Part shown: positions 1-35,573 of the stretch, piece by piece | Layout: every line of letters begins with the position of its first letter | Numbering within the stretch: the stretch's first letter is position 1 | NCBI GenBank assembly: GCA_030425145.1 | Contig: JAUHVK010000038.1 | Coordinates: 1 to 35,573, forward strand | Length of the DNA stretch: 35,573 bases | Source of the DNA: Alphaproteobacteria bacterium | Lineage (GTDB): Bacteria > Pseudomonadota > Alphaproteobacteria > Rhodobacterales > Rhodobacteraceae | Reading direction: 5' to 3' | Notes under the pieces: generated by a model | What the model was told of the DNA's origin: nothing | The model's input: the letters and a program-made list of their open reading frames with translations, nothing else | Database searches by the model: none | Made by a program: the position numbers and the translations under genes

Positions 1-87
1 GCCCTTGGCGGCAAACCACCCGCTGTGATCTACTGGCAGCGAAATGAAACAACCAACCCCGATCAGCAGGTGCAAAGAGTAGCTTAA
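1..87 (+). CDS. IS3-family transposase, C-terminal 28 residues (partial)
   Basis: Frame 1 is open from the window edge to TAA at 85-87. It reads 28 residues, beginning ALGGKPPAVIYWQRNE and ending PDQQVQRVA. From memory this is the kind of C-terminus found after the DDE integrase core in IS3-family transposases of Rhodobacterales, where an ALGG/PxAVYW segment precedes the end. The short spacing from stop codon to element end (about 39 bases) also fits. The catalytic core lies outside the window, so activity cannot be judged. Confidence 0.7.
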   Translation, partial: ALGGKPPAVIYWQRNETTNPDQQVQRVA

Positions 88-126
88 TTTACGCCAGAAC
101 CTGTCCAATAAATGGGGAGTAGCTCA
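1..126 (+). mobile_element. Right end of an IS3-family insertion sequence
   Basis: The first 87 bases encode the last residues of a transposase, and the sequence then runs through a short untranslated tail to an end that reads ...GGGGAGTAGCTCA at about 126. IS3-family elements end in CA, and the outward-reading end begins TGAGCTACTCCCC. The element sits exactly at the point where livM loses its reading frame: livM's last sense codon is 127-129 and its stop codon (124-126) is made of element DNA. Only the right end is in the window; the left end and target duplication cannot be seen. Confidence 0.75.
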
Positions 127-513
127 CCAGACATGGCGCACGAATTCGCCCAATGCGAAGGAGGCGATGAAAAACGCGAAGCCGATCGTGCGGGACAGCG
201 GAATGGCAAAGAGCAGGCTGACAAACACAGTGACACAGCAGGCCAGCGGCATCACCACATAGAACGGAAGCCCGAAGGACTTGGCCAGAATGCCCGTGGC
301 ATAGGCCCCCACCCCCATCAGGATGTAGTGGCACAAAGTCCAGTCTCCCGTGGTGGCCATCAGCCGGTAGCTCTGTGCCAAAATGACGTTGATCAGGAAG
401 ATCGTCAGCAGTTCCAGCCTGTAAGCCGACACAAGGTTTGGCGCCGCGATGAAGAACGCGATGACGACCAGCGATCCGACGACGATCTGCGTTGAGAAAC
501 TAGACTTTGACAC
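124..513 (-). pseudogene. livM: LivM-type branched-chain amino-acid ABC permease, truncated by IS
   Basis: This encodes 129 residues where LivM proteins usually have about 300 to 350. The visible part has four hydrophobic segments and the family pattern YRLMATTGDWTLCHYILMGVGAYATG, which is the conserved LivM block where most homologues have GQxSLGHxAFMGxGAY. The reading ends in LGEFVRHVW, mid-domain, at the edge of the IS3-type element, whose terminal TGA supplies the stop. The start overlaps the end of livH by 14 bases, the usual livHM coupling. The remaining half of the permease and the livG/livF ATPases are absent from the window, so the transporter is probably inactive unless other copies exist. 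Confidence 0.88.
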
Positions 514-1369
514 GGCCCATCAATCCTGTTGGTTTCAATATCAGCACCAGTGCCATGAACAGTACGCCAACCATCGTTGCTGTGACGGAGTCGTAGAGCG
601 TGGTTACGATTGTGTGAATAAATCCGAGGATGAAGGCCGCGATGACGGCCCCCTCGATACTGGCCATGCCACCCACAATCACGATGATAAACGCAGTAAC
701 TGCATAGGCATGCCCCATGTAGGGCGTGACTGGAATGATAGGTGCCATCAATGCGCCCCCGACGCCGGCAAACCCGCCTGACAGCAGCATCGCCAAACCT
801 GTCATCTTGTTCAGGCTGATGCCCTGAAGAACCGCCGCTTCGGGGTCTTGGGCACAGGCTCTGAGTGCTTTGCCCTGCTTGACCCGGGTCAGGAAAAACC
901 AGAGCCCCCCGACCATGATTACTGTTGCGGGAAAGATCAGCAGGCGCTGGTAGGAAATCGAAGCGCCAAGTATATCGGCCCCGCCGGGATAGGGCGTCTG
1001 CACGGTGCGCATCAGGCCGACGCCCCATTGCTGTCCGACAAGCACCTGCAGGATGAACCCAGCGCCCGCGGATGCCATGAACCCGGCCAGCACGTTGCCC
1101 CGAGTCGGTCTGAAAATGAACCGCTCGAATATCAGGCCGAGTGCGGCCACGATTGGAAACGCCAACACGACCGCCAGCAAAAATGGAAAACCAACCAGCG
1201 TATACAGAACAAAGACCACATAAGAACCGGCCATGAACAGCTCGCCATGCGAGAAATTCGCCATCTGCATCACGCCAAACGCAATGGCCAGCCCAACCGC
1301 CACCATGGCGTAAACCGACCCGAGCACCAATGAATTGGCTAAGGTCTGGATGATGGTTTCAATACCCAT
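500..1369 (-). CDS. livH: LivH-type branched-chain amino-acid ABC transporter permease
   Basis: A 289-residue inner-membrane permease of the expected length with about eight hydrophobic segments. Typical LivH blocks are visible: GSVYAMVAVGLAIAFGVMQMANFSHGELFMAGSYVVF near the N-terminus and the cytoplasmic ATPase-contact loop RACAQDPEAAVLQGISLNKM near residue 190, followed by VTAFIIVIVGGMASIEGA. It would pair with LivM to move an amide or amino acid across the membrane. It lies about 100 bases downstream of the binding-protein gene, with a strong hairpin between them, and overlaps livM. No clear Shine-Dalgarno precedes ATG 1369. Substrate is not predictable from this sequence. Confidence 0.9.
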   Translation of the reverse strand: MGIETIIQTLANSLVLGSVYAMVAVGLAIAFGVMQMANFSHGELFMAGSYVVFVLYTLVGFPFLLAVVLAFPIVAALGLIFERFIFRPTRGNVLAGFMASAGAGFILQVLVGQQWGVGLMRTVQTPYPGGADILGASISYQRLLIFPATVIMVGGLWFFLTRVKQGKALRACAQDPEAAVLQGISLNKMTGLAMLLSGGFAGVGGALMAPIIPVTPYMGHAYAVTAFIIVIVGGMASIEGAVIAAFILGFIHTIVTTLYDSVTATMVGVLFMALVLILKPTGLMGRVKV

Positions 1370-1429
1370 GAATCAACAACTTTTTCCGAGAGTGAAGTTC
1401 AGGCGTCATGGACATGACCCCTGAAGGAA

Positions 1430-1456
1430 GGTCAGGCCGCAAGCGGCGGCCTGACC
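1430..1456 (-). terminator. Hairpin between binding-protein gene and livH
   Basis: GGTCAGGCCGC (1430-1440) and GCGGCCTGACC (1446-1456) form a perfect 11-bp stem with a 5-base loop, about 15 bases after the stop codon of the binding-protein gene. There is no long U tract after it on the minus strand, so it is more likely a partial attenuator or 3'-end stabiliser that lets the binding protein be made in excess over the permeases, a common arrangement in such operons, than a complete terminator. Confidence 0.6.
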
Positions 1457-1471
1457 ATTTCTAGTCAGCTT

Positions 1472-2740
1472 CTAGCGCTGATCATACATCATGCCCTTAG
1501 ACCGGACATGCTCGATGATCTGCTCCTTGCGAGGCTCGAACCATTCTTCGAAGTCTGCAACCAACTGGACGCGCTTGACGCCGTCGCGATGCTCGTTGAT
1601 CGGAACCGGGGTAGCGACCATATTGTTGATGCCCCACATGTCCTCACCCGTAAAATGACCCTTGCCAAGGAGCGTGTCCACCTCTTCGGCATTTTGCAGC
1701 GCCTCAACCACTTTTTCGGCTTCAAAGGAACAGGCCATCTGCACACCCTGGGCCCAGATCTCGAGCATGATCACGTGATCCCAGTCGATACCGGTGATAC
1801 CGCGTTTCACATCGTCGGGTCCGCCGGGACCATAGCGCTCGGTCCATGCATCATAGAATTTCTGCTGGGGTGAATCCGCCCCCCAATAGGGGTCATTGAA
1901 CAACGGAAAGCTGTCCACGGCGCCTTCGATGAACTCAGCCGGAACCTTGGTCAGGATCGATTCCGAGTCAAGATAGTTGGCTGAGATTTCACCTTCATAA
2001 CCTTGCGAATGAAGCTGCTCCAAGATGCCCAACACGAAGTCAGGATAAGACAGGTTCAGACTGACAACATCCGGGTTCGAGGCCAGAACCGCAGTGACGA
2101 TCGGGGCAAAGTCAACCGTGTCGAGCGAGTAGTGTTCGTCATAGACGACCTCCCAGCCATCCGCCAGCGCTGAGCCGACCTCCCAAGCCTGAGATGTCAG
2201 GCCGATGGTGTCGTCCTGTGACAGAACAGCCCAGCGTTTCAAGTCCGGATTGCGTTGCTTGTGATACCAAGGCCGCATCATATCAATGCGCGGTGTCACA
2301 TCCCCGCCGGCGATCAGATAAGGGCGGTCAGGCTTGATATCGGTCGAAATCAGACTGGCATACACAACCTTCTTCCGCGTGAGAAATGGATGCGTTGCAT
2401 CCGCAGGATTGCCGCCGATCGCACTGATGAACTTCACGTCATGCTCGAGTACCAGCTGCTTTGCTCCCTGAAGCGCCTTGGAGCCGGTCGCTTCGTCGTC
2501 GAAGGTGACCATGTTCAGCTTGTAACGCTCGCCGCAGACATCCAGCCCGCCTTCGGCATTCACTCGGTCCACGAACATCTGGTTGCCGGTCAGACCCGGC
2601 AGACCCCAGCCAGCGTCAGGCCCCGACAAAGCCGCGAGGAACCCTATATTCACGGTTTCTTCCGCCTGGGCGCTGAACGCGCTGCAGGCTATGCCAAAGG
2701 CAGTCACAGCTGCCGTTATTGATTTTCCTAGAAATTCCAC
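1472..2740 (-). CDS. Branched-chain amino-acid/amide-type ABC substrate-binding protein
   Basis: Periplasmic type I binding protein (LivJ/UrtA-like, Peripla_BP_6 family) of 422 residues. The start is placed at GTG 2740 because GGGAGGAA lies a few bases before it and the next residues make a normal signal peptide (basic start, AAVTAFGIACSAF core, cleavage near SAQA-EE). A longer open frame to 2842 has no such features. The mature protein starts with ETVNIGFLAALSGPDAGWG, the usual first strand and ligand loop, and later shows NMVTFDDEATGSKALQGA and NLSYPDFVLGILEQLHSQG. It is the first gene of the livHM operon truncated by the IS. The ligand cannot be assigned. Confidence 0.88.
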   Translation of the reverse strand: MEFLGKSITAAVTAFGIACSAFSAQAEETVNIGFLAALSGPDAGWGLPGLTGNQMFVDRVNAEGGLDVCGERYKLNMVTFDDEATGSKALQGAKQLVLEHDVKFISAIGGNPADATHPFLTRKKVVYASLISTDIKPDRPYLIAGGDVTPRIDMMRPWYHKQRNPDLKRWAVLSQDDTIGLTSQAWEVGSALADGWEVVYDEHYSLDTVDFAPIVTAVLASNPDVVSLNLSYPDFVLGILEQLHSQGYEGEISANYLDSESILTKVPAEFIEGAVDSFPLFNDPYWGADSPQQKFYDAWTERYGPGGPDDVKRGITGIDWDHVIMLEIWAQGVQMACSFEAEKVVEALQNAEEVDTLLGKGHFTGEDMWGINNMVATPVPINEHRDGVKRVQLVADFEEWFEPRKEQIIEHVRSKGMMYDQR

Positions 2741-2846
2741 TATTTCCTCCCGATTTATTGGTTTTCTTGACAGCGTAGTAACTGCTAATCGCCAGTCAAC
2801 TACCAAATCCGTCAAACATTTCTGATTTAGCGTCAGCCACAACGTT

Positions 2847-2914
2847 GCATCGCACCCTCACTTAAGCATCGTTTTGAAATGGCCCCAGTTTTCTCGAACC
2901 AATTCAAGCATCGT
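2847..2914. promoter_or_regulatory. Repeated GCATCG motifs upstream of the binding-protein gene
   Basis: GCATCG occurs at 2847-2852, 2866-2871 and 2908-2913; the last two are in the longer shared form AAGCATCGT. They lie in the 186-base gap between the GntR-type gene and the binding-protein gene, on the promoter side of the latter. They could be operator half-sites for the neighbouring regulator. GntR-type operators are usually short inverted repeats, so this is weak evidence. Confidence 0.25.
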
Positions 2915-2926
2915 AACATTTTCCTC

Positions 2927-3673
2927 TTAACGCTTGTTGGTGTTGGCGCGAATCATTGCCGAATAGATGTGTTCCTCATTAACATGTTGCCTCATTTCAA
3001 TCGCGGCAATCGCACTTTCTCTTGAACGAAGAGCGCGAACAATTTTTCGATGTTGAGTGCTCAAGTGAGCAATTGCAGCGTCGTGTTGCGGGTAGCTGGA
3101 TAGATCTGACATAAGATCATCAAGGCGCAAACTTCCTATCCTCCGGATAAGATGACAAATGAAACCATTTCTCGTAGCTCTCGCCAAAGCTGAATGAAAA
3201 TCTATGTCCGCACGCAAAAAAGCAATCCAATTATCGGGTCTTGCCTCTATTCTGTCGCACACCCGATCCAATGCGTCGAAGTCCTCTTTTCTGGCATTGA
3301 TTGTGACCAACTTGCAAATATGTGGTTCGAGACAGCTTCGTGTTTCCACCAGATCAAGACGAGGAAACTTGCTAAATGCTATTTCCGGCTCTCCTATTGA
3401 TTGGCCAGTTACAAAAGTCCCACTGCGGTCTTTGGTTTCCACCAAGCCTTCATTTTCAATTTGCCTCAGTGCGTTTCGCACTGTCTTTCTTGCGACGTTA
3501 TAGCTATCAGCAAGGGTCCGTTGACTGGGAAGCATCATGGTCGAATTGAATTCACCACTGACTATTTTGCGACGCAAAATTGATGCTACATCAGAATAGT
3601 TTAGATTTCGCGATCGGTAACGTGTCGAGTATTCTTGAGCTATTTCTTCTTTGGTCAAAGTGATTAATTTCAT
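2927..3673 (-). CDS. FadR-subfamily GntR transcriptional regulator (FCD domain)
   Basis: A 248-residue DNA-binding protein. Residues about 25-95 form the GntR winged helix (ILRRKIVSGEFNSTMMLPSQRTLADSYNVARKTVRNALRQIENEGLVETKDRSGTFV), preceded by an unusual 24-residue N-terminal arm. The rest is a helical FCD effector domain with the metal-ligand pattern expected of the family (a conserved D in FLRADIDFHSALARA, then H residues in LSTQHRKIVRAL and MRQHVNEEH). It lies just upstream of, and in the same direction as, the LivJ-type gene, so control of that transporter is the natural inference. The sequence is noticeably more AT-rich than its neighbours, suggesting separate acquisition. Confidence 0.88.
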   Translation of the reverse strand: MKLITLTKEEIAQEYSTRYRSRNLNYSDVASILRRKIVSGEFNSTMMLPSQRTLADSYNVARKTVRNALRQIENEGLVETKDRSGTFVTGQSIGEPEIAFSKFPRLDLVETRSCLEPHICKLVTINARKEDFDALDRVCDRIEARPDNWIAFLRADIDFHSALARATRNGFICHLIRRIGSLRLDDLMSDLSSYPQHDAAIAHLSTQHRKIVRALRSRESAIAAIEMRQHVNEEHIYSAMIRANTNKR

Positions 3674-3791
3674 AGAAAAAATTCCTGTTGATCTAATTCC
3701 CGCAACAGATACTCAAATTCAACCGGTTTCAATGTTAACCGTCAGCCATTTTGGACAGATGGCGACCTGAACGAAGTAGGTGCCCTGCACA

Positions 3792-4208
3792 TCAAGCGGC
3801 CTCTTTGACCGGGAGGGCGATATCCCTCAGCGTGGATTGATTCAGCTCCTCCAGAAAACGGGTCTCGGCCGTGCGCAGCCGCGACTTGAGGCGGCAACAG
3901 CCGTTTATCGTACAATCACCACCGCTGGCCTCGAAACACTCAACCAGCGCCTGACCCTGTTCGAGCAACCGCATTACCTCGCCCAACCGCACGTCAACGA
4001 GATCCTTGCTGAGCACGGCCCCTCCCCCTCCGCCGCGCCGGGTTTTGACGACCCCACCGCGGACCAGTTGCTGCATGATCTTGGTCAGATGGTTGCGGGA
4101 CAGACTGAATTCCTCGGCCAGTTCAGCGGTCGAGAACGCCCGCTCTGGCGCGCTGGCCATGCGCATCAGCATGCGCAGGCCATAATCGGTGAAGGATGTA
4201 AGGCGCAT
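3792..4208 (-). CDS. NsrR-like Rrf2-family regulator, copy 2
   Basis: A 138-residue Rrf2 protein. It has an N-terminal winged helix (MRLTSFTDYGLRMLMRMA, then LAEEFSLSRNHLTKIMQQLVRGG) and Cys residues at 91, 99, 104 and 105 in the ECF...GGDCTINGCCRLK segment, the iron-sulfur ligand region of NsrR. NsrR family members sense nitric oxide through a [4Fe-4S] or [2Fe-2S] cluster and repress detoxification genes. An ungapped comparison with the copy at 13631-14047 gives about 23 differences in 138 positions. Nothing divergent of NO function remains beside it; the adjacent genes are TauE/GntR. It may still cross-regulate the intact locus. Confidence 0.87.
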   Translation of the reverse strand: MRLTSFTDYGLRMLMRMASAPERAFSTAELAEEFSLSRNHLTKIMQQLVRGGVVKTRRGGGGGAVLSKDLVDVRLGEVMRLLEQGQALVECFEASGGDCTINGCCRLKSRLRTAETRFLEELNQSTLRDIALPVKEAA

Positions 4209-4230
4209 GAGACCTCGATGTGGCTTGGAT

Positions 4231-4265
4231 TGGCATCTACAATACCTATTAACAGATGCAAATCG
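4231..4265. promoter_or_regulatory. Putative NsrR-type operator upstream of copy-2 regulator
   Basis: The stretch TACAATACCTATTAACAGATG (split here: TACAATACCTATT then AACAGATG; 4238-4258) is the same, base for base, as the one upstream of the other NsrR-like gene at 14075-14095. At this copy the left arm has drifted, so the perfect AATAGGTATT inverted repeat seen at 14065-14087 is not intact; instead GCATCT (4233-4238) and AGATGC (4254-4259) form an outer inverted repeat. Conservation beyond the coding region supports a functional operator. Confidence 0.5.
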
Positions 4266-4409
4266 TAAATTCTACTGTCGCGACGCGGCGAGAAAACCGG
4301 CCCTTCTTGTAGTCCGGAGAGAGAAGAGAACCCGGGCTTACAAAGCGCGCAACAAACTGAACATTTGCAGCGCACCAAGGTCTGATTTCGGAACTTCGCA
4401 ATTGATTGG

Positions 4410-5165
4410 TCAACGAAGAAAGAACGCCATCGTCATCAGCGCACCGACAGCCGTTATGAAGTAACGGAGCAGATCGGTTCTGACGACCCGACTGCTCATT
4501 CGCGCACCGAAATATCCACCGAGAACCGAGCAAAACGCCATGACAAGCGCCTGTTCCCACGCGATCAGACCTGCGCTGATGAAGGTCAGGGCGGAGACGA
4601 GCGACACGACAGCAGACAGAACGTTCTTGAGACCGTTCATTCCATGCAAGTTGACGTAGCCAATGAACCCGAATGTGGCGAGCAGCATGATGCCCAGCCC
4701 ACCGTTGAAGTATCCGCCGTAGACCGACACAGCAAGTATCACGGCGGCAGAAACAACAGAGCCCATATCACAACCACCGCGCTTTTGAATGAAGCGCAAT
4801 AAGGTCGGGGCCAAAGCAAATAGAACGGTCGCCAGAAACAAGAGCCACGGTACCACCCAGAGAAACGTGTCACCCGGCGTTACTATCAACAGCAACGCAC
4901 CAAGAACACTGCCGACGATTCCCAGAATTCCGATTGACCTAAGCGACAGAGCGCCCTCGCGCTGCATATCGTGCCTGAAGCCCCACGCGCTGCTAACATA
5001 TCCTGGCAGCGCGGTCAGGGTTGCCGTCGCATTGGCGCTGACAGGCGGCACGCCCACATAGATCAGCGCGGGCAGGCTCAGGAAGGTCCCGCCGCCGGCC
5101 ACAGCATTGAGCAGACCCGCGGCGAAACCCGCCGCGCCGAGAAGTATGATTTCAAAGACGGTCAT
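4410..5165 (-). CDS. TauE/SafE-family membrane exporter
   Basis: A 251-residue polytopic inner-membrane protein with about seven or eight hydrophobic segments. The N-terminal motif AAGFAAGLLNAVAGGGTFLSLPALIYVGVPPVSANATATLTALPGYVSSA is diagnostic of the TauE/SafE family (also called DUF81), and its inverted second half repeats it as YFNGGLGIMLLATFGFIGYVNLHGMNGLKNVLSAVVSLVSA. Characterised members move sulfite, sulfoacetate or other organic anions. The small ORF 5190-5477 lies 24 bases upstream in the same direction and is probably co-transcribed. No convincing Shine-Dalgarno is visible before ATG 5165. A second TauE-family gene lies at 6344 on the other strand. Substrate unknown. Confidence 0.88.
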   Translation of the reverse strand: MTVFEIILLGAAGFAAGLLNAVAGGGTFLSLPALIYVGVPPVSANATATLTALPGYVSSAWGFRHDMQREGALSLRSIGILGIVGSVLGALLLIVTPGDTFLWVVPWLLFLATVLFALAPTLLRFIQKRGGCDMGSVVSAAVILAVSVYGGYFNGGLGIMLLATFGFIGYVNLHGMNGLKNVLSAVVSLVSALTFISAGLIAWEQALVMAFCSVLGGYFGARMSSRVVRTDLLRYFITAVGALMTMAFFLR

Positions 5166-5189
5166 AATGGGTCAATGGCGCTTTCAGGG

Positions 5190-5477
5190 TCAGATATACT
5201 TGGTTGTTGCCCAGTGCCGCGGCCACTCCGGTTCTGATGCCGAGCCCGAGTCGCAAGGCGCCGTTACCGGTATCGGTCTTTGCTGACGCCGGTTCCACCA
5301 TACGCGCAGGCACCGAAACACCGATCGATTGTCCGGATATTGAAGGACAACAATTCCGTCGTCCCGAGCAAGCGCGGCCAGTTGCGCCGCCTCCAGCTCG
5401 CGAAAGACCTGCGCCTCGACCTCTTCATCACTCAGGGACGGTGCGACCTTCCTGATATCCTTGATGGGCATGTTCAT
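5190..5477 (-). CDS. Small hypothetical protein (95 aa)
   Basis: The ORF starts at ATG 5477, with GGAGGA seven bases before it; the longer open frame to 5603 would run through the divergent promoter and is unlikely. The product begins MNMPIKDIRKVAPSLSDEEVEAQVFRELEAAQLAALARDDG, an acidic helical stretch, and ends in a basic, Trp-rich half. I recognise no family. Its position between a divergent GntR regulator and a TauE gene suggests it belongs to that transport operon. The abrupt change in composition after about residue 50 could mean a frameshift relative to an ancestral gene. Confidence 0.5.
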   Translation of the reverse strand: MNMPIKDIRKVAPSLSDEEVEAQVFRELEAAQLAALARDDGIVVLQYPDNRSVFRCLRVWWNRRQQRPIPVTAPCDSGSASEPEWPRHWATTKYI

Positions 5478-5522
5478 CGAATTGTCCTCCTTTGCGATAC
5501 CGTTATCTCTTGCACTTGATCG

Positions 5523-5543
5523 ATTGGTCTGCAAATTGGTCTG
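5523..5543. promoter_or_regulatory. Direct repeat in the GntR/TauE divergent promoter
   Basis: ATTGGTCTG occurs at 5523-5531 and 5535-5543, a 12-base period, in the 77-base gap between the divergent starts at 5477 and 5555, immediately upstream of the GntR gene's ribosome-binding site. A regulator site here would control both directions. It is a direct rather than inverted repeat, so the match to GntR operators is not strong. Confidence 0.35.
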
Positions 5544-5554
5544 GAAAAGGAGAG

Positions 5555-6241
5555 ATGATGGGAAAAAGCGCCAAGGTCGTTCTACCAGACTTACGGCTGG
5601 CAATCGACAAACTCGCCCCCGTCAGCGGTGATCGCCTGCCGCCGGAACGCGAACTGCGGGACATTCTTGGATGCAGCCGGGAAACGCTGCGCGCGTGTTA
5701 TGCCACCCTGGAAAAAGAGGGCGAAATCTGGCGCCGCGTTGGACAGGGCATCTTTCGTGGGCGCCGTCCGCGTTATATGCCCATCCGCGATACACTTCTC
5801 GTGGAGGGTGCAACACCGCCAGACCTGATGCTCGCCCGTCTGCTGCTGGAGCCACAGGTTGCCGCCGAAGCGGCCCGTCACGCAAATGCCTCGGATATCA
5901 CGCAGTTGCGAGCTAAAGTCGCCGAGGGGCGTGCTGCGCGGGACAGATCTGCTTGTGAACAAGCCGATGATGCCTTTCACCGGGCCGTTGCAGAAACGTC
6001 CCGCAACCCGGTTTTGATCGGTTTCTTGATGTATCTGTCCGGCGCCCGGCGGCGCGTTGCATGGCAACGGGAGTGGGACCACACCTATCGCCGAATTGCC
6101 CCGGACGAATTTCAGACAATCCACAGCGATCAACATGATCAGGTCGTGGATGCGATTGCCGCACGGGATGCGAATGCGGCGACAACCGCAATGAAACGTC
6201 ACCTGAAGACGATCGCGGTCGCGATGGCGGCCGCAGAGTAA
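5555..6241 (+). CDS. GntR-family transcriptional regulator (FadR-type)
   Basis: A 228-residue regulator. ATG 5555 is chosen because AAGGAG lies six or so bases upstream; the open frame extends to 5492 but that part is the divergent promoter. Residues about 15-75 are the winged helix (PVSGDRLPPERELRDILGCSRETLRACYATLEKEGEIWRRVGQGIFRG) and the remainder is a helical FCD domain (LLEPQVAAEAARHA, EQADDAFHRAVAETSRNPVL, HSDQHDQVVDAIAARDANAATTAMKRHL). It diverges from the small ORF and TauE gene on its left and runs toward the second TauE gene on its right, so it probably controls one or both. Members usually sense small organic acids. Confidence 0.87.
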   Translation: MMGKSAKVVLPDLRLAIDKLAPVSGDRLPPERELRDILGCSRETLRACYATLEKEGEIWRRVGQGIFRGRRPRYMPIRDTLLVEGATPPDLMLARLLLEPQVAAEAARHANASDITQLRAKVAEGRAARDRSACEQADDAFHRAVAETSRNPVLIGFLMYLSGARRRVAWQREWDHTYRRIAPDEFQTIHSDQHDQVVDAIAARDANAATTAMKRHLKTIAVAMAAAE

Positions 6242-6343
6242 CAGCAGAAATCATGGTATATCGAAACAAGTGCTGATCTTCGCTGAGCGGTGGCAACATT
6301 CAACATTAGATCATGAGCGCACTCGACCGACACCGAAAACAGG

Positions 6344-7066
6344 ATGACCATGGATCTCGCACAATCTATCCCCTCGCTCCTGGTCGCCAACGGCGTCGCC
6401 GTCCTGGCCTCATTGGTGCAGACCTCGACGGGTATGGGCTTCGCCATGATTGCCGCCCCCTTGCTGGCGCTGATCAGCTTTGAGTTCGTCCCCGGCCCGA
6501 TGCTCCTCACAAACCCGTTTCTGTCCCTGCTCATGCTGGGGGATGGCCGCGCCAACGTCGTCCAGAGAGAGGTCGCATTCCTGCTGCCGACCATTCTGAT
6601 CGGCACCGTGATCGGTGCCGCCATCGTGATGCTGGTCCCGACCGAGACGCTTGGCATTCTCTTTGCCCTCCTCATTCTAGTCGCCGTCGCCATCACGGTA
6701 TTTTCGAAGGCTCTGGCACTCACGTCGCGCAACCTCGTGATCTGCGGGGTCTCGGTCGGGATCATGGGAACGGCCACGGGCATCCCTGGCGCGCCGCTGG
6801 TCGTGCTATATCAGAATGAGCGCATCGAAAAGACGCGGCCGACGATGGCGCTGGTGTTCACGTTTTCCTATATTTCGTCACTGATCGCCTTGAGTTTCGC
6901 CGATGCGTTTTCGGTCAGTCTGGCAGTTCTGGGCCTGCTCATGTTGCCCGGCCTGATCCTTGGCTACGCAATCGGAAAACGCGTGCGCGGATACATGACC
7001 AGGGCGATGGGGCGTTTCCTGATGCTCTCGATCGCCTCAGCCGGCGCGGTGATGCTGTTGCTGTAA
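6344..7066 (+). CDS. TauE/SafE-family membrane exporter, second gene
   Basis: A 240-residue polytopic membrane protein with about seven hydrophobic segments. It shows the TauE/SafE pattern in divergent form: LASLVQTSTGMGFAMIAAPLLALISFEFVPGPMLLTNPFLSLLML in the first half and GIMGTATGIPGAPLVVLYQN in the second. It is only distantly related to the TauE protein at 4410. Two nearby starts are possible: ATG 6344, or ATG 6350, which has AGGA at a better distance. It follows the GntR gene in the same direction, 102 bases away, so it may be a target of that regulator. Substrate unknown. Confidence 0.82.
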   Translation: MTMDLAQSIPSLLVANGVAVLASLVQTSTGMGFAMIAAPLLALISFEFVPGPMLLTNPFLSLLMLGDGRANVVQREVAFLLPTILIGTVIGAAIVMLVPTETLGILFALLILVAVAITVFSKALALTSRNLVICGVSVGIMGTATGIPGAPLVVLYQNERIEKTRPTMALVFTFSYISSLIALSFADAFSVSLAVLGLLMLPGLILGYAIGKRVRGYMTRAMGRFLMLSIASAGAVMLLL

Positions 7067-7163
7067 TCGCTTTAGGTCGGACCCTGGCATCTTAACGCGC
7101 GCGACGGTGGTATCCGGCCCATATCCCGTTGCTGAAAAAGCATACGATCGACACATCGTAACT

Positions 7164-7303
7164 GAGCAGATGCGATTCTGGCGGGGACCGGCGATCCTGA
7201 GCTGCGCGTTCCGGGTGTTTTTTCTTAGGCATCGCGACCGGACCCGTCACATTGGTGTGTCCAGGCAGAGCGCCCAATCCTCGACTGTAGGTGCAAGGAA
7301 ACG
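7164..7303 (+). pseudogene. Relic of nnrS start fused to MOSC gene end
   Basis: Bases 7164-7230 align without gaps with codons 6 to 27 of the intact nnrS at 17545 (shared core GAGCAGATGCGAT, GGACCGGCGATCCTGAGCT). The match stops where 7231-7303 begins to align with 18755-18830, the 3' end of the MOSC gene that follows nnrS at the intact locus (shared CGCGACCGGAC, GTGTCCAG, CCAATCCTC, GTGCAAG). So the middle of nnrS and most of the MOSC gene have been removed, leaving their outer edges joined in the original order and orientation. No functional product is expected. The rest of the 7067-7493 gap shows nothing I can assign. Confidence 0.85.
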
Positions 7304-7493
7304 GCCAGGACATCAAAAAGAACAAGAGAAGCTGGCATGTTGAGCGGCAAAACATCTGTTCTCGTAATTTGTGAATCCGTGGACAGTCTTCCGGTCAAAC
7401 GCAAATTTGCAAGAAATCCAGCAATGCAGACATTACAGCACAGGAAGCTTTTGAGGTTTTCAATCCTCAAAGTTTCGTGAAACAGGTCCGAAA

Positions 7494-8630
7494 TTGCGAA
7501 TCTTCTGGCCGACAAACATGCGATCCGTCCTGAATCACTTAAGTGCCTTCGCTCCGGCGCTCCCCGTACCCGCACGCAACGAGATTTTGCGGGCCTCAGC
7601 GGGCATCATCATCGGCTGCGGGTTGTGTACTATCATCGTTGATTTACTACCCGAACTTTTCGGTACTCCAATGATGTTGATTGCGCCTATCGGCGCATCT
7701 GCCGTGCTGATATTTGCAGTGCCCAATGCTCCGCTGGCTCAGCCCTGGTCCGCCATCACAGGAAATGTTGTTTCGGCGGTCGTTGCCATACTTGTGTTGA
7801 AAACAGTGCCAGACATTGCCGCTCCAGCCATTGCGGTTGGGGGTGCGACACTTGCAATGTTGCTGACCCGCTCGCTGCACCCTCCCGGGGGCGCGGTTGC
7901 CCTGCTCACAACACTCGAACATGAGACTGTTCTGGAAATCGGATTTTGGTTTGCGCTGATTCCAGTAGGCGTGTTGACGGCAGCGCTGGTCATCGGCGGC
8001 ATATTCTTTAACCGGCTTACCGGCAGGCACTATCCTTTCCGACACTCGGCAACGGCAGAAAATATGCAGGTTCCGGAATCAAGGCTTGGCCTCTCAAACG
8101 ACGAGATTTCCGATTTGCTGCGGCGGTTTAATCAGGCGCCAAACATTGGTGCCGTGGACCTTGGTCGTTTGCTTGAATCGGCGGAGCGCGAGGCTGCAAC
8201 TCACCGGTTTGATGGGGTCACCTGCGCAGAAATCATGACTGAAGACCTGATTTTCGTTGCTCCGGAAACTTCCATTGCTGGCGTTGCGCAAAAATTCCGT
8301 AGATGCGCGATAAAAAGCCTACCGGTTCTCGGTGGATCAGGAAAACTCCTGGGTGTGATCCTGCAATTCGACGTTATCGATGGGCTGATGAATTCCCGGC
8401 TTGCGCTTCGTCGCCACAGTCATAAGTGCCTGACGGCCTTAGACATCATGCGCCCGGCGGGCAATACGGTTCCGCCCGATATGCCGGTCGGGCACCTGCT
8501 CAACAGACTGGCAGTTCAAGGCGTCGAATTTGTGCCCGTTACAGAAGGTGACAGATTGGTCGGAATCATTACAAGGTCAGACATTGTGAACCTGCTGCTT
8601 GCAGGGTCCCGGCAACGCCAGGCGGCTTAA
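7494..8630 (+). CDS. HPP-family membrane protein with C-terminal CBS pair
   Basis: A 378-residue protein. Residues about 30-185 hold four or five membrane segments of the HPP family, including the family-naming motif in LTRSLHPPGGAVALLTTLEHE and the earlier MLIAPIGASAVLIFAVPNAPLAQPWSAITGN. Residues about 240-375 are two CBS domains (CAEIMTEDLIFVAPETSIAGVAQKF; DIMRPAGNTVPPDMPVGHLLNRLAVQG), which usually bind adenine nucleotides and gate transport. HPP proteins of cyanobacteria and chloroplasts have been linked to nitrite transport. Start is uncertain: TTG 7494 has a weak AGG upstream; ATG 7518 has none. It sits just after the nnrS/MOSC relic, which fits a nitrogen-oxide role. Confidence 0.85.
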   Translation: MRIFWPTNMRSVLNHLSAFAPALPVPARNEILRASAGIIIGCGLCTIIVDLLPELFGTPMMLIAPIGASAVLIFAVPNAPLAQPWSAITGNVVSAVVAILVLKTVPDIAAPAIAVGGATLAMLLTRSLHPPGGAVALLTTLEHETVLEIGFWFALIPVGVLTAALVIGGIFFNRLTGRHYPFRHSATAENMQVPESRLGLSNDEISDLLRRFNQAPNIGAVDLGRLLESAEREAATHRFDGVTCAEIMTEDLIFVAPETSIAGVAQKFRRCAIKSLPVLGGSGKLLGVILQFDVIDGLMNSRLALRRHSHKCLTALDIMRPAGNTVPPDMPVGHLLNRLAVQGVEFVPVTEGDRLVGIITRSDIVNLLLAGSRQRQAA

Positions 8631-8827
8631 CGTTTCGGAATGTCCAGACCGGGCCTAATCCTACCGTATCAAGACGTTTCTGGATCCGCGTGAGTTCGTT
8701 TTTTCGCTGTGCTAAGAAATGCGCCGGTTGCACATCCGTGCCCTGACGTCCGAAGCCGAGAGGTCGGACGCATCGGCAAGCGAACTAGCATCACTCACGA
8801 GCGCTTATGCACCTCGTTCAACCAGAT

Positions 8828-9061
8828 TTACGGCTTGTTTTGCCAATAACCATTGGCGGCGGCGACCGTTGCGAAATGCGTCGCGACGACTTGGCTCGCG
8901 GCGATCAGGGCGTTGGAGTCTTGAGCATATTCGGGTCGCAGCCGGTCGCGGACATCCGCGTCGGGCTGGGTCAGCTTCACGGCCACGCGCGCGAGCTTGA
9001 CAGCGAGGTCATAACCTTCTTCCGGTGTGTCAGTCTTCAGCGTCGGGAGCCAGCTTGCCAT
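8828..9061 (-). CDS. Small hypothetical protein at the end of the cbb3 operon (77 aa)
   Basis: The start is ATG 9061, preceded by AGGAAAAG. The reading overlaps the 3' end of ccoS by 32 bases in another frame, so translation is probably coupled. The product (MASWLPTLKTDTPEEGYDLAVKLARVAVKL..., ending ...ANGYWQNKP) is soluble, helical and has no cysteines or membrane segment. I do not recognise the family. It is the last gene of the minus-strand operon that starts at the NsrR-like gene. The 197 bases between it and the HPP gene show nothing assignable. Confidence 0.55.
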   Translation of the reverse strand: MASWLPTLKTDTPEEGYDLAVKLARVAVKLTQPDADVRDRLRPEYAQDSNALIAASQVVATHFATVAAANGYWQNKP

Positions 9062-9221
9062 AATCTTTTCCTTCCGGATTCGGTTGGGTTTCAGGTGGGA
9101 TAATGCGCCATGCGGCGCCATCGGGGTCGTCGAACTGGTCGTTGCGAACCGCCCAGAAAAACGCCGCAAGCCCGACGAGGCCCATCCCTATTGACAGGGG
9201 GACGAGCACCAGGAGGCTCAT
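9030..9221 (-). CDS. ccoS: CcoS, cbb3-type cytochrome oxidase assembly protein
   Basis: A 63-residue protein with one N-terminal membrane segment (LVLVPLSIGMGLVGLAAFFWAVR) followed by the highly conserved CcoS signature NDQFDDPDGAAWRII and a short charged tail. CcoS is needed to complete the high-spin haem/copper centre of cbb3 oxidases. Its start (9221) overlaps the end of the DUF2189-type gene by 4 bases. The usual partners ccoG, ccoH and the copper ATPase ccoI are not beside it, so this operon must borrow them from elsewhere in the genome. Confidence 0.93.
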   Translation of the reverse strand: MSLLVLVPLSIGMGLVGLAAFFWAVRNDQFDDPDGAAWRIIPPETQPNPEGKDYGKLAPDAED

Positions 9222-10015
9222 GCATCATCTCCGGCGATCGCCCGGAAAGCGTACCAAGTACCATGGCCGAGAACGGGGAAAATGACGATCAGTCCGATCA
9301 GTCCGGTCAGGGCCGAGAGGGCCAGCCCGGCGATGACGATGACACCCCATGCCAGCATCGGTCGCAGGTTTTGCACCGTCATGGCAAAGCTGAGCCCCAT
9401 CGCGGTCAGCGCGTCGGTTTTCCGGGACACGAGCATCGGCACGGAAAAGACGCTGATCGCAAAGGCGAAGGCTGCGAACAGCCCGCCCACCAGCGTGCCT
9501 GTCGCGATCAGCGCCCATCCCCGCAGCGTTGTGAACGCATCGGCCAGCGCATCCACGGCTCCGGGAAATGGTTTCAGGCCGAAGAAAAGCGCGTAGAGAA
9601 GATCCGCCGCCCTCAGCCAGAACAGGATCAGAAGGCCGAGCAGCAGCCCGGCATAGGCCAGTTGTGCGCCCGATGCCGGGCGGAAAGAGATCATCTCCAA
9701 CAATGCCGTCTTCTTTCCGACTGCTCGGCGGCGGCTCTTTTCGTAGAGCCCGATAGCCAGGAACGGACCGATGATGAGAAAACCCGAAACCGCCGGCAGC
9801 GCCAAATAGAGAAGCCCGCTGGCGTAAAGCGTCCAAAGCACGCCGTAGGAAAACACGATCAGGAACAAGCCGTAGGCGAGGCTCGGCCCCGGGTCCGCCC
9901 GCAGGTCGCGCCAGCCGGCGGCCAGCCAGCCTGTGGCGGCCCGCGCCGGCAGATGGCGGGCGTAGGGCGATGCCGGCCGGTCCGGCTTTCGGGTCGCGGG
10001 TAGGGGTTCCAGCAT
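9218..10015 (-). CDS. DUF2189-type inner-membrane protein in the cbb3 operon
   Basis: A 265-residue membrane protein with about six hydrophobic segments. ATG 10015 is preferred because GAGGAG lies upstream; the open frame to 10237 would overlap ccoP. The pattern FLIIGPFLAIGLYEKSRRR and VFPVLGHGTWYAFRAI resembles the DUF2189 family of integral membrane proteins, for which I know no assigned function. It lies between a 52-residue membrane ORF and ccoS. DUF2189 genes are seen near respiratory and NO-related genes in alphaproteobacteria, so a role in oxidase assembly or NO tolerance is an inference. Confidence 0.8.
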   Translation of the reverse strand: MLEPLPATRKPDRPASPYARHLPARAATGWLAAGWRDLRADPGPSLAYGLFLIVFSYGVLWTLYASGLLYLALPAVSGFLIIGPFLAIGLYEKSRRRAVGKKTALLEMISFRPASGAQLAYAGLLLGLLILFWLRAADLLYALFFGLKPFPGAVDALADAFTTLRGWALIATGTLVGGLFAAFAFAISVFSVPMLVSRKTDALTAMGLSFAMTVQNLRPMLAWGVIVIAGLALSALTGLIGLIVIFPVLGHGTWYAFRAIAGDDA

Positions 10016-10029
10016 GGCCGCTCTCCTCT

Positions 10030-10188
10030 TCAGCAGGCGTGTTTGGCCGGTGTGGCGTTGGCCACCGCCATGCAGTCGGACTGCGAGCGCAACGCCACCG
10101 CAAGCATATGCGCATTGGCGGCGACAATTATCGTCGTCGCCATGATCGCCGCGGAAATGGCCAGGGTTCTCTGGGCTCGGGCGGTCAT
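10030..10188 (-). CDS. Small membrane protein after ccoP (52 aa)
   Basis: ATG 10188 overlaps the ccoP stop codon (ATGA), with GGAGGCGG just upstream inside ccoP; the stop is TGA at 10030-10032. The 52-residue product has a basic N-terminus (MTARAQRTLAISAAIMATT), one hydrophobic stretch of about 20 residues, and two C-terminal cysteines (SDCMAV and the final KHAC). This makes a single-span or exported peptide with a possible Cys pair on the periplasmic side. Similar small ORFs occur after ccoP in some operons but I recognise no named family. Confidence 0.6.
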   Translation of the reverse strand: MTARAQRTLAISAAIMATTIIVAANAHMLAVALRSQSDCMAVANATPAKHAC

Positions 10189-11102
10189 TGCGCCGCCTCC
10201 GCGCCCCTCTGACCCAAGGCCACCACATAAAGCGCAAGCAGGTTGATTTCCGCGTCCGACAGGCGGCCGGTCCAGGCGGGCATCACGCCATGACGACCAA
10301 GTTTCAGGGTTTCCATGACCGTCCCCTCATCCTGCCCGTAGATGACCGATCCGTCGGTCAGCGACGGCGCGCCGATCCCCTCAAGGCCACCCGCGCCGCC
10401 ATCGCCGTGACAGGAGGCGCAGTTTTCGGCAAAGAGCGTCGCGCCGGAACTGTCGACATCGGCACGTCCCGACGGCAATTCCGAGACATATTGCGCCAGC
10501 GCGGTGCGGTCGGCGCGTTCCATCCAGTCGAAGGCCGGCATCTCGGCAATGCGCGTGTCCGGGTGGTCGGCATTGATCCCGACGTGGAGCGTTTCAGCGA
10601 TGGCCGCAGGATCGCCGCCCCACAGCCAGTGATCATCGGCAAGCACCGGATAGCCCGGCCCGCCCTGCCCCGCGTCGCCGTGGCAGGCCGCGCAATTGTC
10701 GGAAAAGAGCCGCTCGGCCGCGGGCAGCGCCCGTGCCATCAGATCGGCATCGGATTGCAGCGCCGCGAAATCACCGTCACCGAAGCGCGAAAGCCAGTCC
10801 TGCCGGCCGGCCGACAGTTCCTGGAACCCTTCGAGCGCCTGCTGACCCTGATCCAGCCCCAGCAGCCCGCGCGTGTAGTCCCGCCCCAGCGGCCAGGCGG
10901 GCAACAGGATCCAGGCGATCACCGAATAAGTGACGGCCAGGATCAGCGCCCAGATGACGATCTTGGGAAAGGCCGTGTTCAGCTCGGTGATCCCGCCCCA
11001 GTCGTGACCTGTGGTCTCATAGCCGGTGACCGGGTCGACCTTGCGGTTGCCGGTATGCGGGTCGGCGCCGGGCAGCTGCCTCGGATCAGTCGGATTACTC
11101 AT
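10185..11102 (-). CDS. ccoP: CcoP, cbb3-type cytochrome c oxidase subunit III (dihaem)
   Basis: A 305-residue dihaem cytochrome c anchored by a membrane helix at about residues 45-70. The N-terminal cytoplasmic part carries the CcoP signature (VDPVTGYETTGHDWGGITELN). Two c-type haem sites are visible: CAACH at 137-141 and CASCH at 228-232, each followed by a later Met ligand region (AEMPAFDWM; GVMPAWTGRL). CcoP passes electrons from cytochrome c to CcoO/CcoN. Its start overlaps the end of ccoQ by 8 bases. Confidence 0.96.
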   Translation of the reverse strand: MSNPTDPRQLPGADPHTGNRKVDPVTGYETTGHDWGGITELNTAFPKIVIWALILAVTYSVIAWILLPAWPLGRDYTRGLLGLDQGQQALEGFQELSAGRQDWLSRFGDGDFAALQSDADLMARALPAAERLFSDNCAACHGDAGQGGPGYPVLADDHWLWGGDPAAIAETLHVGINADHPDTRIAEMPAFDWMERADRTALAQYVSELPSGRADVDSSGATLFAENCASCHGDGGAGGLEGIGAPSLTDGSVIYGQDEGTVMETLKLGRHGVMPAWTGRLSDAEINLLALYVVALGQRGAEAAQ

Positions 11103-11256
11103 CGCCGTCCTGCTTCTCTAGAATGGACCGGGCCGCGGCGTCATACGCGCCGCGGCGCGACGGGTTATAGGCCCAGATCACCACGATGACGAAAAACCCC
11201 ATCAGCCAGATCAGGCCGACCGTCTTGGACAGGTAGACAAGCAGATCGTGGGTCAT
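11095..11256 (-). CDS. ccoQ: CcoQ, small cbb3 oxidase subunit (53 aa)
   Basis: The reading from ATG 11256 to TAA 11095-11097 gives 53 residues with a single membrane helix (VGLIWLMGFFVIVVIWAYN) followed by PSRRGAYDAAARSILEKQD. This matches the CcoQ pattern, a one-helix protein with a WAY(x)P(x)R boundary and a short charged cytoplasmic tail. CcoQ stabilises the assembled oxidase. It overlaps the end of ccoO by 4 bases (ATGA) and ccoP by 8, so the three are translationally coupled. Confidence 0.92.
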   Translation of the reverse strand: MTHDLLVYLSKTVGLIWLMGFFVIVVIWAYNPSRRGAYDAAARSILEKQDGDE

Positions 11257-11981
11257 TGGCCGCCCTCCGCCAGAACCTCGTAGGGCGTATCGGTCAGCGT
11301 TCCGAGTGACTGGAGATAGGCCACTACCGCATCCAGTTCAGAAAGCATCGACGTATCGCCGTCGAAGTCGCGTATCGCGACCCCCTCGCCGTAGCGCTCG
11401 ATGACGCCCTCGGCGCCATCACTGTCCGGATTGCTCTGGGCCTGCGCATCGGCGCTGGCGGCCTGGATCATCGCCTCGTCATAGGGCACGCCCAGACGGG
11501 CCAGCGTCGCGAGCGAATCGCGCAACAGCCCGGTATCGAGCGGCCGGTCCAGCCACGGATAGGCCGGCATGATCGAGGCCGGCACCACGCTGCGCGGATC
11601 GATCAGGTGCTGCACGTGCCAGTCGTCTGAATATTTTCCCCCCAGCCGCGCCAGGTCGGGGCCGGTGCGCTTGGAGCCCCAGAGCATCGGATGGTTGTAG
11701 GCACTCTCGGAGGCCAGCGAATAGGGCCCGTAGCGGTCCAACTCGTCGGCGAGGCTGCGTACCATCTGGCTGTGGCAGGCATAGCAGCCCTCGCGGATAT
11801 AGATCTCGCGGCCTGCCAGCTCCAGCGGCGTGTGCGGCCGCAGGTCGTCGGGAAGTTCGACCGTCTCGTCGATGGTGAAGAGCGGCGCGATCTCCACGAT
11901 CCCGCCGATCGAGGCCGCGAAGATGATCGCCGCGACCAGCCCCATCGAGACCTTTTCCAGATTGTAATGCAGCTTGAGCAT
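11253..11981 (-). CDS. ccoO: CcoO, cbb3-type cytochrome c oxidase subunit II (monohaem)
   Basis: A 242-residue monohaem cytochrome c. One N-terminal membrane helix (about residues 10-33) is followed by the haem-binding CYACH at 66-70 within EGCYACHSQMVRSLADELDRYGPYS, a segment typical of CcoO, and by SIMPAYPWL with the axial methionine. The length fits the family. The start is ATG 11981; ccoN ends only 4 bases upstream. It would relay electrons from CcoP to the CcoN catalytic centre. Confidence 0.96.
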   Translation of the reverse strand: MLKLHYNLEKVSMGLVAAIIFAASIGGIVEIAPLFTIDETVELPDDLRPHTPLELAGREIYIREGCYACHSQMVRSLADELDRYGPYSLASESAYNHPMLWGSKRTGPDLARLGGKYSDDWHVQHLIDPRSVVPASIMPAYPWLDRPLDTGLLRDSLATLARLGVPYDEAMIQAASADAQAQSNPDSDGAEGVIERYGEGVAIRDFDGDTSMLSELDAVVAYLQSLGTLTDTPYEVLAEGGQ

Positions 11982-11985
11982 GGGG

Positions 11986-13611
11986 TCACTCCGCCGGTTG
12001 CGGGGCGAGCGGCCGATCCGTGACCTCCCCCCCGGTCGTGCGCATTGTGGCGCGGCAGTTCCAGACGCAGATCACCGTGCCCGCCAGGAACATCGCGCCG
12101 CCGATGGTGCGCAGCAGGTAATAGGGCGCCATCGCCTCGACCGATTGCACGAAACTGTAGGAAAGCGCGCCGTTCTCGTCATAGGCCCGCCACATCAGCC
12201 CCTGGGTGATGCCCGCGTTCCACATCGACACGACGTAGACCAGCGTGCCGCCGACGGCGAGCCAAAAATGCCACTCAACCGCGCGCGGCGAGGCCATCGC
12301 CTCGCGCCCCGAAAGCTGCGGCACCAGCGTGTAGATAGCGCCGAAGACGATCATCGCCACCCAGCCCAGCGTGCCGGAATGAACATGCCCGACCGTCCAG
12401 TCGGTATAGTGGCTCAGCGAGTTGACCGGCCGGATGGCCAGGAACGAGCCCTCGAAGGTCGACAGCCCGTAGAACACCGCCGCCACGAACATGAAGCGCA
12501 GCGTGGCGTCGTCGCGCACCTTGTGCCAGGCCCCGTTCAGCGTGGCGATGGCATTGCCCGCCGAGGCCCAGGAAGGCACCAGCAAGATGACCGAGAAGGT
12601 CATGCCCAGCGTCTGCGCCCAATAGGGCAGCGCTGTGTAATGCAGGTGGTGGGAGCCGACCCAGATATAGAAGAAAACGATACCCCAAAAGCTGACGATG
12701 GAGAGGCGATAGGACCAGATCGGCCGACCCGACCGCACCGGCAGGAAATAGTAGAGCATGCCCAGGAACCCGGAGGTCAGAAAGAAGGCCACCGCGTTGT
12801 GGCCGTACCACCATTGCACCATGGCATCCTGAACCCCCGACCAGACCGGAAAGCTTTCAGCGGTGGTCCACCGGACCGGCAATGCCAGGTTGTTGACGAT
12901 ATGCAGCATCGCCACCACTAGGATGAAGGCCAGATAATACCAGTTGGCGACATATATATGTGGCTCGGCCCGACGGGCGAGCGTTCGGATATAGAGTGCG
13001 AAATAGGTCACCCAGACCACGACCAGCCACAGATCGGCATACCACTCGGCCTCGGCATATTCCTTGGACTGCGTGCTGCCCATCATGTAGCCGGTGACGG
13101 CCCAGAGGCAGAAGAGATTGAAACCCAGAAGTACGAACCACGGGCTGATATTGTCGGCCAGTCGCGCCCGTGAGGTGCGTTGCAGGACATGGAAAGACGT
13201 GGCGATCAGCGCGTTGCCGCCGAACCCGAAGATGATACCGGTCGTATGCACCGGGCGCAGCCGGCCAAAGCTGGTCCAGGGCCAGGGCGGCGTCGCCTCG
13301 GGCAAATAGAGCAGCCCCGCGACCCAGACACCGACTCCCATGCCGATCATCGCCCAGACCAGCGTCATCACGATCCCGAAGCGCGTCGGCGCATCATAGT
13401 AGCGGCTCGACCGGTCCTGCTGTGGTTCGGGGTCGAAAAGCGCACCGCCAAGAACAAAGACCAGCCCGAACCCAAGCGCCAGCGCCATGAAACCGTGCGC
13501 CGCCATCACGCCATGTCGAGCGGAGGCGGCCATCACGAAACCAAGCAGAGCCAGCAGGACCGCCAACCAAAACCCAATCTTGCGCTCAGAGATGCTCAAT
13601 GTTTGCGTCAA
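11986..13611 (-). CDS. ccoN: CcoN, cbb3-type cytochrome c oxidase catalytic subunit (divergent)
   Basis: A 541-residue, 12- to 14-span haem-copper oxidase subunit. Family landmarks are present: RPVHTTGIIFGFGGNALIATSFHVLQRT (haem ligand His), VQWWYGHNAVAFFLTSGFLGMLYYFLP (CuB His and cross-linking Tyr), SHHLHYTALPYWAQTLGM (CuB His pair), STFEGSF (proton-channel Glu) and HYTDWTVGHVHSGTLGWVAM (haem ligands). Several usually conserved positions differ from canonical CcoN as I recall it: RLSIVSFW instead of RLSIVHFW, and LVPSWASAGNAI instead of MPSWGGMINGL. This points to a secondary, divergent cbb3 type. Proteins of this family reduce O2 with high affinity and some reduce NO. It starts 19 bases after the NsrR-like gene. 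Confidence 0.95.
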   Translation of the reverse strand: MTQTLSISERKIGFWLAVLLALLGFVMAASARHGVMAAHGFMALALGFGLVFVLGGALFDPEPQQDRSSRYYDAPTRFGIVMTLVWAMIGMGVGVWVAGLLYLPEATPPWPWTSFGRLRPVHTTGIIFGFGGNALIATSFHVLQRTSRARLADNISPWFVLLGFNLFCLWAVTGYMMGSTQSKEYAEAEWYADLWLVVVWVTYFALYIRTLARRAEPHIYVANWYYLAFILVVAMLHIVNNLALPVRWTTAESFPVWSGVQDAMVQWWYGHNAVAFFLTSGFLGMLYYFLPVRSGRPIWSYRLSIVSFWGIVFFYIWVGSHHLHYTALPYWAQTLGMTFSVILLVPSWASAGNAIATLNGAWHKVRDDATLRFMFVAAVFYGLSTFEGSFLAIRPVNSLSHYTDWTVGHVHSGTLGWVAMIVFGAIYTLVPQLSGREAMASPRAVEWHFWLAVGGTLVYVVSMWNAGITQGLMWRAYDENGALSYSFVQSVEAMAPYYLLRTIGGAMFLAGTVICVWNCRATMRTTGGEVTDRPLAPQPAE

Positions 13612-13630
13612 TATTCTTTGCCTCGCCCAA

Positions 13631-14047
13631 TCATGCCGCTGACTGAACCGGAAGTGCGATATCCGCGAGTGTAGACCGGTTCAGATCTTCCAGAAAACGT
13701 GTCTCGGCCTGTCGCAACCGCGACCTGAGGCGGCAGCAGCCGTCTATCGTGCAATCACCGCCGTCCACATCGAAACACTCCACCAACGCCTGACCTTGCT
13801 CAAGCAACCGCACGACCTCTCCGAGCCGCACCTCGGCAGGATTGTTGCAGAGCATTGCTCCGCCCCCTCCGCCACGCCGGGTTTCGACGATCCCTCCGCG
13901 AACCAATTGCTGCATGATCTTTGTCAGATGGTTGCGGGACAGCCCGAATTCCTCGGCGAGTTCGGCGGTTGAAAAGGCGCTTTCAGGCGCGCTGGCCATA
14001 CGCATCAGCATGCGCAGGCCATAATCGGTGAAGGATGTCAGACGCAT
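13631..14047 (-). CDS. nsrR: NsrR-like Rrf2-family NO-sensing regulator, copy 1
   Basis: A 138-residue Rrf2 protein with an N-terminal winged helix (MRLTSFTDYGLRMLMRMA; LAEEFGLSRNHLTKIMQQLVRGGIVETRRGG) and Cys 91, 99, 104 and 105 in ECF...GGDCTIDGCCRLR, matching the NsrR cluster-ligand region. An extra Cys at 67 is absent from the other copy. NsrR loses DNA binding when NO nitrosylates its iron-sulfur cluster. It is the first gene of the minus-strand ccoNOQP operon and faces the NO-detoxification operon across an 84-base promoter gap, the position of a shared local regulator. RirA or IscR identity is less likely given the neighbours. Confidence 0.87.
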   Translation of the reverse strand: MRLTSFTDYGLRMLMRMASAPESAFSTAELAEEFGLSRNHLTKIMQQLVRGGIVETRRGGGGGAMLCNNPAEVRLGEVVRLLEQGQALVECFDVDGGDCTIDGCCRLRSRLRQAETRFLEDLNRSTLADIALPVQSAA

Positions 14048-14064
14048 GGGACCTCAACAGTTTG

Positions 14065-14087
14065 AATAGGTATTTACAATACCTATT
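14065..14087. promoter_or_regulatory. Perfect inverted repeat in the nsrR/globin promoter
   Basis: AATAGGTATT (14065-14074) and AATACCTATT (14078-14087) are exact reverse complements separated by TAC. They lie in the middle of the 84-base gap between the divergent starts at 14047 and 14132. A second, weaker symmetry, AGATGTAAATCT, follows at 14091-14102. Length and dyad fit an Rrf2-family operator (about 23 bases, two 10-11 base arms). Part of the site is kept at the other NsrR-like gene (4238-4258). The sequence is not the enterobacterial NsrR consensus, so binding by NsrR is an inference. Confidence 0.65.
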
Positions 14088-14131
14088 AACAGATGTAAAT
14101 CTGAAATCAAGCCTTAGCCATAGGTACACCC

Positions 14132-14581
14132 ATGTCATCCCATGACCCCAAAATCGTTTCTGCTCGCCCGGAGTTGACAGCCGCCCTCACGGCGCGGACC
14201 GGACTGGACGATGATATCCTGACCGACCTCGTACATTCCTTCTATGCCAGGGTGCGCGCCGACGAGCTGCTTGGCCCGATCTTCGAGGCAAAGGTTTCCG
14301 ATTGGACGGCGCATCTGGAACGGATGGTCGACTTCTGGTCGTCCGTGGCGCTGATGACGGGGCGCTATCACGGCGCTCCTGTACTGGCCCACACCCCGTT
14401 GCCGATCAGTACGACGCATTTCAACCGCTGGCTCGCGATCTTCCGCGAGGCCGCGCAGCAGGTCTGCACGCCCGCTGGTGCCGCACATGTGATCGAGCGC
14501 GCCGAACGTATCGCGCGTTCCCTGAACATGGCCGTCGCACAGGCGAGGTCTGCTCAGGACGCTGTACCACTTCTTCGCTAA
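14132..14581 (+). CDS. Group III truncated haemoglobin
   Basis: A 149-residue globin. The truncated group III pattern is clear: DLVHSFYARVRADELLGPIF for the A-B region, MVDFWSSVALMTGRYHGAPVLAHTPLPI, then THFNRWLAIF with the proximal haem histidine at about residue 96. Group III globins bind O2 and NO; several are tied to NO protection. It is the first gene of the plus-strand operon, with the inverted repeat 45 to 67 bases upstream. The start ATG 14132 has only a weak AGG before it. No flavin reductase domain is attached, so an electron donor must come from elsewhere. Confidence 0.9.
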   Translation: MSSHDPKIVSARPELTAALTARTGLDDDILTDLVHSFYARVRADELLGPIFEAKVSDWTAHLERMVDFWSSVALMTGRYHGAPVLAHTPLPISTTHFNRWLAIFREAAQQVCTPAGAAHVIERAERIARSLNMAVAQARSAQDAVPLLR

Positions 14582-14596
14582 TGAAAGGATGGCCCG

Positions 14597-15085
14597 ATGA
14601 CCGACACTGTCTCCACCCGAGACCCCACCGCACTGACCCGATACATCGAAACCCGCTATCACGCGCGCCACCGCGAGCAACTGCCGCTGCTGGCCAATCT
14701 GGCCGAGAAGGTCGAGACCGCGCATTTCGGCGACGAAGGCGTGCCCGAGGGGCTTTGCACCCTATTGGAGCGCATGATCGGCGAGATGGAAGTGCATATG
14801 AAGAAAGAGGAGCTGATGCTCTTTCCGGCCATCCGCAAGGGCGGTACGCCCGCGGTGCAAGACCCGATCACGGCGCTGCGCGCTGACCACGACGATCATA
14901 ACCGGGACATCGCCGAAATTCGCCGGCTGACCGATGAACTCACGCTCCCCGAGGGCGCCTGCGACATCTGGGCCGAGCTTTATGACGGGCTGGCCGAGTT
15001 CATCAGCGATCTCGACGCGCATATCAGGCTGGAAAACGAGGTGCTGTTTCCGCAATTCGAATCCCGGAGCATGGACCATGTCTGA
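14597..15085 (+). CDS. RIC/YtfE-type hemerythrin-like di-iron protein
   Basis: A 162-residue four-helix protein. It starts with TRYIETRYHARHREQLPLLANLAEKVETAH, then HMKKEELMLFP, LRADHDDHNRDI and FISDLDAHIRLENEVLFPQFE. The His and Glu positions in these four helices are those of the di-iron centre of the RIC family (YtfE, ScdA, DnrN, NorA), which repairs iron-sulfur clusters damaged by NO or handles NO directly. The N-terminal ScdA (DUF542) segment of full-length RIC proteins is absent. It lies 15 bases after the globin with GAAAGGA before ATG 14597, and overlaps the next gene by 8 bases. Confidence 0.9.
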   Translation: MTDTVSTRDPTALTRYIETRYHARHREQLPLLANLAEKVETAHFGDEGVPEGLCTLLERMIGEMEVHMKKEELMLFPAIRKGGTPAVQDPITALRADHDDHNRDIAEIRRLTDELTLPEGACDIWAELYDGLAEFISDLDAHIRLENEVLFPQFESRSMDHV

Positions 15086-15422
15086 TTTGCATTTCCCTAG
15101 GCCCACCAAAACTCTTGCGGATCGCCGCCACGCGCTGGCACCGGAAACCGAGGACGCCTTTCGCGCCTTTTCCAACGCGGTGTTTGCTGATGGCGCGCTG
15201 GACACCCGCACCAAACAGCTGATCGCCGCGGCGGTCGCGCATGTCACCCAATGTCCGTGGTGCATCGAGGGTCGTGTCAAGGCCGCGAAGCGCGCGGGCG
15301 CCACCGGCGAAGAGATCATGGAGGAGATCTGGGTCGCATCCGAGATGCGCGCGGGTGCAGCTTGGGCACACGCGCTGAAGGCCGTCGAGTTGCTGGACGA
15401 TCCCGAACCGGGCAGCGCCTGA
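15078..15422 (+). CDS. AhpD-like carboxymuconolactone decarboxylase-family protein
   Basis: A 114-residue protein starting at ATG 15078 inside the end of the hemerythrin gene. It has the AhpD-fold pattern AFSNAVFADGALDTRTKQLIAAAVAHVTQCPWCIEGRVKAAKRAGATGEEIMEEI, with the CXXC pair at C59 and C62. AhpD family members use this pair for peroxide or disulfide reduction; many small members have unknown substrates. Its place in the NO operon suggests a thiol redox task under nitrosative stress. The stop TGA shares a base with the next start (TGATG). Confidence 0.88.
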   Translation: MSDLHFPRPTKTLADRRHALAPETEDAFRAFSNAVFADGALDTRTKQLIAAAVAHVTQCPWCIEGRVKAAKRAGATGEEIMEEIWVASEMRAGAAWAHALKAVELLDDPEPGSA

Positions 15423-15823
15423 TGCCGCCGCGGCCTCCTGTCCCGGACGATCCGGCCGAACGCGTGCGCATCAAGCGGGCCTACCGCGCCGCGCGGGTAT
15501 CGGACGGCAGGCGGATACTGGTTGATCGGCTCTGGCCCCGCGGGGTGTCCAAGGATCGCGCCCGGCTTGACGGTTGGATAAAGGACATCGCGCCGAGCAA
15601 CGGCTTGCGCGAATGGTTTCACGACCATTCGGATCAGTGGGACGTGTTCCGATCCCGCTACGAGACGGAACTCACGGAAAGGGGTGATTTGCTGCGCGAG
15701 CTTGCCGGATATGCGCAGGACGGCATCGTGACACTTGTTTATGCGTCAAAGGACGAAGAGCATAACAACGCGATGGTACTTCGCGACCATCTGAGCAGGC
15801 GCATCTCGCGAAAGGAGATCTGA
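15422..15823 (+). CDS. DUF488-family protein
   Basis: A 133-residue soluble protein of the DUF488 (YeaO-like) family, recognised from RIKRAYRAARVSDGRRILVDRLWPRGVSKDRARLDGWIKDIAPSNGLREWF and the C-terminal VTLVYASKDEEHNNAMVLRDHL. The function of the family is not established. It starts at ATG 15422, overlapping the AhpD stop, and ends 1 base before the nitronate monooxygenase gene. Its tight placement in this operon implies a role in nitrosative or oxidative stress. Confidence 0.88.
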   Translation: MPPRPPVPDDPAERVRIKRAYRAARVSDGRRILVDRLWPRGVSKDRARLDGWIKDIAPSNGLREWFHDHSDQWDVFRSRYETELTERGDLLRELAGYAQDGIVTLVYASKDEEHNNAMVLRDHLSRRISRKEI

Positions 15824-15824
15824 A

Positions 15825-16844
15825 ATGAGCGGCCAACCGGATATTTCGCTGCGCACGCCCTTGTGCGATCTGCTGGGTTGCGACCTGCCGATCCTGCTGG
15901 CCGGGATGGGCGGTGTTTCCCGCTGGGAACTGGCGGCAGCGGTGGCGAATGCAGGTGGCTACGGCATGCTCGGGATGGTGCGCGAGGACCCGGACCTGAT
16001 TGCGCAAGAGGTCGCGGCGCTCAGGGCCGCGACGGACCGGCCCTTTGCCGTCAACCTGATCCCGGCGGCAACGGAACCGGCGCTGCTTGACGCCCAGATA
16101 GCGCGCTGTCTGGACCTTGGCGTGCCGGCCTTCACGTTCTTCTGGGATGTGATGCCCGAGGTTATTGCGCGCGTGAAACACGCCGGATGCCAGGTGCTGC
16201 ACCAGGTCGGCACGGTCAAAGCCGCGCGCATGGCTGAAGAGGCCGGGGCGGATGTGATCATAGCGCAGGGCGTCGAGGCCGGCGGGCATGTTCACGGGCG
16301 GCGTCCGGCTTTTGAATTGGCCGAGGCCATCCTGGCGCAGACGGCTCTGCCGGTCGCGGTGTCGGGTGGCATCACATCGGGTGGGGATCTGGCCCGCGCC
16401 CTGGCGATTTGCGCAGGTGGCGTGCACTGCGGAACCGCCTTTCTGGCGACCGAGGAATCCTTCGCCCATCCCTATCACAAGGCACGAGTTATCGAGGCAA
16501 CCGGGGACGACACCGTTCTGACCGATGTCTTCGTGCTGAACTGGCCAAAGGGTGCCGCCGTTCGTATCATAGCGAACAGCGTAACCAAGGCACTAAACGG
16601 TCACTATCTGGGCCATGATCCCGATGACTTGCCGCGCGAGGCGGTCGCCCGGGACGGTGAACAGGAGCGCCTGCGCTTCAGCACCGACTCGCCGCTCAGG
16701 ACCACGACCGGCGATCTCGAGGCGATGGCGCTTTTTGCAGGTCAGGGCGCAGGCACCATCACCCAGATCGTCCCCGCTGCCGAACGGGTTGCCGACATGA
16801 TGGCGCAAGCGCGATCTGCCATGACGCCAGAGACAACGCCATGA
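15825..16844 (+). CDS. Nitronate monooxygenase-family flavoprotein
   Basis: A 339-residue TIM-barrel FMN protein of the nitronate monooxygenase (2-nitropropane dioxygenase) family. Landmarks: LLGCDLPILLAGMGGVSRWELAAAVANAGGYGMLG at the N-terminus, QVLHQVGTVKAARMAEEAGADVIIAQGVEAGGHVHGRR near residue 140 with the family's His, and LPVAVSGGITSGGDLARALAICAGGVHCGTAFLATEES for phosphate binding. It would oxidise toxic nitronates or a related substrate. GAAAGGAGATC precedes ATG, and the stop overlaps the next start (ATGA). Enoyl-ACP reductase FabK is a related fold but less likely in this context. Confidence 0.9.
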   Translation: MSGQPDISLRTPLCDLLGCDLPILLAGMGGVSRWELAAAVANAGGYGMLGMVREDPDLIAQEVAALRAATDRPFAVNLIPAATEPALLDAQIARCLDLGVPAFTFFWDVMPEVIARVKHAGCQVLHQVGTVKAARMAEEAGADVIIAQGVEAGGHVHGRRPAFELAEAILAQTALPVAVSGGITSGGDLARALAICAGGVHCGTAFLATEESFAHPYHKARVIEATGDDTVLTDVFVLNWPKGAAVRIIANSVTKALNGHYLGHDPDDLPREAVARDGEQERLRFSTDSPLRTTTGDLEAMALFAGQGAGTITQIVPAAERVADMMAQARSAMTPETTP

Positions 16845-17548
16845 GCGAGAAATTTGAGAAATTTCGCTGCACGGGTGGATTTTCGTCTCCCCCCTGCTAC
16901 GCATCCGAGATTGCACCGGATTATTTCGATCCGCTGGCCGTCGATGCCGATCAGGCCCGCGACGTCGCGCGCTGGCGCAAGGCTGAAAGAAGCCGCCTGC
17001 GCAACGAGAGACAGGAACTGACGGTGGCGGACCGGCAGCGCGTGAGCGACGCTCTGATCTCTCATCTGCGGCGGCTCTTGCAGGATCGTTTCGGCGGCGC
17101 ACACGGTGGTGTGTTTTCCGCCTACTGGCCGATCAAGGGCGAGCCCGATTTGCGTCCGCTGATGGCCGAACTGCACGGCGCCGGTGTCACCATTGCCCTG
17201 CCGCTGGTCGAAACCAAGGCCGCACCGCTTGCCTTCCGGCACTGGACGCCGGAAACTCGGATGGTCCGGGGCGACTGGAACATTCCTGTGCCACCCCCCG
17301 GCGCGCCTGAACTGACGCCGGACATCACGCTTGCGCCTCTCGTCGGCTGGACCAGCGACGGCTACCGGCTTGGGTATGGCGGGGGCTATTTCGACCGGAC
17401 GCTGGCGGCGCTCAGGCCACGACCGTTCACGATTGGCATCGGTTTTGACACGGCCCAACTCAAGACGATCTATTCGCAACCTCATGATATCGCGCTCGAC
17501 GTCATCCTGACCGAAACCGGCGACCAGACAGGACGGAACACCGCATGA
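16841..17548 (+). CDS. 5-formyltetrahydrofolate cyclo-ligase with Cys-containing N-terminal extension
   Basis: A 235-residue protein. From about residue 45 on it is a 5-formyl-THF cyclo-ligase: RWRKAERSRLRNERQELTVADRQRVSDAL, GVFSAYWPIKGEPDLRPLM, and the nucleotide loop GWTSDGYRLGYGGGYFDRTLAAL. The enzyme converts 5-formyl-THF to methenyl-THF with ATP. The first 45 residues (SEKFEKFRCTGGFSSPPCYASEIAPDYFDPLAVD) are extra compared with standard enzymes of about 190 residues and contain two Cys. It overlaps the genes on both sides by 4 bases. Why a folate enzyme sits in an NO operon is unclear. Confidence 0.9.
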   Translation: MSEKFEKFRCTGGFSSPPCYASEIAPDYFDPLAVDADQARDVARWRKAERSRLRNERQELTVADRQRVSDALISHLRRLLQDRFGGAHGGVFSAYWPIKGEPDLRPLMAELHGAGVTIALPLVETKAAPLAFRHWTPETRMVRGDWNIPVPPPGAPELTPDITLAPLVGWTSDGYRLGYGGGYFDRTLAALRPRPFTIGIGFDTAQLKTIYSQPHDIALDVILTETGDQTGRNTA

Positions 17549-18744
17549 CAAGTACCGCCGAGCAGATGCGATCCTGGAGCGGACCGGCGATCCTGAGCTA
17601 CGGGTTCCGACCGTTTTTCCTGGGCGGTGCTCTTTGGGCTGCTATGGCGATGGTGCTTTGGATTCTCACGCTGTCGGGTGTGCTTGATTTGCCGACAAGG
17701 TTCGATCCGGTCGCCTGGCATGCACATGAGTTCCTATTCGGATACGTCGTTGCCGTCATTGCCGGCTTCCTGCTTACGGCCGTTCCAAACTGGACAGGGC
17801 AACTGCCCGTCGTGGGCTGGCCGCTCGGCGGACTGTTCACTCTTTGGGTCGCCGGACGTTTCGCCATCATTGCCTCGACAATCCTGCCGCCACTTGCGGT
17901 GGCACTTGCGGATCTTGCAATGCCCGTCGTGCTGTTGGCATTTCTTCTACGCGAGATCATCAGAGGCCGGAACTGGCAAAACCTGATCGTTTTGACGATG
18001 TTTGGCTTCTTTATTCTTGGAAACGCGGTGTTTCACTGGGAAGCTGCGCAGATTGGCCGTGCCGCGCAGGGAAATGGTTTACGGATCGGCCTTGGTGCGA
18101 CAATCATGCTGATCGCCATGATCGGGGGACGCATCGTGCCCTCATTCACGCGAAACTGGCTGGTAAGGCAACGACCGGGCCGGTTGCCCGTGCCGCCGAT
18201 GCAGCGTTTCGACAAGTTTGCACTCCTGGCGCTGCTGATCGCCCTGGCCACGTGGGCCGCAGCGCCGATGGCAAGCATGGCCGCGATCCTGTTGCTTGCT
18301 GCCGGACTGTTGCACGTGCTTCGGCTGACGAGGTGGGCGGGCGACCGCACATCGGCAGAGCCGCTCCTTTGGGTGTTGCATGTCGGCTACGCCTTTCTCC
18401 CGCTTGGCGCTCTGACGATAGCGGCCGCCATTCTCGTACCCGGGTTGATCAGCGGTACTTCCGCACAACACCTTTGGATGGCCGGTGCGATCGGGCTGAT
18501 GACCATGGCTGTCATGACACGCGCCACCCTGGGGCACTCCGGTCGGACCCTTACCGCCGGAACAAGTACGCTGGTCCTCTATTTGTCCCTGCTGGCCGCT
18601 GTCGCCACCCGCATCGCAGCTGGGGTCTGGGAAGAGCACGCATCTGCTCTGCACATGCTATCGGGTCTGACGTGGATCGTAGCATTTGGCGGCTTTGCGC
18701 TAATCTACGGCCCATATCTCTTGCATCCGGGCAAACGGGGGTGA
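17545..18744 (+). CDS. nnrS: NnrS family haem-copper membrane protein
   Basis: A 399-residue inner-membrane protein with about twelve hydrophobic segments. NnrS hallmarks: GPAILSYGFRPFFLGGALWAA at residues 13-33, WHAHEFLFGYVVAVIAGFLLTAVPNWTG, GGRIVPSFTRNWL and HLWMAGAIGLMTMAVMTRATLGHSGR, with conserved His residues for haem or copper. NnrS protects cells from NO-induced metal-complex damage and is under NO-responsive control in denitrifiers. It is the last gene of the plus-strand operon, its start overlapping the cyclo-ligase by 4 bases. A broken second copy of its first codons is at 7164-7230. Confidence 0.95.
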   Translation: MTSTAEQMRSWSGPAILSYGFRPFFLGGALWAAMAMVLWILTLSGVLDLPTRFDPVAWHAHEFLFGYVVAVIAGFLLTAVPNWTGQLPVVGWPLGGLFTLWVAGRFAIIASTILPPLAVALADLAMPVVLLAFLLREIIRGRNWQNLIVLTMFGFFILGNAVFHWEAAQIGRAAQGNGLRIGLGATIMLIAMIGGRIVPSFTRNWLVRQRPGRLPVPPMQRFDKFALLALLIALATWAAAPMASMAAILLLAAGLLHVLRLTRWAGDRTSAEPLLWVLHVGYAFLPLGALTIAAAILVPGLISGTSAQHLWMAGAIGLMTMAVMTRATLGHSGRTLTAGTSTLVLYLSLLAAVATRIAAGVWEEHASALHMLSGLTWIVAFGGFALIYGPYLLHPGKRG

Positions 18745-18771
18745 AAGGATCAATCGCCGCGACCGGACCAA

Positions 18772-19461
18772 TCACGTCGGCGTGTCCAGACGGCGCGTCC
18801 AATCCTCAACCGCTGTGCGTGCAAGACGCTTTTCGGCCATCCGCCGCCAACGGTCCGGCAAACCGGGAAGAACGGCGAAATCCGCAAGCGCATTGCGGTC
18901 GAGCGTATCGCGGTAAAGCAACCGCCAGACCCGTGCCAGCGACCAGTCCGGGTGTGGCCGGGCGATCAGTTCGGCCCGGTCACCCTGAGTGATGACCCCC
19001 TCGCGGATGACCCGGAAATACCATCCCGTACGTCCGCTTTCCTGCACCCGACGGGCCATGTCCGGCAGATCAAAACGCAGGTTGAGCTTCCAGCAGGGCT
19101 GGCGGGTCTGACTGATCTCTACCTCCGTCCCGCCAAGGAGAAACCTGTCGAACAGGCACAGATCGCCCTCGGTCGCTCCGTCGATCACCAGGTTCTCGCC
19201 AAAGCCGCCCGGCCGAAACCGTGCGGCGCGTTCTGGCAACTCCTTTGTCCATGCCGGGTAATGCGCAGCCGGATAGGCGTGGAGCGCCTTGTCCGGTCCG
19301 CCATGATGCCTTGGGTCGCCCTGTGCGTCGCCGTCAAGGCCAGCGTCCCGGGCCAACACCGGTCCGGACACAGGTTGCTTGTCGATCCCCGACAACACGC
19401 CGCTCACGCCGAGCGGGCGGCATTTGCCGACCCTTACTCCCGCTATCGAGAAGTCAGCCAT
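18772..19461 (-). CDS. MOSC-domain protein (YiiM-like)
   Basis: A 229-residue MOSC protein. It has VSGVLSGIDKQPVSGPV, HHGGPDKALHAYPAAHYPAW, RFRPGGFGENLVIDGATEGDLCLFDRF, and the MOSC Cys at 123 in SQTRQPCWKLNLRF, followed by the YiiM-type helical C-terminus (DWSLARVWRLLYRD). YiiM-family enzymes reduce N-hydroxylated compounds with a molybdenum cofactor bound via that Cys. It converges with nnrS with 27 bases between, and overlaps the redoxin gene upstream by 8 bases. The last part of this gene is also found in the relic at 7231-7303. A link to the Mo/W island downstream is possible. Confidence 0.93.
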   Translation of the reverse strand: MADFSIAGVRVGKCRPLGVSGVLSGIDKQPVSGPVLARDAGLDGDAQGDPRHHGGPDKALHAYPAAHYPAWTKELPERAARFRPGGFGENLVIDGATEGDLCLFDRFLLGGTEVEISQTRQPCWKLNLRFDLPDMARRVQESGRTGWYFRVIREGVITQGDRAELIARPHPDWSLARVWRLLYRDTLDRNALADFAVLPGLPDRWRRMAEKRLARTAVEDWTRRLDTPT

Positions 19462-19921
19462 CGTCTGCAGCCGCCTTGATCAGCCCCATCACCTGCGCCC
19501 CAAGCGACAGATCCCCAACCTGTCCGAAATGCCGCGCCTGCATCCGTCCGCCGCGGTCGAAGAGCACCAGGCTCGGTGTGCCCTGCAGGTGCCATGCCTC
19601 CATCGTCTGTGGCAACGGCCCGGTGCCCGGCGCGTCGATCGCCACGGGAAAGTTGATCCGCCATTCATGCAGGAAGGCCGCCAGGCTGTCACGGCTGTTG
19701 CCGGCGTGATGCTCGAAGACGCTGTGCAGCCCGATCACCGCCAGGTCCTTTGCGTCAAAGGTCTGCGCCAGGCGCTGCGCCTGCGGCAGGCCGTGCAGCA
19801 CGCAGCCGGGGCACAGCATCTGAAACACTTCGACGGCCAAAACCCGGCCATGGAAATCGTCGAGCGTCAGCGGGTGGTCGGTGTTCAGCCAATCCTCCGC
19901 AAAGAACGGAACCGTCTCCAT
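19454..19921 (-). CDS. Thioredoxin-fold redoxin with CPGC motif
   Basis: A 155-residue protein of the peroxiredoxin/TlpA thioredoxin fold: TLDDFHGRVLAVEVFQMLCPGCVLHGLPQAQRL, with CPGC at 37-40, a later FEHHAGNS helix and the cis-Pro loop GTPSLVLFDRGGRMQARHFG. It has no signal peptide, so it acts in the cytoplasm. The likely role is thiol-disulfide exchange or peroxide reduction, partner unknown. It lies 57 bases after the exported-protein gene and overlaps the MOSC gene by 8 bases. Confidence 0.87.
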   Translation of the reverse strand: METVPFFAEDWLNTDHPLTLDDFHGRVLAVEVFQMLCPGCVLHGLPQAQRLAQTFDAKDLAVIGLHSVFEHHAGNSRDSLAAFLHEWRINFPVAIDAPGTGPLPQTMEAWHLQGTPSLVLFDRGGRMQARHFGQVGDLSLGAQVMGLIKAAADDG

Positions 19922-19978
19922 GTGCCGCGTCCTTTTCGTTTCAGGGGCGCGGCGGCCTGTGTCGCCGCGCCCGGATTT

Positions 19979-20725
19979 TCACTGGCCGACCTTGCCGGGC
20001 AGGCTGAGATCGCCCGAGGCCACGTCGAATACATCCGTCACGCACAAGAGTGGCGCATGGACGTTGGCATTGACCTGCAAGGCTGCCGTCACCCCGTCGA
20101 ACTGCGCCGCCTCGACAGCGCCAATATCGGCAAAGGGCACCGTGACGCTGAGGGTTGGGCCCGTGAAGACCGGTGACCAGCCGGGGCTGTCAATCAGCAG
20201 TGGCAGTCCCGGCCAGGTCAATGGCAGGGGCGGTGTGGTGCCTTCGGGGATGTCGATCACCTTGAGCGCGCCAGCCCCGCAGGCGTCATCCGGGCCAAGC
20301 ACGACCCAGTGGCTGTGCCAGGCCGCGCCGTCATCGCCGGTGGTGCCGGTTCCGGTTTCATCAAAAAGCGGCGTATCGTCAAAGTCGGGATGGATTGTCA
20401 CCACAAAGGCCAGGATGCCGGTATCCTGCCCAAACCCCACCACGGCCGGGTCCAGCGTTGTTGGCCAGACATAGGAGAATACCGGCGCACCGGCTAGCGC
20501 GCCTGCGGCCTCGGGCACCTCCGCTCCCGGCGTTCCGGCCACTAACATGGTGAACGTGGCATGGCGGCCATCGGTGGTAATGTCGGCGGCGACGATGTCG
20601 AAGGCGGCATGCTCGGCATTGCCGGTTTCTGCGGTCAACTCGTGCGCCTCCGCCGCCGGTGCCGCTACGGTCAAAGCGGCCATCGCGCCAAGCGCATGGC
20701 AGAGGTTTCTGTTATATGTCATCAT
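19979..20725 (-). CDS. Exported protein of unknown family
   Basis: A 248-residue product. ATG 20725 has AAGGAAG at a proper distance, and the next residues form a signal peptide (LCHALGAMAALTVAAPAAEA-HEL). The open frame to 20947 is not used. The mature protein is acidic and beta-rich, with ADITTDGRHATFTMLVAGTPG, WHSHWVVLGPDDACGAGALKVIDIPEGTTPPLPLTWPGLPLL and a late Cys (APLLCVTDVFD) that could pair with the first. I recognise no family. It is in the operon of the MarR-type regulator, a redoxin and a MOSC protein, and may be a periplasmic sensor or binder for the same stress. Confidence 0.8.
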   Translation of the reverse strand: MMTYNRNLCHALGAMAALTVAAPAAEAHELTAETGNAEHAAFDIVAADITTDGRHATFTMLVAGTPGAEVPEAAGALAGAPVFSYVWPTTLDPAVVGFGQDTGILAFVVTIHPDFDDTPLFDETGTGTTGDDGAAWHSHWVVLGPDDACGAGALKVIDIPEGTTPPLPLTWPGLPLLIDSPGWSPVFTGPTLSVTVPFADIGAVEAAQFDGVTAALQVNANVHAPLLCVTDVFDVASGDLSLPGKVGQ

Positions 20726-20801
20726 CAGGTGCTTCCTTTCGTGACAGAGGGGTTGCATCCGGGGCGCCCGGGCCGTTGCAGCGGCATTTCGGGCGTCCCA
20801 C

Positions 20802-21425
20802 TTACCCCACGGCAGTGAAACGCGCCCTTGCGCGGGCGGCCTCCTCCTCCGTGGCGGTCTCGTGATCGGCGCAGTCCAGGCGCAGCGCCGCATCGCCAAA
20901 GGCGGCATCCACGAACATGCAGTGATGGGGCCGAGCCGCATCGTCATGCATGTTGGGCCGAAAATGGTGGCATGTGATACACATCTGTTGCACCGGTATT
21001 GCCCGCGCCTCCTGCAATGACCGGATGATCAGGGTAAACGCGCGCAACAAGGCACCGCGTTCGTCCCCGCCAAGTTCTGCGATGGCAGCCTGCAATGCCT
21101 CGGGCGCCTCGGGCATTTGTTCGGCAACACGGCGGCCTGCATCGGTGGCCTCGATCCGGCGGGCGCGCTTGTCCTCTCGGTCAGGGCAGCGCGTCACCAA
21201 TGCCTTTGCCACCAATGCCGACACGGTATCGCTCAGACTTGCCGGTGTGATGCCTAACTCCGCTGCCAAATCCGACGCGCGCGCCGGTTGTGCGGCCGCG
21301 CGCTGCAACACCTCGCCCTGCGTCGGGTTGAGCCCGTTATCCTTGGCGGCCTGCCACTGTCCGGCGCGCCAGTACATCGCGAGCCGCTTGAACGCTGAAA
21401 CGATCTGTCGGGAGTCAGGGGACAT
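20802..21425 (-). CDS. MarR-family regulator with C-terminal Cys/His-rich domain
   Basis: A 207-residue protein; ATG 21425 is chosen for GGAGGTG upstream rather than the TTG at 21443. Residues 1-145 are a MarR winged helix (AMYWRAGQWQAAKDNGLNPTQGEVLQRAA, LAAELGITPASLSDTVSALVAKALVTRCPDREDKRARRIEATDAGRRV). Residues 149-188 add QMCITCHHFRPNMHDDAARPHHCMFVDAAFGDAALRLDCADHE: Cys 149, 152, 169 and 185 with His 153, 154, 160, 167, 168 and 188, a likely metal- or cluster-binding knuckle. It is the first gene of its operon and probably represses it, with the tail acting as sensor. Confidence 0.88.
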   Translation of the reverse strand: MSPDSRQIVSAFKRLAMYWRAGQWQAAKDNGLNPTQGEVLQRAAAQPARASDLAAELGITPASLSDTVSALVAKALVTRCPDREDKRARRIEATDAGRRVAEQMPEAPEALQAAIAELGGDERGALLRAFTLIIRSLQEARAIPVQQMCITCHHFRPNMHDDAARPHHCMFVDAAFGDAALRLDCADHETATEEEAARARARFTAVG

Positions 21426-21753
21426 ATCACACCTCCAACTCAATTTATATAGGAGTCCTAATTAAACTCAATTCATTTTTTGGCATGGCAAAAAAACTGT
21501 GTGCCGGGAGGCACGGGGTTTTAGAATTCAAAAAAGCGATAGATTAAGTGACCGGTTTGGTGAAATCTGCTGCATCGCCGAATTTTTTTCGCTGCATGGG
21601 CAAAGACTTTCTGCGTCAGCAATAGCGTCGTGAGCAAAAGGCGGGTGTGTCCGCTCTTCGGTCCTTGCCAGCGACAGAAGCGAACGGCCGCCACTGAGTA
21701 ACTCAGTATGCTTAAAATTCCGCAGGTTGATAGCACCGCTGTTATTGTCAGCG
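21426..21753. other. Gene-free stretch between MarR-type and TrbM-like genes
   Basis: 328 bases with no supported gene. It holds the MarR-site repeats at its left edge, a short hairpin GTGCC/GGCAC with loop GGGA at 21501-21514, a minus-strand open frame (21521-21736) whose translation has no family I can name, and a perfect dyad ACTGAGT-A-ACTCAGT at 21693-21707. The dyad may be a weak terminator for the convergent... in fact same-strand TrbM-like gene upstream, or a protein site. The composition suggests inserted or repeated DNA. Confidence 0.4.
21437..21475. promoter_or_regulatory. Palindrome and direct repeats at the MarR-type gene start
   Basis: TAGGAGTCCTA (21450-21460) is a perfect 11-base palindrome. 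It is flanked on each side by a copy of AACTCAATT (about 21437 and 21465). All of this is 12 to 50 bases upstream of ATG 21425, the right place for autoregulation by the MarR-type protein, whose family binds short palindromes in AT-rich DNA. The sequence here is strongly AT-rich compared with the genes. Confidence 0.5.
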
Positions 21754-22449
21754 CTAGTAGTTCACCTGTTCGAAGCCGTAGTTGCCCTCATAGTCACGCC
21801 AATCGACGAAGACAGATCGGTGATAGATACCCGGGCAGTGCTGGCCCCAACGTTCAAGTCCTACATGAGCCTCGGGCAGGGCAGTTATGGAAGATCGTTG
21901 CCATGAGAAATCGCCTTGGGTTCCGTATGTGCCGAGGACCACGGTCGCGCTGCGATTGCAGTCACCATCACGACCGGATTCATGCTGCCGTGCATAGCGA
22001 ACATCAAAGACGCGGATGGACCGCACGAAGTTGAATTCAGGTCCGCTGATATCGATGTCCGCGCGATCTTGAACGAGCTGGAGGGCCCAGTCGGCTGGAA
22101 CGAGATCGTAGACTGGCAAGGATTGGAGCGGTCGACGGCTGTCGGGCCGGTACAAGGCTTCAAAGATACGGCCAGCGTTATTTGGTGGCCGATTGCCCTC
22201 ATAGGAGGCGCCCATGGGACAGCGCCAGATTTGCAACGGCGGTTCCACCGGCCAGGGCGTAATTCGCCGGATGAATTCGGCGCGAGCTCGGGCGCACGGG
22301 ACGGATGCAGGCCAGCCGCCAGACAGACACAAGAGGATCGCGCAGTCGATCGGGTATGCCTGCGCGCGGGCGGGTGCCGGCAGCGAAAGACCCGTCAAGG
22401 TCAAAGCGACTGCGGCCGGGGGGAGGAGCTTCTTGATCAGATAGTGCAT
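21754..22449 (-). CDS. TrbM/KikA-like exported protein, orphan
   Basis: A 231-residue secreted protein. ATG 22449 has GGAGG upstream; the signal peptide is KKLLPPAAVALTLTGLSLPAPARAQA. The next part, YPIDCAILLCLSGGWPASVPCARARAEFIRRITPWPVEPPLQIWRCPM, has the Cys spacing of TrbM-type conjugation proteins (C...LLCL...C...C). The remaining 150 residues are Arg- and aromatic-rich without a family I can name. No other transfer gene is near, so it looks like an isolated cargo gene or relic of a conjugative element. Upstream, TTGTGA and TATGCT spaced 17 bases apart could be its promoter. Confidence 0.6.
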   Translation of the reverse strand: MHYLIKKLLPPAAVALTLTGLSLPAPARAQAYPIDCAILLCLSGGWPASVPCARARAEFIRRITPWPVEPPLQIWRCPMGASYEGNRPPNNAGRIFEALYRPDSRRPLQSLPVYDLVPADWALQLVQDRADIDISGPEFNFVRSIRVFDVRYARQHESGRDGDCNRSATVVLGTYGTQGDFSWQRSSITALPEAHVGLERWGQHCPGIYHRSVFVDWRDYEGNYGFEQVNY

Positions 22450-22894
22450 GCTGCGAAACCTCCGTGAGAGAGGTCTAGCATACATACGAAAATATACTAT
22501 CACAACACTAAGTATAACGACGCATAATGATGTTTATGTTAATGATGGCATCGCAATGCGCCCCGCTCGGCTGTTGGCCCATGAGTAGCGGCAACCGAGA
22601 ACTGTCTTCACCGCTTCCAGCTCGAAGTATCGCTCCTTCCTTTGTGCACACGAAGCGCACACCATGACACTCTATCTTACAGAGACCACGAAGCTTTCGG
22701 CCCGATCCTCCAATGAACTTTGGGTCAGCCTAGTACCACCTGCCTAAGCATCCTCATAGGCTTTCTTCAAACATTGGCTGAATTCTTGGCTTATGGCCAC
22801 CAAGGTGCCGCACTCGACGATACAGCCTGAGAATGTCGCAAACGGAGGCCAACAGGCGCGGCATTCTCGTTATTCTCTAAGAGGTTTCAGTTAA
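22450..22894. other. Gene-free stretch upstream of the EamA gene
   Basis: 445 bases, AT-rich at the left end. The left part carries the probable promoter of the TrbM-like gene (TTGTGA at about 22500, TATGCT near 22480 on the minus strand). A 43-codon minus-strand open frame (22534-22665) starts MVCASCAQRKERYFEL but has no ribosome-binding site. The rest shows nothing I can assign. Confidence 0.35.
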
Positions 22895-23818
22895 GTGGAT
22901 GCTATGGCAGGCGCTCTTTCCGAAAATTCGTCCGACGCGCACAAGCACGGACTTTTCTTTGTCTTTGCGGCCGGGGTCCTCTGGTCGACCGTTGGCCTGG
23001 GAATCCGCCTGATTGAAGACGCTGTCGTCTGGCAGATCTTGCTTTACCGGTCGATCAGCATGTCGGGCTTTCTTTATCTGCTCATTCTCATCAGATCGGG
23101 GAAAAGCCCTTTTACACTGATACGTCGTGCCGGCGTCCCTGCTGTTATTGCCGGATTATCGCTGGTCGCGGCCTATTCCGGTGGTATTTTTGCGATCCAG
23201 AACACGTCTGTGGCCAATGCCATGCTGCTTTTCGCAACCGCACCCTTCATGGCAGCAGTCTTGGGATGGTTCCTTCTGCGCGAACCTGTACGCGGAGCAA
23301 CCTGGGTAGCGATCTCCGTCGCCATAGGCGGCATCGCGATCATGGTGGCGGACAAGTCCGGTGGTATCGCTTTGATGGGCAGCCTTGCCGCGCTTGGATC
23401 GGCTTTGGGATTCGCGGTTTTCACGGTTGCTTTGCGTTGGGGAAAAACGGTTGAAATGCTGCCGTCGGTGTTCCTTTCAGGTCTCTTCGCCATCGTCATC
23501 ACGGTTTGCATCTGTTTGGCACAAGGGCTGCCCCTTTTGATCAGCGCTCACGATGGCGGCATCGCGATGGGTATGGGGGTTTTCCAGGTTGGCGCGGGCC
23601 TTGTCCTTTACACGATAGGCTCCCGAAGCCTGCCCGCAGCGGAACTTGCGCTGCTCTCGTTGGCTGAAGTGCTTCTTGGCCCGTTCTGGGTCTGGCTTTT
23701 CCTCGGTGAGACCGCGAGCATGAACACTTTGGTTGGAGGCCTCATTCTGCTTGTTGCGATTGCGGGGAACGCGCTGTCAGGAAAGCGGCGCAAACCACCA
23801 CCGATCACCGCGCCCTGA
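22895..23818 (+). CDS. EamA/DMT-superfamily permease
   Basis: A 307-residue drug/metabolite transporter with ten hydrophobic segments in two EamA repeats. Signature segments: FFVFAAGVLWSTVGLGIRLIEDA at the start, IQNTSVANAMLLFATAPFMAAVLGWFLLREPV in repeat 1, and LPAAELALLSLAEVLLGPFWVWLFLGET in repeat 2. Substrate unknown; members export amino acids, nucleobases or other metabolites. GTG 22895 is taken as start since AGAGG lies about 10 bases upstream; ATG 22904 is the alternative. It has no clear functional link to either side and ends in the palindrome shared with the next gene. Confidence 0.88.
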   Translation: MDAMAGALSENSSDAHKHGLFFVFAAGVLWSTVGLGIRLIEDAVVWQILLYRSISMSGFLYLLILIRSGKSPFTLIRRAGVPAVIAGLSLVAAYSGGIFAIQNTSVANAMLLFATAPFMAAVLGWFLLREPVRGATWVAISVAIGGIAIMVADKSGGIALMGSLAALGSALGFAVFTVALRWGKTVEMLPSVFLSGLFAIVITVCICLAQGLPLLISAHDGGIAMGMGVFQVGAGLVLYTIGSRSLPAAELALLSLAEVLLGPFWVWLFLGETASMNTLVGGLILLVAIAGNALSGKRRKPPPITAP

Positions 23819-23831
23819 GGAATTCCTCAGG
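23814..23831. terminator. 18-base perfect palindrome over two convergent stop codons
   Basis: CCTGAGGAATTCCTCAGG is a perfect palindrome. It contains the stop of the EamA gene (TGA 23816-23818) and, on the other strand, the stop of the HTH-PBP gene (23827-23829). It could work as a compact two-way terminator, though the T tracts usual for intrinsic terminators are missing. Confidence 0.45.
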
Positions 23832-24732
23832 CATTCCAGATCACTTTCCCGAGGTCTGCGATATCGTATCCGCCAGAGGTCTTGGCCCTGTTGGCGAAGG
23901 TGTCTGTTGCACAGAACGCCATCAACTTCTGCACCGGCGCTTCGAACCATGCCTTGCGGTCGACCAAGAGCGCGAAGTGCTCTTCGATCACGGGCAGGAA
24001 CTCTAGACCGTAGCTGCGTGCGACCGCTTCGAGACCAAAGGTTGCGTCCGCATCGCCGCGCCGCACCGCCTCGACGGCTTCATCTTCGGTTCGCGCCACG
24101 TCCGCCAGCGTGAGGTGTGACAGGTCCAGCCCCTCTCTGCCCGCGATTTCGCGAAACAACGCGTCCGTCCCGGATTCGGCTTGCCTGGGGACGAAACGGC
24201 GGCCCGCAAGATCGGACAGCCCTCCTAGCGCTATACCGTCCGCACGATACACCAACCCCCTCTTGCGGGCGGCAAAGGCGACAAGCACCGCATTCTGATC
24301 CGAGGCCAGATCCGAGACTGTCGGAACATTCCAGCGATCTGATGTCGCATCGTGGATGTGCAATCCAGCCGCGATGCCCTCGCTCCGCACGAAACGGTCG
24401 ACCCCGTCGAGGGAGCCGTCGTAATAGCTCGCCAGCCCGCAGCGCGATTGCCGGATGGCCCAGTCCAGAAGCGGATCATGACTGCCAAGAATGATCGGGG
24501 GCCGCCCGGAAGAGGTGGCGGAGGCGGACGCGCCTGCGACGCCGCCGGACTGGGCCTGCTCGATCCACGCTCTGATCTCGGCGGCGGGGAACAAGAGCTT
24601 TCCCGTTGCCTTCGAACAGGGAACCGCGCCCGAGGACGCCAGATCATAGATCTTGCGCTCCTTGAGGCGCAGCAGATCGGCCAGTTCCTTGACCGTCAGG
24701 TATTCGTGGTCGGGAAAGGTGACATCGTCCAT
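23827..24732 (-). CDS. Excisionase-type HTH plus PBP-like ligand-domain regulator
   Basis: A 301-residue protein. Residues about 10-60 are a MerR/excisionase-type helix-turn-helix (YLTVKELADLLRLKERKIYDLASSGAVPCSKATGKLLFPAAEIRAWIEQ). After a Gly/Ala/Ser linker, residues about 80-300 are a periplasmic-binding-protein-like domain of the molybdate-family type (IILGSHDPLLDWAI, GIAAGLHIHDATSDRWNVPTVSDLA, GRRFVPRQAESGTDALF). It has no signal peptide, so it is a cytoplasmic one-component sensor. It follows tupA by 54 bases, and likely senses tungstate or molybdate and controls the tup operon. Such proteins are known beside Mo/W transport genes, but I know of no settled symbol. Confidence 0.85.
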   Translation of the reverse strand: MDDVTFPDHEYLTVKELADLLRLKERKIYDLASSGAVPCSKATGKLLFPAAEIRAWIEQAQSGGVAGASASATSSGRPPIILGSHDPLLDWAIRQSRCGLASYYDGSLDGVDRFVRSEGIAAGLHIHDATSDRWNVPTVSDLASDQNAVLVAFAARKRGLVYRADGIALGGLSDLAGRRFVPRQAESGTDALFREIAGREGLDLSHLTLADVARTEDEAVEAVRRGDADATFGLEAVARSYGLEFLPVIEEHFALLVDRKAWFEAPVQKLMAFCATDTFANRAKTSGGYDIADLGKVIWNA

Positions 24733-24786
24733 GGCAACTCGGTCAGGTCTCGGGGCGGCAGTCCATCCACCGCCCCGTGCACCCTA

Positions 24787-25602
24787 TCAGCTATCCGGTG
24801 CGTTGGGAAAGAACAGCTGTTGATCGGCCACCTTGTAGGCGGCGATGGCGTCCTGTCCCGCATCCGAGATCAGCCAATCGGCGAAGGTCTGCGCGGCGTC
24901 CACGTTCACCGACGGACACTTGGCTGGGTTCACTGGGATCACGCCGTACTGGTTGAACATGTCCTCGTCGCCCTGAACCGCGATCTGATAGTCCTGCTTA
25001 TTCCCGAAGCTGATCCAGGTGGCGCGGTCGGTCATGACATAGGCGCCCATGCCGATGCCAGCATTCAGCGTCGCGCCCATACCCGAGCCGGTCTCGCGGT
25101 ACCACGCGCCCGAGGCTGCGGTTGGGTCGACGCCCGTATCGGCCCAGAGCGCCATCTCTTTCTTGTGGGTGCCCGAGTCGTCGCCACGCGATGCGAAAAG
25201 CGCCCCTTCCTCCGCGATCTTGGCCATCGCGCCCTGCACGTCATTCATGCCGCCGACGCCCGCAGGATCGGCGGCAGGGCCGACGATCACGAAGTCGTTG
25301 TACATCAGATCGGTGCGCTCGGTCCCGAAACCGGCGGCCACGAACTTCTCCTCCGAGGCTTTCGCATGGACCAGCAGCACGTCGCCGTCGCAATTCTCGG
25401 CATTCTTGATCGCCTGCCCGGTGCCGACCGCCACGACGTTGACCTGAATGCCGGTCTCGCCCTGGAAGATCGGCAGAAGGTAGTCGTAAAGGCCGGAATT
25501 GGCCGTGGAGGTGGTGGACTGGACGATGATCGACTCCTGCGCCCAGGCGGCGCTCCCGATCACCAGTGCGACTGCCGTCGCTGTCAGTTTCCTTGCAAGC
25601 AT
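24787..25602 (-). CDS. tupA: TupA-type tungstate ABC substrate-binding protein
   Basis: A 271-residue periplasmic protein. ATG 25602 follows AAGGGAGAGA; the signal peptide is LARKLTATAVALVIGSAAWA-QES. The TupA signature is clear: VQSTTSTANSGLYDYLLPIFQGETGIQVNVVAVGTGQAIKNAENCDGDVLLVHAKASEEKFV, then RTDLMYNDFVIVGP and FASRGDDSGTHKKEM, which line the oxyanion pocket. TupA binds tungstate with very high affinity and discriminates against molybdate, but this cannot be told from sequence alone. It is third in the tupBCA operon. Confidence 0.93.
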   Translation of the reverse strand: MLARKLTATAVALVIGSAAWAQESIIVQSTTSTANSGLYDYLLPIFQGETGIQVNVVAVGTGQAIKNAENCDGDVLLVHAKASEEKFVAAGFGTERTDLMYNDFVIVGPAADPAGVGGMNDVQGAMAKIAEEGALFASRGDDSGTHKKEMALWADTGVDPTAASGAWYRETGSGMGATLNAGIGMGAYVMTDRATWISFGNKQDYQIAVQGDEDMFNQYGVIPVNPAKCPSVNVDAAQTFADWLISDAGQDAIAAYKVADQQLFFPNAPDS

Positions 25603-25627
25603 TATGGTCTCTCCCTTTTTGCTTATG

Positions 25628-26383
25628 TCAGACGACAATTCTGCCGTTCAGGTAATCCCGCGCCGCCGCTGACCGGGGCTCGGGGAAGAACTCCGCCGCA
25701 GCGCAATGCTCGGCAATCCGCCCGCGATGCAGGAACACGACATCGTCGGCCATGCGGCGGGCCTGACCGATGTCGTGGGTGACGAAGATGATCCGCACGC
25801 CGCGCGCCCGGGCTTCGTTCACGATCTCCTCGATGGCGAGGACGGAGGCCGGATCGAGGCTGGCGGTCGGCTCATCGAGAAACAGTACCTCCGGGTCGGT
25901 CGCCAGCGCCCGCGCCAAGGCCAGGCGCTGCGCCTCGCCGCCCGACAGCAGCCGCGCGGGCTGGCGCGCCTTATGCGCAAGGCCCACATGCTCCAGCAGC
26001 GCGTCCAGCCCGCCAGTATCCTTCGCGCGCGCCTTCAGGACGAAGTCGATATTGGCCGCAACCGAGCGGCGCAGAAGAACCGGCTTCTGGAACACCAGCG
26101 CCTGCCGCGCCGTGGCCTGTTCGGGCGCGTCTCCGCCCCACTCGATGCGCCCCGAGCTGGGCTGCATGAGCCCATGCAAGAGCTTCAGCAGCAGGCTCTT
26201 GCCCGAGCCGTTCGGGCCCATGATCATCGTGCAGCCGGTCGGGCCGAGATCGAGGTTCAGCCCATCGAGCACGGTCGCCTCGCCAAAGCGCAGGACGAGG
26301 TCCCGGACCTTCAGTGGCAGGAGCGGCGCGTGCCCGGTCGCGGCGCGTGTCTGCAGATGCATCAAAGCCGTTGCGTCAGACAT
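25628..26383 (-). CDS. tupC: TupC-type tungstate ABC transporter ATPase
   Basis: A 251-residue ABC ATPase. Walker A is GPNGSGKS at residues 56-63; the Q-loop (ALVFQKPVLLRRSV), the signature LLSGGEAQRLALARALA, Walker [14 protein letters not shown] and the switch His (FVTHDIGQARR) are all present. It has no TOBE domain, unlike ModC. It overlaps tupB by 8 bases and is followed by tupA after 25 bases. Confidence 0.93.
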   Translation of the reverse strand: MSDATALMHLQTRAATGHAPLLPLKVRDLVLRFGEATVLDGLNLDLGPTGCTMIMGPNGSGKSLLLKLLHGLMQPSSGRIEWGGDAPEQATARQALVFQKPVLLRRSVAANIDFVLKARAKDTGGLDALLEHVGLAHKARQPARLLSGGEAQRLALARALATDPEVLFLDEPTASLDPASVLAIEEIVNEARARGVRIIFVTHDIGQARRMADDVVFLHRGRIAEHCAAAEFFPEPRSAAARDYLNGRIVV

Positions 26384-27083
26384 AAGCCTGCCTCGCGGCG
26401 GTCATGCGCACCGACTGAACGGCGGCGTTTACACCGAGGGCGATGACCAGAAGAACGATCCCGAGCGCCAGCGCCAGCGCCAGATCACCCTTCGACGTCT
26501 CCAGCGCGATGGCGGTCGTCATGACCCGCGTCAGGTGGTCGATATTGCCGCCGACAATGATCACCGCCCCCACCTCGGCGACAGCGCGCCCGAACCCGGC
26601 GAGGCCGACGGTCAGCAGCGAATAACGCGCATCCCAGAGCAGCGCCTGTATGGTTTGCAGGCGCGTCAGGCAGAGCGAGCGGAACTGCTCGGCATACTCC
26701 GCATGCAGATCTTCGAGCACCTGCCGCGACAGGGCGGCAACGATGGGGGTGATCAAAATTGTCTGGGCGATGATCATCGCGGTGGGCGTATAGAGCAGGC
26801 CAAGAAACCCCAGCGGGCCGGACCGCGACAGGTAAAGATAGACCAGCAATCCGACAACGACGGGCGGCAAGCCCATGAGCGCGTTCATCACGATCAGAAC
26901 CGCGCTGCGCCCCCAGAACCGTCCGATCGCCACCAGCGCTCCGATGGGCAAACCGATGACGCAGGCCAATGCCGTCGCCGTCAGGCTCACCCGCAAGGAC
27001 AGCAGCACGATCTCGATGAGATCGGCGTCACCTGACAGGACGAGTGCGATTGCGAGTCCGAAGGCCTCTCCAATACTTTGCAA
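26376..27083 (-). CDS. tupB: TupB-type tungstate ABC transporter permease
   Basis: A 235-residue permease with about five or six membrane segments. It shows SLRVSLTATALACVIGLPIGALVAI, the pattern MNALMGLPPVVVGLLVYLYLSRSGPLG, and the coupling loop ARYSLLTVGLAGFGRAVAEVGAVIIVGGNI (EAA-like) typical of TupB/ModB-type permeases. The start is a TTG at 27083 with GGGGAAGG upstream; no ATG is available nearby. The start and ribosome-binding site lie within an inverted repeat (27079-27101). It is the first gene of the tupBCA-regulator operon. Confidence 0.92.
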   Translation of the reverse strand: MQSIGEAFGLAIALVLSGDADLIEIVLLSLRVSLTATALACVIGLPIGALVAIGRFWGRSAVLIVMNALMGLPPVVVGLLVYLYLSRSGPLGFLGLLYTPTAMIIAQTILITPIVAALSRQVLEDLHAEYAEQFRSLCLTRLQTIQALLWDARYSLLTVGLAGFGRAVAEVGAVIIVGGNIDHLTRVMTTAIALETSKGDLALALALGIVLLVIALGVNAAVQSVRMTAARQAYV

Positions 27084-27101
27084 ATCCTTCCCCTATTTGC
27101 A
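27079..27101 (-). promoter_or_regulatory. Inverted repeat over the tupB start codon
   Basis: TGCAAAT (27079-27085) and ATTTGCA (27095-27101) are exact reverse complements with a 9-base spacer. On the minus-strand transcript the spacer holds the ribosome-binding site (AGGGGAAGG) and the inner arm holds the UUG start codon. It could be an operator for the HTH-PBP regulator or an RNA hairpin that limits translation. Confidence 0.5.
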
Positions 27102-27247
27102 TTATTTTCGCGATGATGACAGCTATGCAGTTTCGATCTGGAACTTCAAGGCTGGATTCTGGCCAAAATTGCCATCATTATTCACCTAGAAGCTGAATTG
27201 AGTGAAGTCTTCATGCGCAATAAACTGCAAAATTTACGGAAACGCTT

Positions 27248-27745
27248 GTGACACGCGGTGACGACCTGCGGGCTAACGAGAAAGCAGTCGAACTGGTACC
27301 CGCTTCCGATGCGGCACTACGCTTCATCGGATGGGTCCGCACGCCGTGGCGTTCGCGCGATGACTGTCCGCGGCAAGGCCGCCTGGACGGACCCGAGTGC
27401 CGATTGGTGCTGGATGTTGTTTGGCACGACGCCCTGTGCGGCCTCGAAGATTACCAGACGATCGAAGTGCTCTACTGGCTCGACAAGAGCCGGCGGGATC
27501 TGGTCCTGCAAAGCCCGAAGAGCGACGGACGCACCGTGGGAACCTTCGCCCTGCGCTCGCCCGTACGACCCAACCCCATCGGAACCTCGATCGTAAAGCT
27601 GGAGCGGATCGAAGAGGGCACGCTGTTCGTGCGTGGTCTCGACTGCCTCGACGGCACACCCCTCGTCGACATCAAGCCGGACCGCTGCGCCTTCACACCG
27701 AAAGCGCCGCCCAAACCCGGTGAAGCGCACGTCCAAGAAAACTGA
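27248..27745 (+). CDS. TrmO/TsaA-domain protein
   Basis: A 165-residue protein with a GTG start. It matches the TsaA/TrmO beta-barrel family: FIGWVRTPWRSRDDCPRQG, EVLYWLDKSRRDLVLQSPKSDGRTVGTFALRSPVRPNPIGTSIVKLERIEEG and VRGLDCLDGTPLVDIKPDRC. TrmO uses S-adenosylmethionine to methylate t6A37 in tRNA. This version is shorter than E. coli TrmO and lacks its C-terminal domain. It is the first gene of the second Mo/W-type transporter operon, a place where such proteins recur, so its job may not be tRNA modification. Confidence 0.82.
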   Translation: MTRGDDLRANEKAVELVPASDAALRFIGWVRTPWRSRDDCPRQGRLDGPECRLVLDVVWHDALCGLEDYQTIEVLYWLDKSRRDLVLQSPKSDGRTVGTFALRSPVRPNPIGTSIVKLERIEEGTLFVRGLDCLDGTPLVDIKPDRCAFTPKAPPKPGEAHVQEN

Positions 27746-27761
27746 CCATGGGAGGACCAAG

Positions 27762-28553
27762 ATGCGGAAATCACCAGTGCTGGGAGCCATACTGGGGCTC
27801 GCCATGACCCCGGCCATGGCGGAAGAGGTCTCCCTCTTCGCAGCCGGAAGCCTGAAAGCCGCCCTGTCCGAGGTTGCGGAGGAATACACCGCGGCCTACG
27901 GCACGCCAGTTTCCACGAGTTTCGGCCCATCCGGTCTGATGCGAGAGCGCATCGAGGCCGGAGAGGCGGCGCACGTCTTTGCCTCGGCGAACATGCGGCA
28001 TCCGAGAACGCTCGAGAGCGCAGGCAAGGGCGGACCGGTTGCCCTCTTCGCGCGCAATCGTCTTTGCGGGCTGGCAAGGCCTGACGTCACGGTGTCAACC
28101 GACACGCTTCTGGAGATCATGCTTTCGGACGATGTGCGCCTCGGGACATCGACACCGAAGGCGGATCCCTCCGGCGACTACGCCTTTGAACTCTTCGACA
28201 AGTCCGGGCACGCGGGCACGCTCAAGGCAAAAGCATTGCAGCTCACCGGGGGGCCGGACAGCGCCAAACGGCCCGAGGGCCGCAACACCTACGCCTGGGT
28301 GCTCGACAGCGATCAAGCGGACGTCTTCCTGACATATTGCACCAACGCGGTGCTTGCGCAGAAGGAGGTGCCGACCCTGCAGATCATCCAAGTCCCCGAA
28401 GCGCTGTCTGTTGGCGCGGACTATGGGCTGATCGTCCTCGATGGCGCACCTGCGGACGCATGGAAACTCGCGATGCACATCCTGTCACCTGCCGGTCAAA
28501 CCGTCTTGGCGTCGTATGGGTTCGATGCCGCCGCCCTGCCAAAGGAGGACTGA
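27762..28553 (+). CDS. ModA-like molybdate-family substrate-binding protein
   Basis: A 263-residue periplasmic protein. ATG 27762 has GGGAGGA upstream; the signal peptide ends AMTPAMA-EEV. The first segment VSLFAAGSLKAALSEVAEEYTAAYGTPVSTSFGPSGLMRERIEAGE is the ModA-type oxyanion loop (ADI/SL, GPSG). Later ADPSGDYAFELFDK and DVFLTYCTNAV also fit. There is no ModB permease beside it; instead a FecB-type binding protein and BtuC-like permease follow 1 base downstream. It may feed that transporter or act alone as a scavenger or sensor. Confidence 0.87.
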   Translation: MRKSPVLGAILGLAMTPAMAEEVSLFAAGSLKAALSEVAEEYTAAYGTPVSTSFGPSGLMRERIEAGEAAHVFASANMRHPRTLESAGKGGPVALFARNRLCGLARPDVTVSTDTLLEIMLSDDVRLGTSTPKADPSGDYAFELFDKSGHAGTLKAKALQLTGGPDSAKRPEGRNTYAWVLDSDQADVFLTYCTNAVLAQKEVPTLQIIQVPEALSVGADYGLIVLDGAPADAWKLAMHILSPAGQTVLASYGFDAAALPKED

Positions 28554-28554
28554 C

Positions 28555-29583
28555 ATGCGACTTCTCATGGTGCTACTCGCCATCTTGGCGTTGCCTGTTC
28601 AGGCGCGTGAAATCACCGACAGCGCCGGGCGCGTGGTCGAGATCCCCGACGAGGTGAACACCGTCTTCGCGGCGGGTCCTCCGGCCTCGATCCTCGTCTA
28701 CATCATGAAGCCGGAGGCGCTCACAGGTTGGCCCCGCGCGCTACGCCCCGAGGAACGCGACTACATCGCCGCGCCCTATCGCGACATTCCGGAAACCGGG
28801 CGTCTGACCGGGCGCGGTGGTGAGGCGAACCTCGAGCGCGTTCTGGAAATCCAGCCCGACCTCATCATCGACTTCGGATCGGTGCGAGACACCTATGTTG
28901 ATCTTGCCAACCGCGTGCAGGACCAGACTGGCATTCCTTACATCCTAATCGACGGGCGGTTCGAGAATACGCCCGTCGCCCTCCGGTTGCTCGGCGAGGC
29001 GCTCGGCGTGCCGGAACGGGGCGAAGAACTGGCGACAGATGTCGAAGCGACCTTCGCGCGGATCGACGCGATCCTCGAAGACGTGCCCGAGGAAGACCGC
29101 CCTCGCGTCTACCTCGCACGCGGACCAGAAGGCTTGGAGACGGGCATGAAAGGCTCGATCAACACCGAGATCATCGAGCGCGCAGGCGGCCGCAACGTCG
29201 CGGATGATGGGGGTGCCACGCGCGGGTTGGTGCAGGCCTCGATGGAACAGGTGATCGTGGCCAACCCGGACACCATCGTGACGTGGGACCCGATCTTCTA
29301 CGGCAAGGTCTTCAACGATCCGCTCTGGCAGGGGATCGACGCGGTGCGCGACGGGCGGGTCTATCTGTCTCCCACGGCGCCCTTCGGCTGGATCGACCGC
29401 CCGCCGTCGCTCAACCGGATGATGGGGCTGATCTGGATGGCGGGGCTCCTCTATCCCGACGCATGGCAGGGTGATCTGCGCGAAGATACCCGCGCCTTCT
29501 ACGAACTCTATTATCATGTCGATCTGAGTGACGAAGAACTGGAAAGGCTGCTCGAATGGGCCGAGGGACGACCGCCGATGTAG
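28555..29583 (+). CDS. FecB/BtuF-type ABC substrate-binding protein (MolA-like by context)
   Basis: A 342-residue periplasmic protein. ATG 28555 has AGGAGG just before it and a signal peptide (LLMVLLAILALPVQA-REI). The cluster A binding-protein pattern is visible: REITDSAGRVVEIPDEVNTVFAAGPPASILVYIMKPEALTGWPR, LERVLEIQPDLIIDFGS, and the long backbone helix LASDVEATFARIDAIL-type segment. Relatives bind iron chelates, cobalamin or, in MolA, molybdate and tungstate. The context (TupABC, Mop, ModA-like, MOT1) favours Mo/W. The end overlaps the permease gene by 28 bases. Confidence 0.85.
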   Translation: MRLLMVLLAILALPVQAREITDSAGRVVEIPDEVNTVFAAGPPASILVYIMKPEALTGWPRALRPEERDYIAAPYRDIPETGRLTGRGGEANLERVLEIQPDLIIDFGSVRDTYVDLANRVQDQTGIPYILIDGRFENTPVALRLLGEALGVPERGEELATDVEATFARIDAILEDVPEEDRPRVYLARGPEGLETGMKGSINTEIIERAGGRNVADDGGATRGLVQASMEQVIVANPDTIVTWDPIFYGKVFNDPLWQGIDAVRDGRVYLSPTAPFGWIDRPPSLNRMMGLIWMAGLLYPDAWQGDLREDTRAFYELYYHVDLSDEELERLLEWAEGRPPM

Positions 29584-30578
29584 GCCTGAGACGGCCTGTC
29601 CTATCGTTGACGAGTGTGCTGGCGCTGTGCCTCGCGGCGCTGGCCTTTGGCGCGGTGATGATCGGGCCATTTGCACTGTCGCCTGGGCAGACAGTGATGG
29701 CGCTGCTCGGACAGGGTGACGCGCAGGCCTCGATCGTCGTCTGGAACATCCGAGTGCCGCGCGTCGCAGCAGCGCTGCTGGTCGGCGCGGCGCTGGCCGC
29801 CGCTGGAGCAAGCTATCAGGCGCTCTTTCGCAACCCGCTTGTCTCGCCCGACATCCTCGGTGTTTCCGCCGGTGCCGGGCTCGGGGCCGTCGCTGGTATC
29901 TTCCTGTCGCTGCCCGTCGCGGCAATCCAGGCCTCGGCCTTCGTCGGCGGCATGGCAGCCGTGGGGTTCGTGACGCTGGTCGCGTCGATGGTCCGCAACA
30001 CCGACCGCACGCTGACGCTGGTGCTGATCGGCGTCGTGATCGGGGCGCTCGCAGGGGCCGCGACGTCACTGCTCAAGGTCATGGCCGACCCCTATGACCA
30101 ATTGCCCGCGATCACCTTCTGGCTTTTGGGGTCGCTCGCCGCGATCACGACCGACGACATCCTGCCCGCCCTGCCGATGGTCCTTATCGGCCTTGTTCCG
30201 CTGGCGCTGCTGCGCTGGCGGATCAATGTCCTGAGCCTCGGCGACGAGGAGGCGTGCGCGCTTGGGATCGAGGTCGGGCGCATACGGTTTCTCGTCATCG
30301 CGGCAGCCACGCTGATCACGGCAAGCGTCACGGCGCTGGCAGGCGTCGTCGGCTGGGTCGGCCTCGTCATACCGCACATTGCGCGGATGCTGGTTGGACC
30401 CGGTTTCGGGCGGCTTTTGCCGGTTTCGGTGCTGATCGGTGCGGGCTATCTGCTGATCGTCGACACGCTGGCACGCACCATTGCACAGGTCGAGGTGCCG
30501 CTTGGCATCCTGACCGCCGTCATCGGCGCACCGTTCTTCGTCTGGCTGCTGGCGCGCGGGCGCCGGGGGTGGTCGTGA
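29556..30578 (+). CDS. BtuC/FecCD-type ABC permease (MolB-like by context)
   Basis: A 340-residue permease with about nine to ten membrane segments. Signature: VWNIRVPRVAAALLVGAALAAAGASYQALFRNPLVSPDILGVSAGAGLGAVAG, ITFWLLGSLAAIT, and GWVGLVIPHIARMLVG near residue 265. ATG 29556 overlaps the binding-protein gene by 28 bases; a later start near the first membrane segment is possible. The stop overlaps the ATPase start (TGATG). Confidence 0.9.
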   Translation: MGRGTTADVGLRRPVLSLTSVLALCLAALAFGAVMIGPFALSPGQTVMALLGQGDAQASIVVWNIRVPRVAAALLVGAALAAAGASYQALFRNPLVSPDILGVSAGAGLGAVAGIFLSLPVAAIQASAFVGGMAAVGFVTLVASMVRNTDRTLTLVLIGVVIGALAGAATSLLKVMADPYDQLPAITFWLLGSLAAITTDDILPALPMVLIGLVPLALLRWRINVLSLGDEEACALGIEVGRIRFLVIAAATLITASVTALAGVVGWVGLVIPHIARMLVGPGFGRLLPVSVLIGAGYLLIVDTLARTIAQVEVPLGILTAVIGAPFFVWLLARGRRGWS

Positions 30579-31402
30579 TGCTGGACGCCCGTGAACTGGC
30601 TATAGGTTATGGCGCGACCGAGATCGGTTCGGGCCTAAGCCTTTCGGTGAAAACTGGCGATATTCTCTGCCTACTCGGTCCCAACGGATGCGGGAAGACA
30701 ACACTCTTCCGCACTTTGCTCGGCCTTTTGCCCGCGCTGTCCGGTCAGGTTCTGCTCGGCGGCAAACCGATCACGGCACAACGCCGCGCCGAGATCGCGA
30801 GGCAGATCGCCTATGTTCCGCAGGCTCATGCGCCGCCCTTCCCGTTCGAGGCGCTGGAAGTGGTTCTGATGGGGCGGACAGCCCGTCTGGGCACCTTCGG
30901 CCAGCCCGGGCAGCGAGACCGTGAAACCGCGCTGACCGCCATGCGGAAATTGGGGATCGGCGACCTCGCACACCGGGACTATTCGCGTCTTTCGGGTGGG
31001 CAGCGGCAACTCGTCCTGATCGCGCGGGCGCTGGCACAGGAAGCCCCGCTGATCGTTATGGACGAGCCCACCGCAAGCCTCGACTTCGGCAATCAGGTTC
31101 AAGTGCTGGCGCAGATCAAAGCGCTGGCTCAGGAGGCCGCAGGCGCAGGGCATGGCGTCATCCTGTCGACCCACGACCCGGATCAGGCCTTTGCGCTGGA
31201 TGCGCGTGTCTTGCTTATGAAGGACGGCCGCACGCGCGCGGAAGGGTCCGCCAGCGAGGTCCTGACGGGAGAAAACCTGAGTGACGTCTACGGCATCCCG
31301 GTCACTGTCGAGACGACAGGATCAGGCCGCAGGGTCTGCCTTCCGTCGCTTGGGCGTCAGTCTGCGCCGACGATGACGTCCGATGCTTTCACGATGGCGT
31401 AG
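30578..31402 (+). CDS. FecE/BtuD-type ABC transporter ATPase
   Basis: A 274-residue ATPase starting at ATG 30578. Walker A is GPNGCGKTT (34-42); Q-loop [25 protein letters not shown]; signature [20 protein letters not shown]; Walker [13 protein letters not shown]; switch His in [10 protein letters not shown]. It completes the type II importer. The last 46 bases overlap, tail to tail, the end of the mop gene on the other strand, so the C-terminus ([13 protein letters not shown]) is read from DNA that also encodes the end of Mop. Confidence 0.92.
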
Positions 31403-31566
31403 GCCGTTTTGCCGACCTCAAGCCCCAGATCCTCGACCGAGGCATTGGTGATCATCGCGGTCACCATCGTTCCACCGCCAAGGTCGATCTGCACGGTGGA
31501 ATTGACGGCGCCTTTGTCGATCGCGGTTACGGTCCCGGCCAGCTTGTTACGCGCGCTGAGTTTCAT
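31357..31566 (-). CDS. mop: Mop-type molbindin (single TOBE domain)
   Basis: A 69-residue protein that is a single Mop/TOBE domain: [69 protein letters not shown]. Members assemble as hexamers and store molybdate or tungstate. GGGAG lies about 10 bases before ATG 31566. It faces the MOT1-type permease across a 90-base promoter gap. Confidence 0.95.
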
Positions 31567-31656
31567 CTATCGTAAGCTCCCATGGTTTGAAATTTCGATT
31601 GAGAGTATGGTCAGGAGCATGAAATTCAATGTTTGCGAATACATAAAGAGACGTCA

Positions 31657-32799
31657 GTGAGAGATCAGGCAGCTCCCGGCTTCCGCTTCGATCTTCGAGA
31701 AGCCAATGGCGCTCTCGGCGACATTGGGACGCTTTTGCCACTGATGATCGGAGCGATTGCGCTCGTCGGACTTCCTGCATCGAATGTCCTGCTGTGTTTC
31801 GGTCTCTTCTACATCGCGACCGGTCTCGTCTACCGCCTTCCAATCCCGGTCCAGCCGATGAAGGCAATCGCCGCTGTGGCGCTGGTCAGCGAGGTCACAC
31901 CTGGTGCCATTGCTCTTAGCGGAGTGCTGATTGGCCTCACACTCCTGGTACTCGGCGCCAGCGGGTTGATCGACAGGATCGCGCGTCTCGTGCCGCAGTC
32001 TGTCCTCTCCGGGTTGCAGTTGGGTCTGGGTCTGGCCCTGGGCTGGATTGCCCTCAATCTCATGAAGGACCAGGTCGGTATCGGCCTTGTGTCGCTGGGA
32101 GTCGCCGTCGCCTTCCTACGCTTCGGCGCCCATGCAGCACTGGCCACGATCCTGTGCGGGATAACGCTCGGCGCATTGTTCGATCCGTCAGGCGCATCCG
32201 GCCTCGTTCTACCCGGAGTGTCGGTCTGGCCGGCGGGTTTGCCGACCCTCACGGACCTCCGAACCGCAGTGACGGAACTTGCGCTGCCTCAACTGGCGCT
32301 CACGCTGACGAATGCGGTGTTCCTGACCGCTCTGGTCGCTCAGGACAGTTTCGGCCAGCGCGCCGAGCGCGTGACGCCCCGCAGGTTGTGCCTGACATCC
32401 GGTGCTGCCAACATGCTTCTCGCCCCGTTTGGAGCTCTCCCCATGTGCCACGGAGCCGGCGGCGTCGCGGCGCATTACCGCTTCGGGGCCAGGACGGGTG
32501 CCGCACCGATAATGCTGGGTGCAGCGCTGTTAATCATAGCACTCTTGCCTGGTCACCTGAGACAGATCGCGCTCGCCTCGATACCCTCGGCCACATTGGG
32601 AGCGCTTCTGCTGGTGGCCGCGGTGGAACTTGCCGCAAGCCGCCGCCTCATCGACGCGCTGCCCTCGTGCCGACCGGTCATCGCGGTGACTGCCCTCGGC
32701 ACGGTCTTCGGCAACCCGCTTATTGGCTTGATACTCGGCACGCTTGGCGAGTTGGTGCGAAAACGGGTTGTATCACGGCTGAAGGGCTCTTGCCGATAA
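31657..32799 (+). CDS. MOT1-type molybdate permease
   Basis: A 380-residue protein with about ten membrane segments. The MOT1 signature is present: FDLREANGALGDIGTLLPLMIGAIALVGLP at the N-terminus and LVYRLPIPVQPMKAIAAVAL. Eukaryotic MOT1 takes up molybdate; bacterial members are annotated as putative sulfate/molybdate transporters. GTG 31657 is preferred, with AAGAG six bases before it; the open frame starts at a TTG 24 bases upstream. It is divergent from mop. The 151 bases after it, to the kinase gene, hold nothing I can assign. Confidence 0.87.
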   Translation: MRDQAAPGFRFDLREANGALGDIGTLLPLMIGAIALVGLPASNVLLCFGLFYIATGLVYRLPIPVQPMKAIAAVALVSEVTPGAIALSGVLIGLTLLVLGASGLIDRIARLVPQSVLSGLQLGLGLALGWIALNLMKDQVGIGLVSLGVAVAFLRFGAHAALATILCGITLGALFDPSGASGLVLPGVSVWPAGLPTLTDLRTAVTELALPQLALTLTNAVFLTALVAQDSFGQRAERVTPRRLCLTSGAANMLLAPFGALPMCHGAGGVAAHYRFGARTGAAPIMLGAALLIIALLPGHLRQIALASIPSATLGALLLVAAVELAASRRLIDALPSCRPVIAVTALGTVFGNPLIGLILGTLGELVRKRVVSRLKGSCR

Positions 32800-32950
32800 T
32801 CGGTGCATTGACGCAAGTCGCAGACAAGTTCGTTTGAACTGATCATGCACAAGGTTTGAAACGTCGGCTTCCAACTCCGATCAACCAAGCACGAAGCTCC
32901 GGCGTGTTCAAATTCCGGACGCTTCGAAGTACGGGCTTGCGTGGCCTGTC

Positions 32951-34276
32951 TTACCGACGCGGAAGGGCAAGGGTTGCGTTCAGGCCCGGTCCCTCGGCGC
33001 CGAGCACCAGCCTGCCGCCTGCGGCCTCGGCAATGTCCGATGCAATAGCCAGGCCAAGGCCGGTTCCGGCTTCATCCGCCCGGGCATGGCGGCGCGAAAG
33101 CTCGGCGCGCCTCTCTTCCGGGATACCAGGACCATCGTCCTGGATGCTGAGACGCAGGCAATCACCATCTTCTTGCGCGGAGAGCACAACTTTGCTACGC
33201 GCATGGCGCGCGGCGTTCTCCATGAGCGCGCCCAGGGCCTCGGCGAGATCGGCTTCGTGCAGAGAGGCCAACATCCCGTGCGGTATGTCTTGCCTCCACT
33301 CAAGCTCCGCTCCATCGGGTGTGCGCCGCAGAACCTCGATAAGGCGGTCGGCGACAAGCGACGGATCGGCGCGCGCATCAACGGCTCGGGCCGCTGTGCG
33401 GGCACGGGCCAGTTCGCGGTCGACCGTGCGCCGCATCGCCCGCGCGGTGACCTCGATCCCTTCGGCCTGATCCGTCGCACCCTCGCCCCGAAGGCGGGCG
33501 GCCTCGCCCATCAGCGCCTGAAGCGGTGTCTTGAGGCCATGTGCAAGGTCTGCTGCCCGGGCGCGGGCGCGCTCGGTTTCGGCCTCACGTTCGGTCAGAA
33601 GGTCGTCGATCTCTGCGGCCACGGGGCGCAGCTCGAGCGGCCAGTCCTCACCCATCCGCGCAGCCCTGCCGGTCCGCAAGGCGGTGATCCGAGCTCCGAG
33701 ATCCCGCAACGGACGCAGCCCGACCGAAAGCTGCACCCAGCCTGCCGCGATCAGCGTCAGCGCCAGAAGGCCCAGATAGGGGGCGAGATCGGCCATGAAA
33801 TCACGCTGTGCCGAAGTGAGTTCAGCCGCACTCATGCCGACCGCCGCACGGACCGCGCTCCCGCCCAGGCGTACTGGCAATGTGCTGGAGCGCTCCAGAA
33901 CAAGAAGCTCTGCGCCACCTGGTCCGGGAAGCCGATGCACATGCACGGCCCCGTCGCCCAGAGTGTCGATGGGCAGGTCCAGCGCCGTGTCCCAGAGCGA
34001 ACGCGAGCGTTGAATGTCGCCGCCTTCTTCGATCTGCCAGTAAAGCCCCCCGTAAGGTTGCGAAAATCGCGGATCGGCCGGAGGACGGGCCAGTTCAAGA
34101 CCGCTCGGCCCCCGTTCCAGCCCGGACAGTACCTGATCGAGTTGGACGCTCATCTCGGCGACAGCCCTGCGTTCGACATGTGTGGCGAAAAGCTGGGCAA
34201 GTCCGAGCGCCGCGAGGCTGAGCGCCACGAGGATCGCAACCGCGCCCGCCAGCGCCAGGCGCAGGCGCAGGCTCAT
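32951..34276 (-). CDS. Sensor histidine kinase (OmpR-partner type)
   Basis: A 441-residue kinase. Membrane segments at about 8-30 and 168-188 flank a periplasmic domain; a HAMP-like segment follows. The phosphoacceptor is His 246 in DLAHGLKTPLQAL, the N box is LMENAARHA, and the ATP loops are DDGPGIPEE and GTGLGLAIASDI. The H-box has Gly where most have Glu after His, as in PhoQ/QseC relatives. It overlaps the response regulator by 4 bases and shares its operon with a PepSY protein. Signal unknown; cations or oxidised metals are common for PepSY-linked systems. Confidence 0.93.
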   Translation of the reverse strand: MSLRLRLALAGAVAILVALSLAALGLAQLFATHVERRAVAEMSVQLDQVLSGLERGPSGLELARPPADPRFSQPYGGLYWQIEEGGDIQRSRSLWDTALDLPIDTLGDGAVHVHRLPGPGGAELLVLERSSTLPVRLGGSAVRAAVGMSAAELTSAQRDFMADLAPYLGLLALTLIAAGWVQLSVGLRPLRDLGARITALRTGRAARMGEDWPLELRPVAAEIDDLLTEREAETERARARAADLAHGLKTPLQALMGEAARLRGEGATDQAEGIEVTARAMRRTVDRELARARTAARAVDARADPSLVADRLIEVLRRTPDGAELEWRQDIPHGMLASLHEADLAEALGALMENAARHARSKVVLSAQEDGDCLRLSIQDDGPGIPEERRAELSRRHARADEAGTGLGLAIASDIAEAAGGRLVLGAEGPGLNATLALPRR

Positions 34277-34932
34277 GCCGCCTCCAGGAAGTAACCAAAG
34301 CCGCGTCGTGTTCCGATCACGCCTGGTCCGAGCTTGCGCCGAAGACGTGCGATGACCGCTTCGAGGGCATTTGCCTCGCGCGCATCGTCATCCCCGTAGA
34401 GATGTTCCAACAGTTCGGTCGGTGGCACTGGCCGGTCTCGATGCTGCATGAGATAGGCCAGCAGCCGGTACTCCAGCGCCGTGACCTGAACGGGCACACC
34501 CCGGATTGCGACCCCCATCCGGTTGGTATCGAGGCTCAGCTCGCCCGCCTCCTGCAGCGCCGCCGCATGACCACCGGCCCGGCGGACCAGCGCACGCGCC
34601 CGGGCGATCAGTTCCTCCATACGGAAGGGTTTGGGCAGGTAATCGTCTGCACCTGCCTCGATCCCCTCGACCCGTTCCTGCCAGGTGCCGCGTGCGGTCA
34701 GGACCAGCACTGGCATCGTTCTGTCGTTGGCACGCCACCGCTTGAGCACGGCAAGCCCGTCGAGCGCAGGCAGCCCGAGGTCGAGCACCACGAGATCATA
34801 GTCTTCGGTATCCCCCAGAAACCACGCGTCTTCGCCATCGCCCGTCACCTCGACACGGAATCCCGCCGCCGTCAGCGCGGCCTGCAGATCGGCCGCGATA
34901 CGGGGATCGTCCTCAACGGCGAGCGCACGCAT
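34273..34932 (-). CDS. OmpR/PhoB-family response regulator
   Basis: A 219-residue regulator starting at ATG 34932 (MRALAVEDDPRIAADLQAAL). The receiver has D8, D9, phosphoacceptor D51, T79 and K101. The C-terminal winged helix shows VQVTALEYRLLAYLMQHRDRPVPPTELLEHLYGDDDAREANALEAVIARLRRKLG and the final RGFGYFL. It follows the PepSY gene by 1 base and precedes the kinase. The tandem repeat upstream of the operon is probably its own site. Confidence 0.95.
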   Translation of the reverse strand: MRALAVEDDPRIAADLQAALTAAGFRVEVTGDGEDAWFLGDTEDYDLVVLDLGLPALDGLAVLKRWRANDRTMPVLVLTARGTWQERVEGIEAGADDYLPKPFRMEELIARARALVRRAGGHAAALQEAGELSLDTNRMGVAIRGVPVQVTALEYRLLAYLMQHRDRPVPPTELLEHLYGDDDAREANALEAVIARLRRKLGPGVIGTRRGFGYFLEAA

Positions 34933-34933
34933 G

Positions 34934-35233
34934 TCAGTCGACATCCTCTTCATGCTCGACCTCGAGCACCTCGCCCGAGGCCGCGTCGATCTCCATCTCG
35001 TAAAGCCGCCCTTCCGGGGTCACCAGTTCCAACTCGTAGACCCAGCGCCCATCATCGCGCTCGAGGTCGATCTCGATCACCCGACCGGGATGCAGCTCCG
35101 TGGCGGTGGCGAGAATATCCGACAGCGGCAGGATCTCTCCGGCCTCGAGCGCGCGTCGCGCACGGTCATGATCGTCGCGATCCGCCAGGGCGGGGGCAGC
35201 AATGAGCGACAAGATGAGAGCGAGGTGTTTCAT
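34934..35233 (-). CDS. PepSY-domain exported protein
   Basis: A 99-residue exported protein. ATG 35233 begins a signal peptide (KHLALILSLIAAPALA-DRDD). The mature part, DHDRARRALEAGEILPLSDILATATELHPGRVIEIDLERDDGRWVYELELVTPEGRLYEMEIDAASGEVLEVEHEEDVD, is a single PepSY domain with its usual YELELVTPEGRLYEMEID core. Such proteins often modulate a co-encoded two-component kinase. It is the first gene of this operon. Confidence 0.92.
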   Translation of the reverse strand: MKHLALILSLIAAPALADRDDHDRARRALEAGEILPLSDILATATELHPGRVIEIDLERDDGRWVYELELVTPEGRLYEMEIDAASGEVLEVEHEEDVD

Positions 35234-35253
35234 GGGTCCAGTCTCTACCCCGG

Positions 35254-35275
35254 GCAAGCTGACAGCAAGCTGACA
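35254..35275 (-). promoter_or_regulatory. Tandem 11-base repeat upstream of the PepSY/two-component operon
   Basis: GCAAGCTGACA occurs twice back to back (35254-35264 and 35265-35275), 21 bases upstream of the PepSY start. OmpR-family regulators bind direct repeats with an 11-base period, so this is a strong candidate for the autoregulatory site. A degraded third unit (AAGGGTCAGC) follows. Confidence 0.75.
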
Positions 35276-35361
35276 ATAAGGGTCAGCCCCGCGTCAGGCG
35301 AGTCGGGGCACAAGAGGTCATCGGCGGCCATGTCGGCTGCCCTGGCAATAGGAGACACACC

Positions 35362-35430
35362 ATGAAACGCACCATTCTCTTCACCGCGGCACTGGGCACT
35401 GCCGTCGGCATGTGTCGCGTTGCCCTTTAA
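35362..35430 (+). pseudogene. Start of a small exported protein, truncated by IS-like DNA
   Basis: AGGAG precedes an ATG that opens MKRTILFTAALGTAVGM, a typical signal peptide, but the frame ends after 22 codons at TAA 35428-35430. The gene diverges from the PepSY/two-component operon, where a PepSY or cytochrome gene under the same regulator is often found. The break occurs at about 35411, where the sequence changes to that of the element described next, so the stop codon is probably element DNA. The start could be off by one base because of the edge position. Confidence 0.5.
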
Positions 35431-35573
35431 TCTGAGACGCGACGCGTTGGGAGTGGAAAGGATCTGGGGTTCAAGCGGCGTTGGGGCCGCGGGTCAACAG
35501 TCTTCCGTCCAGAACGGCCGCTCTAACGGTAGCAACCCTGTGCGCACCCCGTGGTGACCACCGCATTCGCTGC
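35411..35573 (-). mobile_element. End of a second insertion-sequence-like element
   Basis: From about 35411 the sequence leaves the truncated signal-peptide gene. It contains an inverted repeat, GTCGCGT (35414-35420) and ACGCGAC (35437-35443), and then, on the minus strand, the end of what looks like a transposase gene. The outer limit and target duplication cannot be set because the element runs off the window. Identification as an IS rests mainly on the translated C-terminus. Confidence 0.5.
35471..35572 (-). CDS. Transposase-like C-terminus (partial)
   Basis: The minus-strand frame entering from the window edge reads 33 residues, QRMRWSPRGAHRVATVRAAVLDGRLLTR..., to TGA 35471-35473. The segment MRWSPRGAH...VRAAVLDG resembles, from memory, the C-termini of ISKra4-type transposases (MRW(S)x(K/R)GA...VR). 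The catalytic region is outside the window. If wrong, it would be a chance frame in the same region. Confidence 0.45.
   Translation of the reverse strand, partial: QRMRWSPRGAHRVATVRAAVLDGRLLTRGPNAA

Follow-up and report, generated by a model that had tools for sequence, protein, structure and literature searches.

Oxidases of the cbb3 type are textbook targets of FNR, Anr and FixK, and NO both inhibits these enzymes and reacts with FNR-type regulators. One question then is why, in a marine bacterium of the Rhodobacteraceae, the gene of an NsrR-type regulator should head a cbb3 operon. The window, by which we mean the whole 35,573-nucleotide stretch of DNA analysed here, suggests an answer from its sequence: the operon appears to encode a spare high-affinity oxidase that is induced by NO rather than by low oxygen.

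The cco operon and its divergent neighbours

The operon lies on the minus strand, and its first gene, nsrR1 (13631..14047; Rrf2 family, PF02082, 2.4e-32), is separated by 19 bp (13612-13630) from ccoN (11986..13611; TTG start), which encodes the catalytic subunit, of the type that we call S-type, and scores 600 bits with TIGR00780 (cut-off 583). There follow ccoO for the mono-haem subunit (11253..11981; one CxxCH, TIGR00781, over cut-off), ccoQ (11095..11256; PF05545 (FixQ), 2e-15, passing the Pfam cut-off), ccoP for the di-haem subunit (10185..11102; two CxxCH, TIGR00782, 234 bits, over cut-off), a 52-residue ORF (10030..10188), a gene for a DUF2189 membrane protein (9218..10015 from the ATG at 10015, scanned as 9218-10033; PF09955, 7.5e-35, passing the Pfam cut-off) and that for the assembly protein CcoS (9030..9221; TIGR00847, 2.7e-19, over the NCBIfam equivalog cut-off). 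With CcoN above its cut-off and CcoO, CcoQ and CcoP in one operon, the enzyme belongs to the cbb3 class. The first-pass annotation had described an NsrR-like gene 19 bases upstream of ccoN on the same strand and the remaining genes in this order, as the coordinates bear out; the overlaps that it gave throughout are found at four junctions (4-8 bp, at ccoO/ccoQ, ccoQ/ccoP, ccoP/52-residue ORF and DUF2189/ccoS), while ccoN and ccoO are separated by 4 bp and the small ORF and the DUF2189 gene by 14 bp, given the start at 10015. The run is also longer than had been described, being prolonged beyond 9030 by a gene for a hexameric tyrosine-coordinated haem protein (HTHP, 8828..9061, minus strand, scanned as 8828-9058; PF11534, 1.2e-38; 77 residues from the ATG), which occupies the same position in Thioclava and Roseibium plasmids (L219, L220). 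Between 13500 and 14300 neither a terminator-like site nor a sigma-70-like promoter was found.

The 52-residue ORF matches no family in NCBIfam or Pfam and is conserved across S-type operons; its product has one apparent membrane helix, as judged by eye, and two cysteines near the C terminus. An ORF of this type with the motif occurs in 59 of 79 loci having ccoP and DUF2189, some of the 20 misses nevertheless giving tblastn matches, and all 59 products end in cysteine.

As previously noted, ccoGHI is absent beside the operon. The accompanying proposal, that of a secondary oxidase borrowing assembly factors from a primary one, is supported by a second cbb3 locus in the genome, which is of the ordinary type and encodes CcoG (541 bits) and, in the ccoI position, a Cu-type P-ATPase (CcoI-like), followed by a CcoS-like ORF; no NCBIfam model reached E<=1e-8 with the ORF that stands in the place of ccoH.

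Divergently, on the plus strand, lie genes for a globin (14132..14581; PF01152, 1.1e-07), whose orthologue is annotated as a group III truncated haemoglobin, a YtfE/RIC-like hemerythrin of Fe-S repair (14597..15085; PF01814; YtfE 164 bits, below the 254-bit cut-off), an AhpD/carboxymuconolactone decarboxylase-like protein (15081..15422; PF02627), a DUF488 protein (15422..15823; PF22752/PF04343), a member of the nitronate monooxygenase family (15825..16844; PF03060), a 5-formyltetrahydrofolate cyclo-ligase-like protein (16841..17548; PF01812) and an NnrS family membrane protein (17545..18744; PF05940, 1e-109), NnrS having a role in NO resistance.

Operator and regulator

The 84-bp gap between the divergent operons (14048-14131) contains a perfect 23-bp palindrome, AATAGGTATTGTAAATACCTATT, with the spacing of NsrR sites, lying within a 25-bp scored site (14064..14088, minus strand) of 46 bits. 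A weaker site of 32 bits (4227..4251, minus strand) lies 5' of nsrR2 (3792..4208, minus strand), a paralogue 83% identical to nsrR1; a candidate NsrR-type operator of 7-N5-7 form is present in the regulator's own and its putative target promoters. In both spacing and sequence the palindrome resembles the consensus gATGyAT-N5-ATrCATc, as found in the available text of PMC1274295. The 4.9-Mb genome has a single exact copy of the palindrome's core, GGTATTNNNAATACC, and five more positions that match it with one mismatch, a distribution on which we reject a wide NsrR regulon. The scoring matrix, trained on 13 sites of relatives from the same-family locus set, was one-sided for the first scan, including the window sites, and symmetrised for the comparison of 45 with 40 loci described below; with the former the best site in ten 100-kb first-order random sequences reached 10.9 bits, and with the latter, for which the threshold was 20, one random 5-kb sequence in 40 contained a site of 13.0 bits. 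Among the 15 relatives' loci inspected the operator lies upstream of nsrR in 14, the fifteenth (L094) being without nsrR, and where the operon order differs it is found upstream of the globin gene (L085, L105, L107-L110).

The best-scoring NCBIfam equivalog for nsrR1 is NsrR, and since its 111.6 bits do not reach the cut-off of 182 we call the protein NsrR-type rather than NsrR proper. Its best PDB relative is the NsrR structure 5n07, with which three cysteines and Asp8 align, residues that we take to be the ligands of an Fe-S cluster and that are kept in 39/39 NsrR proteins of at least 55% identity. The two paralogues pair in the NsrR tree (support 100/85), of which only this pairing is used, the tree (80 rows, 135 columns) being poorly resolved and its bootstrap not settled.

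The genome's ordinary cbb3 locus carries an exact FNR box at -108 and another with two mismatches at -140, whereas nothing nearer than four mismatches to an FNR box is found in the window's gap. Taken with the operator, the divergent NO genes and the Asp8 and cysteine pattern, this supports the earlier suggestion that control is probably of the NO type instead of the FNR type. On sequence grounds NsrR-type control is well supported, and auxiliary status and the location of assembly genes elsewhere are supported too.

A separate branch of CcoN

In a quick tree that carried long-branch warnings, the CcoN of the window falls in a discrete alphaproteobacterial branch, the S-type, separated from ordinary CcoN by one split (SH-aLRT 100); the S rows of greatest divergence, L115-L118, do not group with the remaining 78 but fall to the ordinary side when the tree is midpoint-rooted. 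The labels were set by motif (GSHH/EGS for S-type, GPHH/EGP for ordinary), and their agreement with the tree came later. The signature changes, P256S and P325S (P. stutzeri numbering, via alignment to 3mk7), respectively adjoin the CuB histidine pair and follow the proton glutamate, and 14 more columns are fixed in the branch. Six histidines, Tyr251 on its own helix and Glu323, respectively the haem and CuB ligands, the cross-link tyrosine and the proton glutamate, are kept in 82/82 S-type and 62/62 ordinary rows; the window subunit scores as CcoN and keeps the CuB and Tyr ligands, and is not a catalytic subunit of the NorB type.

For comparison we assembled 45 S-type and 41 ordinary cbb3 loci. 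Eighty of these, 39 of them S-type, are the best 80 among the matches listed in a scan of genome contigs, so that the proportions of the two types are not frequencies; the other six are plasmid loci hand-picked to cover lineages, all S-type (6/6). An exact 600-base test showed 7 of the 39 S-type contig loci to be identical to loci of the same-family set, and the two sets are therefore not independent. Among the best matches listed plus the six plasmids, DUF2189 flanks 44/45 S-type and 0/41 ordinary loci, an Rrf2/NsrR gene lies nearby in 34/45 versus 0/41, and any of NsrR, globin, RIC or NnrS in 36/45 versus 0/41. In this same sample an operator of at least 20 bits within 6 kb upstream is present at 25/45 S-type versus 0/40 ordinary loci (1 of the 41 left out), and an FNR box within 900 bp at 2/45 versus 37/39 (2 of the 41, having less than 900 bp upstream, left out), one control element being exchanged for the other. 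The gene order that the first-pass annotation had proposed to look for in other genomes recurs, nsrR preceding ccoN in 14 of 36 S-type loci of the same family and, in 23 of the 45, ccoN having a same-strand Rrf2 gene that starts no more than 620 bp upstream; on this recurrence we reject chance adjacency. The S-type appears to be a distinct cbb3 branch, often plasmid-borne and usually found beside NO-defence genes.

Against NO control we count the NsrR equivalog score below its cut-off, the missing sigma-70-like promoter, the 9 of 45 S-type loci that lack all four NO markers within 10 kb, and the absence of a 20-bit operator from 20/45 S-type loci and, within the same family, of an operator from 10/36. 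At L148 nsrR adjoins ccoN, yet the best operator site scores only 10.7 bits.

Function of the operon and related systems

We give a probability of roughly 60% to the reading that the nsrR-cco operon encodes an NO-inducible auxiliary cbb3 oxidase, whose main job would be O2 respiration under NO and for which NO reduction may be a side activity. An NsrR-type Fe-S repressor would sit on the palindrome between the divergent units and hold both down; destruction of its cluster by NO would then release it from the DNA, such that the second cbb3 oxidase would be made together with proteins of NO removal and repair. The S-type oxidase would most likely sustain high-affinity respiration when the ordinary oxidases are inhibited by NO, which also disables FNR, the regulator that the ordinary cbb3 would depend on.

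That the enzyme is instead mainly an NO reductase, for detoxifying or respiring NO, and reduces O2 only secondarily, is in our view unlikely. In its favour, the operon is placed among NO genes, and the available text of PMC8780969 states that cbb3 enzymes can reduce NO, while that of PMC12816887 voices a similar idea for the cbb3 of SAR11, which lacks NOR. No NorB was detected in the host genome, whose COX1-family genes number only three (all six candidates scored, with a Pfam COX1 model that does detect a qNor), and a qNor query gave no match (two of seven candidates scored); nor was a full Hmp found, matches starting only from query residue 158. NirK is rejected for this genome, where the best match reached 73.5 of the 296 bits required. 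On the other side, the ligands of O2 chemistry and the proton glutamate are kept, and NorB-like genes (E below 1e-17, in 97 genomes, two weaker matches dropped) are commoner in S-type carriers (18/39) than in the family's other genomes (79/355), for which reasons the S-type oxidase is not simply standing in for an NO reductase; with this enrichment we reject a general replacement of NorB. The 39 carriers were chosen by score, with CcoN inspected in 35 (all except G103, G195, G251 and G320), and, as both the carrier search and the qNor-query search scored only the top candidates per genome, absences in them are not exhaustive.

Rrf2 regulators respond to diverse effectors, and nsrR1 scores almost as well with the RirA model as with that of NsrR (95 versus 112 bits), but a protein sensing iron, Fe-S status, superoxide or nitrite, with an indirect link to NO, seems improbable given the NsrR-like spacing and sequence of the operator, the Asp8 and cysteine pattern, and the RIC, NnrS and globin genes behind the same operator. 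Least probable by far is continued oxygen control through an unrecognised site or an internal promoter, with nsrR merely adjacent: the scans covered two sequence models, the FNR box and the NsrR-like operator, and the latter is missing at 20 bits from 20/45 S-type loci, yet the same scan gives FNR boxes in 37/39 ordinary and 2/45 S-type loci, and the operator recurs before S-type operons of different order.

Beyond an NO-inducible auxiliary oxidase, we hold only tentatively, at somewhat under even odds, that the S-type cbb3 is a terminal oxidase specialised for respiration under NO, with a retuned active site, dedicated partners (DUF2189 and the two-cysteine small protein) and an NO sensor in place of an O2 sensor, spread across Alphaproteobacteria as a plasmid-borne NO-resistance module. 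Counted against the NO-inducible auxiliary oxidase is the strong inhibition of cbb3 enzymes by NO described in the available text of PMC6472365, where the ccoNOQPG genes of an ordinary-looking operon in Sphingopyxis are repressed by NO. In the accessible parts of the open-access literature searched we found neither a measured NO response for an operon of this type nor a paper connecting cbb3 operons with an NsrR operator or with DUF2189, and no open-access paper was found treating DUF2189 and cbb3 together. The apparent shift of a whole CcoN branch from control by an O2 sensor to control by an NO sensor suggests a way for bacteria to go on respiring where NO is abundant and O2 scarce, in denitrifying sediments, biofilms or nodules for example. 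The residues, partner proteins and promoter of this branch offer concrete handles on whether a haem-copper oxidase can evolve NO tolerance, and ccoN counted as a sign of ordinary microaerobic respiration would mix two differently controlled enzymes.

With ordinary FNR-controlled cbb3 systems (ccoNOQP-ccoGHIS), such as the FnrL-dependent fixNOQPGHIS of Dinoroseobacter shibae (PMC5398030, available text), the operon shares four subunits, metal ligands and CcoS. Unlike them, the S-type has a separate CcoN branch, an NsrR-type operator and DUF2189 and small-protein companions, and the window operon is without FNR box or adjacent ccoGHI. The Aox of Vibrio fischeri is not a haem-copper enzyme. It is reportedly NO-responsive, to go by the title of a 2010 paper by Dunn. 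Like the enzyme proposed here, Aox is a terminal oxidase within an NsrR regulon, according to the accessible portion of PMC1274295, but it belongs to a different operon. The operator spacing and the targets dnrN/ytfE and nnrS are likewise those of the beta- and gammaproteobacterial NsrR regulons in that source, whose main text contains neither 'cbb3' nor 'cytochrome oxidase' and reports R. capsulatus E1F1 as the sole alphaproteobacterial NsrR. Similarly, ccoN4 of P. aeruginosa is, in the text available of PMC10790758, a specialised cbb3 catalytic subunit induced by a respiratory poison with its regulator gene adjacent, but it is an orphan subunit, induced by cyanide rather than NO and dependent on MpaR, a GntR-family/PLP regulator. 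The SAR11 nirK-cbb3 region, compared by its description in part of PMC12816887, also ties a cbb3 oxidase to nitrogen-oxide genes, with bifunctionality proposed there, but unlike the window operon it has a crp-fnr regulator and a canonical ccoNOQPGHIS.

Gene order and regulator of the operon

An Rrf2-family gene followed by ccoN, ccoO, ccoQ, ccoP, a 52-residue ORF, a DUF2189 gene and ccoS, the order proposed in the first-pass annotation, is borne out, with the Rrf2-family gene (nsrR1, 13631-14047, minus strand) lying 19 bp ahead of ccoN (11986-13611, minus strand). The overlaps described for the junctions hold at four of them, by 4-8 bp, but not at ccoN/ccoO, where there is a 4-bp gap, or at ORF/DUF2189, where the gap is 14 bp if the ATG at 10015 is taken as the DUF2189 start. 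The operon also extends, as previously unreported, beyond ccoS to a terminal HTHP gene (8828-9061, 77 aa; PF11534, 1.2e-38), which overlaps the end of ccoS; HTHP likewise follows ccoS in plasmids of Thioclava nitratireducens and Roseibium aggregatum. A divergent plus-strand run starts 84 bp from nsrR1 and encodes a globin, a YtfE/RIC-like hemerythrin, an AhpD-like protein, DUF488, a nitronate monooxygenase family protein, a 5-FTHF cyclo-ligase-like protein and NnrS. Convergent with the operon is a gene (7494-8630) labelled HPP-like/CBS by reading the sequence, and stretches resembling it occur near operons with the same type of CcoN, here termed S-type (L088, L096, L100 and L146). HPP proteins are known as nitrite transporters.

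For NsrR1 (138 aa) the top NCBIfam equivalog is NsrR at 111.6 bits, under the model cut-off of 182, with RirA at 95. Its closest solved relative is NsrR 5n07 (2.2e-20), presumably the Streptomyces protein, and the alignment preserves three Cys and Asp8, which we take to be the cluster ligands; this pattern is present in all 39 NsrR1 homologues from the fetched loci with an identity of 55% or more. The paralogue nsrR2 (3792-4208; 3792-4251 with its operator) is 83% identical to nsrR1, has a similar, weaker operator of 32 bits and adjoins genes read from the sequence as GntR-type and TauE-like, not NO genes. Since nsrR2 groups with nsrR1 in the NsrR tree, it probably arose by a duplication that took the promoter along.

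The S-type branch and its neighbourhood

Assigned by score, the CcoN type of the window occurs in 39 of 394 genomes of the family, with an identity to the window CcoN of 58-91% in relatives versus about 52-56% for ordinary CcoN, and in a quickly built tree of 144 CcoN sequences a single branch parts 82 S-type from 62 ordinary ones (SH-aLRT 100). All 82 S-type rows retain the six His ligands together with Tyr251 and Glu323 (P. stutzeri numbering, via the 3mk7 alignment). Sixteen alignment columns discriminate the two types at 95% or more on both sides. Among these, Pro256, directly preceding the CuB His pair, is replaced by Ser in 81/82 S-type rows and Pro325, two residues past Glu323, in 82/82, whereas ordinary rows have Pro at both positions (62/62). 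The ordinary CcoN of the window genome groups with that of Marivita geojedonensis (support 80), which probably places the organism in Marivita or close to it; S-type CcoN is found in only 3 of 17 genomes of this genus, and its presence is therefore patchy. It extends to plasmids, 102 of 580 matching records having their best place at 60% or more identity to the window CcoN, and the six of these that were read are all S-type. In each of eleven sphingomonad plasmid records (H18-H28) ccoN is 66.7% identical to that of the window; the sole one examined (H19; L221, 8001-14942) has an S-type ccoN beside qNor, hmpA, a globin and an Rrf2 gene.

The neighbourhoods of the two types differ sharply in 86 named loci, comprising the best 80 matches and six plasmid regions, and divided by motif into 45 S-type (GSHH/EGS) and 41 ordinary (GPHH/EGP). 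Within 10 kb, DUF2189 is found at 44/45 S-type loci, the exception being a 5-kb contig (L172), Rrf2/NsrR at 34/45, globin at 26/45, RIC at 13/45 and NnrS at 10/45, against 0/41 ordinary loci in every case. At least one of the four NO markers accompanies 36/45 S-type and 0/41 ordinary loci; none lies within 10 kb of L140, L152, L156, L166, L169, L171, L172, L174 and L222. In the last of these, from Sinorhizobium mexicanum, where NsrR, globin, RIC and NnrS were searched nearby with no match, a cytochrome P460 gene (6857-7453) is upstream of the S-type operon. An Rrf2 gene stands close upstream of ccoN in Rhizobiales loci also (L154, L159, L162, L163, L165, L173, L176). Genes of the DUF488 and nitronate monooxygenase families lie between globin and ccoS at several loci (L157, L158, L161, L164, L085, L105, L107-L109), a recurrence which suggests an unrecognised role with NO or nitro-compounds.

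The small protein between ccoP and DUF2189 (10030-10188) appears to span the membrane with a single helix, has a conserved NAHL motif and two Cys, and matches nothing in Pfam or NCBIfam. A small ORF bearing the motif is present in 59 of 79 loci with ccoP and DUF2189, with Cys at the end in 59/59, and has so far been seen solely in S-type cbb3 operons. At these loci DUF2189 is tied to S-type CcoN and not to the ordinary form, which suggests that DUF2189 and the small protein are dedicated subunits or assembly factors of the S-type oxidase.

Putative operator and FNR sites

The intergenic gap contains AATAGGTATTGTAAATACCTATT, a perfect 23-bp palindrome, whose core GGTATTNNNAATACC has one exact copy in the 4.9-Mb genome and one-mismatch copies at five more places. 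The site, TAGGTAT-TGTAA-ATACCTA, has the 7-N5-7 layout of the NsrR consensus gATGyAT-N5-ATrCATc, as given in PMC1274295, and differs from it among the upper-case bases in one symmetrical pair. The palindrome is immediately upstream of nsrR in 14 of 15 relatives' loci, the exception (L094) having no nsrR. In the alternative order globin-DUF488-NMO-ccoS-ccoNOQP-DUF2189 (L085, L105, L107-L109; L110 without NMO) the predicted site is upstream of globin. Sites of at least 20 bits occur in the fetched stretch of 26 of the relatives' 36 S-type loci, 13 of these sites being the training set of the matrix, and are lacking in 10; the best chance score in ten random 100-kb sequences was 10.9 bits. Among the named loci, such a site lies no more than 6 kb upstream in 25/45 S-type versus 0/40 ordinary loci, and no more than 1 kb upstream in 17/45 S-type loci. 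L148, in which nsrR adjoins ccoN yet the top site reaches just 10.7 bits, is a counter-example.

Conversely, an FNR box with no more than one mismatch lies within 900 bp in 2/45 S-type versus 37/39 ordinary loci. The same exchange is seen within the window genome: for its ordinary cbb3, an exact FNR box lies at -108 and a second, with two mismatches, at -140, whereas the best match in the window's intergenic gap has four mismatches.

Proposed role and known systems

When NO is absent, NsrR would hold both divergent units repressed; its displacement by NO would then allow the oxidase to be produced together with proteins for NO handling and Fe-S repair. According to PMC4771820, activators of the FNR type respond to NO, and NO should therefore also lower the FNR-driven synthesis of the ordinary cbb3, a loss for which the NsrR-driven copy would make up. 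Assembly of the S-type enzyme could use the CcoG and CcoI-like ATPase of the genome's other cbb3 locus; in three of the six plasmid S-type regions that were read (Sphingobium, Mesorhizobium, Sulfitobacter) the operon itself includes a P-type ATPase.

The window genome has three COX1-family genes, and since a search of it detected neither NorB nor a full Hmp, nor NirK above the cut-off, the cluster may be what chiefly protects it against NO. As a general replacement for NorB the S-type enzyme is rejected, because NorB-like matches are commoner in carriers (18/39) than in other genomes (79/355; Fisher p 0.003). It is reported that cbb3 enzymes can reduce NO (PMC8780969) and that NO strongly inhibits them (PMC6472365). 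The preferred reading is an O2 oxidase that serves cells under NO stress, with NO turnover possible.

The kind of system is already known, from the NsrR-controlled oxidase Aox (PMC1274295) and the cyanide-induced cbb3 subunit CcoN4 (PMC10790758). Searches of open-access literature turned up no cbb3 branch controlled by an NsrR-type regulator, and this variant appears to be new.
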